DNA of 64,000 bases from Bryobacteraceae bacterium (GTDB taxonomy: Bacteria; Acidobacteriota; Terriglobia; Bryobacterales; Bryobacteraceae): positions 1 through 64,000 of the forward strand of contig JAHCHE010000030.1 in assembly GCA_026129905.1 (NCBI GenBank), in the 5' to 3' direction. The translations under genes were made by a program, and so were the position numbers. The notes beneath the pieces are model-generated. The model searched no databases. It was not told where the DNA came from and saw only the letters and a list, made by a program, of their open reading frames with translations. Position 1 is the stretch's first letter, and each line of letters opens with the position of its first letter. Below, in pieces: positions 1-64,000 of the stretch.

Positions 1-94
1 AGCAGGCGTGTTCGGCTACGTCTTCCTCGTGCGGGAGAAGTACGCCGCGAAGCAGGCGGCCATCACCGAGGAACTTACCGCCAGAGCCGGTTAA
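1..94 (+). CDS. C-terminal end of a probable membrane transporter (partial)
   Basis: Only the last 30 codons are inside the window, in the frame starting at base 2 and ending at TAA 92-94. The visible tail runs from a hydrophobic stretch (GVFGYVFLV) into a charged amphipathic end (REKYAAKQAAITEEL), as in the cytoplasmic C-termini of MFS or GPH-type sugar transporters. That reading is inference from a short tail. Its last 20 bases overlap the 3' end of the convergent symporter gene. The next genes concern sugar uptake and galactose phosphorylation, so a sugar carrier would fit. Confidence 0.5.
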   Translation, partial: AGVFGYVFLVREKYAAKQAAITEELTARAG

Positions 95-1877
95 TTACCC
101 GCACCAGGACAACTCCGCTGACCAGGAAGACCGCGAGCAGCGCGAAGGCGTAGCCCATTCGGCCATACAGAAAATTGCCGACGGTGAACAGCGAACTCCA
201 GATCACGACGCAGCCGGAAACCCATCCCACCAGGGCCAGCGGAATGTTTCCATGCCCGCCCAGTTTCGCGGCTTCGGCCGCCGAGACGCCCGCTTCGATC
301 CGGACCTGCCGCCACCCGGGCCCGAACGGATGGACCTTGCGATAGAAGTTGATCAACGCGCTCCGGTCGGTCTGCGGTCCGAAATAGGCCGTTAACAGCC
401 AGCAGATTGTGGTCACGATTACGGTAAGCAGCAGTTCGCGGTGCGTACCGATCGCGATGCCGTTGCGCCGGAGAAACAGGAAGACGATCGAGACCCCGAA
501 GGAACTGACCATCGCCACGATTTCGCACCAGGCCGTGACGCGCCACCAGAACCACCGTATAAGGTACAGCAGACCCGTCCCGGCGCCGATTTGGAGAATG
601 ATGTTGAAGCTGTCCTGGGCGGTCTCCAGGGCGAAGACCAGGGCCGAAGAAAGGATGAACAGGAAGATCGTCGCCAGCCGGCCGGCGAAAACATAGTGCT
701 TTTCGGTTGCGCCGGGCATCAGGAACCGGCGGTACAAGTCGTGCACCAGGTATGACGCGCCCCAGTTCAGGTGGGTCAGGATGGTGGACGAGTTTGCCGC
801 TACCAGGCCGCCCAGCATCAGGCCCATCCAGCCTACCGGCAGAAACTTCAGCATCGCCGGGAATGCGATGTCGTGGCCGACCAGTTCGGGGCTGACGTGC
901 GGGAAGGCTTTCTGAATATCGGATAGCTGCGGGTAGACGATCAACGACGCCAGTCCCACCAGAATCCAGGGCCAGGGGCGCATCACGTAGTGCGCCACGT
1001 TGAAGAACAAGGTTCCTGCCAGGGCGTCCTTTTCCGTTTTCGAGGCCAGCATCCGCTGCGCGATGTAGCTGCCGCCGCCCGGCTCCGCGCCGGGGTACCA
1101 GACCGCCCACCACTGCACCGCCATGGGCATGATGAAGACCGCGACGGCCAGGTCCCAATTGCTGGTGAAGTCCGGAAGCATGCCGAGATAGTTCAGCCCT
1201 TCGGGCCCGCGCACGTGCGACAGCTTGTCCACCAGGCCACTCAGCCCGCCCACCTCCGGCAGGCGGACCGCGAACCAGGCGGCGGCGATTACCGCGGACA
1301 TCTTGATGAAGAACTGGATCATGTCGATGACCAGCACGCCCCACAATCCCGAATGCGCGGCGAATACGACGTTCAGCACGCCCACCGCCAGCAGCGTCTG
1401 CCAGCGGTCCAGCCCGAACAACACCGCGGCAATCTTACAGGCGGCCAGGTTCACGGTGGCCATGATGATGCAGTTGAAGAACAGGCCGAGATAAGCCGCG
1501 CGGAACCCACGCACGGCGCTAGCGGCTTTGCCCGAATAGCGGAGTTCGTAGAACTCCAGGTCCGTCAAGACCCCGGAGCGGCGCCACAGGCGCGCGTAGA
1601 AGAACACCGTGGCGACGCCGGTGAGCGTGAAGGCCCACCACTGCCAGTTGCCGGCCACTCCTTGCGTCCGGACGAAGTTGGCCACCAGGTTCGGCGTGTC
1701 GCTCGAGAACGTGGTTGCCACCATGGACAACCCGGCGAGCCACCACGGTACCGAGCGCCCGGAAGCGAAGAACTCGGACGTGTCCTTGCCGGAACGCTTG
1801 CCGAAAAAGAGGGCAGGTATGAAGCAGATGGCGACGGAAAAGAAGGCGATGATCCAATCGATCGGCTGGAGCTGCAT
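75..1877 (-). CDS. Sodium:solute symporter (SSS family), probably sugar
   Basis: Encodes 600 residues, mostly hydrophobic, with the spacing of the 13-14 helix SSS/SGLT fold that moves sugars or other solutes in with Na+. The N-terminal region (about 33-62) has the family stretch with SEFFASGRSVPWW followed by GLSMVATTFSSDTP, where sodium-site residues lie in known members. It is somewhat longer than the usual 500-550 residues. ATG at 1877 is chosen because the protein starts directly with the first membrane helix. It lies 75 bases downstream of galK on the same strand, so galactose or a related hexose is the most likely substrate; this is inferred from context only. The 3' end overlaps the upstream partial gene convergently. 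Confidence 0.88.
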   Translation of the reverse strand: MQLQPIDWIIAFFSVAICFIPALFFGKRSGKDTSEFFASGRSVPWWLAGLSMVATTFSSDTPNLVANFVRTQGVAGNWQWWAFTLTGVATVFFYARLWRRSGVLTDLEFYELRYSGKAASAVRGFRAAYLGLFFNCIIMATVNLAACKIAAVLFGLDRWQTLLAVGVLNVVFAAHSGLWGVLVIDMIQFFIKMSAVIAAAWFAVRLPEVGGLSGLVDKLSHVRGPEGLNYLGMLPDFTSNWDLAVAVFIMPMAVQWWAVWYPGAEPGGGSYIAQRMLASKTEKDALAGTLFFNVAHYVMRPWPWILVGLASLIVYPQLSDIQKAFPHVSPELVGHDIAFPAMLKFLPVGWMGLMLGGLVAANSSTILTHLNWGASYLVHDLYRRFLMPGATEKHYVFAGRLATIFLFILSSALVFALETAQDSFNIILQIGAGTGLLYLIRWFWWRVTAWCEIVAMVSSFGVSIVFLFLRRNGIAIGTHRELLLTVIVTTICWLLTAYFGPQTDRSALINFYRKVHPFGPGWRQVRIEAGVSAAEAAKLGGHGNIPLALVGWVSGCVVIWSSLFTVGNFLYGRMGYAFALLAVFLVSGVVLVRVINRLWR

Positions 1878-1952
1878 AGTATCACCCGGAGGCGAACTCC
1901 TAATGTAGAGTTTCGGCGGCGGACATGCAATGACCCATGGCGCGAGGGCAGA

Positions 1953-3143
1953 CTAGGCTTCGGCGTACAGGGCGCCGGGTCCGGGCTCGCCCGCGATCAA
2001 GTGCGCGCGCTCGTCGAATTCCGGCCGCGAGGCGTAAAACCGGCGGATCAGCTCTTCGCGGACCGAGGGGAGGTCGCGCTTCAGGCAAAACACGACGGTG
2101 CAGCCGCCGAAACCGCCTCCGGTCAGCCGGGCGCCCGTCGCGCCGCTTGCCAGCGCCGCGTCGACCAATTCGTCCAGAGCCGGCGAACTGATCTTCAGCT
2201 TGTCCCGCAGGCTGGCATGGGAGGCCACGAGGAGGCGCCCGAATTGCTCGGCGTCGCCGCGCTCGAGCGCGCCGACCGCGGCGCCGACGCGCAGCGCCTC
2301 GCCGGTGACATGGCGGAAACTGTCCTGCTCCTCGATCGTGGGCAGGCGCTCGGCGGCCAACGCCTCCATCTCCTCGGGGGTGTGATTCTCGACCACTGCC
2401 TTGTACGACGGATATCCGAGGCGCTTCAGCGCCACGCTTCCGGCCACCCGGCGGGAATTGTACAGCTCCCGCGCCGCGCCCGACTTTTCCGCTGTGGTGA
2501 GGCTGTGCGCAACCAGGAAAGCCCAGTCGTTCGGCGCGGGCACGGCCCGGATCGACAGCGGATCGAACCCGATCAGGGAGGCGCAGCCTTTCCGCGAGCC
2601 CAGGACCGCCGCATGGTCCATGCCGCCGCCGCGCGTGCCGACGAACTGTTCTCCGTCCGGGAGAACCTCCATCAGTTCTTCAAAAACGGCCAGGTGATTG
2701 TTCGCGCGCAGCAAGCCGAGCGTGAACGCCACCAGGAGCGCCGAAGACGAAGAGAGCCCGGCGGCGGGAGGAAGGTCCGATACGACCGCCGCGTCGACGC
2801 CGCGGCCCGTGCCCCACTTGCGCCGCACGGTCTCGGCAGCGGCCCGAAGGTAGTTCTCCCAGTCGCCGGCGCCCACGGGTTCGAGTCCGGGCGTCCATTC
2901 GAACTCGCGCACGCCGTACGGCCCGGCGCTGACGGCGCGGATGCGGTTGTCCGCGCGGGCGCGGAAGGCCGCGAGAATCCGGCGCCGCATGGCGATGGGG
3001 AAAACCGGCAGCGAGTGATAGTCGATGTGCTCGCCGATCAGGTTCACTCGACCGGGCGAATAGACCAGCCAGCTTTCGCCGCCCGGTCCGAACGTCTGCA
3101 ATAAAAGGTCCCGAGGATCTACAGATTCCGGCATAGGTTTCAA
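1953..3143 (-). CDS. galK: Galactokinase
   Basis: GHMP-family sugar kinase of 396 residues, close to the usual 380-390, phosphorylating galactose at C1 with ATP in the first Leloir step. It shows the galactokinase signature GRVNLIGEHIDY (31-42), the GHMP ATP loop LPPAAGLSSSSA (124-135), the catalytic-Asp region GGGMDHAAV (Asp176) and motif 3, TGGGFGG (341-347). The signature normally reads EHTDY; here Thr is Ile, a mild change. The DUF362 gene ends 13 bases upstream and the SSS symporter starts 75 bases downstream, giving an uptake-plus-kinase unit. galT and galE are not in the window. A second in-frame ATG lies three codons in. Confidence 0.93.
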   Translation of the reverse strand: MKPMPESVDPRDLLLQTFGPGGESWLVYSPGRVNLIGEHIDYHSLPVFPIAMRRRILAAFRARADNRIRAVSAGPYGVREFEWTPGLEPVGAGDWENYLRAAAETVRRKWGTGRGVDAAVVSDLPPAAGLSSSSALLVAFTLGLLRANNHLAVFEELMEVLPDGEQFVGTRGGGMDHAAVLGSRKGCASLIGFDPLSIRAVPAPNDWAFLVAHSLTTAEKSGAARELYNSRRVAGSVALKRLGYPSYKAVVENHTPEEMEALAAERLPTIEEQDSFRHVTGEALRVGAAVGALERGDAEQFGRLLVASHASLRDKLKISSPALDELVDAALASGATGARLTGGGFGGCTVVFCLKRDLPSVREELIRRFYASRPEFDERAHLIAGEPGPGALYAEA

Positions 3144-3156
3144 AAGGTCTAGATTA

Positions 3157-4767
3157 TCAAGCGGACCAGCGGATGCCTTCCACGCTATCGCCGTCGTTGC
3201 GCGGGTCGGCCAGCAGCGCGCTCAAGCGCGGCGCGCCTTCAGAAGAGCGCGCGTGAAACACCAGCAGGTTCGGTCCCGGCTTCAACTCGACGGGGGCGCG
3301 GAACTGGGCCACGCGATAGCGGCCGAGGTTCTCCTGTTCCATCACTTTCTCGCCATTGAGCATAGCGGAGAGCTGTCCTGAAACGCCCGCCCACAACACC
3401 GCCTTGCGGTGACCCTCGGCGTGGATGGTTGTCGCGGCGGCGGAGGTCGGCGCCGCCGCCGTCTCCCTGGCGAAGCATCGGTCGAAATGCAGCGTGTCGG
3501 TGGGCGCGGTGTAAAGCTGCCAGCTTCTCAGATCGGAGTCCGGCGCCTTCGTCACACGCCACTCCCGGTTTGAGCGGCCGTACCAGTTCCGCGGCTTCGC
3601 CCAGCGCTCACGGATGCAGGCCGGATCGTCGCCGACGGTGTCGATGCGGTCCAGGTCCATGGTTCCCATCCCGCGCTGCGCCGCCATGTGCAGGAATTCC
3701 ATATCGCAGGTGTTGAAGCCGGTGAGATGTGCGGCCATGGCGTCCACCGCCACAGCGTCTTCGCCCGCCATCACGAGATTGTTACGCAGCATCTGGTCGG
3801 GCCGGCCGTTGTTGTGCTCGGTGTACTGCAGGCCTCGGACGGCGTCGACGACGTTGAAGTCCGGCGGGTGGAAGGCGGCCAGGTCCACAATAAACGAATC
3901 GATGCGTTCTTCGAGCGAGTGTTCCTTGTGCAACGTGAGGTTTGAGAACGTACCGGGCGGCGCATAGAACTCGCGCGGGGCCGTGCCGACGTAGTTCTTC
4001 AGGCACGCGGTGATGCCGCACCGGTCGTGGACCTTCATCACCGGAACGCTGATCAGGAAATCGCAGTTGACAATGGTGTTGGTGACAACGTAATCGGACC
4101 GCTCGCCGAACGCTCCGACGCCACTCGCGCTTCTCGGAACCTCGATGCGCCGGAAGCCGCCCGACGCGTCGCGAATCGAGTCGTAGCTGAGATCGATGTA
4201 GTCGAATCTCTTGCCTTCGAAGTCGCGCCCGAATTGGTCCACCATGCTGCCGAGCGAGCCCGCGAAGCCGGGAAACTCCTCCGTCCCCCAGTCGAACGTG
4301 CGGGCGTCCACGCGAACGCCGTTTTGCGTGGTCGATTCGCTCGACTCCGGGTCTTCCACGCGCCGGTAACTGCCGCCTTCGGCGATGGTGACGCGCGCCG
4401 CTTTCGAAAAGCGCGCCACATACTCGACCACAGCTTTGGTAACGCGCATGTCGGTGATGTCGCCCGTGCGGTAGGAGCGGCGTGGGCGCAGCGCGACGAT
4501 GTTGGGCTTCACCACGACCCAGGCGCCCGCCGGGATCTTCGCATCGAGGCTCCCCGCCTTGGGCGCGGCGTAGCGGATGGCCTGCCAGACCATGTCGCGC
4601 ACGGTTTCGTAGTCGAGCGGATCTTCGACGCTTGCCCTCCGCTGCAGCCGGGGATGCGTCGACCGCACGAGGGCGACCTTCGTCGCGGGCGATTCCGTTC
4701 CGGAGGGCCGGACGGCCGCGAGCGACGGCGCGGCGGCCAGGAACGCGCGGCGCGAGAGTGAAAACAT
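3157..4767 (-). CDS. DUF362 domain protein with twin-arginine leader
   Basis: The 536-residue product starts MFSLSRRAFLAAAP, a twin-arginine type leader (SRRAFLA) followed by a short hydrophobic segment, so export is likely. The core carries DUF362 features: VVVKPNIVALRP near residue 110, and further on ISVPVMKVHDRCGITACLKN, which matches the family's KxH...LKN segment. Family members are often iron-sulfur associated, but no ferredoxin-type CxxCxxC cluster is visible here. The C-terminal 150 residues look like a beta-rich accessory region. It lies between the AraC regulator and galK on the same strand and probably shares a transcript with galK. Biochemical role unknown. Confidence 0.8.
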   Translation of the reverse strand: MFSLSRRAFLAAAPSLAAVRPSGTESPATKVALVRSTHPRLQRRASVEDPLDYETVRDMVWQAIRYAAPKAGSLDAKIPAGAWVVVKPNIVALRPRRSYRTGDITDMRVTKAVVEYVARFSKAARVTIAEGGSYRRVEDPESSESTTQNGVRVDARTFDWGTEEFPGFAGSLGSMVDQFGRDFEGKRFDYIDLSYDSIRDASGGFRRIEVPRSASGVGAFGERSDYVVTNTIVNCDFLISVPVMKVHDRCGITACLKNYVGTAPREFYAPPGTFSNLTLHKEHSLEERIDSFIVDLAAFHPPDFNVVDAVRGLQYTEHNNGRPDQMLRNNLVMAGEDAVAVDAMAAHLTGFNTCDMEFLHMAAQRGMGTMDLDRIDTVGDDPACIRERWAKPRNWYGRSNREWRVTKAPDSDLRSWQLYTAPTDTLHFDRCFARETAAAPTSAAATTIHAEGHRKAVLWAGVSGQLSAMLNGEKVMEQENLGRYRVAQFRAPVELKPGPNLLVFHARSSEGAPRLSALLADPRNDGDSVEGIRWSA

Positions 4768-4824
4768 ACCTGATTCTACCCGATTCCGGATTCTTTTATC
4801 CGGATGATGGCCGATCAGGGGCGA

Positions 4825-5823
4825 TCAGGCAGGCTGCGCGCGCCGGAGGCTCCCATCCGGAGGCGGTTTTCGCTCACGGCGGTAGCGAGCCGGCGGCAGC
4901 CCGAACTCCCGCTTGAACGCCCGATTGAAAGCGGCCTCGGACTCGTAGCCGACCTCGGCGGCGATTTCGGCCACGCCTTTCGGCGTTCGGGTCAGCGCCC
5001 GGGCGGCGAGTTGCAGCCTCCATCGGGTCAGGTAGGTCATCGGCGGCTCGGACAGATAGCGGGTAAAGCGCTCGACCAGCGCCGAACGGGACAGGCCCAC
5101 TTCCCTGGCCAGGTCGGCGATCGTCCACGGATGGTTCACCCGACCGTGCATCAGGCCCAGGCTTCTGCCCACCACCGGGTCGCGCGCGCCGGCGAGCCAT
5201 CCGGTCTGCTCATCGGGCAAGCTCGCGACATAGCGTCGCAGCGTGTCGACGAACAGCGCCTCGGAGAGTTTGGCCAGCATCGCCTCGCTGCCGACTCTGC
5301 CCGAAGCCGCTTCCTCAACGAGGTGCAAGATGGAGCTTTCCAGCCAATAGCCGGAGGGATCGGTCCGAACGTTCACTCTGAAGACAGGCGGCAGTCCGGT
5401 GAGAATCGGCCGGCTCAACTGCGGATCGCAGGCCATATACCCGCAGACGAACCGCGTGGCCGCGCCCCCGCCGCCGATCCGGAGAAGCGTCAAGTCGCGT
5501 TCCATGATCTTACGGACGATCGCGGATGTCTGCCGCGACTCCACCGGCCGGGCTTCGCTCGTCAGGACATGCGCGTCGCCGTGCGGGAAAATCACGACAT
5601 CGCCTGGTTCAAGCATGGTCGATTGCCCGTCCGCCGTGTGGGCGAAGGCGCGGCCGTCGATCACGAAGTGGTAGATCACCAGGTGGGGGGCGCCGGGCGC
5701 GAGCGCCGGGGCGAGTTCGCGCGACGGCGGTGCGGCGACTCCCCATGGAGCGGTAAATTCCGCGTTGAAATAGAGCGCGCCGCTCAATTTGACGCCGCTA
5801 AGAATTTCCGAGAATGCGTCCAT
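4825..5823 (-). CDS. AraC-family regulator with N-terminal cupin
   Basis: 332 residues. The N-terminal half is a cupin-type ligand-binding domain (AraC_binding-like; GDVVIFPHGDAHVL). The C-terminal about 100 residues are the double HTH: first helix pair WTIADLAREVGLSRSALVERF, second VAEIAAEVGYESEAAFNRAF, ending FGLPPARYR. An upstream in-frame ATG would add 25 low-complexity residues. The ATG at 5823 is preferred because a GGGGAGGGG purine tract abuts it and homologs begin near this point. Its position just upstream of the DUF362-galK-symporter genes suggests it controls that sugar unit; the adjacent divergent methyltransferase is an alternative target. Confidence 0.87.
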   Translation of the reverse strand: MDAFSEILSGVKLSGALYFNAEFTAPWGVAAPPSRELAPALAPGAPHLVIYHFVIDGRAFAHTADGQSTMLEPGDVVIFPHGDAHVLTSEARPVESRQTSAIVRKIMERDLTLLRIGGGGAATRFVCGYMACDPQLSRPILTGLPPVFRVNVRTDPSGYWLESSILHLVEEAASGRVGSEAMLAKLSEALFVDTLRRYVASLPDEQTGWLAGARDPVVGRSLGLMHGRVNHPWTIADLAREVGLSRSALVERFTRYLSEPPMTYLTRWRLQLAARALTRTPKGVAEIAAEVGYESEAAFNRAFKREFGLPPARYRRERKPPPDGSLRRAQPA

Positions 5824-6060
5824 CCCCTCCCCTGGACTGCCGGCAAATTCTTCTGGAAACCCGGCAAATCGACCTGCTTTCGCCGGACTGCCGGGCAAAA
5901 ATCAAAGACGCCGGAGCCTGGATGATTCGGCGTCGCGCCTGCACAATTGTAGCTGTGCCCCGAGCGGCGCGCAACGTTCGACAAGGAACCGCTCCTGGGA
6001 TGCGGAACTCCGGGCCGGCCACCGATCGGGAGCTGGCCCGATGGACGAAGAGGAGGCTCA

Positions 6061-6894
6061 ATGCAAGCGACAGCAACAGCGACGCAGATTCGCGACGATT
6101 TCGAGCAGCTTAGGGCTCGCCTGAAGAAAACCTGGATGACAGGCGACTACGACCGTTTTTCGCGCTTCATGGAAGCGGATGCGGAGCGGTTTTTCCAAAG
6201 GCTCGGCGTGAAACCGGGAACCCGCCTGCTGGATGTAGCCTGCGGCGCCGGACAACTGGCGCTGATCGCGGCCCGGGCGGGCGCGCGGGTGACGGGTTGC
6301 GACATCGCTACGAACTGGCTGGAGCGGGCCCGGTCTCGCGCCGCGTCCGAAGGGCTGAAGATCGCCTTTGACGAAGGCGATGCCGAAGCGCTTCCCTACG
6401 ACGACGGGCAATTTGACGTGGTCGCCAGCCTTGTCGGAGCGATGTTTGCGCCGCGCCCGGAACTGGTGGCGGCGGAACTTATCCGCGTGTGCCGGCCGGG
6501 CGGCGCGATTGCCATGGCGAACTGGACGCCCGGCGGGTTCATCGGCCAGATGTTCAAAACGATATCCCGGCACATTGCGCCGGCCGGCATGCCCGCGCCG
6601 GTGTTGTGGGGAGACGAAGGCATCGTTCGCCATCGTCTTCGGCCGGCCATCGCCGACCTGAAAATGATGCGGCGAGTCTATCATTTCGAATATCCGTGGC
6701 CGCCGGACCTGGTGGTGGAGTTCTACCGCGCCAATTATGGTCCGATGGCGCGCGCTTTCGCCTCTTTGGACGCCGGCGGACAGGAGGAACTGCGGAGGGA
6801 TCTCGTCCATCTGTGGTCGTCCCACAACACTGCCTTCGGCGACGTCACCCACGTCGAAGCCGAGTACCTCGAGGTGATGGCCACGCGCGGCTGA
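6061..6894 (+). CDS. Class I SAM-dependent methyltransferase
   Basis: 277 residues with the Rossmann-type methyltransferase core. Motif I LLDVACGAGQLA spans about 56-67, the acidic ribose-binding Asp81 ends strand 2 (RVTGCD), motif II is DGQFDVVASL, and the post-motif CRPGGAIAMANW follows. This is the UbiE/Methyltransf_11 type; substrate cannot be read from sequence. The start is supported by a strong AGGAGG five bases before ATG 6061. It is divergent from the AraC gene (237-base gap) and separated by 267 bases from the GH57 operon, so it is probably independently transcribed. Confidence 0.88.
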   Translation: MQATATATQIRDDFEQLRARLKKTWMTGDYDRFSRFMEADAERFFQRLGVKPGTRLLDVACGAGQLALIAARAGARVTGCDIATNWLERARSRAASEGLKIAFDEGDAEALPYDDGQFDVVASLVGAMFAPRPELVAAELIRVCRPGGAIAMANWTPGGFIGQMFKTISRHIAPAGMPAPVLWGDEGIVRHRLRPAIADLKMMRRVYHFEYPWPPDLVVEFYRANYGPMARAFASLDAGGQEELRRDLVHLWSSHNTAFGDVTHVEAEYLEVMATRG

Positions 6895-7161
6895 TCGGCC
6901 GGGGAGAACTGCCGTTTTGGCGGCCTCCCGACGGCCACGGGAAGATAATTCCTTCGAAAAGGGAAGGGCAGAGTCGTTGGCGCCGGTCGGCTGTATTGGG
7001 CCGGCCGGTCCAAGGCGGATTTCCAGCATTCCTGAAACGCGCCAAGTCAGCCTGCCGCAAGGTGGAGCGGGCCACCGGCAGGCCCGTCGGAGCGGACACG
7101 GGTCTGGCTGCCGGAAAATGGCAGCACAATTGCTCCACAACCTGGAGATAAGGCGGGGCCC

Positions 7162-9186
7162 ATGCCGAAACCGGAGCGGTTGAGACGACGCGGTTCGAAT
7201 ACTCAAGCTGTCCGGATCGGGCTGGTCCATCACGCGAATCAATACCTGATTACCGACGGTTACGAGAACCGCGAGAGCCTCTCCGACGTTATCGGCGCCC
7301 CAGGCCAGACGCGCGGCTTGCTTCACGTCCTGGAGCTACACCGCCGCTACGGCATTCCCTTCAATCTCCATATCAGCGGCACTCTCCTGGAGGCGATCGC
7401 CTGGCATCAGCCTTCATTTCTGGTTCTGCTCAGGAAATTGCTCGAGACGGGCCTGATGGAGCTGGTGGGCAGTTGCTACGGCCAGAACATCATGCGGTTC
7501 TTCGGGCCCGATTACAACCGGAAACAGCTCAACGAAGAGTTGCGATTGTACGGCCAGCACCTCCGGGTGGATCCGCAATCGGTGGCGGCTTTCTGGCCGC
7601 CGGAGCGGGTATGGGACACGCGCCGGATGACGCCGGCGCTGCGCGACGCCAAGCTCCTCAACGGCGGCTACCGCTACGTTATCATCGACGACCGGTTGCT
7701 GCTTCCAAAAAAGTGCCCGGAGTTGCCTCGCGGCGAGTACGACCAGACGGACCGCTGGACTTCCGACCTGTACCGGATGTGGGAGATCGAGGACGGCCTC
7801 GGGCTGATTGCCTTTCCCATTGGAAAGCGCCTTCGCCGCAGCATTCCGCCCAAGGACGACGACGATTGGATGGAGGTGCGGGGGGAGCTGGAGGCGCTGC
7901 TGGTCGACGCGCAGGGGAGGGCCGGCGCCCTGGCGATCTACGCGGACGACATGGAGAAAGTGGCGGGGATCGGCGAATGGGGCGGAGCGGGACCGGGCCG
8001 GTATGAGCGTTTCCTGGAGTGGCTGGCCGGCTGTTCGTGGATCGAGGCGGCGCGGCTGACGGAGTGGGCCAGGACGGCCGAAGTGGCCGGGACCCGCAAG
8101 ATCGAAACGGGAACGTTCGAAGAGCTGGCCACGGAGTTTCAGGCGGGTGAAGGCTACGAACGATGGTATCTTGCGCCCGACTGGGCGCCGTATCGCGGCC
8201 ACTTCACCTGGGCGGAGGGGCGCGTAAAGGAACTCGCCTCCCGCGGCGCGGACGAGGCGCTGATGGAACTGGCCGAAAAGCAACTCCTGGTTTCCAACTG
8301 GGAGACCGCGTGGCATACGCCGCCGTCGGGTCCTCACGGCGACCCGGAGTCCAACGGGCACGCCAGCCCGTGGGCCCGGGCGTTGACCAGTCACAGCCGG
8401 CATGCGGCCGTTACGGCCGAAGCCGCCTGCTGGATGAAACATAGGGATGGACTGGCCCATGCCGTCCAAATGGACATCGACAACGACGGCGAGACCGAGA
8501 TCGTGCTTAAGAACGACCATCTTTTCGCCGTCGTGACCTCGCGCTGGGGCGCTCGCATCGTGTCCCTCTACCGGATCGGCGGAGACCGCGGCGCGATGGT
8601 GGTGGGCAATCCGTGCGACGACTGGAACTGGATGGAGGAGTTGAACAAGTTCATGGAAGCGCCGCGCAACCATCCCGGCGCGTTCGCCGATGCCGGCTTT
8701 GAGAACGACGAGTACGAGGTGGAACGGCTGGCCACGGATGGAGACGCTGCGAGCGTGATCCTTCGCAACGCGCAGCCGGACAGCGGCGCGCGCGGTCTGC
8801 GGAAGGAATTCGTGTTGTCCGCGCGGGAGACCTCGCTGCTGGCGCGCTACGAGCTTCCCGAGACACCTCCGCGGATCAAGGTCGAGTTCGGCCTGTCGCC
8901 CGATTATCTTCAGCTTCTGCGGAGCGGTTCGGCGGGAGTCGCTCCGGTGCGCCGGCGCGGCGCGCGGGGGTTGGCGGGTCGTGGCGCGACAGTTTGGATC
9001 ACGCCTGGGAGCGCAGGTCTTCGCTGGAGCAGGCCGGCGCAAGAGAAGTTCGGGCACGGCATAACGCTGTGCATCAGCGGCGATAAGCGCCGGTTCGATA
9101 TCGCGATCGGCGCTGAGTTGCGCTCGGGCGTGCAGGCCATCCGTGGAGAGGTCAGCCCGCGGGCGCTGGTCTCCGAGGTGGCCTGA
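7162..9186 (+). CDS. Glycoside hydrolase family 57 protein (alpha-amylase / 4-alpha-glucanotransferase type)
   Basis: 674 residues, the usual size of GH57 4-alpha-glucanotransferases (about 650). The GH57 conserved regions can be followed: region I as VHHANQY (usually HQP), region II ELVGSC, region III FWPPERVW with nucleophile Glu148 and region IV YADDMEK with the acid Asp263, so both catalytic residues are present. The second half (about 380-670) is a beta-rich domain like the C-terminal part of that enzyme group. No signal peptide, so it acts on cytoplasmic alpha-glucan. The stop abuts the start of the kinase gene, giving an operon GH57-kinase-ABC-(GH13). Exact specificity (hydrolase or transferase) is not determinable. 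Confidence 0.85.
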   Translation: MPKPERLRRRGSNTQAVRIGLVHHANQYLITDGYENRESLSDVIGAPGQTRGLLHVLELHRRYGIPFNLHISGTLLEAIAWHQPSFLVLLRKLLETGLMELVGSCYGQNIMRFFGPDYNRKQLNEELRLYGQHLRVDPQSVAAFWPPERVWDTRRMTPALRDAKLLNGGYRYVIIDDRLLLPKKCPELPRGEYDQTDRWTSDLYRMWEIEDGLGLIAFPIGKRLRRSIPPKDDDDWMEVRGELEALLVDAQGRAGALAIYADDMEKVAGIGEWGGAGPGRYERFLEWLAGCSWIEAARLTEWARTAEVAGTRKIETGTFEELATEFQAGEGYERWYLAPDWAPYRGHFTWAEGRVKELASRGADEALMELAEKQLLVSNWETAWHTPPSGPHGDPESNGHASPWARALTSHSRHAAVTAEAACWMKHRDGLAHAVQMDIDNDGETEIVLKNDHLFAVVTSRWGARIVSLYRIGGDRGAMVVGNPCDDWNWMEELNKFMEAPRNHPGAFADAGFENDEYEVERLATDGDAASVILRNAQPDSGARGLRKEFVLSARETSLLARYELPETPPRIKVEFGLSPDYLQLLRSGSAGVAPVRRRGARGLAGRGATVWITPGSAGLRWSRPAQEKFGHGITLCISGDKRRFDIAIGAELRSGVQAIRGEVSPRALVSEVA

Positions 9187-10182
9187 ATGGATCAGGCGCG
9201 GAAATCGGCGGCCGGATTGGTTCAACGGCACGATAGCCGGGCCGAAGCAGAGGAAATCGTCACGTGGGCGTGCGAGCAACTCGGACTCGGTGGCGAGCGA
9301 TCCTGGACGCTGGTCTCATCGAAACGAAAGCTGCGCAAACTATTGTTCGAGATTGAGGAGCGGGGGCCGGAGGGCGGACGGCGTCTGATCGGGAGAGTTG
9401 CGCCGAAGGAGGGCGCCGGAGCGGCGTTCCATAGCGCCGCCACGTTGCGGAACGCCGGCATGCGGCCGCCGAACCGCTGGACTGTCGCGGAACCGGTCGC
9501 GTGGTTGCCCGAGCGCCAGTTGCTCATCCAGGAAAAAGCGCCGGGCGAACAGATCGCAATGATCGTCCAGCAGAGGCCGGCAGGCGCCGAGCCGTACGTG
9601 ACTGATGCCGCCGGCTGGCTTGCCTTCCTCCACGGACTGGAACTGGAACACTGCCCCGTTGCTAAGGAACTCGCCAGCCTGGAGCGGTGCGCGGCGGAGT
9701 TGCCCCGGGCGTTGCCCGCGCACGCGGAGAGGATCGAGGCGACCGCGCGGCGCGCCCTCGATCTGCTGGAGGCGCGCCATGATGGGACCGTCGTCGCCAG
9801 CCACGGCGATTTCCATCCGCTGAACATCTTCCATTCCGAGAAGGGCCGCGTCACCGCCATCGATCTCGATACCTTCGGCTTCCGGGAACGCGCCGTGGAC
9901 GCGGCCTACTTCGCCGCGCAGCTTGCGATGCAGGCCTTTCTTCACTTCCGGACTTTTGAGGCCGCCGCGCCGCTCGTCGGCCGGTTCCGGGCGGAGTACG
10001 AAAGCGCCGCCGGAGTCGCCATTCCGCGCGCGCGGTGGGCTGCGCACACGGCGGCTGCGTTCCTGCGCGGCCTTCATTTCGAACACTGCATTCTTCACAC
10101 TGGTAATCGCGCAATCATTGAGCCATGGCTGCGCGCTGCCGAACGCTCGGTTGAGGGCGATCCCGAACCGGCGCGGGATTGA
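9187..10182 (+). CDS. APH-fold phosphotransferase (probable small-molecule or sugar kinase)
   Basis: 331 residues of the aminoglycoside-phosphotransferase/choline-kinase superfamily. The catalytic loop SHGDFHPLN (His206, Asp208, Asn213) and the metal-binding IDLD (Asp226/Asp228) are intact, followed by FGFRERAVDAAYFAAQ. The glycine-rich N-lobe is poorly conserved to the eye, as is common. It starts the base after the GH57 stop and is followed after two bases by the ABC exporter, so it is surely co-expressed. In this alpha-glucan context a maltokinase-like or other glycoside kinase role is the best guess; antibiotic resistance is unlikely. Substrate unknown. Confidence 0.82.
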   Translation: MDQARKSAAGLVQRHDSRAEAEEIVTWACEQLGLGGERSWTLVSSKRKLRKLLFEIEERGPEGGRRLIGRVAPKEGAGAAFHSAATLRNAGMRPPNRWTVAEPVAWLPERQLLIQEKAPGEQIAMIVQQRPAGAEPYVTDAAGWLAFLHGLELEHCPVAKELASLERCAAELPRALPAHAERIEATARRALDLLEARHDGTVVASHGDFHPLNIFHSEKGRVTAIDLDTFGFRERAVDAAYFAAQLAMQAFLHFRTFEAAAPLVGRFRAEYESAAGVAIPRARWAAHTAAAFLRGLHFEHCILHTGNRAIIEPWLRAAERSVEGDPEPARD

Positions 10183-10184
10183 CC

Positions 10185-12035
10185 ATGGGTTCGCGTGCGC
10201 CATCGGCGCCCGCGCCTGGGCGCATACTCGGCCTGTACCGGTCGTTCGGCGTGTTCCTGAAGCCGTACCGGGGGCGCCTCGCGCTGGCATGGCTGGCGCT
10301 AGGCGCATCGGTCGGAATGACCGTACTCAAGCCGTGGCCTCTGAAGCTGGTCCTCGATTCGGTGCTGCTCGAAACGAAACGCATCGCCGACGTGATTCCA
10401 TTTCTCGAGTTTGTGGATTCCTGGGAGAAGCAGAGTATTCTCACGGCGCTATGCGCGGCGCTGGTTGCCATCGTACTGCTCGAGAGCGTGTTCGGCTACT
10501 TGCAGAAGGTCGTGTTCGCCACCGCCGGCCAGTCGGCCACCACCGATGTGCTGGAGCACGTTTACATGCACCTTCAGACGCTGCCGCGAACCTTCGAGGG
10601 CGGCGCGCGCACCGGAGACGTGATTCTGCGTCTGACGTCCGACATCAAGACAATGCGCGACCTGCTGGTGAACCACGTGCAGAAGCTCGGGACCTACGCG
10701 ATTACGTTCGCGGGCCTGATCGTGGTGATGGCGCTGATGGACTGGAGGTTGACGCTCGTCGGCCTCACGGTGATTCCTCCGATCTATTACGCCAGCTACC
10801 GGTTCGCGCGCCAGATCCGCCGGACGGCCAGCCGGAAACGAAGACGGGAAGGGCGCGTGGCGTCGATCGTGCAGGAAACTCTCGGGCTGCTGCCGGTGGT
10901 GCAGGCTTTCGCGCAGGAGGAACTGGAACGCGAGCGCTTGCGAGAGCAGGCGCGGCGGAGCCTGGATGCGGGGATCGAGAGCGCCCGCCTCGGCGGCGCC
11001 TTCACCCGTTCCATCAAGGTCCTGAACACGGTGGGTTCGGCGCTGGTCATCTGGGTGGGAGCAACGCGGGTTTTGAACGGCAGCCTCACTCCGGGCGACC
11101 TGGTCGTCTTTGCTTCCTACATGGCAGAGCTGTACGTGCCCATCCAGAACGTGTCGGAGTTGGCGGTTCAGTTCATGGAGTCGCTTGTTTCCGGCGAACG
11201 CGTTCAGGAACTGGTGCAGACGACGCCGCGGATCAAGGACGCGCCCGACGCCATCCGGCCGCCGCGCCTCAACGGAGAGATCCGATTCGAGAACGTAGTG
11301 TTCGGCTACACCGAAGGGCGTCCCGTGCTCGACGGGGTAACATTCACGATCGAGCCCGGGCAGATGGTTGCCATCGTCGGGGCCAGCGGCTCGGGCAAGT
11401 CGACCATTGCGAACCTCGTGCTGCGGTTCCACGATCCATGGGAAGGGCGGGTGATGGTGGACGGCTTGGATGTGCGCCGGTTGCGGGTGCGGGCGCTGCG
11501 GCGGCAGGTGAGCGTCGTGCTGCAGGAAGCGATCCTGTTCCGCCGAACGATAAAGGAGAACATCGGATACGGCAAGCCGTCGGCTGCGATGAGTGAGATC
11601 GTGGAGGCGGCGAAATCGGCGCGCGCGCACGACTTTGTCACGCGCCTGCCGGAGGGTTACGATATGCTTCTCGACGAGCAAGGGGGCAATCTTTCCGGCG
11701 GCCAGCGGCAGCGCATCGCCCTCGCTCGCGCGTTTCTCCGCAATGCGCCGATTCTGGTGCTGGACGAGCCGACCACCGGACTGGATCCCACGACCGAAAT
11801 GGAACTCCGGGAAACGCTGGAGGAATTGGCGGGCGGCAGAACCACGCTCCTGATCACCCACAGCCTTGCGATGGTCGAGCGCGCCGACGCGGTCCTGGTG
11901 CTGGAGGCCGGCCGAATTGTTCAGCGGGGCAGGCATGCCGAGTTACTGCGCGTCGACGGCGCGTATCGCGAACTTGTGGAGGCCCGGCGGCGCGAGGCGG
12001 CGCGGAGCGAAGATAGAGTCGGCAGGACCATATGA
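10185..12035 (+). CDS. ABC exporter half-transporter (fused membrane and ATPase domains)
   Basis: 616 residues: a six-helix type-1 exporter membrane domain (about 20-330), then an ATPase with Walker A GASGSGKST (399-407), Q-loop VLQEAILF, signature LSGGQ (503-507), Walker B ILVLDEP (523-529) and H-loop THS. This is the MsbA/Atm1-type architecture, which works as a homodimer in the inner membrane. A TTG two codons earlier is possible, but ATG 10185, just after the kinase stop, is chosen. The 3' end overlaps the start of the GH13 pseudogene (ATGA, 12032-12035). Cargo unknown; a saccharide or lipid-linked product would fit the operon. Confidence 0.9.
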   Translation: MGSRAPSAPAPGRILGLYRSFGVFLKPYRGRLALAWLALGASVGMTVLKPWPLKLVLDSVLLETKRIADVIPFLEFVDSWEKQSILTALCAALVAIVLLESVFGYLQKVVFATAGQSATTDVLEHVYMHLQTLPRTFEGGARTGDVILRLTSDIKTMRDLLVNHVQKLGTYAITFAGLIVVMALMDWRLTLVGLTVIPPIYYASYRFARQIRRTASRKRRREGRVASIVQETLGLLPVVQAFAQEELERERLREQARRSLDAGIESARLGGAFTRSIKVLNTVGSALVIWVGATRVLNGSLTPGDLVVFASYMAELYVPIQNVSELAVQFMESLVSGERVQELVQTTPRIKDAPDAIRPPRLNGEIRFENVVFGYTEGRPVLDGVTFTIEPGQMVAIVGASGSGKSTIANLVLRFHDPWEGRVMVDGLDVRRLRVRALRRQVSVVLQEAILFRRTIKENIGYGKPSAAMSEIVEAAKSARAHDFVTRLPEGYDMLLDEQGGNLSGGQRQRIALARAFLRNAPILVLDEPTTGLDPTTEMELRETLEELAGGRTTLLITHSLAMVERADAVLVLEAGRIVQRGRHAELLRVDGAYRELVEARRREAARSEDRVGRTI

Positions 12036-12450
12036 ACGCAGCCAACGCGGTTTGCTTCCGGTGCGCCGGCCTGGCGAGCCTGCTCGTGTGGTTGGGATCC
12101 GCCGGCGCCGGTCTGGGCCAGCCGGACACCAATCTCGTCTACCAGATCTTTGTCCGCTCCTTCGCCGATACGCCCGCGGACGCCGCGCCTGCTTCCGAGA
12201 AAGGAGAGGTCGGCGATGCTCAAGGGAATTCTTGAAAATCTCGACTATTTGAACGACGGAAATCCGAATACCGATCACGACCTGGAACGGGCATTCTCTG
12301 GCTGATGCCGATTGGCATGCCGGACTTGAATTTCGACGAACCGGAAATCCGCCGGGAGATCAAAGCCGTGGCGAAATTCTGGCTTGAAAAAGGAATCGAT
12401 GGGTTTCGGCTTGATGCCGCCAAGCACATTTATGGGGACATATTCGGGCC
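12032..12450 (+). pseudogene. Decayed secreted GH13 alpha-amylase
   Basis: ATG 12032 overlaps the ABC stop as ATGA and opens a signal peptide followed by TNLVYQIFVRSFAD, the typical N-terminus of bacterial GH13 amylases. After GEVGD near 12216 one extra base shifts the frame; the next frame gives [13 protein letters not shown] and PNTDHDL, the expected continuation. A second lesion near 12285 leads to GILWLMPI, which joins directly to [16 protein letters not shown] and the nucleophile region [14 protein letters not shown]. Strand-3 material between them is missing and the C-terminal two thirds is lost after about 12450. At least two frameshifts plus deletions make a pseudogene far more likely than sequencing error. 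The 3' boundary is approximate. Confidence 0.85.
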
Positions 12451-12673
12451 AATTCGCGCCCGTTGGCTGATGCTGCCGCGTCACACCCAGCCGGAAAAAG
12501 ATGTCCAGGCGATGCTGGACCATCTCCATCTGACTCTCCCCTCGCAACCGCAGCCACGAATCAGGGCGTCGCAACTCCCCCAGGCCCCTGCGCCCGCGCC
12601 GCCGGCTCAGCCCTCCCTGTGGTGAAGACCTTTGGGCAGCCCGCACTGATTCTGAAGTTGGAGATTGCGCTCA

Positions 12674-12830
12674 ATGAACAAAAGAGAGGCAAAGCGTAGG
12701 AAGAAACTGGCGTCGCTCAAGCGGGAGAGCGAGCAGGTCCAACTCGAACAGATCCGCCGCTGGCAACAACTGCCACCGGAACGCCGAACGAATTTCCTCC
12801 GGAAGCGCGTAGGAATCCGCGCTTCGGCGC
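12674..12830 (+). pseudogene. Small basic ORF fragment of unknown family
   Basis: The reading frame from ATG 12674 gives a highly charged helix (MNKREAKRRKKLASLKRESE) and RRWQQLPPERRTNFLRKRVG, which looks like real protein. It then runs on into sequence that is antisense to the metallophosphoesterase remnant, so its natural stop appears to be lost. I do not recognise the family. The context of broken genes on both sides suggests it is also a remnant, but an intact short protein ending elsewhere cannot be excluded. Confidence 0.35.
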
Positions 12831-12891
12831 GGCAGATCGCCGAGCACGCGCACCCTTGCCGCTCGTTTCTGCGTCCGGTGACCAACGTCCG

Positions 12892-13199
12892 TCAGGCGCC
12901 GGCCGCCCCCGGCGCCAGCGTCAACAGGCTGACCTCCGGGCGGCAGTTCAGCCGCACGCCGAGGATATTGCCCACCACTCGCGTGACGTGGACGTGGCGG
13001 CCGCGCCAGAGCCGGAGCCCCTCGGTGAAGCGCCGGTCTTTGATTGGGACGAACGGAGCGTAGCCGAGGACAGGGATGACGATCTGACCGCCGTAGGTGT
13101 GCCCGCTGAGCATCAGGTCCCAAGGGTAATCGCCGAGGGCAGCCGCGTGTCGGGGTTGTGGGCGAGCAGCAGCGTCGGAGCGCCGGACGGGTGCTCGAG
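12892..13199 (-). pseudogene. C-terminal remnant of a calcineurin-like metallophosphoesterase
   Basis: The minus strand encodes GAPTLLLAHNPDT, then after a frameshift near 13125 DYPWDLMLSGHTYGGQIV and IPVLGYAPFVPIKDRRFTEG, ending in a normal-looking NCRPEVSLLTL C-terminus. These are the His-ligand motifs (AHNPD, GHTYGG) of YaeI-type inner-membrane phosphoesterases. The N-terminal metal ligands (DxH, GD, GNHD) are absent. The 5' side is joined in frame to a KaiC fragment at about 13195, so it is a truncated and frameshifted pseudogene. Confidence 0.78.
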
Positions 13200-13469
13200 G
13201 TTCAGCACTCCGTGAACGATGCTCATGACGTTGGAATCATGTTGGCCGCCGGGCTTGTCGTCAATGAGCAGCGTCGTACAGTTGTGGCGTTCGAAGAACC
13301 GCTTCAGGCCCAGGACCTGCCGGCGGTAGCGACCAGCCATGCGACTCGCAAGTCTCCCTCAGTTCCCGCTCGGACTCCGACAGAGTGACAAACAGGCCGG
13401 TTTCGCCGGCTGCGCGGCCGGCCAGCAGGAACTGAAGCGCCATTGTTGTTTTGCCGGCCGCGCGCGAGG
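13200..13469 (-). pseudogene. KaiC/RecA-like ATPase remnant with internal deletion
   Basis: Read 5' to 3' on the minus strand it begins AAGKTTMALQFLLAGRAAGE, the Walker A region, followed by FVTLSESERELRETCESHGW. Near 13330 it jumps out of frame to RYRRQVLGLKRFFERHNC and TTLLIDD, the Walker B region of KaiC-like ATPases, then GVLNLEH. The P-loop glycines before GKTT are missing, and roughly the 60-70 residues normally between the two parts are deleted. It is fused upstream to an antitoxin remnant and downstream to a phosphoesterase remnant. Confidence 0.7.
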
Positions 13470-13671
13470 TTCGCTTGCGGCCGAGTTCGCGCTCCAGTTC
13501 TTCAAGATAGTCCAGCAGCTTCTGGTAAGCGGCTTCCTGTACACCACAACCAGCGCGCGTCCGTTCAGCGTCAGCACCACGGGTCGCCCCCTTTTTGTGC
13601 AAGTCGTGCAGTACCTCGCTCGTGCTGCGCTTGAAGTCCCTCAGCGGGCGGATGTCGTTAAGCGAAACCAT
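13470..13671 (-). pseudogene. Phd/YefM-type antitoxin remnant
   Basis: ATG 13671 opens MVSLNDIRPLRDFKRSTSEV, the typical N-terminus of Phd/YefM antitoxins. The middle motif PVVLTLNGRALVVV is present but one frame away (13545-13585), and QEAAYQKLLDYLEELERE returns to the first frame. Two compensating frameshifts, the first in a G-run near 13590 and the second near 13540, therefore let the frame stay open while scrambling the core. No toxin gene follows; the frame instead continues into the KaiC remnant. Confidence 0.75.
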
Positions 13672-13803
13672 GAAGCCCTTTCTTCGTCGTTGTTGCGCCT
13701 TTAGCGCATCCCTAAAGGCGCATCAATTCATTGACGAACCGCTGCACGGCGCGTTACGCGTGGGGGCTTGCGCCCGCGCCCCCGGATCTGACAACCTGCG
13801 GCT

Positions 13804-14304
13804 ATGAGCAACTCCGTTGGGGAGCCGATCGATCCAGGGACGCGAATCGGGCACGTGCACTTGAAGGTGGCTGACATCGAGAGGGCGCTGGCGTTTTACT
13901 GCGGCGCGCTTGGCTTTGAACTCACGCAGCGCTACGGCGCGGGCGCGGCCTTCGTATCCGCGGGCGGCTACCACCATCACATCGGGCTTAACACCTGGGA
14001 TAGCCGCGGCGGATCGCCGCCTCCCCCTGGCAGCACGGGACTCTACCATCTGGCGATCGTCTACCCGACTCGAAAGGCGCTGGCGAACGCGTTGCGCCGC
14101 CTGCTGGCGGCGGGGGTTCCGCTGGAGGGCGCGAGCGACCACGGCGTCAGCGAGGCGCTCTATCTGCGCGATCCGGACGGCAACGGCGTCGAACTCTACT
14201 GGGACCGCCCGCTGGAGCTATGGCCCCGAACGCACGATGGGCAACTCGCAATGTATACGCAGTCGCTCGACCTGGACGGGCTCCTGGCCGAATCGCCCGC
14301 ATAG
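13804..14304 (+). CDS. VOC-family (glyoxalase/dioxygenase fold) protein
   Basis: 166 residues forming one vicinal-oxygen-chelate module pair. The first strand IGHVHLKVADIERALAFY has the metal-binding His, YHHHIGLNTW is in the middle, and GVSEALYLRDPDGNGVELYWDRP carries the C-terminal Glu ligand. This pattern resembles CatE-like catechol-2,3-dioxygenase or glyoxalase-like proteins; substrate is not predictable. It stands alone just beyond the pseudogene cluster with its own start (ATG 13804) and is intact. A palindromic repeat element follows it. Confidence 0.87.
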   Translation: MSNSVGEPIDPGTRIGHVHLKVADIERALAFYCGALGFELTQRYGAGAAFVSAGGYHHHIGLNTWDSRGGSPPPPGSTGLYHLAIVYPTRKALANALRRLLAAGVPLEGASDHGVSEALYLRDPDGNGVELYWDRPLELWPRTHDGQLAMYTQSLDLDGLLAESPA

Positions 14305-14343
14305 TCGCCAGTCTCCCGTCCCGCGCAACACTTGACAATGCCT

Positions 14344-14458
14344 GGTGGGGGGGCAGCCTCGCAGGCTGCGCGGGACTCCCAGTCCCGCTATGCTTCGTAC
14401 TCGTACGACGCAAAGCCTGTTGGAAAACCGGCTCGCAAACCTAGCTGTTTGCCCCACC
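14344..14458. repeat. Structured palindromic intergenic repeat, copy 1
   Basis: A 115-base element bounded by inverted GGTGGGG (14344-14350) and CCCCACC (14452-14458). Inside are successive hairpins: GCAGCCT/AGGCTGC (14353-14369), GCGGGACT-CCC-AGTCCCGC (14370-14388), TCGTAC-TC-GTACGA (14395-14408) and GCAAAC/GTTTGC (14435-14452). The 26 bases 14363-14388 recur exactly at 61637-61662. It resembles REP/BIME or MITE-type repeats. It lies between the convergent VOC and WYL genes, where it could also act as a transcription barrier. Confidence 0.75.
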
Positions 14459-14480
14459 TTTAAGCAGTAGTGAACGCCGG

Positions 14481-15443
14481 TCATAACGTACCCGAAGGGG
14501 CCGCTCGGCGGTATCGATCCGCCAGCCGGCGCAACTCCTCGATGAGTTCGGCGGGTTCGGTCACCTCGAAATCGACGCCCAATAGAGACAAGTGCATCGC
14601 CAGACTCTCGTAGGTTGGAGCGCCGGTCTCCAGAATGCAACTGCGCTCGTCGACCGGTTGAACCAGCCCGATCCAGGAGGGCAAGCGCTCCGCGAGGGTC
14701 TCCGCCGCGGCCAGCAGCTTGATCCGGGCGCGGCACGGCGAGGCCGACCACGCGCCGCGAAAAACGTAGGAAGCCAGGTCCGCGGCGGGAGGCTCGCGAG
14801 GCGGGAATCGCGCGCCGGCAGTGGGGCGCGACTGGATGCGATCGACGCGAAACGTCCGCCAGGCTCTGCGGTCCGAGTCCCAGGCCACCAGGTACCAGCG
14901 GTGTCCCGAAGTGACCAGCCGGTACGGCTCGACGTGGCGGGTGGTTGGCGCGCCGGCGTGATCCTTGTAGCGGAATCGAAGCGCCTCGTTGTCGCGGCAG
15001 GCGCCCGCGATGGTGGAAAGGATGCGGGCGTCCACGGCCGATCCCGCCCCCGGCGGCGTGACAATCATGGTCTGCATCGCCGCGATGCGGCGGCCAAGGC
15101 GCGGCGGAAGGATCTGCTCGATCTTCGCAAGCGCCCGCAATGAGGCTTCCTCAACGCCGCGAATGTTTCCGGCCGCGGCCGAGCGAAGGCCGAGCGCCAC
15201 AGCCACGGTTTCCTCGTCGTCCAGCAGCAAGGGCGGCATGCTGGCGCCGGCGCCAAGCTGGTATCCTCCCTCGACTCCGGAGGCCGATCGGATCGGATAG
15301 CCCAATGTGCGGAGCTTGTCTACATCCCGGCGCAAAGTCCGGACGGTGATTTCGAGGCGATCGGCGAGGTCGGCCCCGGACCAATATCTCCGGATCTGAA
15401 AAAGCGAGAGCAGGCGGAGAAGCCGCGCCGACGTTTCCAGCAT
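14481..15443 (-). CDS. WYL-domain transcriptional regulator (YafY type)
   Basis: 320 residues. The N-terminal winged HTH (HTH_11, about 1-60) contains WSGADLADRLEITVRTLRRD and GYPIRSASGVEGGYQL; the WYL domain (about 120-230) contains RHVEPYRLVTSGHRWYLVAWD, and a C-terminal WCX-like extension follows. An upstream ATG would add 14 residues; ATG 15443 is preferred because homologs start with METSxRLLRLLSLF-like sequence. It is transcribed away from the RND operon with 348 bases between, and a 14-base perfect palindrome lies 36 bases upstream of its start. Control of itself and possibly of the efflux pump is inferred. Confidence 0.88.
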   Translation of the reverse strand: MLETSARLLRLLSLFQIRRYWSGADLADRLEITVRTLRRDVDKLRTLGYPIRSASGVEGGYQLGAGASMPPLLLDDEETVAVALGLRSAAAGNIRGVEEASLRALAKIEQILPPRLGRRIAAMQTMIVTPPGAGSAVDARILSTIAGACRDNEALRFRYKDHAGAPTTRHVEPYRLVTSGHRWYLVAWDSDRRAWRTFRVDRIQSRPTAGARFPPREPPAADLASYVFRGAWSASPCRARIKLLAAAETLAERLPSWIGLVQPVDERSCILETGAPTYESLAMHLSLLGVDFEVTEPAELIEELRRLADRYRRAAPSGTL

Positions 15444-15791
15444 GCATTCAGTTTGCCATTGATCGAGGACGAAAGATGTCCGCAATTGCGGATACGATTA
15501 GACTATGTTTCCGTGAGAGATGATTTCGCGAATCCGGCCGCCGGCGAAGTTCATCTACCAGCGTTGGAGGGGAGATGCCGACGTCATATATTGGCAACAG
15601 AATTGCAGCTAAAGCATTTCCTGCATCGAAATGTCGATCCGTGCGCGCGCCGCTCGACATAAGGAAGAGATGAGCTGCGCATCAAAACGCCGGCCCGCTC
15701 GAGATTGATCAAGGCCTCCTGAGCCTGGGAAAACCATCGATCGATTGAGGTGAACATCAGGAGTGTCTTCTCACGACGCCACGAGGAACTC
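15444..15791. promoter_or_regulatory. Divergent intergenic region between WYL regulator and RND operon
   Basis: No gene is convincing in these 348 bases. A perfect 14-base palindrome TCCGCAATTGCGGA lies at 15479-15492 close to the regulator's start, a likely operator. A second palindrome ATCGATCGAT lies at 15736-15745, about 45 bases before the efflux ATG. GAGGAA at about 15782 is a fair ribosome binding site for the efflux gene. No well-spaced sigma70 -35/-10 pair was found by eye. Confidence 0.5.
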
Positions 15792-16919
15792 ATGCTCAAA
15801 CGAATGATACTAATGCTGATCGCCGTGGGCGCCGCCGTCGGCGCGCTCGGCCTGGTGAAGTATCGCCAGATTCAGGCCGCCGTCGCGCAGGCGGCCTCCT
15901 TTCAGCCGCCTCCCGAGGCGGTGACGACCATTGTCGCCACCCAGGAGACATGGCCGGTGACATTAAGCGTGATCGGAACGGTCGCGCCCGTGCAAGGCGT
16001 CAACGTCAGCGCGGACCTGCCGGGCATTGTCACCCGCATCGCATTCGAAGCCGGAGGCGCCGTCGAAGAAGGAGACCTGCTGGTTCAACTCGATACGCGG
16101 CAGGAAGAGGCTCGGTTAGCCGCCATCGAGGCCGAGCGCGACCTCGCTCGCCTGAACTTCGAACGGCTCGAGGGCCTCGTCACCCAGGGCGCCATCACGC
16201 GCGCCGAATACGACCGCGCGGCGGCCGAGCAAAAGCAGACCGAAGCGCGGGTCGGAGAGATCCGTGCTACCATCGCGCGCAAAACGATCCGGGCGCCGTT
16301 CACCGGAATCCTCGGTATTCGGCAGGTGAACCTGGGACAGTACCTGTCGGGCGGGGACCCTGTTGTGACCTTGCAGTCTCTCGACCCGATCTATGTCAAC
16401 TTCGGCGTGCCGCAGGACCAAGCCCCGCACGTGCGAACCGGCCAAAGCGTGCGTATCCGCGTGGGAGAAAACGGCGGCAGGCGATTTGAAGGCCGAGTCA
16501 CCGCCTTCGATGCCACAGTGGACGAGGCAACGCGCAACATCCAGGTCCAGGCCACGCTTTCCAACCCCAAGAGCGCGCTTCGACCCGGCATGTTCGTTCA
16601 AACGGAGTTGCCCGTCGGCGCCCGGCGCGCCGTGATCCCGCTGCCGGCGTCGGCGATCAGCTATGCGCCGTACGGCGATTCCGTGTTCGTGGTGACTGAT
16701 TTCAAGGACGATCAAGGCAATTCCTACCGCGGCGTGCGCCAGCAGTTCGTCAAGGTCGAAGGATCGCGGGGCGACCAGGTGGCGGTCGTCTCCGGATTGA
16801 ACAAAGGCGACGAGGTGGTGACCTCCGGCGCCTTCAAGCTCCGCAACGGCGCCGCGGTGCTGGTCAACAACAAAGTACGGCCTGCCAACAATCCGGCCGC
16901 GAAGCCCGAGGATAGCTGA
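15792..16919 (+). CDS. RND efflux periplasmic adaptor (membrane fusion protein)
   Basis: 375 residues: an N-terminal membrane anchor (MILMLIAVGAAVGALGLV), the first biotinyl-lipoyl half with PVQGVNVSADLPGIVTRI, a helical hairpin, the second lipoyl half TIRAPFTGILGIRQVNLGQY, then beta-barrel and membrane-proximal domains. It links the inner-membrane pump to the outer-membrane channel. An upstream ATG at 15750 would add 14 residues; ATG 15792 follows GAGGAACTC at good spacing and places the anchor at the N-terminus. The stop overlaps the pump start as TGATG (16917-16921), so the three efflux genes form one operon. Confidence 0.93.
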   Translation: MLKRMILMLIAVGAAVGALGLVKYRQIQAAVAQAASFQPPPEAVTTIVATQETWPVTLSVIGTVAPVQGVNVSADLPGIVTRIAFEAGGAVEEGDLLVQLDTRQEEARLAAIEAERDLARLNFERLEGLVTQGAITRAEYDRAAAEQKQTEARVGEIRATIARKTIRAPFTGILGIRQVNLGQYLSGGDPVVTLQSLDPIYVNFGVPQDQAPHVRTGQSVRIRVGENGGRRFEGRVTAFDATVDEATRNIQVQATLSNPKSALRPGMFVQTELPVGARRAVIPLPASAISYAPYGDSVFVVTDFKDDQGNSYRGVRQQFVKVEGSRGDQVAVVSGLNKGDEVVTSGAFKLRNGAAVLVNNKVRPANNPAAKPEDS

Positions 16920-19900
16920 TGAAGTTCACCGACCTGTTCGTCAAGCGACCTGTCCTTGCGGTGGTCGTCAACCTGGTGATCCTTATCGCCGGGCTTCAGT
17001 CGATCCGCTCGCTCAGCGTCAGGCAGTATCCGCGCAGCGACATCGCCGTGGTGAAGGTCACAACAGTGTACGTGGGCGCGAACGCAGACCTGGTACGCGG
17101 CTTCATCACGACGCCGCTGGAGCGCGTCATCGCCAGCGCCGACGGTATCGATTACATGGAGTCTTCCAGCGCGCAAGGACTCAGCACGATCACCGTCCAC
17201 CTGCAACTAAATTACGATACAAACGCGGCGCTCACCCAGATCCAGGCGAAGGTCGCCCAGGTGCGCAACGACCTTCCGCCCGAAGCGGAAGCGCCGGTCA
17301 TCCAGCTTGAAACCGCGGACACCGAGTTCGCGGCGATGTACCTGAGCTTCTCGTCGCCGGACCTCGATCAGAACCAGATCACCGATTACCTCACCCGAGT
17401 CGTCCAGCCAAGGTTGAGCGCCATCAGCGGCGTGCAGCGCGCCGACCTTCTCGGCGGCCGCACTTTCGCCATGCGCATCTGGATCCGGCCGGACCGGATG
17501 GCCGCGCACGGCATCTCGCCGTCGGATCTGCGCGAGGCCTTGGCCCGCAACAATTACCTGTCGGCGCTCGGGCGCACGAAAGGTTCGATGGTGTCGGTGA
17601 ATCTCGTCGCCAACACCGACCTTCGCACGCCGGAGGAATTCCGCCAGCTCGTCGTCAAGGAAAAGGACGGCGTCATCGTTCGGCTCGGCGAAATTGCCGA
17701 CGTTGCGCTCGGCGCGGAGAACTACGAAGAGGATGTCCGCTTTAACGGCGACACGGCGACCTTCATGGGCGTATGGGTGCTGCCTACGGCGAACTCGCTC
17801 GAAGTGATCCAGCGCGTGCGCGCGGCCATTCCGGAAATTCAGGCGCAGTTGCCGGCGGGAATGAAAGCCGGCATTCCGTACGACTCGACCGCGTACATTC
17901 AGGACGCCATCCATGAAGTGCTGCGGACGCTCAGCGAGACGCTGCTCATCGTGATCGCGGTGATCTTTCTGTTTCTCGGATCGGTGAGGGCGGTGCTGGT
18001 TCCGGTGGTGGCAATCCCGATCTCGCTCATCGGCACGGTCTTTTTGATGCTGGTGGCCGGGTTCACCATCAACCTGCTGACGCTGTTGGCCATCGTGCTC
18101 TCGGTGGGGCTTGTCGTCGACGATGCCATCGTTATGGTGGAGAACGTCGCCCGCCACCTGCGCGAGGGGATGGCGCCGTTCCGCGCGGCGATTTATGCCG
18201 CCCGCGAGCTGATCGGTCCCATCATCGCCATGACGATCACGCTCGCCGCCGTCTACGCGCCCGTCGGCATTCAAGGGGGGCTCACCGGCTCGCTGTTCCG
18301 CGAGTTCGCATTCACGCTCGCAAGCGCTGTCATCGTCTCCGGCATCGTGGCGCTTACGTTGTCGCCGATGATGGGCTCCAAGCTGTTGCGCGCCGGAGAC
18401 GCCGACCGCGGCTTCGCGGGCTGGGTGAACCGGCGGTTCGACCGGCTGCGCGGCGCCTATACGCGCACGCTGGCCGGGACGCTGCGATACCGGCCGGTGG
18501 TTTTCGTGCTCTGGGTGATTGTCACTGTCTTGGTCGTTCCCTTCTACATGTTCTCCCAGCGCGAACTCGCCCCAACCGAAGACCAGGGCGTGGTGTTCTC
18601 CATCCTGCAAGCGCCGGCGAACGCGACGCTCGATCAGACGCGGCTGTTCGCCGAGCAGGTCTACGATGTCTACAAGTCTTTTCCGGAGAACGACAGCGTT
18701 TTCCAGATTACGTTTCCCACCGGCGGCTTCGGCGGAATGGTGACCAAGCCCTGGAGCGAGCGAGCGAAAACCACGCAACAGCTTCTCGTCGAGGCGATGG
18801 GACCGCTGTCGCAGATCCCCGGAATCCGCGCCATTCCGCTCACGCCGCCGCCGTTGCCTGGAGGCGGACAGTTTCCGGTTGACCTCGTCGTGGCTTCAGC
18901 CGCCGAGCCCGAGCGCCTCGCGGAGATCGCCGGTCAGCTCGTACAGAAAGCCTTCGCCAGCGGCCTGTTCATGTTCGCCGACAGCGACCTGAAGTTCGAC
19001 CAGCCCCAGGCGGAAGTGGTGTTTGACCGCGACAAACTTCGTTCGCAAGGCGTTGACTTGAGCCAGGCCGGCCGCGACCTGTCGACTCTGCTCGGCGGCG
19101 ACTACGTCAACCGGTTCAGTATCCAGGGCCGGAGCTACAAAGTGATTCCGCAGGTGAAGCGCGTCGAACGGCTGACGCCCGATCAGCTTTCCCAGATTTA
19201 CATTACCGGGTCCGCCGACAAGCTTGTGCCGCTCTCCACCTTCGCCGGCCTCAAGACCACCGCCGAGCCCAGGGAACTCAAAAAGTTCCAGCAGCTCAAC
19301 GCCGTCCGGATCCAGGGCGTGATCCCGCCCGGCGTGCCGCTCGACAGCGCGCTCGGCTTTTTGGAGCGGGAAGCGCTGGCCGTGCTGCCGGCGGGCTTCT
19401 CGATCGATTACGCGGGCGAGTCGCGCCAGTTGCGCACCGAAGGAGACAAGTTTCTCGGCATGTTCCTTCTGTCGGCGATCCTGATCTACCTGGTGCTCGC
19501 GGCCCAGTTTGAGAGCTTCCGCGATCCGTTCATCATCCTTGCCGGTTCGGTCCCGCTGGCGGTCTCCGGCGCGCTGATGTTTTCCTTCCTGGGACTGACG
19601 ACGCTCAACATCTACAGCCAGGTGGGACTCATCACGCTGGTCGGCCTTGTAGCCAAGAACGGCATTCTGATTGTCGAGTTCGCCAATCACCTTCAGACCA
19701 CGGGCAAGGACAAGTTGGCCGCGGTGATCGAGGCGGCCGGCACGCGACTGCGCCCGATTCTGATGACTTCGGCGGCCACGGTGGTGGGGCACTTCCCGCT
19801 GGTGATTGCGAAAGGACCGGGCGCGGGCGCGCGCAACAGCATCGGCGTGATGCTCGTCAGCGGAATGATCATCGGCTCGCTGTTCACGCTGTTCGTCGTG

Positions 19901-19996
19901 CCGTCGATCTACATGCTTTTGGCGCGAGTGCGGCGTCCGGAACCCTCCGGCGAGGAGATTGATCCGGCGCCCGCCGCGGAATTGGTGGAGGCGTAA
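16919..19996 (+). CDS. RND multidrug efflux pump permease (HAE-1 type)
   Basis: 1025 residues, the usual length for AcrB/MdtB-type pumps, with 12 membrane helices and two large periplasmic loops. The N-terminus KFTDLFVKRPVLAVV is characteristic. Helix 4 carries GLVVDDAIVMVENVARH with the proton-relay Asp401-Asp402 pair, and the second-half repeat shows GLVAKNGILIVEFANHL. These features place it among proton-driven exporters of hydrophobic compounds rather than metal pumps. It overlaps the adaptor gene and is followed after five bases by the outer-membrane channel gene. Confidence 0.95.
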   Translation: MKFTDLFVKRPVLAVVVNLVILIAGLQSIRSLSVRQYPRSDIAVVKVTTVYVGANADLVRGFITTPLERVIASADGIDYMESSSAQGLSTITVHLQLNYDTNAALTQIQAKVAQVRNDLPPEAEAPVIQLETADTEFAAMYLSFSSPDLDQNQITDYLTRVVQPRLSAISGVQRADLLGGRTFAMRIWIRPDRMAAHGISPSDLREALARNNYLSALGRTKGSMVSVNLVANTDLRTPEEFRQLVVKEKDGVIVRLGEIADVALGAENYEEDVRFNGDTATFMGVWVLPTANSLEVIQRVRAAIPEIQAQLPAGMKAGIPYDSTAYIQDAIHEVLRTLSETLLIVIAVIFLFLGSVRAVLVPVVAIPISLIGTVFLMLVAGFTINLLTLLAIVLSVGLVVDDAIVMVENVARHLREGMAPFRAAIYAARELIGPIIAMTITLAAVYAPVGIQGGLTGSLFREFAFTLASAVIVSGIVALTLSPMMGSKLLRAGDADRGFAGWVNRRFDRLRGAYTRTLAGTLRYRPVVFVLWVIVTVLVVPFYMFSQRELAPTEDQGVVFSILQAPANATLDQTRLFAEQVYDVYKSFPENDSVFQITFPTGGFGGMVTKPWSERAKTTQQLLVEAMGPLSQIPGIRAIPLTPPPLPGGGQFPVDLVVASAAEPERLAEIAGQLVQKAFASGLFMFADSDLKFDQPQAEVVFDRDKLRSQGVDLSQAGRDLSTLLGGDYVNRFSIQGRSYKVIPQVKRVERLTPDQLSQIYITGSADKLVPLSTFAGLKTTAEPRELKKFQQLNAVRIQGVIPPGVPLDSALGFLEREALAVLPAGFSIDYAGESRQLRTEGDKFLGMFLLSAILIYLVLAAQFESFRDPFIILAGSVPLAVSGALMFSFLGLTTLNIYSQVGLITLVGLVAKNGILIVEFANHLQTTGKDKLAAVIEAAGTRLRPILMTSAATVVGHFPLVIAKGPGAGARNSIGVMLVSGMIIGSLFTLFVVPSIYMLLARVRRPEPSGEEIDPAPAAELVEA

Positions 19997-20001
19997 CCGA
20001 T

Positions 20002-21420
20002 ATGACATCTCGTTGGATGCTCGTGATTCTGGCCGGGTTGCTTGCCGGCTGTACGCTCGGCCCCGCCCATCGCCGCGCCCCAGCGCCTTCGATCGCGTCT
20101 CCGCCGGTCTTCCGCGGCGCCGCGCCGGCGACGACGCCCTCCGATCCGGCGTCGCTCGCCGATCTCAAGTGGTTCGAGCTGTTCAAGGACGAGCGTCTCC
20201 AGGATTTGATTCGCGCCGGTCTCGCGCGGAACTACGACCTCCGCGACGCCGCTCTCCGTGTGGAAGCCGCCCGCGCCAATCTCGGCATCCGGCGCGCCGA
20301 TCAGTTGCCGGATCTCGGCGCTTCCGCCGACTTGACCTCGCTCCGTTTCTCGCGCGGCGGTAGCTTCCCGCTCCCGGAAGGCTTTTCGCAGCGGCGAACC
20401 TTCGGAGGCTTCGCGGCGAACCTCCTCTCGTACGAAGTCGACCTTTGGGGCCGCCTCCGGCGCGCCAGCGATTCCGCCCGCGCCAGCTTACTGGCCAGCG
20501 AGGAGAATCGCAAAGTGGTAGTGACGACCTTGGTGAGCGAGGTGGCGAGCGCCTATTTCAACCTGCTGTCGCTGGATGCGGAGCTACAGATCGCCAGGCG
20601 CACCCTCACAACGCGGGAAGATTCCCGCAACGTGATTCAGGTCCGCGAGCAGCGCGGGCTGGCCACTCTCCTTGACGTCCGGCAGGCCGAGCAACTGGTG
20701 AACACCGCCACGCAATCCATTTTCGAGCTGGAGCGGGCAATCGAGCAGACCGAGAACCAGATCAGCCTGCTGGTGGGAGATCGCCCCGGTCCGATTCCGC
20801 GGGGTCAGCCGCTGATCTCGCAATGGCAACCGCTCAGCGTGCCGCCGGGGTTGCCTTCCTCCCTGTTGGAACGGCGGCCCGATATTCGCGCCGCCGAGCA
20901 GAGCATCGCCGCCGCCAACGCCTCGGTCGACGTCGCCCGCGCCGCTTACTTTCCACGCATCAGCCTGACGGGCCTGCTTGGAACGCAAAGCGACGCGCTG
21001 AGCGGCCTGTTCTCGGGTCCGACCCGGATCTGGCAGTTTGCGCCGCAAGTGTCGCAGCCCTTCTTTACGGGCGGCCGCCTCCGCTCCACGGAACGGCTGG
21101 CCGAGACGGAAGAACACCTGGCGGTAATCCAGTACGAGCGCGCGATTCAGACCGCGTTCCGCGAAGTCGCGGACGCGATCGTCCAATACCGCAAGACGCG
21201 CGAGATCCGGGAGCAGCAGGAGACGTTGGTGGTAACGTTGCAGGACCGCTCGCGCCTCGCCTACCTGCGGTATGAAGGCGGGGTCGACACGCTGTTGAAT
21301 GCGCTCGACGCGGACCGGGACCTGTTCGGCGCTGAACTCGGGCTCACCCGAACAAGGCGCGATGAACTGTTGGCCATGGTACAGCTCTACCGCGCGCTCG
21401 GCGGCGGCTGGCGCCAGTGA
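20002..21420 (+). CDS. Outer-membrane efflux lipoprotein (NodT/OprM type)
   Basis: 472 residues. The N-terminus MLVILAGLLAGC is a lipoprotein signal with Cys17 as the lipidated residue. Two OEP (TolC-like) repeats follow, with DLGASADLTSLRF, SYEVDLWGRLRRA in the first, and PDIRAAEQSIAAANASVDVARAAYFPRI in the second. It forms the trimeric exit duct of the tripartite efflux system encoded with the two preceding genes. Five bases separate it from the pump gene. No obvious terminator follows. Confidence 0.93.
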   Translation: MTSRWMLVILAGLLAGCTLGPAHRRAPAPSIASPPVFRGAAPATTPSDPASLADLKWFELFKDERLQDLIRAGLARNYDLRDAALRVEAARANLGIRRADQLPDLGASADLTSLRFSRGGSFPLPEGFSQRRTFGGFAANLLSYEVDLWGRLRRASDSARASLLASEENRKVVVTTLVSEVASAYFNLLSLDAELQIARRTLTTREDSRNVIQVREQRGLATLLDVRQAEQLVNTATQSIFELERAIEQTENQISLLVGDRPGPIPRGQPLISQWQPLSVPPGLPSSLLERRPDIRAAEQSIAAANASVDVARAAYFPRISLTGLLGTQSDALSGLFSGPTRIWQFAPQVSQPFFTGGRLRSTERLAETEEHLAVIQYERAIQTAFREVADAIVQYRKTREIREQQETLVVTLQDRSRLAYLRYEGGVDTLLNALDADRDLFGAELGLTRTRRDELLAMVQLYRALGGGWRQ

Positions 21421-21492
21421 GCATCGAAATGTTGTCTCTTGCTCGGGTGGTATGCTCTGGGTAAGGACAGCGTCGGAAGAGGGGAATAACAG

Positions 21493-22794
21493 ATGAGCCA
21501 ACTTCACACTGATCAACGACCGGCCGGGGCGAACCCGACCTTCCGACTCGATGTTTCCGTGCATGACTTACTCACCAAGCCAAACCCGGTCTCTCCGCCT
21601 CAGGCGGCGGCCGAGCCGTTAACCCTTCCGGAACCGGTCTTCCCGCGCCATCCTGAGCTGCTGGGCAGGGACGCCGCGCTTCCTCCCAGGGATCCCAACT
21701 CGCCCTATCAGCGCCGCTGGACTCCCGCGTTGATCTACCGGGCGCTGAACGGCTGGATGTTTCCTTATGTCAAGTCGCGCGTGCTGCCGGGGGACTTTCA
21801 CCCGATCATCGCCTACCTCTTTACTGAATGGAAATGCAACCTGGATTGCCATTACTGTTGGGCGTTCGATAACAGCGTCAAGGGCATGTCGGAGGATACC
21901 GCCAGGCGCTCGATCGACTGGCTGCACTCCACCACCTGCCGGGTACTGGCCCTCATGGGAGGCGAACCCTTGTTGCGGCCGCAATTCTCGCACAAAGTGG
22001 TTTACTACGCGGCAAAGAAGGGGTTCTGGATTTACGTTCCCACCAATGCGCGGCTGCTGCGCCCCGACGTGACAGATCGCCTTGCCGACGCCGGCATGGC
22101 GGTCGTCAATTTTGCCGTGGATGTCGTGGACGAAAAGCCGGGGCTCCCGAAGGCATTCAATCCGGTGCGGAAGCATTTCGAGTATCTGATCAGGAAGCAG
22201 TACCAGTATGGGTACATCGTATTCTTCAATATAAATATCTGCCGGAACAATATCGAGGACGTCCAGCAGCTCACCGAAATCGCGCGCGACTACGGCATCA
22301 TTACCGACTATCACATCAACGAGTCGCCCATGATCGAGCAGAGCCATTTTCAGCACCTGAACGAAAACGACACTTTTATTCGAGAGGAAGACTGGCCAAG
22401 AGTGGACGCATTGCTGGACTGGCTGATCGATAAGAACCGCGCAGGTTACAAAATGGTGAACTCAGCCAGACGGCTGGCGGACATGAAAGCATTCATGCGA
22501 GGCAAAGTGGAGCCGTGGAATTGCCGGGCGGGTCAGAATTCCCTGATCATCCGGGTGGACGGGACCCTCGCCCCCTGCTTTCCCATGTACTCGGCGACCT
22601 ATGATTGGGGCGTTGTCGAGAACCACAGGTTCGAAGTGAAGCAACTGGACAATATGAAGGAGTCCTGCCAGACCCATTGCTTTTCGACCTTGAATCACAA
22701 CCTCGGCTACTGTTACAACGATGCGCGAGCCATCCGCTGGGTCTTGAAGCAGGCATCGCGCGGCTTCCAGGGTGTGAGCGGCAGCTTCGATTGA
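21493..22794 (+). CDS. Radical SAM protein with extra C-terminal cysteines, function unknown
   Basis: 433 residues. After a proline-rich N-terminal 75 residues, the radical SAM core has CNLDCHYC (Cys115, 119, 122), which holds the 4Fe-4S cluster, and MGGEPL (GGEP 156-159) for SAM binding. Downstream cysteines at 344, 362, 392, 396 and 407 (NCRAGQ, PCFPMY, CQTHC, GYCYN) suggest a second cluster, SPASM-like. Overall it resembles the HpnH-like or peptide-modifying groups, but no precursor peptide or partner gene is adjacent. GAGGGG precedes ATG 21493. Base composition is visibly less GC-rich than neighbours, hinting at transfer. Confidence 0.85.
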   Translation: MSQLHTDQRPAGANPTFRLDVSVHDLLTKPNPVSPPQAAAEPLTLPEPVFPRHPELLGRDAALPPRDPNSPYQRRWTPALIYRALNGWMFPYVKSRVLPGDFHPIIAYLFTEWKCNLDCHYCWAFDNSVKGMSEDTARRSIDWLHSTTCRVLALMGGEPLLRPQFSHKVVYYAAKKGFWIYVPTNARLLRPDVTDRLADAGMAVVNFAVDVVDEKPGLPKAFNPVRKHFEYLIRKQYQYGYIVFFNINICRNNIEDVQQLTEIARDYGIITDYHINESPMIEQSHFQHLNENDTFIREEDWPRVDALLDWLIDKNRAGYKMVNSARRLADMKAFMRGKVEPWNCRAGQNSLIIRVDGTLAPCFPMYSATYDWGVVENHRFEVKQLDNMKESCQTHCFSTLNHNLGYCYNDARAIRWVLKQASRGFQGVSGSFD

Positions 22795-22823
22795 AGCCTG
22801 CGGACCTACGTTCAATAAGGTAC

Positions 22824-23240
22824 TCACTTCAGGAACGGGTTCCGGACTATGACTGCATCCCAGGCGACGCCATCCTTCAGGTCCTCGGACCAAAGAACGG
22901 AGCAGCCCAGTTGCGAGGCGCTTCGCAGAATAAGAGCATCCCAGAAGGAGATCCGCTTGCGCCGGTGCGATTCGATCGATGCCAGCACGTCTTCCAGCGC
23001 CGGCCGATGCACCCTCCATTTACCAAGTCGTTCCACTTGGGCTTTGGCGTGATCCGGCGGCATGGAGAGCTTGCGCGTCGTGGCGACATAGAATTCCTGA
23101 AGCACCTGCAGGCTGACGCACCCGGTGTGTTCAAGCCACAGGCGCTCGAGCAGCTCGATGGCGGCTTCGCGCTTCGCGACCGCCGTCCGGTCGAAGGCGT
23201 AGACGAGGATGTTGGTGTCCACGAATTCTCTACCGCTCAT
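22824..23240 (-). CDS. PIN-domain ribonuclease toxin (VapC-like)
   Basis: 138 residues with the PIN fold acidic residues: Asp8 in FVDTNILVYAFD, Glu49 in QVLQEFY, Asp101 in FWDALIL and Asp120 in WSEDL. Such proteins are metal-dependent RNases that cleave tRNA or rRNA when freed from their antitoxin. An upstream in-frame start would add 36 residues overlapping the antitoxin, so ATG 23240 (MSGREFVDTN) is chosen. It overlaps the end of the antitoxin gene by 11 bases, the classical order antitoxin then toxin. Convergent with the radical SAM gene. Confidence 0.88.
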   Translation of the reverse strand: MSGREFVDTNILVYAFDRTAVAKREAAIELLERLWLEHTGCVSLQVLQEFYVATTRKLSMPPDHAKAQVERLGKWRVHRPALEDVLASIESHRRKRISFWDALILRSASQLGCSVLWSEDLKDGVAWDAVIVRNPFLK

Positions 23241-23472
23241 GCAGGGAGTCCCGAGTCCAACCGATCTTTCCTCCGGTTCCGAGCTGGTATCCCTGTTTGA
23301 GATCGGTAAGCATCGACCGGCGTGCTTTTTCATAACCCTCCTCCGCATCGACGATCTGATGCAAGGCGCGGGTCAGCAATGCCGACAGGGAGGTGTCCTG
23401 CCTGGCGGCGACGATCTTGAGTTCGCGAAGCAACTCTTCGGGGAGGGCAAGCGTCACGTTCCGCGTTTTCAC
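23230..23472 (-). CDS. Ribbon-helix-helix antitoxin (CopG/VapB-like)
   Basis: 80 residues starting at GTG 23472. The N-terminal strand-helix-helix (NVTLALPEELLRELKIVAARQDTS then LSALLTRALHQIV) is a ribbon-helix-helix DNA-binding module. The charged C-terminal tail would wrap the toxin. It overlaps the PIN toxin start by 11 bases, so the two are coupled. A CACGT-TTCT-ACGTG inverted repeat upstream is a candidate autoregulatory operator. Confidence 0.82.
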   Translation of the reverse strand: MKTRNVTLALPEELLRELKIVAARQDTSLSALLTRALHQIVDAEEGYEKARRSMLTDLKQGYQLGTGGKIGWTRDSLHER

Positions 23473-23486
23473 GTTTTAGAGTGTAG

Positions 23487-23500
23487 CACGTTTCTACGTG
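23487..23500. promoter_or_regulatory. Candidate operator of the toxin-antitoxin pair
   Basis: Inverted repeat CACGT-TTCT-ACGTG, 15 bases upstream of the antitoxin GTG. A further CACGTTTT copy lies at 23470-23477. Ribbon-helix-helix antitoxins commonly repress from such short repeated half-sites; binding here is inferred. Confidence 0.4.
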
Positions 23501-23583
23501 ACGCATCGCGATTCTTCGGCGGCCGGAAGCGGTCGGCGACGCAACCCGGCTTCGCGAGCCGGCGCCATGCTACTTTTCTTTTT

Positions 23584-24807
23584 ATGCGCATCCTCATTGG
23601 TTTGCTAACTCTGGCGGCCGTTGCGGCGGGGCAGCCGCTCCCGTTGTCGACGCCCGAGAAAGAACAGCTCTCGTCAGAGCGGCTGGAGAGGCTCCACCGG
23701 CGTTTTGAGGAGGTCGTCAAGAAAGGCGAGCGCGCGGGCGCCATCACGCTGATCGCTCGCAACGGCCGTATCGCCGACTGGCGCGCGTACGGGTATCGCG
23801 ACCTCGAACGGCAACTGCCGATGGAAAAGGACACCATCTGCCGGATCTGGTCGATGACCAAGGTGATCACCAGCGTGGCGGCGATGATGCTGGTGGAGGA
23901 GGGGAAGCTTGTTTTGGGCGACCCTGTGCACAAACACATTCCGGAGCTGAAATCCCTGCGCGTGCTGACAGGCGGCACGGCCGATAACCCGGTGCTCGCC
24001 GACGCCGTCCGGCCTATCACCGTGAAGAACCTGTTGACGCACACCTCCGGCTTCACGTACTCGTGGGGCGACGATCCGGTCCCGGAATTGTACCGTCGCG
24101 CGAAGGTCTTCGACGCGCCCAGTCTCAAGGCGTTTGTCGGCAAACTCGCGACACTTCCGCTGGTGGCCCAGCCGGGCGAGAAGTACAACTACAGCGTCAG
24201 TACGGACGTGCTTGGCTACCTGGTGGAGGTCGCTTCGGGAATGCCATTCGACAAGTTCGTCCAGACGCGGATTCTCACGCCCCTGAAGATGAACGACACG
24301 TTCTTCGTACCGCCGAACGACAAGATGAGCCGCATCGCGAAAACCTACGGTTTCAAGGACGGCAAGCTGAGCCAGACCAGCCTGGAGGAACTATCGGCGG
24401 CGGCGACAGTTCCGTACGGCGGCATGGGACTGTATTCCACCATCGGCGACTACGCCCGTTTCGGCCAGATGCTGTTGAACGGCGGGGAACTGGAAGGGGC
24501 GCGGCTGCTCAGTCGCAAGACCGTGGAGTTGATGATGGCGAACCACCTCAGCAATCTGGCGAAGCCGTCCATCGACGAGGACGGCGCGTACGGCTTCGGA
24601 CTTGGTGGTTCGGTGCGGCTGGATATCGCGAAGGGAAACATTCCGGGTTCGGTGGGCCAGTTCGGTTGGGACGGCGCCGCCAGCACATACTTCCGAATGG
24701 ATCCGAAGGAGCGGACGGTATCGCTCTTGTTCCAGCAATACATGCCGTTCGACGCGCCATCGCTGGCGCTGTTCTCGACGCTGTTCTACCAGTCGATCGT
24801 GGACTGA
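23584..24807 (+). CDS. Secreted serine hydrolase (beta-lactamase class C / esterase family VIII)
   Basis: 407 residues. A signal peptide (MRILIGLLTLAAVAAG) is followed by the beta-lactamase fold. The catalytic SxxK tetrad is SMTK (Ser90-Lys93), the second motif is YSVS (Tyr203), and W-D-G occupies the third-motif region (FGWDGAAST). This combination is typical of family VIII esterases and DD-peptidase-like proteins rather than true AmpC. Much longer upstream frames exist, but ATG 23584 gives the signal peptide. It is convergent with the FG-GAP operon (13 bases apart). Substrate unknown. Confidence 0.87.
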   Translation: MRILIGLLTLAAVAAGQPLPLSTPEKEQLSSERLERLHRRFEEVVKKGERAGAITLIARNGRIADWRAYGYRDLERQLPMEKDTICRIWSMTKVITSVAAMMLVEEGKLVLGDPVHKHIPELKSLRVLTGGTADNPVLADAVRPITVKNLLTHTSGFTYSWGDDPVPELYRRAKVFDAPSLKAFVGKLATLPLVAQPGEKYNYSVSTDVLGYLVEVASGMPFDKFVQTRILTPLKMNDTFFVPPNDKMSRIAKTYGFKDGKLSQTSLEELSAAATVPYGGMGLYSTIGDYARFGQMLLNGGELEGARLLSRKTVELMMANHLSNLAKPSIDEDGAYGFGLGGSVRLDIAKGNIPGSVGQFGWDGAASTYFRMDPKERTVSLLFQQYMPFDAPSLALFSTLFYQSIVD

Positions 24808-24820
24808 CGGACGCGGACGA

Positions 24821-26461
24821 TCAACGCCGGGGGCTGGGCGGCGTCCGCTCCCGGATCGTGACGATGCGGTTCGCCGCGATGTTCTCCTCCACCTGACGGT
24901 TGCCGCCGGGCCAGACGATTTCGATGCGGTCGGCCCGGTCCGCCGCGCCCAGTCCGAAGTGCAGGCGGAGATCGCTCTGCGAAAGATAGCTGCCGCCGCT
25001 GCGGACGACGCGCGTTTGGGTGAGCCCGCCGCCGGTCAGGCGCACGATGGCGCCAATGGCGCTGCGATTCGCTTTGACGCCTTCCAGTTTCAGCAACAGC
25101 CAGTTGCCCGGCGGCTTGCGCGCCAGCTTGAACAGCGACGGCGTCTCGTTCTGGTTGTTCACCAGCGCCTCGAGGACGCCGTCGTTGTCGTAGTCGCCGA
25201 AAGCGGCGCCGCGTGCGGCGTGCTTCTCAAGGATCGCTGGCCCCGCCGATTCGGAAATGTCCTCCAGTTTTCCATTGCCGCCGTTGTGATAGAAAATGGC
25301 GCGCTGCTGATACCTGATGTGAATGTTCAGGGAATCGATTTCGGGGAAGACGTGGCCGTTTACCAGGAGGAGGTCCTCCCAGCCGTCGTTGTCGAAATCG
25401 GCGAAACCGCAGCCCCAGCCGACGTAGCTCATGTTGTGGGAGAGACCGGCGGCGACGGTGGCGTCGTCGAACTCGCCCTCGCCCCGGTTCCGGTACAGCG
25501 TCTGCCGTTCGTCGGAGAAGTTGGCCCGAAAGATATCGATGTGGCCGTCGTTGTCGTAGTCGCCCGCGGCGACGCCCATTCCCGAGGTGGCCTTGCCGTC
25601 CTGGTCGAAGGCGACGCCGCGGAGCAGCGCATCTTCCTCGAAGGTTCCGTCGCCCTTGTTGACGAACAACAGGGATGGCGTCTGATCGGAGGCGACGAAG
25701 ATATCGATCAGGCCGTCGCCGTTGAAGTCGCCGGTAAGGACGCCGAGGGAATAGCTGTCTTCGGCCCGCGTCACGCCGGCGGCCTCCGAGACGTCGGTAA
25801 ACGTTCCGTCGCCGTTCGAGCGGTATAGAATGTTGCGGTCGAATGGAAGGCCGCGCGGGCCGCAATTCACCGGAATCTTCATGTAGTAACAGTAGGGATT
25901 TTCTCCCGGTTTCGGCGTCGTGTTGAAATCGAACTTTAGATAATTACTGACGAACAAGTCCAGATGCCCGTCGTTATCGTAGTCGAGGAAGGCGCAGCCG
26001 GTGTTGTACCGGACCCGATCCTGCGTCAGTCCCGCCTTTGCCGTGACGTCCTCGAAGCGCTTGCCCTCGATATTGCGGTAGAGCGCATTCTGTCCCCAGT
26101 AGGTGACAAACAGGTCGGTGAAGCCGTCGTTGTCGTAGTCGCCGGCGCAGACGCCCTTGCCCCAGCCGCTGCGTTCCAGTCCCGCCTCGCGGGTGACGTC
26201 GCGAAAGCGCCCCTTGCCATCGTTGCGATACAGGCGGTTGGAGGCGCCGTCGCCGGACACGATGAAGGCGTCGAGAAACCCGTCGTTGTCGTAGTCGATC
26301 CAGGCGACGCCGCTGCCGGTGGTCTCGATGATATATTTCTTCCCCGCATGGCCGCCGTTGGGAAATGCGTGAACGAAGCCGGCATCGCGGGCGACGTTAA
26401 TAAACTGGATTCCGTACGGTTCGGAAGCCAGCAGTCCTGCCAGCGCCAGCAATGTCCTCAT
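24821..26461 (-). CDS. Secreted FG-GAP/VCBS repeat protein with UnbV (ASPIC) domain
   Basis: 546 residues. A short hydrophobic leader is followed by about seven FG-GAP/VCBS repeats with calcium-binding DYDNDGxxD loops (WIDYDNDGFLDAFIV, GDYDNDGFTDLFVT, LDYDNDGHLDLFVS and others), predicting a seven-bladed propeller. The C-terminal about 70 residues form the UnbV/ASPIC domain (LLLKLEGVKANRSAIGA, RSGGSYLSQSDLRLHFGLG, IEIVWPGGNRQ). Location is extracytoplasmic. The family is expanded in Acidobacteriota, and its function is not established. It is the last gene of a four-gene operon, overlapping the TPR gene start-to-stop as ATGA (26458-26461). Confidence 0.9.
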   Translation of the reverse strand: MRTLLALAGLLASEPYGIQFINVARDAGFVHAFPNGGHAGKKYIIETTGSGVAWIDYDNDGFLDAFIVSGDGASNRLYRNDGKGRFRDVTREAGLERSGWGKGVCAGDYDNDGFTDLFVTYWGQNALYRNIEGKRFEDVTAKAGLTQDRVRYNTGCAFLDYDNDGHLDLFVSNYLKFDFNTTPKPGENPYCYYMKIPVNCGPRGLPFDRNILYRSNGDGTFTDVSEAAGVTRAEDSYSLGVLTGDFNGDGLIDIFVASDQTPSLLFVNKGDGTFEEDALLRGVAFDQDGKATSGMGVAAGDYDNDGHIDIFRANFSDERQTLYRNRGEGEFDDATVAAGLSHNMSYVGWGCGFADFDNDGWEDLLLVNGHVFPEIDSLNIHIRYQQRAIFYHNGGNGKLEDISESAGPAILEKHAARGAAFGDYDNDGVLEALVNNQNETPSLFKLARKPPGNWLLLKLEGVKANRSAIGAIVRLTGGGLTQTRVVRSGGSYLSQSDLRLHFGLGAADRADRIEIVWPGGNRQVEENIAANRIVTIRERTPPSPRR

Positions 26462-27492
26462 TTATTCTCGGAACCGGGCGGTTTTTCGCCGATGCGTTTC
26501 AGGAACTCGGTAAACTCCCCTTCAGGCGGCTTGCGGAGCTTGTCGAGCGTCGCCTTCTGGCGGGCGGCGTCCTCGCGCCTGCCGGCATTGCGGTAGGCAA
26601 CCATCAGGGCGTAGTGCGCGGACTCGCTGGAAGGTTGCAGCCGGACGACCTGTTCGAGCAGGCGGATGGCTTCTTCGGGCCGCTTCGCCTCCATCCGCGC
26701 CTTGGCCAGCCCCTGAAGCGCTTCGGGAAACTCGGGGTTCAGCGCCACCGCCCGCTCCAGGCGCGCAGTCGCTTCCGGACCTTTCTGCTGCGCTTGTAGA
26801 ATGAGCGCCACCTGGTACTCGGCGACCGCGTCGCCGGGGTTCAGCGCCAGTTCCGCCTCGAACTCCTTTCGGGCGGCTTCGAGCGCTTCCGGCGCGTGCG
26901 AGTTCATGAGAACCGCGCGGCCGAGGCGGAAATGTAGGTTCAGCGCCCGCGGGTTCTTCTCGATCGCCTTTCCGTATTCCTGGATCGCCTCGCCGTAGCG
27001 CCCCTGGATCTCGAAAATCTCCGCGGAGAGTTGATTAACCCGGAACGATGCCGGCGTCTTCTGGAACATCTGAAAGACAACGTCGTTCCACGATCGCATC
27101 AGGGCGCGGGCGGACTGATAGAGCACGTCGGCGTCGGCGGGATAAAGCTGTTTCAGCCGGAGCGCCACCGGAAGCGCGTCGTCGAAGCGGCTGAGGTTGA
27201 CGTAACACTGGACAGCGGCGATGCCGGAGAGGCGGCGCAGGTCGGCATCCGACGTTTTCTGGAACAGGGCGCCCAGGTCGTCGGCCACCGTCTTGCACTC
27301 GCCGAGTGCGGCGCGGGATAAAGCGAGGAAGACGCGCTGGTGCTCGCCGGCCGGCGCTTTTTCTAGCGCCGCTTTCGCCTGGGCGTATTCGCCCTTGTGA
27401 AACAGCGCGATTCCGTGAGCGGGGTCCTGGGCCGCGCCCATCGCCGCGCATCCAAGGAGAACGGCAAAGCAGCGGAGGGTCAGAGCCGGCAT
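26458..27492 (-). CDS. Secreted TPR-repeat protein
   Basis: 344 residues with a signal peptide (PALTLRCFAVLLGCAAMGAA) and at least seven TPR-like helical pairs through most of its length, for example AIQEYGKAIEKNPRALNLHF and AIRLLEQVVRLQPSSESAHY. An upstream in-frame start would add 11 residues without a leader; ATG 27492 is used. It is one base downstream of the 86-residue gene and overlaps the next FG-GAP gene. It probably acts as a periplasmic protein-interaction scaffold with its FG-GAP partners; this is inference from gene order. Confidence 0.85.
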   Translation of the reverse strand: MPALTLRCFAVLLGCAAMGAAQDPAHGIALFHKGEYAQAKAALEKAPAGEHQRVFLALSRAALGECKTVADDLGALFQKTSDADLRRLSGIAAVQCYVNLSRFDDALPVALRLKQLYPADADVLYQSARALMRSWNDVVFQMFQKTPASFRVNQLSAEIFEIQGRYGEAIQEYGKAIEKNPRALNLHFRLGRAVLMNSHAPEALEAARKEFEAELALNPGDAVAEYQVALILQAQQKGPEATARLERAVALNPEFPEALQGLAKARMEAKRPEEAIRLLEQVVRLQPSSESAHYALMVAYRNAGRREDAARQKATLDKLRKPPEGEFTEFLKRIGEKPPGSENK

Positions 27493-27493
27493 G

Positions 27494-27754
27494 TCAGTGT
27501 CCCGCGTCGTCGGTGACCAGGTCAAGATTGCCGAAGCGATGCCGGGTCTGGCCCTCGAAAAAGCGGAAGCTGATCAAGGGCGGAGACCCGGGGGCAAGCA
27601 GCGGCGGCGGCGTAGCGCGCTCAGTGGCGGGTACGCCGATCTCTAGCACCCGTCCGGAAGCGGCTACCGCGCGCGTGAGTTCCCGCACGTCGGTTTGCGG
27701 CGGACCGGCCGGCGCCTGGCTCAGGAATAGCAGGAAGCTCAGGGTGTAAATCAT
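27494..27754 (-). CDS. Small secreted protein of unknown function
   Basis: 86 residues with a clear signal peptide (MIYTLSFLLFLSQAPAG) and a mature part of about 65 residues containing RFFEGQTRHRFGNLDLV. No family recognised. It overlaps the end of the large FG-GAP gene by four bases (ATGA, 27751-27754) and sits one base before the TPR gene, so it is clearly part of the operon and not a chance ORF. Confidence 0.65.
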   Translation of the reverse strand: MIYTLSFLLFLSQAPAGPPQTDVRELTRAVAASGRVLEIGVPATERATPPPLLAPGSPPLISFRFFEGQTRHRFGNLDLVTDDAGH

Positions 27755-30700
27755 GGTTCCCCCAGTTGTTGTAGCGCGCGCTGGGCCATCGCGCTGTCGG
27801 GCTTTCGCGCCAGCAGGCCGCGCATGATCTCGCGCGCCTTGTCGCGATCGCCTTTCGAGACATAAATCCGCGCGAGGTTAAGGTTCAGCGACTCGTCTTC
27901 CGGCGCGGCCTCCACGCCGAACTGAAACGTGGCGATGGCGTCGTTCACTTGGCCCCGCTGCATGTATAGTACGCCAAGATTGTTGATCGCGCCCGTGTGC
28001 TTGCGGTTGGAGCGGATCGCGTTCTGGAACCACTTCAGCGCTTCGTCGCTCCGATTTTGCTTGGCGCAGAGCAGGCCAAGCTGGTTGGAGGCGTCGGCGT
28101 CGTCCGGGTCCTGATCGAGCGCCCGGCGGAACATCTTCTCCGCCGACGCCGCATCGTTCATCTTCAGGTACGCGTTGCCCGCGTTCAGCGCCGCGAAGGT
28201 GAACCTGGGGTGGATCGCGAGCGCCTGCTCGAAGTGCTGGAGCGCCAGCGGGAAGTTGCCCGTCTCCAGTTCCAGGATGCCGAGGTTGTTCCACAACTCG
28301 GGCGAGCGCTGGTTCCTCTTCAGGGCGCGGTCGAAATACTGCCGGGCTTGTGGAATTCGGTTTCCTTCCAGGTGAATCTGGCCGACCGCAAGGGTGGTCT
28401 TGAAATTCTCCGGTTCCAGCCGCAGGACCGTTTCAAGGTAAGGAAGCGCTTGGTCGGGATAGCCGGCCCAATAGAACGCCGCGCCCAGTTTGAAATGGCT
28501 GCGATATGGCCGGTGAACGTACGCGCCGGGAAAAGGAATGGCCAGGCGGTCGCGATCCCGGCTGCCCAACGCGGCCAGGTCGGCGCGGAGCGCGGCTTCG
28601 TCCTGAAGGTCCGGATATACCTTGTGGACCATGCCGTCGCCGTCAATCAGGAACAGCAGCGGCGCGGTGAGGCCGGTCCGCCAATCGAACAAGTAACGGC
28701 GGAACAGCCCGTACCCCGCGACGACGTCGGCCGGCGCGGCGCCGAGATCCACTACCTGGATCGGCAGCCCCGATGGGACTTTGGCGTCGGGGTCCAGCGT
28801 GAGGTAAACAAAGGCGGGGCCCTCCCGCGCTTCCGGCAGCGCAAGCGGCTCGAAGAACCACGTCGGCTCCAGGCGCGTGCTGTTGTCGCCCTCGACCGGT
28901 TCGCCCTTGATCTCGCGGCGCGGCAGGAACGCGGCGCTTGCGACCTTGTCGGATCCTTCGACGATCTGGTGCCGGAAACCGCAGCGCAGTCCGTGGAACT
29001 CCTGCTTGAGACCCGAGGGCCAGTAAATGGCCACCGACTGCGCCGTATCCTTCTCGCCCATCCCGAAGTGCAGCGCCTTGGTGCTCTGCGAAAGGTACGT
29101 CCCGCCGGCCATGACGAACTTGACCTGGCCGTCCACCTCGACGCGCGCGCCGATGGCGTCGCGGTTGGACCTGGTCCCTTCCAGCCGCAGAACCAGCGAC
29201 CGCCGCGAGCCCGCGCATTCGTTGCGGAAAACGCGCACCTGCGGGCCGTTGCGGTTCTTGATCAGCATGTCAAGGTTGCCGTCCCCGTCCAGGTCCAGCA
29301 CGGCGACGGCGCGCCCGTCGTCGGCGAAGTCGATGCCGCTGACGCCGGAGAAATCGTAATAGCGGCCGTCGCGCCGGACAAACATGACGTTCGGCTCGCG
29401 GCTGTTCCAGCTATAGTCCTCGCGGATGAGCTGATTAATGGCGTTCCAGCCGTTCTCGTAGTCGCTGGACGGACTGAAGTCAATCGGCGAGGCGGCCACG
29501 ACGTGACGCCAGAAGAAGCTCATCAGGTCCTTCTCCGAGGCGTTGGTGATCATGCCGGCGACGGTGAAGATTTCCGGGGCGCCGTCGTTGTCGAAATCGA
29601 CCCCGTCGCAGCACCAGGCCCAGCGGGCGGCTTCGACGCCTTCTTTGGGGCCGGTCTCCTCGAACGTTCCGTCGCCGCGGTTGCGGTAGAGGGAATTCCC
29701 TTTGGTGTGACGGCGGTAGGCTTCGGCGGGCTGAAGGTTTTTCTCCCTGACCACGCGCTGGCCGGCGGCGGTCCACATGTTGCTGACATAGAGGTCGGTC
29801 TGGCCGTCGCCGTCGTAGTCGAACCAGCCGACGCTCATACCCGGGCCGATGTCCTCGACGCCGGCCTCGGCGGCGACGTCGCGGAATGCGCCCTTTTCGT
29901 TCTTGTACAGGTTGTTGCGGCCAAAGTCGTTGGCGACGTAAAGGTCCATCCAGCCGTCGTGATTGTAGTCGCACCACGACGGGCAGAAGCTGTACCGGTT
30001 GTTGTTATGGTTGATGCCGGTCGACTCAGTCACATCCTCGAACACGCCCTCGCCGACGTTGCGGAACAGGTAGTTCGGCGGACCGTTCTGCGCGTCGTGG
30101 TACGGCGTCGGGTAACGGTACTGGTCCTCGCTTTGAAAATAGATGTAGGTGCACAGGTAGAGGTCCAGCCGGCCGTCGTTGTCGTAGTCGGCGGCCGCCA
30201 TTCCTGTGAACGTGCCCTGCGCGGAGGATTTGAACCGGAAGGCTTCGGGTTTGTGGGTGAAGCGCCCCCCGCCCTGGTTCTCGAAGAACAGCGGACCGGA
30301 CGCGCGGAGCAAGACCAGGTCCTGGTGGCCGGAGTTGCGGAAATCGGCGAACAAGGCGCACGAGGTCTCGTCCAGGATGTCCAGGCCGGAGCGGGTGGTG
30401 ATGTCCTCAAAGGTCCCGTCGCCTCGATTCTTATAGAGGCGGTTGGGGAGACCCCCGGGCTGGCAGACGAACACCTCGTCCCAGCCGTCGTTGTCGATGT
30501 CGGCCGCGGCGATCCCGTTTTCTCCATAGACATCCAGGCCGAGCGCAATGTCCAGTCGCGACCGCCAGTACGGCGTCCCGCGCGCCAGTTGCCGGTGATA
30601 GGAATCCACGCCGGAAAAGGCGTAGGAGCTGATGTCCCGGAAGCGCGGCGCCTTCGCGGTGATCAGCGTTTCGTCGAGCGGCTCAAAGCGGGTCAGTTGG

Positions 30701-31194
30701 CCGTCGGCCCACTCCTGCTCCCAGTGACCAACCCGCCACTCGAGCAGACCTTCTCGTCTGCTGCTCGCCTCGTAACGGATTACGTGATCGGCAAGGACCC
30801 AAAAGCGCAGCTTCGCGTTCTCCCCCAGTCCGTCGAGCCACTTTCCGAGACCCCCTTCAAAGGCTGAATCGGCACGATCGAATTCGGCGATGAATACGTC
30901 CGGGGAAGCCTTGGCGTACTGGGCGGGCATCGGTGAGGTGCCCTTGAACCCGGCGGCAAGAGGAAGGGCGCGGGAGGAGGCGAGTTCTTTCAGCCGATCG
31001 GCGATTTCGAAGGCGAGTTTCTCGCCCGGGAAGTCGTCGTTGCCCGGCATGGCCTTCGCGAGCAGGGGGTCGAAAGGGGCGGGTTTGCGGAACCGGACCT
31101 CGACCGGCCTGGAAACGGCGGCGGCCAGCCGCGGCCTCAGGCAGGCGCTGAGGGCCAGCGACCCCAGGAAATCTCGCCTGTTCAAAGGCGTCAC
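27751..31194 (-). CDS. Large Tat-type exported FG-GAP/UnbV protein fused to redoxin-like and TPR regions
   Basis: 1147 residues. The N-terminus LNRRDFLGSLALSA is a twin-arginine leader; about 20-210 is unassigned. FG-GAP/VCBS repeats with DxDNDG loops fill about 210-660 (ADIDNDGWDEVFVC, ADYDNDGRLDLYLC, WFDYDGDGQTDLYVS). An UnbV/ASPIC domain follows (LVLRLEGTRSNRDAIGA, AGGTYLSQSTKALHFGMG). About 780-880 resembles a redoxin-like segment (PLLFLIDGDGMVHKVYPDL) without a CxxC. The last about 260 residues are TPRs. It starts at GTG 31194 with GGAGA just upstream and is first in the operon, divergent from the TonB receptor. Function unknown. Confidence 0.87.
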   Translation of the reverse strand: MTPLNRRDFLGSLALSACLRPRLAAAVSRPVEVRFRKPAPFDPLLAKAMPGNDDFPGEKLAFEIADRLKELASSRALPLAAGFKGTSPMPAQYAKASPDVFIAEFDRADSAFEGGLGKWLDGLGENAKLRFWVLADHVIRYEASSRREGLLEWRVGHWEQEWADGQLTRFEPLDETLITAKAPRFRDISSYAFSGVDSYHRQLARGTPYWRSRLDIALGLDVYGENGIAAADIDNDGWDEVFVCQPGGLPNRLYKNRGDGTFEDITTRSGLDILDETSCALFADFRNSGHQDLVLLRASGPLFFENQGGGRFTHKPEAFRFKSSAQGTFTGMAAADYDNDGRLDLYLCTYIYFQSEDQYRYPTPYHDAQNGPPNYLFRNVGEGVFEDVTESTGINHNNNRYSFCPSWCDYNHDGWMDLYVANDFGRNNLYKNEKGAFRDVAAEAGVEDIGPGMSVGWFDYDGDGQTDLYVSNMWTAAGQRVVREKNLQPAEAYRRHTKGNSLYRNRGDGTFEETGPKEGVEAARWAWCCDGVDFDNDGAPEIFTVAGMITNASEKDLMSFFWRHVVAASPIDFSPSSDYENGWNAINQLIREDYSWNSREPNVMFVRRDGRYYDFSGVSGIDFADDGRAVAVLDLDGDGNLDMLIKNRNGPQVRVFRNECAGSRRSLVLRLEGTRSNRDAIGARVEVDGQVKFVMAGGTYLSQSTKALHFGMGEKDTAQSVAIYWPSGLKQEFHGLRCGFRHQIVEGSDKVASAAFLPRREIKGEPVEGDNSTRLEPTWFFEPLALPEAREGPAFVYLTLDPDAKVPSGLPIQVVDLGAAPADVVAGYGLFRRYLFDWRTGLTAPLLFLIDGDGMVHKVYPDLQDEAALRADLAALGSRDRDRLAIPFPGAYVHRPYRSHFKLGAAFYWAGYPDQALPYLETVLRLEPENFKTTLAVGQIHLEGNRIPQARQYFDRALKRNQRSPELWNNLGILELETGNFPLALQHFEQALAIHPRFTFAALNAGNAYLKMNDAASAEKMFRRALDQDPDDADASNQLGLLCAKQNRSDEALKWFQNAIRSNRKHTGAINNLGVLYMQRGQVNDAIATFQFGVEAAPEDESLNLNLARIYVSKGDRDKAREIMRGLLARKPDSAMAQRALQQLGEP

Positions 31195-31315
31195 TCTCCA
31201 ATCATAATCGTCAACGGCGCGAGTTCCGCGGAACGCGACGACGCAGCGTAAGCGGTTGCATCGCGGAGAGATGACCCCGCGCGCCTAAAAGACAATAGAA
31301 GCTGAAAAACTTATG

Positions 31316-31344
31316 TTGACATGTAAGCGCGTTCAGAGCATAAT
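31316..31344 (+). promoter_or_regulatory. Sigma70-type promoter of the TonB receptor gene
   Basis: TTGACA at 31316-31321, a 17-base spacer and CATAAT at 31339-31344: a consensus -35, ideal spacing and a five-of-six -10. Transcription would begin near 31351 and give a leader of about 58 bases before ATG 31410. This is the clearest promoter in the window. Confidence 0.82.
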
Positions 31345-31353
31345 AGTCCTGAT

Positions 31354-31396
31354 CCGGACGGCGAATAGTGGATTCAGATTAGGGAGCGCCGTCCGG
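31354..31396 (+). promoter_or_regulatory. Perfect 10-bp inverted repeat in the TonB receptor leader
   Basis: CCGGACGGCG (31354-31363) and CGCCGTCCGG (31387-31396) can pair with a 23-base loop. The stem covers nearly the whole 5' leader just downstream of the predicted transcription start. It could be an RNA stem that stabilises the message or a repressor site; no T-run follows, so it is not a terminator. Confidence 0.55.
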
Positions 31397-31409
31397 CGTT
31401 AGGGGGTCC

Positions 31410-34400
31410 ATGAAGAAAGTTACACTCATCCTTGCCCTCGCGCTGCTTTGTTTCACGCTTCCGGCGTGGGCGCAGCGCGATTTGGGCACCATCGTCGGCA
31501 CAGTAACCGACCCGACCGGCGGCGTGATCGCCGGCGCCAGGGTAACCATTACCGAAGACGCGACCAGCCTCAGCTACCAGGTGCAGACGGACAGCGGGGG
31601 CAATTACGTCCGCCCGGCCTTGAAGCCCGGTATCTATTCCGTGCAGGTCGAGGCCACCGGCTTCAAAACCGGCGTGCAGCGCAACGTCACCCTGACTGCC
31701 GGCGACCGTGTACAAGCCAATGTCAGCATGCAGGTCGGCGACGTCGCCGAGTCCATCGAGGTCTCGGCCGCTCCACCCGCGCTCCAAACCGAAAGCACGA
31801 TCATCGGCCAGACCATCCAGGCGCGGTCCACCAGCGAATTGCCGCTGGGCGGCCAGCGGAAGTTCACATACCTGGCGCGGCTGTCGCCGTCTGTAGTGCC
31901 TGGCGAACCGGGCGCTCGCGACGCGGCGGGCGGCGCGTTTTCCGCCAACGGCGTCCGCTCCAACGGGCAGAACAACTTCCTGTTGAACGGCGTTGACAAT
32001 AACGTCAACGTCATCGACTTCATCAACCAGACGGCCTACGTCGTGGGTCCGTCGGTCGAGGCGATCGGCGAGATGAAGATCCTCACCAACGGCTACAACG
32101 CCGAATACGGACGAGGCGCGGGCGGCGTCGTCAACGTCACCATCAAATCCGGCACCAACGACATCCATGGGGTGTTATTCGAAAACCTCCAGAACGACAA
32201 GCTCGACGCCAACAAGTGGGAAAACAACCGCGCGGGCGCGAAGCGCGGTCCGTTCAAGCAGAACCTGTTCGGCGTGGCGATCGGGGGACCGATCATCCGG
32301 GACAAATTGTTCTGGTTCGCCGATTACCAGGGCATCCGCATCCGGTCCACCGGCGGCGCGGTCCCGGGCCTCGGCAACACCTTCACCCGTTCCATTCCCT
32401 GGCCGGCGTACAAGACCGGCGATTTCTCCCGGCTGCTCACCGGCGGGTCGTTAGGTACGGACGCCGCCGGCAACAATGTACCGGTGGGAGGCATCTTCGA
32501 TCCTCTCAACGTCGTCAACGGCGCCCGGCAGATGTTCCCTGGCAACCGGATTCCCCAATCCCGGTTCGATCCGGCGGCTGCCACGCTGATCGGCCAGTAC
32601 CCGAATCCCAACCAGAACCTTGGTGAACGGCTGGCCGACAACAACTTCATCGTGGTGACGTCCGGCCGGCAGCAGAACGACCAGGGCGATCTCCGGCTGG
32701 ACTACCGCTTGAGCGACAAGGATAGCCTGTTCGGCAGCCTGAGCTGGGTGGAGGAATCCAAGTTCCAGACCCCGCCGCTGCCTGGTCTCCTCGATGCCGG
32801 AGGTTTTGCCGGCGAGAGCGAGCAGAACCAGAGCCGCAACGCCATGATGAGTTGGACCCGCGTCTGGTCGCCGACCTTCCTTACCGAGACGCGCCTGGCG
32901 TTCAGCCGCCTCATTACCCAACGCACGCAAGCGAACTCGACGGTGGACGCGTTCCGGGAAGCGGGCATCGGGGGCATTAACCCGATCAGCGCGTATGCCC
33001 AGAACGGTGGCCTCCCGGCCATTGCGATTGACGGCTATTCGACCGTCGGCGGATCCGAATGGTTGCCAACGCTCGAGTACAACAACGTTTGGGACTTCAT
33101 CGAGAACGTGTCCATCATCAAGAGCGGCCATGCCATGAAGTTCGGGTTCGAGTATCGCCCGATCGACTTCCCGTTCTTCCAGGTACCGTCGCCACGCGGC
33201 ATCTTCGGCTTCCGCACCGGCTGGACTTCGGCCGGCCCGGGATTCGACGGCGTCGGCAGGACGGGTGATGGAATCGCCACGTGGCTGCTGGGCATGCCGG
33301 GATCGGGTACCCGCATCACGACGGCGAACTTCATCTCGTCGCAGAAAACCGCTTACGCCGGCTATTTCCAGGACGACTGGAAGGTAAGCCGGACGCTCAC
33401 GCTCAACCTCGGCGTTCGCTATGAGCTGTTCACGCCGATCGGCGAGAAGTTCGGACGGCAATCCGGCTTCGAATACGCCAAGGACATCCGAAACGAGCTC
33501 ACGCTGGTGATTCCCAAAGGCCCGAACCAGGATGCGCCGCTGCCGCCGAACTTCGCCACCACCTACCCGCAGATTGTCGTCGAGCGAGGCGTGGTGGACA
33601 AATACATGATCCCTTGGGACAAGAACAACTTCTCGCCGCGTATCGGTCTGGCCTGGCAAGCGGTGTCCAGGACCGTAATCCGCGCCGGCTATGGAATCTT
33701 CTATGGCGGCGAGGAGAACGAGGGTGGCGATCCGAACCGCGGCGAGTCGCTTCCGTTCAACCAGGAGGCGCAACTCATCCCCCAGACCAACTACGTCGCC
33801 AACCCGTTCATCCGGACCTTCGCCGAGGGCTTCCCCCTGGACACGTTCTCTTTGCCGGCGCCGATCCGCTTCCGGACGCCGGCCTGGAATTTCCGCACGC
33901 CCCTGGTGCATAAGTGGAACTTCGCCATCCAGCGCGAACTCGGGTTCAGCACGGTGGCGGAGATTTCCTACGTCGGCTCGAAGGGCCAGAACCTGCTGGT
34001 GTTGTGGAACGCGAACAATCCGGTGAATCATCCGGACCCGGGCGCCCTCAGGGCGCCAAGGCGCATTTACGGCATCGACACCGACATCACCGAGGCGGCG
34101 ACGTTCGGCCGCAGCAACTATCATGGGCTGAACGGCAAACTGGAGAAACGATTCTCCAACGGCCTCGACTTCCTGATGGCCTACACCTGGGGCCACGCTC
34201 TCACCGACGTCGGCACGACGCTCACCGGCGGCGGGGTCATCCGCGACGCCCGGAACTTCCGCGAGTCCGGCTACGCCAACGCGAATTTTGACGTCCGGCA
34301 CCGCTTCACCACCAGCTTCATGTACGAGCTTCCGTTCGGCCGGGGGCGGATGTTCGGCTCCGGCTGGAACCGGGCGGCTAACAGTGTTCTGGGCGGTTGG

Positions 34401-34847
34401 CAGATCAACGGGATCGTTACCATGCTGACCGGCTTCCCCAGAAGCATCACCGCCGCGTTCAACAGTTGCGCCTGCAATGCGCGAACTCCGGACGTTGTGT
34501 CCGGGAAGTCCCCGAGCAACGCACCCTCGGGCGGGCGCACGCCGGACCTTTGGTTCGACACCACCGCCGTGATGGCGCCGGCTCTCGGCACGCCGGGCAA
34601 CCTTGGTTCAATGTCGATCTTTGCTCCGGGTACCCGCAACGTCGACTTCTCGCTGTTCAAGCGGTTTTCCTTCACCGAGCGGTACGCCCTCACGTTCCGT
34701 TCGGAGTTCTTCAACATCAGCAACACGCCGCAATTCGACCCGACGCAGATGTCGCTGACGCAGGGCGGCGGCGGCTTCGGCCGGATTAACGGCACCATTG
34801 CCGGAACTGAGCGCCACGTGCAGTTCGCGCTCCGGTTCGAGTTCTAG
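31410..34847 (+). CDS. Oar-like TonB-dependent outer-membrane receptor with carboxypeptidase-regulatory domain
   Basis: 1145 residues. The signal peptide is MKKVTLILALALLCFTLPAW(A). A CarboxypepD_reg/beta-sandwich domain follows (about 23-115; GTIVGTVTDPTGGVIAGARV). A plug domain includes NGYNAEYGRGAGGVVNVTIK, then a long beta-barrel ends in the terminal Phe of QFALRFEF, the outer-membrane insertion signal. Such Oar-like receptors are greatly expanded in Acidobacteriota and are thought to import large substrates such as oligosaccharides. It is monocistronic: a strong promoter precedes it and an intrinsic terminator lies 22 bases after the stop. Substrate unknown; the divergent FG-GAP operon may be functionally linked. 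Confidence 0.92.
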   Translation: MKKVTLILALALLCFTLPAWAQRDLGTIVGTVTDPTGGVIAGARVTITEDATSLSYQVQTDSGGNYVRPALKPGIYSVQVEATGFKTGVQRNVTLTAGDRVQANVSMQVGDVAESIEVSAAPPALQTESTIIGQTIQARSTSELPLGGQRKFTYLARLSPSVVPGEPGARDAAGGAFSANGVRSNGQNNFLLNGVDNNVNVIDFINQTAYVVGPSVEAIGEMKILTNGYNAEYGRGAGGVVNVTIKSGTNDIHGVLFENLQNDKLDANKWENNRAGAKRGPFKQNLFGVAIGGPIIRDKLFWFADYQGIRIRSTGGAVPGLGNTFTRSIPWPAYKTGDFSRLLTGGSLGTDAAGNNVPVGGIFDPLNVVNGARQMFPGNRIPQSRFDPAAATLIGQYPNPNQNLGERLADNNFIVVTSGRQQNDQGDLRLDYRLSDKDSLFGSLSWVEESKFQTPPLPGLLDAGGFAGESEQNQSRNAMMSWTRVWSPTFLTETRLAFSRLITQRTQANSTVDAFREAGIGGINPISAYAQNGGLPAIAIDGYSTVGGSEWLPTLEYNNVWDFIENVSIIKSGHAMKFGFEYRPIDFPFFQVPSPRGIFGFRTGWTSAGPGFDGVGRTGDGIATWLLGMPGSGTRITTANFISSQKTAYAGYFQDDWKVSRTLTLNLGVRYELFTPIGEKFGRQSGFEYAKDIRNELTLVIPKGPNQDAPLPPNFATTYPQIVVERGVVDKYMIPWDKNNFSPRIGLAWQAVSRTVIRAGYGIFYGGEENEGGDPNRGESLPFNQEAQLIPQTNYVANPFIRTFAEGFPLDTFSLPAPIRFRTPAWNFRTPLVHKWNFAIQRELGFSTVAEISYVGSKGQNLLVLWNANNPVNHPDPGALRAPRRIYGIDTDITEAATFGRSNYHGLNGKLEKRFSNGLDFLMAYTWGHALTDVGTTLTGGGVIRDARNFRESGYANANFDVRHRFTTSFMYELPFGRGRMFGSGWNRAANSVLGGWQINGIVTMLTGFPRSITAAFNSCACNARTPDVVSGKSPSNAPSGGRTPDLWFDTTAVMAPALGTPGNLGSMSIFAPGTRNVDFSLFKRFSFTERYALTFRSEFFNISNTPQFDPTQMSLTQGGGGFGRINGTIAGTERHVQFALRFEF

Positions 34848-34868
34848 CCTCCTGGCAGCTTAGTCTGT

Positions 34869-34904
34869 GGCCCGCGTTGCCTTTTCCGGCGCGCGGGCCT
34901 TTTT
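34869..34904 (+). terminator. Rho-independent terminator after the TonB receptor gene
   Basis: GGCCCGCG (34869-34876) pairs with CGCGGGCC (34892-34899) across a 15-base loop and is followed directly by TTTTT (34900-34904). The stop codon of the receptor gene is at 34845-34847. Confidence 0.85.
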
Positions 34905-34918
34905 ATTGAGAAGAGCGG

Positions 34919-34960
34919 TCAGCGAACAGCGATCAGCGAACAGCGATCAGCTCTCAGCTT
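34919..34960. repeat. Heptanucleotide tandem repeat
   Basis: Six consecutive 7-base units: TCAGCGA, ACAGCGA, TCAGCGA, ACAGCGA, TCAGCTC, TCAGCTT. The first four keep the core CAGCGA and the last two diverge. It lies between the terminator and the following TPR gene. Heptameric tandem repeats are prone to copy-number change, but no function is evident. Confidence 0.8.
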
Positions 34961-35005
34961 TCCAGAGCCGGGCGCGCACGGCGCGCCAAAGGTAGACTGG
35001 TAGCG

Positions 35006-36268
35006 ATGGCGCCGCGGTTGTTGTTGATCTCTGCGTTCGCGGTCCTGTTGTCCGCCGGGCAGGGTTCCACGGAAGATTCGCTGCGCCAGGGATTGATCGC
35101 GCTGGAGCGGAACGAATTGCTCGCGGCGCGGAAACACCTGGAGGTGGCCGCGAGTGCGGAGCCGTCCGACCCCCGGGCTTGGCTTGGACTCGCGCGTGCC
35201 TGCTGGAAATCCGGACAGCGAGAGCAGGCGGCTGCAGCGATCTCCAAAGCCATTTCCACCGGCAAAGATCAGCCGGTCATCCAGCATGGGCTCGCCTTGT
35301 ATTTCGCCGAGGCGGAAGATTGGGCTCAAGCGGCGGCGTTCGAATCGAACTTTGCCGCGCTAAGCGGCGACGGCGATGCCTTCCTGCGCGCCGCTTCGCT
35401 CTACCTGCGCGGGCAAAGGGCCGAGGAGGCCATTCGGACCGCCTCGAACGCGCTGGAGAAAACGAACCGTGCGGACCTGCGCAATTTGTTGGGAAAAGCC
35501 TACGAAGCGGCGGGAAATTCCGGGCAGGCCCTGCTCGAATTCCAGCAGGCCGTCCGGTTGAACCCCTACGAAGAGGGCTACTATTTCGATCTCGCGCAGT
35601 TGCTGATGCGGCATCACAACTTCGACGTCGCCATCCAGGTGCTGGAGGCGTCGAAAAAGGTGATCGCCAAGAGTCCGCAACTTGAGCTGGCGCTCGGCGT
35701 GGCCTATTACGGCCAGCGCCGCTTCCCGGACGCCGTGGCGTCGTTTCTCCGCACCATCGATCTCGATCCCGGCGTACCGCAGCCGTATATTTATCTAGGT
35801 CGTACGCTCGAGAACGCCACGGAACGAATGCTGGAAATCGAGCGAAAGTTCACAGCATACGCCGAAGCGCATCCGAAAAGCGCGCTCGGCCCGTTCCTCG
35901 TGGCCAAGGCGATTTTCGTCCAATTACCGCCGGGTGGCTATCCGCCGCAAGCGGAAAAGGCGGAAGCGCTCTTGCGGCGGTCGCTGGCAATCAAGGAAAA
36001 CGAGTGGGAAACGCACCATCTGCTCGGATCCTTGCTCGAGCGCAAAGGCGACCTGGACCAGGCGGCGGCCTCCCTTAAGCGCGCCATTGAATTGAACCCC
36101 GCCAATCCGGCCCCGCATCTGCCGCTGGCGCGCGTCTATCTGCGTCAGGGCAACAAGGACGACGCCGCCCGCGAACGCACGCTGTTCAAGGACCTGACCC
36201 AGGCCCAGGAGACCGCCATTCAGGAAAGGGCCGCCTCAATGAAGCGCTTCGAGCTTTCGGTGAAGTGA
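35006..36268 (+). CDS. Secreted TPR-repeat protein
   Basis: 420 residues with a signal peptide (PRLLLISAFAVLLSAG) and about ten TPR motifs, including ALLEFQQAVRLNPYEEGYYF, AVASFLRTIDLDPGVPQPYI and AAASLKRAIELNPANPAPHL. It is similar in design to the secreted TPR protein at 26.5 kb, so it probably works outside the cytoplasm. No FG-GAP gene is adjacent on this strand. Likely transcribed alone from the region containing the heptameric repeat. Exact role unknown. Confidence 0.85.
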   Translation: MAPRLLLISAFAVLLSAGQGSTEDSLRQGLIALERNELLAARKHLEVAASAEPSDPRAWLGLARACWKSGQREQAAAAISKAISTGKDQPVIQHGLALYFAEAEDWAQAAAFESNFAALSGDGDAFLRAASLYLRGQRAEEAIRTASNALEKTNRADLRNLLGKAYEAAGNSGQALLEFQQAVRLNPYEEGYYFDLAQLLMRHHNFDVAIQVLEASKKVIAKSPQLELALGVAYYGQRRFPDAVASFLRTIDLDPGVPQPYIYLGRTLENATERMLEIERKFTAYAEAHPKSALGPFLVAKAIFVQLPPGGYPPQAEKAEALLRRSLAIKENEWETHHLLGSLLERKGDLDQAAASLKRAIELNPANPAPHLPLARVYLRQGNKDDAARERTLFKDLTQAQETAIQERAASMKRFELSVK

Positions 36269-36352
36269 CACCGGATCGGATCTCTCCTCAAGCTGAAAGG
36301 ATTCGAGTTTTCTTCTCCGGGTTCCACTGGACTGCTGCCGTAATAGGGCACT

Positions 36353-38605
36353 ATGATGTCAAGCATGACCGAACACCGTGTCTGCCAGGTCCAGCGGAAA
36401 ACGCCCGGGGAGACGGTGATTGCCCATTTGTCCGATCTGCATTTCAAGGCGGGCAGCCGGACGAACGCGCCGGAATGGGGGGCTCTTGCCGAAGATCTGA
36501 AGCTCCATAAGGTGGATGTCATCGCCGTCACGGGCGACCTCGTGGATAATCCGTTGATCGACAAAGTGGCGCTGCGCAACATCAGCGGCGTGCTTGACAA
36601 AGTTGGGACGTTTCTCGAATCGGAACTCTGTGTAGCCGCGCAAGTCGACAAGGCCGAAGGTCTCATCGTGCTGCCCGGCAATCACGATTACCGATTGCAG
36701 GGCATCGGGGTTGTCGCGGACGATCAGCCATTTCGGAATCGCTTCAAGGATTTGATGGTCCACCGCATCTACCCAAACCTGCGCCTCTGCACCCTCGTTT
36801 TCGATTCGAATCGGGATGTTGCCGCGAATAACTTTGCCGCCGGTTTGGTCGATAAGAACAAGATTCTGGAAGCTGTCGCCCTGACGCGGACGGTTTCCCA
36901 GGAGTGGGAAACGAGCGCCCGGGTCGCGCTTCTGCACCATCACCCCATGCCCATCGGCCCTACCGAGCATCGCGCGGGCGTAACAGATCGCGAAGAATTC
37001 TTGCTGTTGAAGAACGCCGGGCTGTTCATGTTGGAAATGGCGGGATGTCGCGTCGATCTGATACTCCACGGACACAAGCACTTCCCGTCCGTCTCCCGGG
37101 CAACGTTCTCCGTATCGCCAGGAGAGGACCATACTCTGATCGTGGTCGCCGCCGGAAGCGCCGGCGCAGCCAGGCCACAAACCTACAACCTCGTCCGTAT
37201 TAGCGATTCAGGCGAAATCGAGTTGGAGCGCCGGAACTTGGACAATGTGACGTACAAGACGGCGATCTCACAGAAGTTGCTGTCGTACGAACAGGCGAGA
37301 CCCGGTTTGAGAGAGAGAGCGGCCAGACGGCATCCGCCGCTATTACAAGTGGCCAAGTCTCACGTATGCCACATGATACGTGCGCGGTCGGGTGACGACG
37401 CGATCCGCGAACGTTTCGAAGAGGTGAGGGCGTTCGGCCGCCCGGAGATCGACGAAGTAGACGGCTACGTCGAATCCGCTTCCGGCTGCTTCAATGAACC
37501 GCGGTTTCTGGAGATCTATCCTCCAGATCAACGCATCTGGTGGCAGTGGAAGTCTGTGGTAGGGACCCGGCGCGAAGCCTCCACTCACTTCAAGCCTGCC
37601 ATAGGCCGGCAGCCGGTGCGGTTTACGCGTGAACGGATCACGTTTAATGCGATCCATTCCAACTGGCGCGACCGCTGGGATACGCTGCGGAGCCGAGGGG
37701 AAACGGACCAGGCGCGGGCGGCTGTGGAGAGCATCTGGCATCAAATCCGATACGCCTACGATTCGCTCGTGATCCAGGTGATCTTCCCGGATCTCTACTT
37801 TCCCGCGCGCTGTTGGGCCGAGGCGGGCACTTGGATGGACCGCCGCTTTGAGCGCGATGGGAGAGAAACCGCGCACATTGCGCCGGCATTCGCGCTATTC
37901 CCGGAAACGAGAACGGCCGTGCTCGCGCTTCGACAGCCTATCATGGAACACATTTACCGCATTGCCTGGGAGTTGCCGGACATCGATCCAGAGGAGCGCG
38001 AACTGCGGCTTGAGGATAAAGCCGAAGCCGCGGACCTGGCCGAAAGATTTATGGGTGTGCAAAACCGGCCCGTCGAAATGCAGCGCGCCTTGGCAGCAGT
38101 CCAGGATTTCATCGGCCGGGAGTATCCTCCGGCGCCGGAGGAACTGCATACCTCCTTGCACGCGTATGACGAGAAGGCAGGCATGTTGGTCAAGGTGGCT
38201 TCGACCGGCGCGTTGAACCAGGCGCGGAAGCACACCGCGATTGGCAGAACACTCGTCGGTCAGGCTTGGCGCCGTCGCGAGTTGGTATGCGCCAGTTGGT
38301 TGAATCCGAAGGCCTGGCAGGACAACTTGTGCGACGAGCCCCCCGCCGATGAGTACAAAACTCCGGCGGCAGCGATTGCGTTTCCCCTCTTCAGCCCTCC
38401 ACTCGGGGGCGTCCGCGTAGCGGTGCTCTACATCGCCACCAGTTCGCGCCGGTGCGGTCTGATCCGGATCTGTGCGGAGGCCCACCAGTCTGCGGGGCGG
38501 AGAGAGCCGCGGAGCGAGTTGGTCCATAAGTTCGAGACCCATCTCACCGCCTGGGGGGCCGGCGATATGCGCAGAGCTCTTTCCCTTCCAGGAGCGCAGG
38601 TTTAA
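36353..38605 (+). CDS. Calcineurin-like phosphoesterase with unknown middle region and GAF-like C-terminus
   Basis: 750 residues. The phosphoesterase domain (about 20-300) has all metal-site motifs: Asp28/His30 (SDLHF), Asp62 (TGDLVDN), Asn110/His111 (PGNHDY), the His run 195-197 (LLHHHPMP) and GHKH (His241/His243). About 310-590 matches nothing I recognise. About 600-735 looks GAF-like (MLVKVASTGALNQ, IGRTLVGQAWRRRELV, AIAFPLFSPPLGGVRVAVLYI). No signal peptide, so cytoplasmic. Several ATGs are possible (36353, 36356, 36365). Codon use is less GC-rich than neighbours. A 53-residue acidic ORF follows after 23 bases. A sensor-controlled nuclease or phosphodiesterase, perhaps in stress or defence, is inference. 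Confidence 0.82.
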   Translation: MMSSMTEHRVCQVQRKTPGETVIAHLSDLHFKAGSRTNAPEWGALAEDLKLHKVDVIAVTGDLVDNPLIDKVALRNISGVLDKVGTFLESELCVAAQVDKAEGLIVLPGNHDYRLQGIGVVADDQPFRNRFKDLMVHRIYPNLRLCTLVFDSNRDVAANNFAAGLVDKNKILEAVALTRTVSQEWETSARVALLHHHPMPIGPTEHRAGVTDREEFLLLKNAGLFMLEMAGCRVDLILHGHKHFPSVSRATFSVSPGEDHTLIVVAAGSAGAARPQTYNLVRISDSGEIELERRNLDNVTYKTAISQKLLSYEQARPGLRERAARRHPPLLQVAKSHVCHMIRARSGDDAIRERFEEVRAFGRPEIDEVDGYVESASGCFNEPRFLEIYPPDQRIWWQWKSVVGTRREASTHFKPAIGRQPVRFTRERITFNAIHSNWRDRWDTLRSRGETDQARAAVESIWHQIRYAYDSLVIQVIFPDLYFPARCWAEAGTWMDRRFERDGRETAHIAPAFALFPETRTAVLALRQPIMEHIYRIAWELPDIDPEERELRLEDKAEAADLAERFMGVQNRPVEMQRALAAVQDFIGREYPPAPEELHTSLHAYDEKAGMLVKVASTGALNQARKHTAIGRTLVGQAWRRRELVCASWLNPKAWQDNLCDEPPADEYKTPAAAIAFPLFSPPLGGVRVAVLYIATSSRRCGLIRICAEAHQSAGRREPRSELVHKFETHLTAWGAGDMRRALSLPGAQV

Positions 38606-38628
38606 CAGATGGTAGACTAGGTGTAGAG

Positions 38629-38790
38629 ATGGATAGCGCTTTCGATTGTACGGAATTGTCGCCGAATACATCCAGCGTTCGGGTGGAGATCACCGCCGAA
38701 GAGCTCCGGACCGCGCTGAAGGAACTGGAAGAAGCGAAATCCGACCGCCAGCCGTCCCACGATCCGGACACAACAGTCCACTCCCGCTAG
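38629..38790 (+). CDS. Small acidic protein (53 residues) next to the phosphoesterase
   Basis: ATG 38629 to TAG 38790, 53 residues: a polar start (MDSAFDCTELSPN), then a strand-helix-like stretch VRVEITAEELRTALKELEEA and a polar tail. Composition is acidic and amphipathic, and it is placed 23 bases after the phosphoesterase stop on the same strand. A weak AGGTGTAGAG precedes the start. Family unknown; it could be a partner or inhibitor of the upstream protein. A chance ORF is possible because it is short. Confidence 0.5.
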   Translation: MDSAFDCTELSPNTSSVRVEITAEELRTALKELEEAKSDRQPSHDPDTTVHSR

Positions 38791-38810
38791 CGTTGAACAG
38801 GGTCGGACGC

Positions 38811-39584
38811 TCAGTAGCACTTCGACGTCAACCCGCCGTCCACCACCAGCGACGTCGCCGTAACGAACGCGGACGCGTCGGAGGCCAGATACAGCGCCGC
38901 CTCGGCGATTTCTCGGGGAGTGGCTATGCGCCGAAGGGCATACTTCCCGTAGATTTCCTGGCGCAGGCGGTCCGGATGGGGATCCTTGTCGAAGTACTCC
39001 CGGACCATTGGCGTATCGACGTCGCCCGGACAAATACAGTTGACGCGGATGCCGGCCGGTCCGTAGCCGAGCGCCGTCGCCTTGGTCAGCGCGATGACGC
39101 CGCCTTTGGCCGCGCAGTAGGCCGCGAGATCCGGATCCCCGACGAAGCCGAGGATGGACGCCATGTTGACGATGGAACCACCGCCGGAAGCGATCATCGC
39201 CGGGATGGCGTACTTCGTGCAAAGAAACACCCCCTTCAGATTCACGCTGTGGATGCGGTCCCAGTCGTGTTCGCTGGTGTCGGCGAGTTTGCCAAGGATC
39301 TGCACCGCGGCGTTGTTGACCAGGACGTCGAGGCGGCCGAACTCGCGCATGGTCAGCTCGATCATGGCGCGGACGGCGGCGGCGTTGGAAACGTCGGTGG
39401 CGGTGAACAGCGCCCGGCCTCCGGCAGCGTGAATTCCCTGGGCCGTCTGGCTGCCGGTCTGGCCGTTCCAGTCCGCGGCCACGATGGACGCGCCCTCCCG
39501 GGCGAACAACTCCGCCGTCGCCTTTCCAATGCCGGAACCGGCGCCGGTGACAATCGCGACCTTATCCTTCAATCGATCGGGCAT
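38811..39584 (-). CDS. SDR-family NAD(P)-dependent oxidoreductase
   Basis: 257 residues, classical SDR. The cofactor loop is TGAGSGIG (13-20), followed by NNAA (90-93), the active-site Asn114, Ser143 (NMAS) and Tyr156-Lys160 (YCAAK), then the post-catalytic PGDVDTPM. The C-terminus ASAFVTATSLVVDGGLTSK is typical of FabG/glucose-dehydrogenase-like members. An acidic residue after strand 2 (AADW) suggests NAD preference. Substrate unknown. It stands 86 bases downstream of the 99-residue gene and may be separately transcribed. Confidence 0.92.
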   Translation of the reverse strand: MPDRLKDKVAIVTGAGSGIGKATAELFAREGASIVAADWNGQTGSQTAQGIHAAGGRALFTATDVSNAAAVRAMIELTMREFGRLDVLVNNAAVQILGKLADTSEHDWDRIHSVNLKGVFLCTKYAIPAMIASGGGSIVNMASILGFVGDPDLAAYCAAKGGVIALTKATALGYGPAGIRVNCICPGDVDTPMVREYFDKDPHPDRLRQEIYGKYALRRIATPREIAEAALYLASDASAFVTATSLVVDGGLTSKCY

Positions 39585-39670
39585 CGTGGGTCTCCCGGAA
39601 GCAATCTTACATCGACGGGCCGGGGGCCGAATAGGCGCGGGCGACCGCGGATACTGCGATATCGCCGGCC

Positions 39671-39970
39671 TCAGGGATGCAGGGCGTGTTCGAGGTCGGC
39701 GGAAAAGCGCCGCAAGGTTTCGACTTCCACCTCGGTGGCGCGACGCTCGAACGCCTTTGCGATGAAGAACGCGTCGGGCCCTCGCCAGACCAGCGCCGCG
39801 AGGCCGTGCTCGGTGATCAAGCCCGCGCTGCCGATCTGGCCGAAGCCGGCGCCGGCGCGCTCCACCAGGGCGGCAAAGCCGTCGCGCTCAAAAATGTAGT
39901 GGGTGGCGATAGCCGGCAGCGGCACAAGTTGAATGCCCGCGGCGGCGAGGCGTTCGATCTGCTCGGTCAT
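39671..39970 (-). CDS. Conserved-looking small protein of unknown function
   Basis: 99 residues with alternating strand/helix pattern (IQLVPLPAIATHYIFERDGFAA, GLITEHGLAALVWRG, RRATEVEVETLRRFSADLE). No family recognised and no signal peptide. It begins 13 bases after the DUF151 nuclease gene on the same strand, so it is probably the third gene of the miaB operon. The tidy spacing and unbiased composition support a real gene. Confidence 0.6.
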   Translation of the reverse strand: MTEQIERLAAAGIQLVPLPAIATHYIFERDGFAALVERAGAGFGQIGSAGLITEHGLAALVWRGPDAFFIAKAFERRATEVEVETLRRFSADLEHALHP

Positions 39971-39983
39971 GACGACCGGAGGT

Positions 39984-40472
39984 TCACATCTTGTAGCGGC
40001 CGAGATCCTCGTCGTTGAGGCCTTCCAGCCAACGGCGCAACTCTTCGTTGTTGACCTTGTCGGAGACGCTGCCGGCCATCTTCGACGAGTTAAGAACCAC
40101 GTCCTCGACGAAGATGGGGCAATCCAGGCGCAGGGCCACCGCCAGGGCGTCGCTCGGGCGGCTGTCCACGCTGATCAATTCGCCGTTACGCTCCAGCCAG
40201 ATCATCGCGTAGAAGGTATCCTCCTTCAGTTCATTCACCACCACCTTGCGAACGATGGCGTTCAGACCCAGCAGGAGAGTCTTGATCAGGTCGTGGGTCA
40301 TAGGGCGCGGCGTGGCGACCTTCTCGATTTCCAGGGCGATGGCGTTCGCCTCGTAGATGCCAACCCAGATGGGAAGGATGGTGTTGCCATTCACGTCCTT
40401 CAGGATGACGATCGGCATGTTGGTCACCGGATCCATCATCAGTCCGCGAATTTTCATTTCGATTTCCATCAT
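39984..40472 (-). CDS. Bifunctional nuclease family protein (DUF151)
   Basis: 162 residues. The DUF151/BFN fold is visible: VILKDVNGNTILPIWVGIYEANAIAL, RPMTHDLIKTLL, and SRPSDALAVALRLDCPIFV near the C-terminus. Family members are small cytoplasmic proteins reported to have DNase/RNase activity or to act as stress regulators. It overlaps miaB by four bases (ATGA, 40469-40472); a second ATG lies one codon in. Gene order miaB then DUF151 points to co-translation. Confidence 0.88.
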   Translation of the reverse strand: MMEIEMKIRGLMMDPVTNMPIVILKDVNGNTILPIWVGIYEANAIALEIEKVATPRPMTHDLIKTLLLGLNAIVRKVVVNELKEDTFYAMIWLERNGELISVDSRPSDALAVALRLDCPIFVEDVVLNSSKMAGSVSDKVNNEELRRWLEGLNDEDLGRYKM

Positions 40473-41803
40473 GTCTCCTGGAACGCGCCGGGATGGGCTA
40501 CGCTCTCCCCGACCAGGGAATTAGGTCCCGCCCGCGTGACGCGCACTCTGACGTAGCTGCCGACCAGAGAGTGACCGTTCGACGACGTGAAGTTCAACGT
40601 CCGGTTTTCCGGCGTATGGCCCACCCACTGGCCGGTAGCCGTATTGTAGCGTTCGACCAGCACCTCCTGGAGCGTGCCGATCAGGTTGGAGTTCAAGCGG
40701 AGCTGAATGGCTCGCTGCTTTTCCTGCAGGATGCCGAGGCGACGGCCTTTCTCCTCCTCCGGAATCGGATTGTCGAGGCGGAGAGCGGGGGTGTTCGGAC
40801 GCGGTGAATACTTGAAGCTGAACAGGGATTCGTATTGCGCCCAATCGAGGAGGTCCAGCGTGGCGTTGAAATCGGCTTCCGTTTCACCTGGAAATCCAAC
40901 GATGATATCGGTGGTAATCGCTATTTTACGCCGCGCGTTCTTGACCCATTCGAGGCAGCGCATGTAATCGTCGCGCGAATACAGCCGCTGCATTCTCTCC
41001 AGCACGGCGTTCGAGCCGGACTGCGCCGGTAGATGTACGTGGTTGCACAACCGCTCGTTGGCATCGATCGCGTCCACGATCTCCTTGACGAAGTCGCGGG
41101 GGTGCGAGGTGGTGAACCGGACCCGGCGGATCCCGGGGACTTCCCCGACGCGCGCCAGCAGCGTGGCGAAATCCCACCCGGCGGGAGAGGGATCGCGATA
41201 GCTGTTGACGTTCTGTCCCAGTAGCTGGATTTCGGTGTAGCCGGATTCGGCCAGGCGCGCCGCTTCCGCCATTACGCTCGCCGAAGTCCGGCTGCGCTCA
41301 GGCCCTCGAGTGAATGGCACCACGCAATAGGCGCACGCCTTGTCGCAGCCCTCGATGATCGTGATGTACGCGCGGTGAGGATTGTCGCGGCGGGTGAACG
41401 GCGTTTCAAACGTTTCGTCGGTGTCCAGGTTGAGCCCGGTAACGCGGCGATCCCCGGCTTCCAAACGGACCAGCATTTCCGGCAGTTTGCTGTAGCTGGC
41501 CGAGCCGCAAACCAGGCTGACGTGCGGCGCGCGCTCGAAGACGCGCTCGCCTTCCTGTTGCGCTACGCAGCCGAGCACGCCGAAGACCTTGCCGTTCCCA
41601 TTGCCGCGCTTGAACTGCTGAAGGCGGCTAAAGACTTTCTGTTCTGCCTTATCCCGGATGCTGCACGTGTTGTAGAGAACAAGGTCGGCGTCTTCCGGCC
41701 TTTCTACTTCGCTGTAGCCCTGGTTGACCAGCGCGCCGCTGACCTTCTCGGAGTCGTGCGCGTTCATCTGGCAACCAAAGGTCTCAATGTAGAAGGTTTT
41801 CAT
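40469..41803 (-). CDS. miaB: tRNA-2-methylthio-N6-dimethylallyladenosine synthase
   Basis: 444 residues, standard MiaB length. The N-terminal UPF0004 domain has the three cluster cysteines Cys11 (FGCQMN), Cys47 (NTCSIR) and Cys79 (GCVAQ). The radical SAM core has CDKACAYC (Cys153, 157, 160), then QLLGQNVNSY, and the TRAM domain ends the protein. It adds the methylthio group to i6A37 of tRNAs using two 4Fe-4S clusters. NTCSIR and the QNVNSY motif favour MiaB over RimO or MtaB. It begins 46 bases after the HerA-type ATPase gene on the same strand. Confidence 0.95.
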   Translation of the reverse strand: MKTFYIETFGCQMNAHDSEKVSGALVNQGYSEVERPEDADLVLYNTCSIRDKAEQKVFSRLQQFKRGNGNGKVFGVLGCVAQQEGERVFERAPHVSLVCGSASYSKLPEMLVRLEAGDRRVTGLNLDTDETFETPFTRRDNPHRAYITIIEGCDKACAYCVVPFTRGPERSRTSASVMAEAARLAESGYTEIQLLGQNVNSYRDPSPAGWDFATLLARVGEVPGIRRVRFTTSHPRDFVKEIVDAIDANERLCNHVHLPAQSGSNAVLERMQRLYSRDDYMRCLEWVKNARRKIAITTDIIVGFPGETEADFNATLDLLDWAQYESLFSFKYSPRPNTPALRLDNPIPEEEKGRRLGILQEKQRAIQLRLNSNLIGTLQEVLVERYNTATGQWVGHTPENRTLNFTSSNGHSLVGSYVRVRVTRAGPNSLVGESVAHPGAFQET

Positions 41804-41849
41804 CCAGGAAACAGTGCTTTCATTATACCCGCTCGCCCCACGGAGCCCG

Positions 41850-44249
41850 CTATGCGGCGGTCCGGACGCCTCGCGGATCGCGCCAGTATGGTTTCCAGGC
41901 CAGCGACAGGAGCTTGATCGAGATGTCGGTCTTGCGCGCCCGGACTTCCATCGCCTCGAGCGGCTGCGTTCGCGGATCGACGCGCGACTCGATCAGCGCC
42001 GTCTCCGAGGCGAACTCGGACTGAAGGTCGGCCAATTGGCGGCGGCAGGCTTCCAGCGTGTCGCCCGCCCGTTCGACGTCGGCGGCTTCCCGCTGCGCCT
42101 TGCCCATCGAGCGGACCGCGCCGCCGGCGCGGCTCACGGTGGAGCTGCTGATCACGCGTCGTCCCAGCAGCGCGCCGAGCAGCGTGGCGCCTATGGAAAC
42201 GGTGGACTCGAGCTTGGATTGTCGCGCCTGCAACTGCTCGCGCTGCACGGCGGCCTCGGCGCGACGGATTTTTTCTTCCAATACGCGGAATTTCGGCGCG
42301 TATTTCTGACGTAGGGCTTCCACCGCGCGGTCGCGCTCCTCCCTGGAAGCGAGTTCGAGTCGGATGCGGAAGTCCCGCTCGGACTCGCCGGGATTCGAGC
42401 TCTGCTTCAGCGCCGCGCTGCGGTAGAGGGTGGCCGTCTGCGTGTCGGCCAGCCACTGGACGAATCCACGGCTCCAGTCCGCGTAGTTCTTTGGCAGCAG
42501 GGCGGCCCGGGGCAGAGGAGCGAAATCGGCGTCCGGACGCGGGGCCGATTCCAGTTCGTTCACCTCCAATGGGAGGGGGGACGCGGAATCCCAACCGACG
42601 GCGGGGTTCTCTTCGCGGATCGGCGCTTCAAATCCCAACTCCTGGCGGTGGTCGTATCGCGCCGCGGCGTTCACGAAGCGGATCGATGCAAAGCCGGCCA
42701 GCACGGGTTCATAGGAGAGTCGCGCGCTCGCCGGAGCATGGGACCTTACGGGCAGGAAACACTGCGGAATTTCCGGCGGCAGGACGGGCTGCCGGGATCC
42801 TTGAAAGGGCGCGGCCGCCGCGTCGTCCGGCTTGGCGGGCGAGGCCTGCGACAGCAGCCGGATCTGCGCGCGGGTGAGCGGTCCGGCCAGGTAGGAAAGG
42901 GCCCAGCGCGTCTCGAATGTCTCCGGGACATCCTCGTGCACGTTGTACATCAGGAAAATGCGCTTGCCCAGACCCGCCAGCGTCCGTTCCATCGCCGGCC
43001 GGTTGAACGGAGCCCCGGTGGCGGCCACCGCGCCAGCCAGTCCGTCCAGGACGCGTGCCTGGTCACGCTCGGTTTGCAGCCGCCCGATGAACCACGTGCC
43101 GGCGTTGCCGAGCGCCTTGTAGTCGATGTCCACCGGATTTTGCGTAGCCAGCGCGACGCCCAACCCGAAGGCGCGCCCTTGCTTTAGCAGCGTCATCATG
43201 GGTGGTTTGGACGGAGGATTGGCAACCGGCGGCAGGTAGCCGGCGACCTCGTCCATGTAGAAAAGGGCGCGCAGACTGGTGGCGCCGGGCTGCTTGCGCA
43301 TCCAACTGACCGTGTGGTTCAGCAGCATCGAAACGAAAAACATGCGTTCGGCGTCATTGAGGTGCGCGATCGAGAAGATCGAGACGCGGGGCTTCGCCGT
43401 CTCCGTGTAAAGCATCCGGTCGATATCCAGCGGCTCGCCCGCCAGCCACGCCTCAAAACCGGGTGACGCAAGCACGTTATTGAGCGTCATGGCCAGCGAG
43501 AAGCGCTCCCGCGCCGGGTAGAAGGTTTCCAGGTCCAGCACGCCCACCCGCGAAGCAGGCGGATTCTGGATCTCCCCGATCAGGCCGGCCAGTTCGATGT
43601 TCCGGCGCTGCTTCCAGGCACTATCAAGAATGAGCGAAAGCAGGATGTGCTCCCTGCTGCGAGCCGGATCGGCATCGATGCCCAACAGGCCGAGCAGGGA
43701 GGTCGCCGTTGCCTGGATGCGCTCTCGAAGAAGTTCCCGGTCGTCGAGCACCTGCGGAGGCGGCGCGTCGAAGGACCGGAGCAGGGAAACCTGACGTCCC
43801 GCCTCGCTGCCCGGCGTGTAGATGCAGAAGTCGGCCGCTTCCCGCAGACGGCGAATGCGGGATGCGTCCTGGTCCCACCGCGCCAGCCCGGCTCGCCACG
43901 TTTCCGCCTGTTGCGCGGCGTAGACCTCCGGAGTGACTCCCTTCCGGCGGGGAGCGTCGTCGGGTATCCAGGGCGCGAAGTCCCGCAGGTCCAGGTCCGG
44001 GAACGTCAGCATCAAGTTCCCCAGATCGCCCTTGGGATCCACCACGATCGCGGGAATCCCGTCGATGGCGGCTTCTTCCAGCAGAACGGTGCACAAACCC
44101 GTCTTGCCGCTGCCGGTCATCCCGAAGCAGGCGGCGTGCGTTACAAGGTCCTTGGAGTCGTACAGCAGCAAGCCCGGTTTGGGCTGCCCGGCGATCGGGT
44201 CGTAGGGGCGGCCGAGGTAAAAGACCCCTAGCTTCTCGTAGTCGATCAT
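41850..44249 (-). CDS. HerA/FtsK-type P-loop ATPase (DUF87-like) with C-terminal coiled coil
   Basis: 799 residues. Walker A is GMTGSGKT (43-50) in a HerA-like context (THAACFGMTGSGKTGLCTVLLEE split over the loop), with IVVDPKGDLGNL nearby. Walker B is LFYMDEVAGYLPP, and ALATQNPVDIDYKALGN and FLMYNVHEDVPE follow. After about 620 the sequence is long charged helices, probably coiled coil, with a short hydrophobic insert (GATLLGALLG). Homologs are motor ATPases acting on DNA or proteins; the role here is unknown. An upstream ATG at 44285 adds 12 residues; ATG 44249 (MIDYEKLGVFYLG) fits the domain start better. Confidence 0.82.
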   Translation of the reverse strand: MIDYEKLGVFYLGRPYDPIAGQPKPGLLLYDSKDLVTHAACFGMTGSGKTGLCTVLLEEAAIDGIPAIVVDPKGDLGNLMLTFPDLDLRDFAPWIPDDAPRRKGVTPEVYAAQQAETWRAGLARWDQDASRIRRLREAADFCIYTPGSEAGRQVSLLRSFDAPPPQVLDDRELLRERIQATATSLLGLLGIDADPARSREHILLSLILDSAWKQRRNIELAGLIGEIQNPPASRVGVLDLETFYPARERFSLAMTLNNVLASPGFEAWLAGEPLDIDRMLYTETAKPRVSIFSIAHLNDAERMFFVSMLLNHTVSWMRKQPGATSLRALFYMDEVAGYLPPVANPPSKPPMMTLLKQGRAFGLGVALATQNPVDIDYKALGNAGTWFIGRLQTERDQARVLDGLAGAVAATGAPFNRPAMERTLAGLGKRIFLMYNVHEDVPETFETRWALSYLAGPLTRAQIRLLSQASPAKPDDAAAAPFQGSRQPVLPPEIPQCFLPVRSHAPASARLSYEPVLAGFASIRFVNAAARYDHRQELGFEAPIREENPAVGWDSASPLPLEVNELESAPRPDADFAPLPRAALLPKNYADWSRGFVQWLADTQTATLYRSAALKQSSNPGESERDFRIRLELASREERDRAVEALRQKYAPKFRVLEEKIRRAEAAVQREQLQARQSKLESTVSIGATLLGALLGRRVISSSTVSRAGGAVRSMGKAQREAADVERAGDTLEACRRQLADLQSEFASETALIESRVDPRTQPLEAMEVRARKTDISIKLLSLAWKPYWRDPRGVRTAA

Positions 44250-44640
44250 AGGCGAACGGCGTTTCCAATCATAACCGATCCCCACGGGTCTTTCCTGGGC
44301 CGGGACGAGCGTAAGGGGGTGTCAATACCCGCAAAAGGGTGAAACGGACCTGGATAGCACTCGTGACGATTTGCGCTACATCTCACATTTTAAAGGGCTG
44401 ACTAGTACGATAAGTACTAACCCGGGGCGCTAGGGATACTTTCCACTAGTCAAGGAGATGATTTGCGGATAAACTGGGAAGGAACATGTAGGTCGCCTGA
44501 CACCGGCGAGAGCCTACCTACGATGCCGCTTGGAAGACCGAAAAGGGGGAGGAGTGACCACGGGCGGCACGAAAATGACCGGTGGGAGGTGCGGCCATGC
44601 GCAATCGTGATGTAGAGGGTCAACTCCGTCTAGCGAGAGA
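44250..44640. promoter_or_regulatory. Intergenic leader region before the glycosyltransferase gene
   Basis: 391 bases without a convincing long gene. It contains nested palindromes: GACTAGT (44400-44406) with ACTAGTC (44445-44451), and inside them TAGTAC-GATAA-GTACTA (44403-44419). A hairpin with 5+5 paired bases spans 44488-44517. A 23-codon ORF (44597-44668) has GGGAGG ahead of its ATG and runs into the glycosyltransferase start, so translational coupling is possible. The glycosyltransferase GTG itself lacks a good Shine-Dalgarno. No known riboswitch was recognised. Confidence 0.45.
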
Positions 44641-46011
44641 GTGTCGACACTACCGACGATTTCCGTAATCATACCTGCGCACAACTCTGCTGCTCAGCTT
44701 CGAGAATGCCTCGCAGCTCTTGCGGCGTCCACCGTTGAGCCGTTCGAGATCATCGTCGCCGACGATGGTTCCACCGACGAGTGCGAGGAGGTTGCTCGCC
44801 GGCACGGCGCACGGGTGGTCCCGACCGGAAAGAGATCCGGTCCCGCCTGCGCCCGTAACAAGGGTGCGAAGGAAGCCAAAGGAGAGATCCTCTTCTTTCT
44901 GGACTCCGACGTGTGCGTGCACACCGACACGGTGGAGCGGATGGCTGATCGTTTTGCCAGGGATCCGGCGCTGGATGCGCTAATCGGATCCTACGACGAC
45001 TCGCCGAGTTGTCAGGATTTCCTTTCGCAGTACAAGAACCTGATGCACGCGTTTGTGCATCACAAAGCAAGCCAACGGGCCTGCACCTTTTGGAGCGGTT
45101 GCGGCGCCATCCGCAAACGCGTCTTCGAGCAGTTCAACGGGTTTGACGAGTCGTACAAGCGGCCGGCCATCGAGGACATCGAGTTGGGGTACCGCCTGCA
45201 CGGCGACGGGCGAAAGATGGAACTCGACCCGGACGTGCAGGTCAAGCACCTGAAGCGGTGGAGCTTCTGGGGCCTTGTGAAGACCGACATCCTTTATCGC
45301 GGCATCCCGTGGACGGAACTCATCCTGCGCGACCGGCACATGCCCAACGACCTGAACGTCCAACTCAGCCAGCGGGTGAGCGTCGCGCTCGCGTTTCTGC
45401 TGTGCGGGATGTCCCTCTTCGGCGCCATCTGGTGGCGGGGATTGTTCCTGACGCCGCTATTCGCCATTCTCTTCCTGGTCCTCGGCCGCTACTGGGTCGA
45501 GTTCGCGGATTGGAAGGAGCGCAAGGCGGGATTGTTGTGGACGGCGGCCATCGTTGGCGTAATTATCGTCACGGCGCACTTCCACAACATGCACGTTCTC
45601 ATTCCGCCGCTTGGCCTGGGTTACGTCCTGCTGCTGGTGCGCCACCGCTACCAGTATCGTTCGCACGGCTGGGTGTACCTGTCGATCCTGCTGGCGGCCA
45701 CCTTCACCGCGCTCTGCATCTTCTCGTTCATCTACGTCCCGTGGCACTACTTCGTGTTCAGCGTAATCCTGGTGTTTCTTGCCGTGGTGCTGTTGAATAC
45801 GCAGTTCTACCTCTTCCTGGCGGAAAAGCGCGGAGGATTCTTTGCGCTGGCGGCGATCCCGTTCCACCTGCTCTACCACTTCTACAACGGCGTGTCGTTC
45901 CTGGCAGGAACAGGGCGCTACCTCTGGAAGCACAAGCGGCTGTTCGGCGAGCGCAAGGCCGTACCCGGAGTGACGGCGCCGACCGGGCCCACGACGGGCC
46001 AAACGCTGTAG
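44641..46011 (+). CDS. Membrane glycosyltransferase, family 2
   Basis: 456 residues from GTG 44641. The GT-A domain (about 1-235) begins ISVIIPAHNSAAQLRECL and shows IVADDGSTDE, the DxD-type FLDSDVCV and GFDESYKRPAIEDIELGYRL with the catalytic Glu-Asp. The second half has about six membrane helices, so it works at the inner membrane with a nucleotide sugar and a lipid-linked acceptor, as in exopolysaccharide or glycolipid synthesis. It is alone on its strand for 390 bases upstream; the sugar-degradation operon begins 108 bases later and is probably separate. Acceptor unknown. Confidence 0.88.
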   Translation: MSTLPTISVIIPAHNSAAQLRECLAALAASTVEPFEIIVADDGSTDECEEVARRHGARVVPTGKRSGPACARNKGAKEAKGEILFFLDSDVCVHTDTVERMADRFARDPALDALIGSYDDSPSCQDFLSQYKNLMHAFVHHKASQRACTFWSGCGAIRKRVFEQFNGFDESYKRPAIEDIELGYRLHGDGRKMELDPDVQVKHLKRWSFWGLVKTDILYRGIPWTELILRDRHMPNDLNVQLSQRVSVALAFLLCGMSLFGAIWWRGLFLTPLFAILFLVLGRYWVEFADWKERKAGLLWTAAIVGVIIVTAHFHNMHVLIPPLGLGYVLLLVRHRYQYRSHGWVYLSILLAATFTALCIFSFIYVPWHYFVFSVILVFLAVVLLNTQFYLFLAEKRGGFFALAAIPFHLLYHFYNGVSFLAGTGRYLWKHKRLFGERKAVPGVTAPTGPTTGQTL

Positions 46012-46119
46012 CGTTCTCGGGGGCTCCGCCGGGGCGCCCCGCGGCAGTTGCGCGAGCACAGGCCGTTCCAGCCCCGCTCAACGTGGTTATCCTTGGACAT
46101 GGACGTCCGAGGAACCCAG

Positions 46120-48264
46120 ATGAATCGACGAGAGTTTGTCACCGGCGCGGCCGCCGGCGCCCTGGCCGTCAACGCCGCTCCGGCCTCCGGCGCATCCGGA
46201 TGGTTCGATCGTCCGATGCGGTGGGCCCAGCTTACGCTGGTGGAAAACGATCCCGCCCAGTACGATCCCCGGTTCTGGCTTGACTATTTCAAACGCACTC
46301 ATTCCGACGCCGTGTGCCTGAGCGCGGGCGGCTGCGTCGCCTACTACCCGACGAAGATCCCCCTGCACCATCGCAGCGCGTGGATGCAGGACGCCGATCC
46401 GTTCGGCGAACTTGCGGCGGCCTGCCGCAAGCTGGGCATGGTGGTGGTCGCCCGCACCGATCCGCACTCGGTTCTTCAGGAGGCGCGCGACGCGCATCCG
46501 GAGTGGATCGCCGTGGACGCCGAGGGCAACATGCGGCGGCACTGGGCGACCCCGGGCCGCTGGGTTACCTGCGCCCTGGGACCCTACAACTTCGAGTTCA
46601 TGACGGAAGTGACCAAGGAGATCGCGACCCTGTACAAGGTGGACGCGATCTTCTCGAACCGCTGGGCGGGCTCCGGAATGTGCTATTGCGAGAGCTGCCG
46701 GCGCAACTTCAAGGCGGCTTCCGGCATGGATTTGCCGCGGACCAACAATCCCCAGGATCCCGCCCGCCGCGCCCATATCGTCTGGCGGCAGCAACGGCTC
46801 TTCGAGCTTTGGACGCTCTGGGATTCCGAAATCCGCAAGATCAACCCGGATGCCTGCTTCATCGCCAATTCGGGCGGCGGCGCGCTGAGCGACCTGGACA
46901 TGAAAACCATCGGCGAGCGCGCGCCCATCATGTTCGCGGACCGACAGGCCCGCCGCGGGCTTTCCGCTCCGTGGAGCAACGGCAAAAACGGCAAGGAATA
47001 TCGCGCGACGATGGGACACAAGCCCATCGGGGGCATCTTCAGCGTTGGGGTCGAAGAGCGCTACCGCTGGAAGGACTCGGTGCAGAGCGAAGCGGAGATC
47101 CGTCTGTGGGTCGCCGACGGTACGGCCAACGGCTTGCGCCCGTGGTTCACCAAGTTCGCCGGGGCCCTGCACGACAAGCGGTGGCTGAAGCCGGTGGAGG
47201 AGATCTACGGCTGGCACCAGCGGAACGAAAAGTACCTGCGCAACACCGAGCCGCTGGCGCGCGTGGCCATGGTCTATTCGCAGCAGACGGCGACGTTCTA
47301 TGGCGCCGAACGCGCCGTCCAGAAGGTGGAGGACCACACGCTCGGCTTCTACCAGGCGCTGATCGAGGCCCGCATCCCGTTCGAGATGGCGCACGACAAG
47401 CTGCTGGACGCCGGAAACATCGACCGGTTCAAGGTCCTGATCCTTCCCAATATCGCCGCGCTGTCGGATTCCCAATGCGAGCAGCTTCGCCAGTACGTGA
47501 AGCGCGGCGGCAGCATCGTGGCCACGTTCGAGACGTCGCTCTACAACGAGTGGGGCGAGCGGCGGAACGAATTCGGCATCGACGATCTGTTCGGCGTTTC
47601 GTTTCGGGGGCGCACGGAAGGGCCGATGCAGAATTCGTACCTGAACCTGGAGAAGCCGCACCCCATCCTCGCCGGACTGGAGGACGCCGAACGGATCATA
47701 AACGGCGCTTACCGGCTGGACGTGAAGCCCGCCGCCGACTTCCCGAGCCGCCCGTTGACGCTGGTTCCTTCCTATCCCGACCTGCCGATGGAGGAGGTCT
47801 ACCCGCGGATTCCCAAAACGGACATCGCCGAGGTCTACCTGCGGGAACTCGGCCAAAGCCGGATCGCGTATTTTCCGTGGGACATCGACCGGACGTTTTG
47901 GGAAGCCCTGTGCGTCGACCACGGAAAGCTACTGGCGAACGCCGTGCGTTGGGCCGCCAACGAAGATCAGCCCGCGACGGTGACCGGACCCGGCGTACTG
48001 GACGTGACCGTATGGCGTCAGAAGGACTCCATGACCGTTCATCTGGTGAACCTGACGAACCCCATGATGATGAAAGGCCCCGTCAGGGAGCTGATCCCGG
48101 TGGGACCGCAACGCGTCCGGGTGCGGCTGCCCGAGGGTAAGAAGCCGGCGAAAGTCCAGCTTCTTACGGCGGGCGGTACGGTCAACGCGCGTCAATCGGG
48201 CGCCTACCTCGAGTTGACTGTCCCGTCGATCCTGGCCCACGAAGTCGTCGCGATCGACCTGTAG
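46120..48264 (+). CDS. Tat-exported glycosidase-like protein (beta-galactosidase-trimerisation type)
   Basis: 714 residues. MNRREFVTGAAAGALAVNAA is a twin-arginine leader. About 30-400 looks like a TIM-barrel glycosidase (QYDPRFWLDYFKRTHSDAV, DAIFSNRWAGSGMCYC, CESCRRNF). About 430-620 resembles the trimerisation/glutamine-amidotransferase-like domain of GH42-type enzymes (VLILPNIAALSDSQCEQLRQYV, KRGGSIVATFETSLYNE). A beta-rich end follows (VTVWRQKDSMTVHLVNLTNP). I cannot identify a catalytic pair with certainty. ATG 46120 follows GAGGA at good spacing; longer frames upstream lack the leader at the N-terminus. It is first of a tight six-gene operon. Confidence 0.78.
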   Translation: MNRREFVTGAAAGALAVNAAPASGASGWFDRPMRWAQLTLVENDPAQYDPRFWLDYFKRTHSDAVCLSAGGCVAYYPTKIPLHHRSAWMQDADPFGELAAACRKLGMVVVARTDPHSVLQEARDAHPEWIAVDAEGNMRRHWATPGRWVTCALGPYNFEFMTEVTKEIATLYKVDAIFSNRWAGSGMCYCESCRRNFKAASGMDLPRTNNPQDPARRAHIVWRQQRLFELWTLWDSEIRKINPDACFIANSGGGALSDLDMKTIGERAPIMFADRQARRGLSAPWSNGKNGKEYRATMGHKPIGGIFSVGVEERYRWKDSVQSEAEIRLWVADGTANGLRPWFTKFAGALHDKRWLKPVEEIYGWHQRNEKYLRNTEPLARVAMVYSQQTATFYGAERAVQKVEDHTLGFYQALIEARIPFEMAHDKLLDAGNIDRFKVLILPNIAALSDSQCEQLRQYVKRGGSIVATFETSLYNEWGERRNEFGIDDLFGVSFRGRTEGPMQNSYLNLEKPHPILAGLEDAERIINGAYRLDVKPAADFPSRPLTLVPSYPDLPMEEVYPRIPKTDIAEVYLRELGQSRIAYFPWDIDRTFWEALCVDHGKLLANAVRWAANEDQPATVTGPGVLDVTVWRQKDSMTVHLVNLTNPMMMKGPVRELIPVGPQRVRVRLPEGKKPAKVQLLTAGGTVNARQSGAYLELTVPSILAHEVVAIDL

Positions 48265-48274
48265 TAGCCCCTGG

Positions 48275-49117
48275 ATGAAGCAGGTATTGATCCTGGGCTG
48301 CGGCTATACCGGCCGTCGGGTGGCGTTGAGGCTGCTCGACCGCGGAATTCCGGTTGTGGCCACCACGCGGAACCCGTCCAAGCTCGAGGCGATCGCGGCC
48401 CGTGGCGCAACGGTGATCCGCGTGGATGTGCTCGATCCGGGGACGCTTGGCGCGCTTCGGGTTCACGCCGCCGACGGTGCGGCGGTGGTTCATTCCATTC
48501 CGGTGATCGAGACGGCGGCGGGGCTGTTGGACCCGACGCCCGCCCTGCTTGAGGCGCTCCAGAGGCGGCCGTCGCGCATGGTCTATCTCTCCACCACGGG
48601 CGTGTACGGCGTGGCGACCGACGTGGACGAAAACACCGCGCCCTCGCCGGCGAACGAAAGCGACCGGCTGCGAATCGCCGCGGAACAGGCCGTCGCCTCC
48701 GGAGGGTGGTCGGCGCTGACCCTGCGGCCGGCCGCCATCTACGGCCCCGGGCGCGGCGTGCACGAATCGATCCGGCGCGCCCGTTACCGCTTGGTGGGCG
48801 ATGGCGGCAACTACGTCAGCCGTATCCACGTGGATGATCTCGCGGCGATCGTGGAGGCCGCGCTGTTCTCTTCGATTACGGGCGCCTATCCGGTCGCGGA
48901 CGACGAGCCTTCCACCGCGCTGGAAATGGCGCGGTTTTGCGCGGAACTGACAGGCGCGCCGCTGCCGCCATCCGTGGGCACGCACGACGTTCATCACACC
49001 CGCCGCGCGAACCGGCGGGTGGACGGCCGGGCGATTCTGCGGCTGCTCGGCGTCCGCCTGCTATTCCCGTCGTACAGAACGGGCGTTCCGGCCTCGCTCC
49101 AGGCCCCGGTGCTATAA
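48275..49117 (+). CDS. NAD(P)-dependent epimerase/dehydratase-like protein (extended SDR)
   Basis: 280 residues. The Rossmann loop GCGYTGRR (8-15) follows a single strand, STTGVYG carries the Ser/Thr and Tyr region, and RPAAIYGPGRG is the conserved segment after the active site. The classical YxxxK is not evident, as in the YeeZ-like branch, so catalytic activity is uncertain. It begins 10 bases after the glycosidase-like gene and ends seven bases before the GH20 gene. A role in modifying a released sugar is inferred from context. Confidence 0.83.
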   Translation: MKQVLILGCGYTGRRVALRLLDRGIPVVATTRNPSKLEAIAARGATVIRVDVLDPGTLGALRVHAADGAAVVHSIPVIETAAGLLDPTPALLEALQRRPSRMVYLSTTGVYGVATDVDENTAPSPANESDRLRIAAEQAVASGGWSALTLRPAAIYGPGRGVHESIRRARYRLVGDGGNYVSRIHVDDLAAIVEAALFSSITGAYPVADDEPSTALEMARFCAELTGAPLPPSVGTHDVHHTRRANRRVDGRAILRLLGVRLLFPSYRTGVPASLQAPVL

Positions 49118-49124
49118 CACAGGA

Positions 49125-51326
49125 ATGCGATTTTCCGTCCTGTTGGCGTGCCTGGCCCTTCCCGCCGGCGCGCAAGAAGTCAGCGAGCTGTTTCTGCGAG
49201 GCTACTCCGTCATCCCGGCGCCCCAGCGCGTCCAACTCGAGCCGGGCGAGGTCGTCTTCGGCCCGGACTGGCGCATCGATGCGCCGCGCGACGGCATTGC
49301 CGTCCGAAGCCTGATCGCGGATGCGGCAAGTTTTCACATGATTGCGCTCGATCGGGGCGCCGGGGCGGGGAAGAGGGTGCGGCTGGCGGTACAACCGGGA
49401 ACGGTCTCCACCGGCCTCGACGCCGAGATCGACAAGCAGGCTTACCGTCTGCGCATCGCCGATCGCGAGATCGAGATCGCAGGCAACGGCGATCCGGGCC
49501 TTTTTTACGGCGTCCAGACGCTTCTACAGTTGTTGAAGCGGGATTCCGCCGGAAGACTCGTCCTGCCGCGGGGAACTATCGAAGACTGGCCCCGCCTCCA
49601 GCTCCGTTTCCTGCACTGGGACACCAAGCACCACCAGGACCGCATGGAGACCTTGAAGCGCTACCTGGATTGGACAGCCCGGTTCAAGGCGAACATGATC
49701 GGGTTCGAGCTGGAGGACAAGTTCGAGTACCCATCGCACCCGGCGATCGGCGCGCCCGGGGCGTTCACCACGGCGGAACTGCAGGAAATCGTCGACTACG
49801 GACTGGAGCGCCATATCCAGGTAGTCCCGGTTGTCCAGGCCCCGGCGCACATGGCGTACGTGCTGAAGCACCCGGAATTCGCCCGCCTGCGCGCCGACGG
49901 CAACAACTACCAGAGCGCGATGTGCGACCCGCAAACGTACGACCTGATCTTTTCGATGTATGACGACGTGATTAAGGCGACGAAAGGCGTCGATTATTTC
50001 TATGTTTCCACCGACGAGGTCTATTACGCGGGCATTGATTGCCAAAAAACCTACAACGACGAAAATCGCAGCCTGATGTGGGTGGATTTCACCCGGAGGG
50101 CTACCGATTTTATGACGAAGCGCGGCCGGCGGCCCCTGGCATGGGTGGAATATCCCCTGCTGCCCGAACACGCCGGGATGCTGCCGCCGGCGCTCATCGA
50201 CGGGGTTATCGGGGAAGAAGAATACCTGGAGGCGGAAAATCGGCTCGGCATGCGGCAAATGGCGTATGTGTCGATGCAAGGCGCGGAGTTTCTGTTCCCG
50301 CAGAGCCTGCCGCACGCGGGCGCGCGCGGATTCTCCGCGGGCCATCTGCAAAGCGCTTTCGAGAGTATCCGTAACGGCCGCCACTGGCGAGGCAAGCCAA
50401 TCGGCGTGTTCGGCGCGGCCTGGGACGATTCCGGGCTTCACAACGAAACGTTCTGGCTGGGCTGGTCCGCCGTCGCGCAATGGGGCTGGAACCCGGGCGC
50501 CGCGCGGCCTGAGCAGCACGTAGCGGATTTCATGAAGGTCTACTACGGGCCAGGCGCCGCGGGGCTGACCGAGGTCTACCGCTCGATGCAGCGGCAGGCG
50601 GACGAGTGGCAGCGGACCTGGGACCTGGTTGTCTCGAAGGCGCGTGAGCCCGGCTACGGGAATTCGTACGGGAAGGGAATCGGGACAACGCGCTACGACC
50701 AGACGCTGGACCCGCCGCCGCTGCCAGCCATGCCGGATCTGGAAATAAAGGCGGCGTTCGGCGATAAATATGCTACGTACCTGGCCGAAAATCGACATCG
50801 AATGCTGGAAAATGACGCGCTTGTCACCTCGCTGTATGAAAATATCCTCCGCGTGGATCGCAACCGGTACAACCTCGAAGTCTACCTCGCGCTGGCGCGG
50901 TTCATGGGGCATCACTGGGCGCTGCTCGACGGTCTGCACGGCGCCGAGCGCGCGATGGCCCGGGCCGCCGAGAGCGCGCGGAACGGCAAGCCGGAGGAAG
51001 CGGTCGGCAACCTGGTGGGGGCGCACAATCGCGTCGGCCGAATGCAGAAGGATGGCGAGCGGATCTTCGGCGAGCTGACACGGGTCTTTGAGAAAAGCCG
51101 CCTCCCCAAGGGCCTCTCCGCCGGAGGCAGGAAGTTCGTGCACGTGCTTGACGACACGAAGGATCACTGGGCCGACCGTACGCCGGACCTCGGCTACATG
51201 ATGGCGCCGGAACGAAGCATCGGCCTCGAAGCCTGGCAGAAGCGGCTTGGCGAGGTCATCCAGGCGTATGCGAAGCGGCACAACGTCCCGGTAAAGGGAC
51301 TCGGCGAGGCGCGGCTGGAGGAATGA
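49125..51326 (+). CDS. Secreted glycoside hydrolase family 20 (beta-N-acetylhexosaminidase-like)
   Basis: 733 residues. The signal peptide RFSVLLACLALPAGA is followed by a GH20b domain (about 28-150; VIPAPQRVQLEPGEVVF, FYGVQTLLQLL). The catalytic barrel opens with IEDWPRLQLRFLHWD, and the Asp297-Glu298 pair in YVSTDEVYY fits the substrate-assisted GH20 mechanism. The usual HxGGDE has become VSTDE, so specificity may be unusual. The last 200 residues are helical. It releases terminal amino sugars, probably in the periplasm. CAGGA precedes ATG 49125. The gene is immediately followed by the kelch gene. Confidence 0.85.
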   Translation: MRFSVLLACLALPAGAQEVSELFLRGYSVIPAPQRVQLEPGEVVFGPDWRIDAPRDGIAVRSLIADAASFHMIALDRGAGAGKRVRLAVQPGTVSTGLDAEIDKQAYRLRIADREIEIAGNGDPGLFYGVQTLLQLLKRDSAGRLVLPRGTIEDWPRLQLRFLHWDTKHHQDRMETLKRYLDWTARFKANMIGFELEDKFEYPSHPAIGAPGAFTTAELQEIVDYGLERHIQVVPVVQAPAHMAYVLKHPEFARLRADGNNYQSAMCDPQTYDLIFSMYDDVIKATKGVDYFYVSTDEVYYAGIDCQKTYNDENRSLMWVDFTRRATDFMTKRGRRPLAWVEYPLLPEHAGMLPPALIDGVIGEEEYLEAENRLGMRQMAYVSMQGAEFLFPQSLPHAGARGFSAGHLQSAFESIRNGRHWRGKPIGVFGAAWDDSGLHNETFWLGWSAVAQWGWNPGAARPEQHVADFMKVYYGPGAAGLTEVYRSMQRQADEWQRTWDLVVSKAREPGYGNSYGKGIGTTRYDQTLDPPPLPAMPDLEIKAAFGDKYATYLAENRHRMLENDALVTSLYENILRVDRNRYNLEVYLALARFMGHHWALLDGLHGAERAMARAAESARNGKPEEAVGNLVGAHNRVGRMQKDGERIFGELTRVFEKSRLPKGLSAGGRKFVHVLDDTKDHWADRTPDLGYMMAPERSIGLEAWQKRLGEVIQAYAKRHNVPVKGLGEARLEE

Positions 51327-53720
51327 GTGCGGACCGCAACCGTCTTTCTATTTCTTTGTTGTTCTCTGGCGCCGGCGGCCGATCTTCCGGCGAACCGGTG
51401 GGTGGAACTCAAAAAGGACGCCGCCGGCGCAAGGCGAGGCAGCGCGATCCGCTATGCCTCCGGCGCCGGCGCCTTCTTCCTGTGGGGCTTCATGAACGCG
51501 GACCCGGACCTCCTCCAGGAACACCCGCTGATGCGCATCCCGGAGTACGACATGGTCTACTTCGATCCCGGAGCGGGCAAGTGGGAAAACCACCTTCCCC
51601 GCGCGTGGGAGGAACCGTGGCGGCGTGAACTACCGCTGGCCTATGTCCCCCGCACATACTCGGGAATCACCACCGGCAGCGAGCGAACGACGCTGCGGGT
51701 CGCGACGGACGAACCGGAGGCCGCCCCGCGGCCGGACCTCAACATCGTCTTCGACCAGGTGGTCTATCGCCCGGAGGACAACTCCCTTTACTACTTCACC
51801 GGCGGTCTGACAGCGAAGTACGACGTGGGCGCCCGCCGCTGGTCGGATCTCGAACCGAAACATTCTCCGCCTCCCGTGCTTGGCGGATCCCTGGCGCACG
51901 ACCCGATTCGCGACGAGATCCTGCTGTTCGGCGGCGGTCACGTGGCGGAGCGGGGCGCGGACGGCGTTCTTCGCGGCGACGCCGGCGCCTGGGTCTACAG
52001 CGTCAAGGGGCGCGACTGGCGGAGACTGCAGCTTCGGCCCGAACCTCGTCCCCGCATGAACGCACGGATGGTCTGCGATACGCGCAACCAGGCTTTGGTG
52101 CTGTTCGGAGGCGATGGGCAGACGCACTACCTCGCCGATACGTGGCTCTTCGACCTGAAGACGCACACGTGGCGACAGTCGAAAGCCGCTGGACCTCCGG
52201 CGCGCGCGGGCCATTTCACCGTATACGACCCCGACACGGGCCTGGTCATCGTCGGAGGAGGGTACAACCGGAACGACCTCGCCGACATGTGGGGGTACGA
52301 CGTCGCGGCCGACAAGTGGCGAAAGCTGCGCGGCGAGGTCCCGGCGGGATTCTACTTGAGCGGGGACATCGCGCCGGAAAAACGCCTGATCCTTCTAGCG
52401 ACGAACACGCGAACCCCGGGCGACCGAATGACGTGCAACATCCTCTTTCCCGTCCGCACCACCTTCGCGTACCGGATCGAGCGCGAGGGCCTGTTCGACG
52501 ACAGCGTCACGCCACAGCGTCAACAGCCGATGCCGAAACGCGCGCCGGAGGAGGCGGCGGGCATGGACCCGGACCCCGTCCGTCGTCAGGCACAGCGCGA
52601 GCGGCTGGAGAAACTGCCCGACAACCACTGGGTGGAACTGCCCGAACCCGGACGAGCGGCGCCGGCGCGTACCTGGGGCAGCGCGACGTTCGACACCGAC
52701 CGCGGGCAGATTCTTTACTGGGGCGGCGGCCACTGCGGCTACGAAGGGAGCGATGTGGACGCCTACGTCGTCGCGGAACACACCTGGCGCGGCGATCCGG
52801 CGCCGGATTTCCCGGAGCGGCTCTGGAACCACGGCGTGCGGCTCGCGGGCGTCACCTTCACCGGCCGGCCCTGGAGCAATCACGGCCGCAAAGTCTACGC
52901 CTACGATCCCACCGGCAAACGGCTCATCGTGGTAGAGCCGGTACGCCTTACCGCCGGCTACGAACCGGAGTGGCTCCGCTCCTATCCATCGAAGCGGCGG
53001 ATGGCGCCGGACGCCGTGGCCGGCGCGGCCTCCTCCTATCGCAAGTTCGTCACCTGGAGTTACGATCCGGACAGCAGGGCCTGGAAGATCGTCGGGCCCG
53101 CTCCGGCCGGCGTCGACACGCTGGTGAGCACGCCTCACGGAGTGGTGGGATTGCCCGTAAACTGGCCCGGACGGTTGAACGATGCCGGCTATCAGCGCCC
53201 CTGGCGAGCATGGCATCCGCCGGAGGACAACGCGCCCTATCTGCTCCGCGGAGACCGCTGGGAGAAACTCGGTGGTCCCGGACCGTCGCCGCAGAATCTC
53301 TACGAGATGACCAGCCTTGCCTACGACAGCAAGCGCGATCAGATTGTGCTCCACGGAGGCGGCGCGCGCCGTGACGAGCTGTGGACGTTCGACATAAAGA
53401 GCGGACGTTGGACGAACCGGCAGCCGAAAGTCATCGGGGCTTCGGACGGCCGGCCTCCGGTCTGCGCCCGCGAGTCCGTCTACATTCCAGGCGCGGACGT
53501 CGTACTCAGCTACGGGCCGCCGCTCTGGGTCTACAGCCCTTCGGAAAACTCGTGGCGGCCGCTGGATCTGCCCGTCAACGGCGACCCGCAATTGCACGAG
53601 CGCGCCTCGCAGAACCGGGCCATGGTCTACGACCCGGCGCGCAATCTCGTCTTTCTGGTGCTCGGCGGGCGAGGGGACACCGGCATCGCGTCGGTTTTCG
53701 CGTTACGATACCGGCAATAG
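51327..53720 (+). CDS. Secreted kelch-type beta-propeller protein
   Basis: 797 residues from GTG 51327, directly after the GH20 stop, with GGAGGA six bases ahead. A signal peptide (TATVFLFLCCSLAPAA) is followed by repeated kelch-like blades: EILLFGGGHV, ALVLFGGDGQ with LADTWLFDLKTHTW, GLVIVGGGYN with LADMWGYDVAADKW, ILYWGGGHCGY and IVLHGGGARRDELWTFD. Two propellers are plausible given the length. Such proteins bind glycans or act as lyases or oxidases in some families; no catalytic site is obvious. Position in the operon suggests glycan binding. Confidence 0.78.
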   Translation: MRTATVFLFLCCSLAPAADLPANRWVELKKDAAGARRGSAIRYASGAGAFFLWGFMNADPDLLQEHPLMRIPEYDMVYFDPGAGKWENHLPRAWEEPWRRELPLAYVPRTYSGITTGSERTTLRVATDEPEAAPRPDLNIVFDQVVYRPEDNSLYYFTGGLTAKYDVGARRWSDLEPKHSPPPVLGGSLAHDPIRDEILLFGGGHVAERGADGVLRGDAGAWVYSVKGRDWRRLQLRPEPRPRMNARMVCDTRNQALVLFGGDGQTHYLADTWLFDLKTHTWRQSKAAGPPARAGHFTVYDPDTGLVIVGGGYNRNDLADMWGYDVAADKWRKLRGEVPAGFYLSGDIAPEKRLILLATNTRTPGDRMTCNILFPVRTTFAYRIEREGLFDDSVTPQRQQPMPKRAPEEAAGMDPDPVRRQAQRERLEKLPDNHWVELPEPGRAAPARTWGSATFDTDRGQILYWGGGHCGYEGSDVDAYVVAEHTWRGDPAPDFPERLWNHGVRLAGVTFTGRPWSNHGRKVYAYDPTGKRLIVVEPVRLTAGYEPEWLRSYPSKRRMAPDAVAGAASSYRKFVTWSYDPDSRAWKIVGPAPAGVDTLVSTPHGVVGLPVNWPGRLNDAGYQRPWRAWHPPEDNAPYLLRGDRWEKLGGPGPSPQNLYEMTSLAYDSKRDQIVLHGGGARRDELWTFDIKSGRWTNRQPKVIGASDGRPPVCARESVYIPGADVVLSYGPPLWVYSPSENSWRPLDLPVNGDPQLHERASQNRAMVYDPARNLVFLVLGGRGDTGIASVFALRYRQ

Positions 53721-53722
53721 CC

Positions 53723-54928
53723 ATGACGCCCTACACTCGACGCGACTTGCTCGCGCGGCTGCCCCTCGCCGCGCTGGCCGTTCCCCGTTTCGCCGAAGGC
53801 AGGCCCGAGCCTCCGGGGAAGATGAAAATCACCAAGTTCGTCCTGCACAAGTGCTCGCTGCGCTGGCGCGACCTGATGTTTCTGGAGATCCACACCGACG
53901 CAGGCCTGGTGGGCATCGGCGAGGGTACCTGCCATAACCGCGTGGACGTGGTCGAGGCCGCCATCCGCTGGCTGGAACCGCACATGGTGGGCCAGGACCC
54001 GGCGGGCCCCGAGTACCACTGGAACCGCAACTACTGGGAACTGACGCGGTGGCGCACCGGTCCGATGCTGATGACCGCCCTGTCGGCCGTCGATATCGCG
54101 CTGTGGGACCTCGAGGGCAAGCGCTTCGGCGTTCCCGTTTCGCGCTTGCTGGGCGGGCCGATTCACGACAAGCTCCGCGTCTACTTCTCGCACTGGACCA
54201 ACGAGATGAAAGACACGTCGCCCCAGGCGTTCGCCGATCGAGCGATCGAGACGCGGGCGAAAGGCTGGACCGCCGTCAAGTGGGGCGTCGCACGGGCGCC
54301 GAGCGAGACGGAGCGCATCGCCGAAGGCGTCGCCCGCGTGGCGGCCGTACGGAAAGCGGTGGGCTCTAATTTCGACATCTGCCTCGAGCTGTTCGAGAGT
54401 TTCTCGGCCCGCGCCGCGCTGCGGTTCGCGCGCGCCGTCGCCCCATACGACGTCCTGTTCATCGAGGAGCCGATCCAACGCGAGATCCCGGACGCCTTCA
54501 GGGAACTCGCGGCCGCCAGCCCGGTTCCCATCGCCACCGGCGAGGGCCTGCTTTCCCGCTACGAATTCAAGTTGCTGCTGGACGCCAAGGGCGCCGCCAT
54601 CATTCAACCCGACGTGGTGAAATGCGGCGGCATCACCGAGCTCCGCAAGATTGCCAACATGGCCGAGGCGTACAACGTCGAAGTCGCGCCGCATCAGCCC
54701 TACGGTCCCGTCGCGCACGTCGCTTCGCTCGCCGCGGCCTCCGTCTGCCGCAACTTCGTGATACACGAATGGGAGGCTGACGACGAGGCGTTGTTCCACG
54801 AACTGACGGCCGGAAAGTTCCCGGTCCAGAAAGACGGCGTCGTTGTCCTGCCTTCTGCACCGGGGCTCGGCATCGACGTCGACTTCGCCGGGTTTGTCCG
54901 CCGCTACCCGTACAAAGGGCAAAGCTGA
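53723..54928 (+). CDS. Enolase-superfamily acid-sugar dehydratase (mandelate racemase subgroup), exported
   Basis: 401 residues. It begins MTPYTRRDLLARLPLAALAV, a twin-arginine-like leader unusual for this family. The N-terminal cap starts ITKFVLHKCSLRWRD. In the barrel, Lys186 (TAVKWG), metal ligands Glu222 (ICLELFE), Glu249 (FIEEP) and Glu274 (ATGEG), and His324 (APHQPYGPV) match mandelate-racemase/galactonate-dehydratase-like enzymes, with Glu replacing the usual first Asp. A long upstream frame exists but is antisense-like overlap with the kelch gene. It starts two bases after the kelch stop and overlaps the MBL gene by one base (TGATG). Confidence 0.87.
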   Translation: MTPYTRRDLLARLPLAALAVPRFAEGRPEPPGKMKITKFVLHKCSLRWRDLMFLEIHTDAGLVGIGEGTCHNRVDVVEAAIRWLEPHMVGQDPAGPEYHWNRNYWELTRWRTGPMLMTALSAVDIALWDLEGKRFGVPVSRLLGGPIHDKLRVYFSHWTNEMKDTSPQAFADRAIETRAKGWTAVKWGVARAPSETERIAEGVARVAAVRKAVGSNFDICLELFESFSARAALRFARAVAPYDVLFIEEPIQREIPDAFRELAAASPVPIATGEGLLSRYEFKLLLDAKGAAIIQPDVVKCGGITELRKIANMAEAYNVEVAPHQPYGPVAHVASLAAASVCRNFVIHEWEADDEALFHELTAGKFPVQKDGVVVLPSAPGLGIDVDFAGFVRRYPYKGQS

Positions 54929-55770
54929 TGCCGCTCCGCGTATTGCTGTGGATCGCGTGCGTGGCCGGACTGTGCTTCGCGCAGGAGGGCCGGGTCGTCG
55001 ACGAAGTGAAGGCCCATCGCGACGGACTGGCCGTCTGGTGGGTGGGCAACGCGGGTTGGCTGATCAAGGCGGACGGCCTGCTGATCGGCACGGACCTGGA
55101 CCTGGGGACGGCGGAGCGAGCGGCGCCCCTGGTGGTTTCGGCGGCGGAACTCGCCCCGGAACTGGACGTCGCCTTCGTCAGCCATCATCACGGCGACCAC
55201 TGCAATATCCCCACCATTCGAACGCTGGCACAGGGAACGCGAACGACGTTCGTCCTGCCTCGCCCGTGTCTGAAGCAGGCGGCGAAGCTCGCCATCCCGG
55301 AGGCGCGCATTGTCGTGCCCGAGCCGGGCCGTCCGTTCGAGGTGAAGGGAATCCGCGTCGAGCCCGTTCACGCGATTCACGGCAACCAGGAGTTCACCGT
55401 CCTCACCCGCGAACCCGACTTTGTCGAGTCGATCGCGCACAATTGCGGCTACGTGTTCAACTTCGGGGGCAAGCGCCTTTTCCACCCGGGCGATTCCGTG
55501 CTGACGGAGGAGCACCTCGGTCTGAAGAACATCGATGTGCTGTTTATCTCCCCCACCGTCCACAACATGTACATCGACCGCTCGATGATCCTCATCAACC
55601 GGCTCCAGCCGGCCTATATTTTCCCCCAGCATTTCGGGACCTACCGGGAAACCGACGAGAACCGCTTCTGGACGAAGGGGTATCCCGATGAGCTGAAGCT
55701 GCGCCTTTCCGCCGACTTGCAGAAACGCTACCACAAGCTGCGGCAGGGCGAGAAGTTCACGGTGCGGTGA
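54928..55770 (+). CDS. Metallo-beta-lactamase-fold hydrolase (UlaG-like), secreted
   Basis: 280 residues. A signal peptide (RVLLWIACVAGLCFA) precedes the fold. The zinc motif is SHHHGDH (His86, His88, Asp90, His91), followed by PVHAIHGN and FHPGDSVL for the remaining ligands. YIFPQHFGTYRE supplies the last His. The group includes UlaG-type lactonases, consistent with lactone opening next to an acid-sugar dehydratase, but substrate is inferred. It is the last gene of the operon; the region after it holds an antitoxin remnant on the other strand. Confidence 0.85.
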   Translation: MPLRVLLWIACVAGLCFAQEGRVVDEVKAHRDGLAVWWVGNAGWLIKADGLLIGTDLDLGTAERAAPLVVSAAELAPELDVAFVSHHHGDHCNIPTIRTLAQGTRTTFVLPRPCLKQAAKLAIPEARIVVPEPGRPFEVKGIRVEPVHAIHGNQEFTVLTREPDFVESIAHNCGYVFNFGGKRLFHPGDSVLTEEHLGLKNIDVLFISPTVHNMYIDRSMILINRLQPAYIFPQHFGTYRETDENRFWTKGYPDELKLRLSADLQKRYHKLRQGEKFTVR

Positions 55771-55955
55771 CGGTCCTCCTGGCGTTCCTCCAGCAAAGCC
55801 GCAACCACGCCCCGCTTGGACCTGGGAGCGGCTGAACGAAGCATCCCGAGCGGCATCGGCGCGCTGGCTGGACGAATCAACCCCTCTCGCTGAAGCCGGG
55901 CAAGCCTGTCGTCCTCCTGCTCCTGCAACTCGATCCGCTCCAGCCGCGCGCGCCT
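55771..55955 (-). pseudogene. C-terminal relic of a Phd/YefM-like antitoxin
   Basis: On the minus strand one frame reads LNKRRARLERIELQEQEDDR, then LARLQREGLIRPASAPMP and VVAALLEERQEDRH. The pattern of a Leu-rich helix, REGLIR and a terminal ALLEER(R)E-R is typical of the C-terminal toxin-binding part of Phd/YefM or VapB-type antitoxins. The N-terminal DNA-binding part and the normal stop are missing, and no toxin is present. The frame runs on into antisense of the neighbouring genes. Short, so only a tentative call. Confidence 0.4.
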
Positions 55956-55960
55956 CTTGT

Positions 55961-59601
<3,641 letters not shown>

Positions 59602-59605
<4 letters not shown>

Positions 59606-61383
59606 TGCGTCACCACCCGCGCGGCGGGCCGCCGGGGTTCGTTCGTCATGCGGTCGGCCAGGTGATGGACGAAATTCGCGGCGCTGCCGATCACGCCGTG
59701 GCGGTGCGGTACAAGGTACATCGGCCGCTTCATCTCCGGGTTCGCCTCGACGTATGCGTAGCAGTCCTCCAGCGTCAGGCCCGTGGCGTCCAGAGCCTGC
59801 TGGAACTCGCGCTTCGCTTTCGTTTTGGCCTCGCCAAGCGCCATCTGCACGCGGCTGTGGGCGTTGATTTCGCCTTCACCCGAAGTCTCGATCGGCAGGA
59901 AGATCATGTCCTTGTACTGCGACACCACCGCCGCCTGCGCTCCGTCGGATTGCGTCGACGGCATGCAGCCGAACGGCTTCAGACTCAGGACCATGTGGGC
60001 CAGGTCCTTGTTGGCGTAGTAGATGTTCTTGGCGACCTCGAGATGCCCTTCGCCGCCGCCCGCGCGCGAGTTGTAGAAGGGATGACCCTGCCGCTGCAAC
60101 TCGTACTGATCCGCGAGCCTGTGCGCAACGCCGCCGAGCGCGTCGACCACGCGGTGATACTCGCGCTTGAAAATGGCCTCGGCCAACTTCAGCTTGGCGA
60201 CTTTGTTTCGATGATTCCACTCGATCTTCGCGCGCTTATCCAGCCGCCACAGCGGCGGTAACACCGCGCCTTCGTCGAGCCCTTTCAGGTCCTGCGCTTT
60301 CTGCACCACCTGGTGAATCATGTACATGATCCAGGTCCCGATCGGCTCCACCAGCACCTGCGCGCCTTCGCGTTCCAGGAACCGGAACATGTTGAAGTTG
60401 CCGTCGCCTTCCGTCGTCTGCGCCCAGAACTCCCCGGTGATTTTGACAATGGGTTTCACCCGGAGCCGGTCCACTTCGATTTCGTTGTACATCTCGCGGC
60501 AGCGGTGGAGCGCCGAGGTGAGATCGTCGCCCGAAAGCTGGTTGACGAACTTCCCGATGTAGTCCGCCGTGTCCCGGAAACCGCCCAGGAATCCGGGGAG
60601 CTTTTCGCCGACTTTCCACGGCTGCTTCTGGACGAACACCGTGTGCATGTAGTCCATGATCCGGTCGAGGGTCTCGTCAGTGGCGCCGGGCTTCATCTCG
60701 AACGGCCGGATCGCGTAGCCGACTTCGTTCAGCACGTCCCCGCAGTTGAGCGCGTTCAGGATGCCGAGGAAGAAATCGAGGTTCATCTCGAGCCCCTGCT
60801 CGGCGTCGGCCTGGCTCAGCCCCCCGGATTGCTGGAACAGCAACACGCGGAAGCCGTCGAAGCCCGAGTTGCGGAGCGCAAGCCGGTATTCGGCTTCGTA
60901 CATGCCGAACCGGCACGGCCCGCACGCCCCGGCGGTAAAGAACACGTAGTTGTCGATGATCTCCTGCCGCGAGAGTCCCCGCTCCTCGAGCTTTTGGAGA
61001 TGTTGCACCAGGTTGCCGACCGTGAAGTAGGTCGGATTGCACTGGCCGTTGTTGCCGTACTCCTTGCCGGTCTGGAACGCCGCCACGTTGGGCGTCTCCA
61101 GGGCCTCCGCTTTGTAACCCAGCCCTTCCAGGGCGCCGTGAACCAGCTTTTCGTGCTTCCATGTCAGCCCGCCGAACAACAGCGTTGTGTGCTCGCGTTG
61201 GTCCTTGGTGAACGGCCGTTCCACCGGCCGCTTGAAATGGTTGTGATGTCTGGCGCCGCTCTGCGCCTCCCGCTCCAGGCGGGCGCGCTCTTCGGCCAGC
61301 CGCTGCTGGATGTAATCCTCAATCGAACCACCGATTTGCACCAAGCCCGCGCCGGGTCTTGGTTGAAAGGATTGGGTACTCAT
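59602..61383 (-). CDS. 2-hydroxyacyl-CoA-dehydratase-like iron-sulfur protein (activase partner)
   Basis: 593 residues from ATG 61383, with GGAGGG at good spacing; a longer frame to 61488 lacks support. It shows YGNNGQCNPTYFTVGNLV, FFTAGACGPCRFGMYEAEY, NALNCGDVLNEV and KPFGCMPSTQSDG, cysteine-bearing segments as in HgdB/BcrB-like and double-cubane-cluster-type proteins. It most likely receives electrons from the ATPase encoded downstream and reduces a CoA ester or small molecule; the reaction is not known. The tandem TTTACGTAA/TTTGCGTAA sites upstream may regulate both genes. Confidence 0.82.
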
Positions 61384-61725
61384 CTTTGCCCTCCGAGAAG
61401 TGTTCGGCGTCGAAACTGTACTTTTACGTAAAGTTTGCGTAAGTCCAGCGCTGAGAAAAGTTTGCCCCACTTCCCAGCCCTGAACCAACCCCTAAACATC
61501 GAATGGCCGTTTTTGCCGATTGAAGGGTAACGGACCGCTTCCTTGCCGGACCGCCCAGCTTTCCCTGTACCTTTCTAGAGGGACCAGCAGCCCATAGTGA
61601 TACGCCCCGCGGGGCAGCCTCTTAGGCAGGCCTCTTAGGCTGCGCGGGACTCCCAGTCCCGCCAACACGGCCTGACGCCGCCGCCTCGCCCGTATCCCCT
61701 TGAAATGATGTGACGGCGCGGATGT
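61384..61725. promoter_or_regulatory. Upstream region of the dehydratase-type operon
   Basis: 342 bases with no convincing gene. Near the operon start are TTTACGTAA (61423-61431) and TTTGCGTAA (61434-61442), direct repeats 11 bases apart, with the 10-base palindrome TTTACGTAAA at 61423-61432: a likely repressor or activator site on one face of the helix. The palindromic repeat copy 2 lies further out. No clear sigma70 hexamer pair was identified. Confidence 0.45.
61605..61662. repeat. Structured palindromic intergenic repeat, copy 2
   Basis: The palindrome CCCCGCGGGG (61605-61614) is followed by GCAGCCT (61614-61620) pairing with AGGCTGC (61637-61643), then GCGGGACT-CCC-AGTCCCGC (61644-61662). 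The 26 bases 61637-61662 and the ten bases 61611-61620 are identical to copy 1 near 14350-14388. Here the first hairpin loop is enlarged by a partial duplication of GCCTCTTAGGC, and the two right-hand hairpins of copy 1 are absent. Confidence 0.72.
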
Positions 61726-63384
61726 TCAGCGCGACGCCTGCTGCAACCCGGCGTCGCCTTCCGTCACGGTGATGTGCTGGTTCGCCTTGACGTTGGTCAG
61801 CCGCTGCCGGACGCCGCTGGGCCAGACGATTTCCAGCGCCGTGACGTTGCGGTCGCTCCCGAGTCCGAACGTCAGCGCAAGCTGGCTTTGGGAACAGTAA
61901 CTGGAGCCGCTCCGTACCACCTGGGTCTGCTTGCCGGAGGCGCTGTGCGCCGTTACGGAAGCGCCCAGCCCGCTGCGATTCGATTTCGTTCCCACCAGCC
62001 TCACCGTGAGCCAGTTATTCCGGTTGCCGCCGTCGTTGCGGTACAGGTGCGGCGGCCCGGCGTTCGTCGAGACCAGAATATCCAGGTCGCCGTCGCGGTC
62101 GAAATCGCCGTAGGCGGCGCCCCGGGCCACCACCGGCCGCATGAAGTCCGGTCCCATCTGTCTGGCCACTTCGCGGAACTGGCCTTTGCCGGCATTGCGG
62201 AACAGCAGCGGCGGCTGGGCGTAGGTCACCTTCGGCTGCACGTTGCCGATCTCTTCCTCGATGTGCCCGTTGGCGACGAAGATATCCAGGTACCCGTCCA
62301 GGTCGTAATCGAAGAAGAACGTGCCGAAGGCCAGCGACAGCAGGCTATCGCGGCCGACGTTGGAGCGCGGCGCTTCGTCGACGAACAGCGAGTTGCCCTC
62401 GTTGTAATAGAGCCCGAGCATCTGGTTGGAGAAGTTGCCCACCACCAGGTGCGGCCGGCCCGACCGGTCGTAGTCGGCCGCGTCCACGCCCATCGCGCCG
62501 CGCGCTACGCCGCTCTCGCTGAAGGCCACGCCGGCGCCGACCCCCTCCTCGGTGAATGTGCCATCGCGGTTGTTGCGGTAAAGCTTGTTCGGCTGCGTGT
62601 CGTTGGCGATGAACAGGTCCGGCCAGCCATCGACGTCGAAGTCCAGCACCGCCACCCCAAGGGATTTGCTGGTGGGATCGGCGATGCCGGCCTGCTTGCC
62701 GGCGTCGGCGAACCTGCCGCCGCCGAGATTTCTGTAAAGCTTCGACGCAACTCCTCTGTAGGACTCGGGCGTGCAGTACGATTTCGTCGCGCCGTCGAGC
62801 GAGCACCAGAGGTCTTTCTCCGGGCTCCACTCGACGTAGTTGCCCACGAACAGGTCGGCCAGTCCGTCCTTGTCATAGTCCACCCAGGCGGCGCTGGCGG
62901 CGAACGCCGGGTTGTCGATCCCGGCCTGCTTCGTCACGTTGCGGAACTTGAACCCGCCTTCGTTGCGAAACAGCCGGTCCGGTCCCATCGCCGTGATATA
63001 GACGTCCTCGCGCCCGTCGTTGTCGAAATCGGCGATCGCCACGCCGACGCCGTAATCCTCGACGTCGAGGCCGCTGCCCGCCGTGACATCGGTGAACGTG
63101 CCGTCCCTGTTGTTGCGGTACAGCGCGTGCACCGACTTCCTGCCGCGGGGTTTCCAATCCTTGCTGTTGATCAGCAGGATGTCCAGCCACCCGTCGCCGT
63201 CGGCGTCGAAGAACGCGCAGCCCGAGCCCATGGTTTCGGGCAGCCATTTCCGCCCCGCCTTTCCGGCGTTGTGCTTGAACTGAATTCCGGCCTTCGCGGT
63301 AACGTCGGTGAACGTCACCGGGCCGTCGGCGGCTACCGCGGCAGCCACCGCGACCGCCAGAACAACAGGCGCTTTCGTCAGCAT
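61726..63384 (-). CDS. Secreted FG-GAP/VCBS repeat protein with UnbV (ASPIC) domain
   Basis: 552 residues. The signal peptide is MLTKAPVVLAVAVAAAVAA. FG-GAP repeats carry calcium-loop motifs (FFDADGDGWLDILLI, ADFDNDGREDVYIT, VDYDKDGLADLFVG, LDFDVDGWPDLFIA, FFDYDLDGYLDIFVA, GDFDRDGDLDILVS), and a UnbV/ASPIC C-terminus follows (LTVRLVGTKSNRSGLGA, RSGSSYCSQSQLALTFGLG, LEIVWPSGVRQ). It is close in layout to the protein at 24.8-26.5 kb. It begins four bases after the TPR gene on the same strand, repeating the TPR/FG-GAP pairing. Role unknown. Confidence 0.9.
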   Translation of the reverse strand: MLTKAPVVLAVAVAAAVAADGPVTFTDVTAKAGIQFKHNAGKAGRKWLPETMGSGCAFFDADGDGWLDILLINSKDWKPRGRKSVHALYRNNRDGTFTDVTAGSGLDVEDYGVGVAIADFDNDGREDVYITAMGPDRLFRNEGGFKFRNVTKQAGIDNPAFAASAAWVDYDKDGLADLFVGNYVEWSPEKDLWCSLDGATKSYCTPESYRGVASKLYRNLGGGRFADAGKQAGIADPTSKSLGVAVLDFDVDGWPDLFIANDTQPNKLYRNNRDGTFTEEGVGAGVAFSESGVARGAMGVDAADYDRSGRPHLVVGNFSNQMLGLYYNEGNSLFVDEAPRSNVGRDSLLSLAFGTFFFDYDLDGYLDIFVANGHIEEEIGNVQPKVTYAQPPLLFRNAGKGQFREVARQMGPDFMRPVVARGAAYGDFDRDGDLDILVSTNAGPPHLYRNDGGNRNNWLTVRLVGTKSNRSGLGASVTAHSASGKQTQVVRSGSSYCSQSQLALTFGLGSDRNVTALEIVWPSGVRQRLTNVKANQHITVTEGDAGLQQASR

Positions 63385-63388
63385 CCCT

Positions 63389-64000
63389 TCAATCGACTCC
63401 GATATCGGCTACCGAACTTCCCCTCTGCCGCGAAACCTGAGGCGGAGCGGCGCCCGAGCCCAACGGCACGCTGACGTGATCGTGAATCATCTGACGCTCG
63501 TTGTTGTCCTCGGGACTGATCATCCGTCGCCGCGCGGTGATGGTCTGCGACGCCTCGTCGGCCTTGAATCGCAGAAACAGTTTCTGCGACCGGGCCGCCT
63601 TCTCCTTGTCGCCCAGCCCCCGGTAGACCAGCATCAGCGTGTAATGGGCCTGCAAGTCTTCCGGATCGACGTCGATCACCCGTTCCAACGCCTCGACGGC
63701 GCCCGCGTAGTTGCGCTGGAGAAACAGGATGCGGCCGATTTCATTCTGCACGACGCGGTCGCGCGGATACTTGGAGGCAACCGTCTCCAGCGACTTCAGC
63801 GCGGCTTCGTAGTCGCCGTCCGCCTTTTCCACCAGCGCTTTGAAATAGTAAATCCGCCCCAGCGTGGGATTGATCGAAAGCGCCTTCTCGATGTACGGCT
63901 TGGCCGCTTCCGTCTCGCCCTCCTGGATCATCGCGCGGGCGACGTTCAGCCAGCCGTCGGCGTATTCGGGCTCCGCCTCGGTCACTTTCTTGAACGCGAA
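63389..64000 (-). CDS. TPR-repeat protein (5' part beyond the window)
   Basis: The open frame runs off the right edge; 203 residues are visible. It contains TPR helices (AKPYIEKALSINPTLGRIYY, ALKSLETVASKYPRDRVVQN, AVEALERVIDVDPEDLQAHY) and a C-terminal tail (RRRMISPEDNNERQMIHDHV). An internal ATG at 63985 is not the start, because the TPR pattern continues upstream of it. It is four bases before the FG-GAP/UnbV gene, forming a pair like that at 24.8-27.5 kb. Confidence 0.82.
   Translation of the reverse strand, partial: FAFKKVTEAEPEYADGWLNVARAMIQEGETEAAKPYIEKALSINPTLGRIYYFKALVEKADGDYEAALKSLETVASKYPRDRVVQNEIGRILFLQRNYAGAVEALERVIDVDPEDLQAHYTLMLVYRGLGDKEKAARSQKLFLRFKADEASQTITARRRMISPEDNNERQMIHDHVSVPLGSGAAPPQVSRQRGSSVADIGVD

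Follow-up and report, generated by a model that had tools for sequence, protein, structure and literature searches.

The two-gene locus and the domains of its large protein

Within the window, i.e., the whole stretch of 64,000 nucleotides analyzed here, we found a pair of adjacent genes on the forward strand. The first is an open frame at 36353..38605 that encodes a protein of 750 aa, composed of a calcineurin-type metallophosphoesterase (MPE) domain, a domain named X, and a GAF domain. The second, at 38629..38790, encodes a partner of 53 aa and starts 23 bases past the stop of the first, as an earlier note on this DNA had claimed; its product is indeed acidic (pI 4.6; 12 acidic against 6 basic residues).

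The MPE domain (residues 23-282; 36419..37198, forward strand) has the complete calcineurin-type active site that had been reported for it. All metal and catalytic motifs are present (SDLH at residues 27-30, TGD at 60-62, PGNHD at 108-112, HHH at 195-197, and GHKH at 240-243), and the domain matches Pfam families Metallophos PF00149 (residues 23-244; E = 2.1e-11, 45 bits with a cut-off of 21.5) and PF12850 (E = 2.7e-6). Only metallophosphatase families were found by Pfam in the window protein, with no SAVED, cNMP-binding, STAND, NACHT, or other NTPase domain and no GAF domain called when this protein was run alone.

Domain X (residues ~313-543; 37289..37981, forward strand) corresponds to the approximately 280 residues previously described as unrecognized. 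It is a conserved domain that lacks a Pfam match in 11 of 11 members and also lacks a PDB match. In leave-one-out tests, every member was recovered by the X profile (E = 1e-6 to 1e-25; 3e-21 for the window protein) and by the GAF profile (E = 3.6e-10 to 8e-28; 6.5e-11 for the window protein), and no non-member scored below 0.1 with either. Structure prediction of the middle and C-terminal part had been proposed as a check. An X-only model of the homolog G003, based on two sequences, is all-beta with a mean pLDDT of 48.9 (about 60-83 in the second half), whereas a full-length AlphaFold model from two sequences had a mean pLDDT of 34 and was unusable. Domain X is predicted from the former, at low confidence, to be all-beta, with a fold that cannot be named from the model. 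Foldseek comparison of this model with PDB and viral models returned nothing at E <= 0.001. A DUF2207 beta-sandwich was considered for X and rejected, since hhalign of the X profile with Escherichia coli YciQ gave a probability of 0.1%.

The C-terminal GAF domain (residues ~597-735, with approximate limits; 38141..38557, forward strand) was borne out by a family profile that matches Pfam GAF proteins and PDB GAF structures, namely, 3e0y (E = 1.6e-4), 5w10, and 4g3k (both near 0.015). GAF domains are frequent in ordinary signaling proteins. When nine proteins matched by the family profile were examined, all were found to carry Pfam GAF domains (kinases and other regulators), and we therefore rejected the many weak phylum-wide profile matches as relatives and regard them as ordinary GAF regulators. 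By profile, the window protein resembles GAF signaling proteins (kinases, SpoIIE phosphatases, EAL proteins, and sigma-54 activators) in its C-terminal domain. However, it differs from them in that its GAF domain is C-terminal, following X and an effector of immune type, and in being encoded together with a small protein.

Relatives of the X-GAF unit and exchange of effectors

A single-query search with the window gene found one relative of equal plan (MPE, middle part, and GAF-like end) in the same family (G003 on L009), and the sole match in a scan of genome contigs was the 10,456-base contig of this relative, there belonging to an Acidobacteria MAG (L021). The first MPE motifs of G003 (SDLHF and TGDLADNP; L009:6720-6960) are out of frame with the rest of the gene, which is a frameshift or an assembly error. 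Stepwise queries added G049 (L012, 790 aa) and G352 (L016, 845 aa). A profile of the middle and GAF parts (A5) was then scanned against 257 genomes of the order, and matches were found in eight of them, counting the window's own genome. Among 396 genomes sampled across the phylum, there were three X-GAF proteins and one X-only protein.

Beyond the window, these profile searches placed the X-GAF unit in eight further proteins, such that the fused architecture does occur in other genomes, with varying N-termini: an MPE in three, a DUF676-type hydrolase in three, a CAP12/PycTIR-type TIR in one, and a transmembrane (TM) helix in one. The alpha/beta hydrolases (L024, L025, and L027; Pfam E down to 4.5e-8) have a nucleophile motif, CHSMGG or CHSLGG, visible in the sequence. 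The TIR domain (G536 on L026) was recognized by Pfam (E = 8.9e-16) and matches PADLOC models of CBASS/Pycsar TIR effectors down to E = 1.5e-30. The TM helix of L023 was read from the sequence. Domain X also occurs without GAF, behind an MPE (L028) or TM helices; the latter arrangement is seen in other families of the phylum (L088:1003-2091, forward; L089:1477-2379, reverse; and L017:250-1101, reverse). Plasmid and phage searches gave matches to the MPE part only, none carrying X-GAF, and the two plasmid matches examined were short MPE genes; no relative was found in scans of viral contigs.

A nine-member tree of the X-GAF unit joins the window protein to the TM protein (with support of 100/99) and to the TIR protein (97/97), and it places the other three MPE proteins apart from them. 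The well-supported branches require two changes of the MPE label. Furthermore, L016 and L009 are sisters in this tree, yet their MPE domains are DS-8-like and DS-9-like, respectively. Because the window protein clusters with the TM and TIR members and not with the other MPE proteins, we conclude that effectors have been swapped on a shared X-GAF unit. Changing the effector while the sensor stays fixed is characteristic of immune modules in bacteria, and bacterial immune or abortive systems usually act through effectors such as TIR, calcineurin-type MPE, lipase-like, and TM domains.

The metallophosphatase defense proteins DS-8 and DS-9 have been validated by experiment as protecting against phages, and their metallophosphatase residues are essential (PMC13092281). 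We used the DefensePredictor study (PMC13092281) and the NCBIfam models NF053861 and NF053862 as the reference for DS-8 and DS-9A. The closest curated model to the window MPE is DS-9A (NF053862, DS9_1_antiphage; E = 1.4e-16), scoring 60 bits where the cut-off is 420, far from a match at the level of the whole protein. Similarly, the MPE domains of G049 and G352 match DS-9A (E = 1.3e-28) and DS-8 (E = 2.4e-24), respectively, both far below the family cut-offs. The N-terminal metallophosphoesterase is thus homologous to those of DS-8 and DS-9, but the remainder here is X and GAF plus the 53-aa partner: DS-9 has a HAD phosphatase gene, whereas none adjoins the window gene, and DS-8 has a NACHT domain behind the metallophosphatase, which the window protein lacks.

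Some members of the family also share kinds of effector domain with CBASS and Pycsar. For example, the MPE of G352 matches the calcineurin-type CBASS "Endonuclease" model of PADLOC (E = 8.7e-14), and the window protein itself has only a weak match, to PDC-S60. However, the receptor in those systems is a SAVED, STING, or cNMP-binding domain, whereas the shared unit here is X-GAF, with no cyclase nearby. In prokaryotic conflict systems, GAF has been listed among nucleotide-binding receptors and calcineurin-type MPE among effectors (PMC7159879), and bacterial TRADD-N proteins have variable effectors ahead of one shared domain (PMC8195603). The design is alike, in that N-terminal effectors which vary strongly (TIR, calcineurin-like MPE, and others) precede a shared domain; unlike them, X matches no Pfam family, and the window protein has no STAND, NACHT, or other NTPase domain. 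On the features compared, the window protein falls outside DS-8, DS-9, CBASS, and Pycsar; it may nevertheless work like them.

The small partner gene

The two-gene order recurs in other genomes, with a small ORF of 52-78 aa directly downstream of seven of the nine X-GAF genes. The earlier note would have been contradicted by homologs that everywhere lack the C-terminal region and the small ORF, and we found homologs in other genomes that have both. It starts 23 bases after the X-GAF gene in the window and G508, 36 in G475, 39 in G003, and 2 in G049; that of G609 starts at +1 or from an internal ATG, and that of G352 has a TTG start and overlaps the final part of the effector gene. No such ORF was found at G507, at G536, or at G517 and G069, the two loci without GAF that were examined. 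The chance that an ATG-initiated ORF of 50-100 aa starts within 60 bases of a random point is 11%, and the probability of six of nine X-GAF loci having one by chance is about 1e-4.

The small proteins of the window and G475 are each other's best match in a set of 1,483 ORFs, their similarity was equaled in none of 5,000 shuffles, and their codons differ at 12 of the 18 residues that they share, a sign of selection acting on the small protein. The small proteins of G003 and G352 also pair (7 of 5,000 shuffles as good). Significant similarity is confined to these two pairs, and the remaining ORFs have diverged past significant alignment, e.g., G609 and G508 (615 of 5,000 shuffles as good). No small ORF has a convincing Pfam match. 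The C-terminal tail of G507 was considered as a fused small ORF and rejected for lack of significance, since 747 of 5,000 shuffles scored equally well. From its position beside X-GAF genes and its match to the G475 ORF, we regard the small ORF as a real gene, and since its homologs accompany an MPE in the window and a TM effector in G475, it tracks X-GAF rather than the effector.

This last point bears on whether the pair is a toxin-antitoxin system, in which the 53-aa protein would serve as dedicated antitoxin to a toxic large protein and the two would form an addiction or abortive module without a small-molecule ligand. As in type II systems, a small gene adjoins a large one, here with 23 bases between a potentially toxic enzyme and a small acidic protein, and the G003 copy has VapBC-like genes next to it. 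However, a small protein that is homologous beside MPE and TM effectors is not matched to the toxin, a GAF sensor is foreign to classical pairs, and X-GAF members exist without the small ORF (G507 and G536). We consider this explanation unlikely. Because the small protein stays with X-GAF when the effector changes, a role as X-GAF regulator fits better than one as effector antidote.

Genomic context and proposed function

The pair had been likened to a mobile accessory cassette that is less GC-rich than its neighbors. Its GC content is lower, at 0.601 compared with 0.639 across the window (4th percentile among tiles of this size), but only modestly so; GC3 of the large gene is 0.72, compared with 0.77-0.85 in flanking genes. 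The neighbors are unrelated as claimed, namely, a TPR gene and an SDR-type oxidoreductase gene (read from translations). Together with the patchy occurrence, these are indirect indications of mobility, but no mobility gene was seen and no clean empty site was found. The TonB-type receptor gene and TPR gene upstream (31410-36268, forward strand) are again adjacent in several related genomes (L068, L073, L078, L080, and L081), and such pairs exist in relatives that lack the module, but the right-hand neighbors of the window were not found there.

Across the X-GAF loci, neighbors differ from locus to locus and are mostly housekeeping-like. The anticipated enrichment in defense islands was not found: among 66 neighboring proteins from ten loci, PADLOC matches were confined to four models, each hit by a single protein (RmuC-type, mad3, and two of PDC-S03). 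Among the same 66 proteins, there is no second-messenger cyclase of CBASS (CD-NTase) or Pycsar type, and no cyclase, NTPase, or HAD partner gene was found for X-GAF genes. This makes it very improbable that the protein is an orphan CBASS- or Pycsar-like receptor-effector served by a cyclase elsewhere in the genome. Such an origin of the signal would agree with the TIR and MPE effectors that match CBASS/Pycsar models and with 5w10, which the GAF profile matches weakly (E = 0.015) and whose PDB entry names it a cGMP-specific phosphodiesterase, but CBASS and Pycsar are themselves compact operons, and the window protein has no SAVED or cNMP-binding domain.

The housekeeping surroundings, outside defense islands, and the commonness of GAF in regulators would also suit a non-immune signaling or stress regulator, with a GAF domain that detects a metabolite and N-terminal enzymes that work on cell envelope, lipid, or nucleotide pools as part of normal physiology. 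Yet the exchanged set (CAP12/Pycsar TIR, DS-8/DS-9-like MPE, lipase-like, and TM) is that of immune effectors, and the occurrence is sparse and patchy; we judge this account about as improbable as that of a toxin-antitoxin pair. For an immune role, we counted the patchy occurrence, the DS-9A/DS-8-like MPE, the CBASS/Pycsar-type TIR, and the small ORF beside both MPE and TM members. Against it, we counted the absence of defense islands and of a nearby source of a signal molecule, the missing small ORF at G507 and G536, the restriction of significant small-ORF similarity to two pairs, and the frequency of GAF in ordinary signaling proteins. The proposal of a ligand-gated stress or defense module is thus favored by the exchange of immune-type effectors and the conserved pairing but not by genomic location.

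These patterns suggest a previously unrecognized ligand-gated defense or self-killing switch. We see about even chances that the pair belongs to a modular two-gene family in which an immune- or abortive-type effector would be gated by X-GAF with a small regulator. In such a module, the variable N-terminal effector, here a putative metal-dependent phosphodiesterase or nuclease, would be controlled by the shared X-GAF unit: GAF may bind a small molecule or other cue, X may relay the signal or oligomerize and so turn on the effector, and the active effector would damage nucleic acid or the nucleotide pool and stop growth. The trigger would most likely be phage infection or a comparable stress, and the small protein may tune the X-GAF unit as an inhibitor or co-sensor. 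More tentatively, and with less than even probability, the family may represent an undescribed class of immunity, in which X and GAF with their partner of 50-80 aa form a plug-in sensor for exchanged MPE, TIR, lipase-like, and membrane effectors, responding directly to a small molecule with no dedicated cyclase and located outside defense islands.

The new elements are a sensor half with a domain absent from Pfam and PDB, GAF as a would-be receptor, and a tiny conserved partner gene. Because these genes stand alone among housekeeping genes, discovery based on defense islands would miss them. If the gated module is real, it would offer a directly testable ligand-gated defense or suicide switch and a handle on the targets of metallophosphatase defense proteins such as DS-8 and DS-9.

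Several other genes near these loci were read from translations. A HerA/DUF87-like ATPase is encoded on the reverse strand of the window (41850-44285), approximately 3 kb from the pair, with no link found. A VapB-VapC-like pair (L009:3793-4508) lies just past the G003 effector gene and its small ORF. On L029, McrB/McrC-like genes (11181-13438) and a Uma2-like ORF (6094-6597) lie no more than 8 kb from the TM-X-GAF gene of G475, and these provide the only hint of a defense neighborhood.
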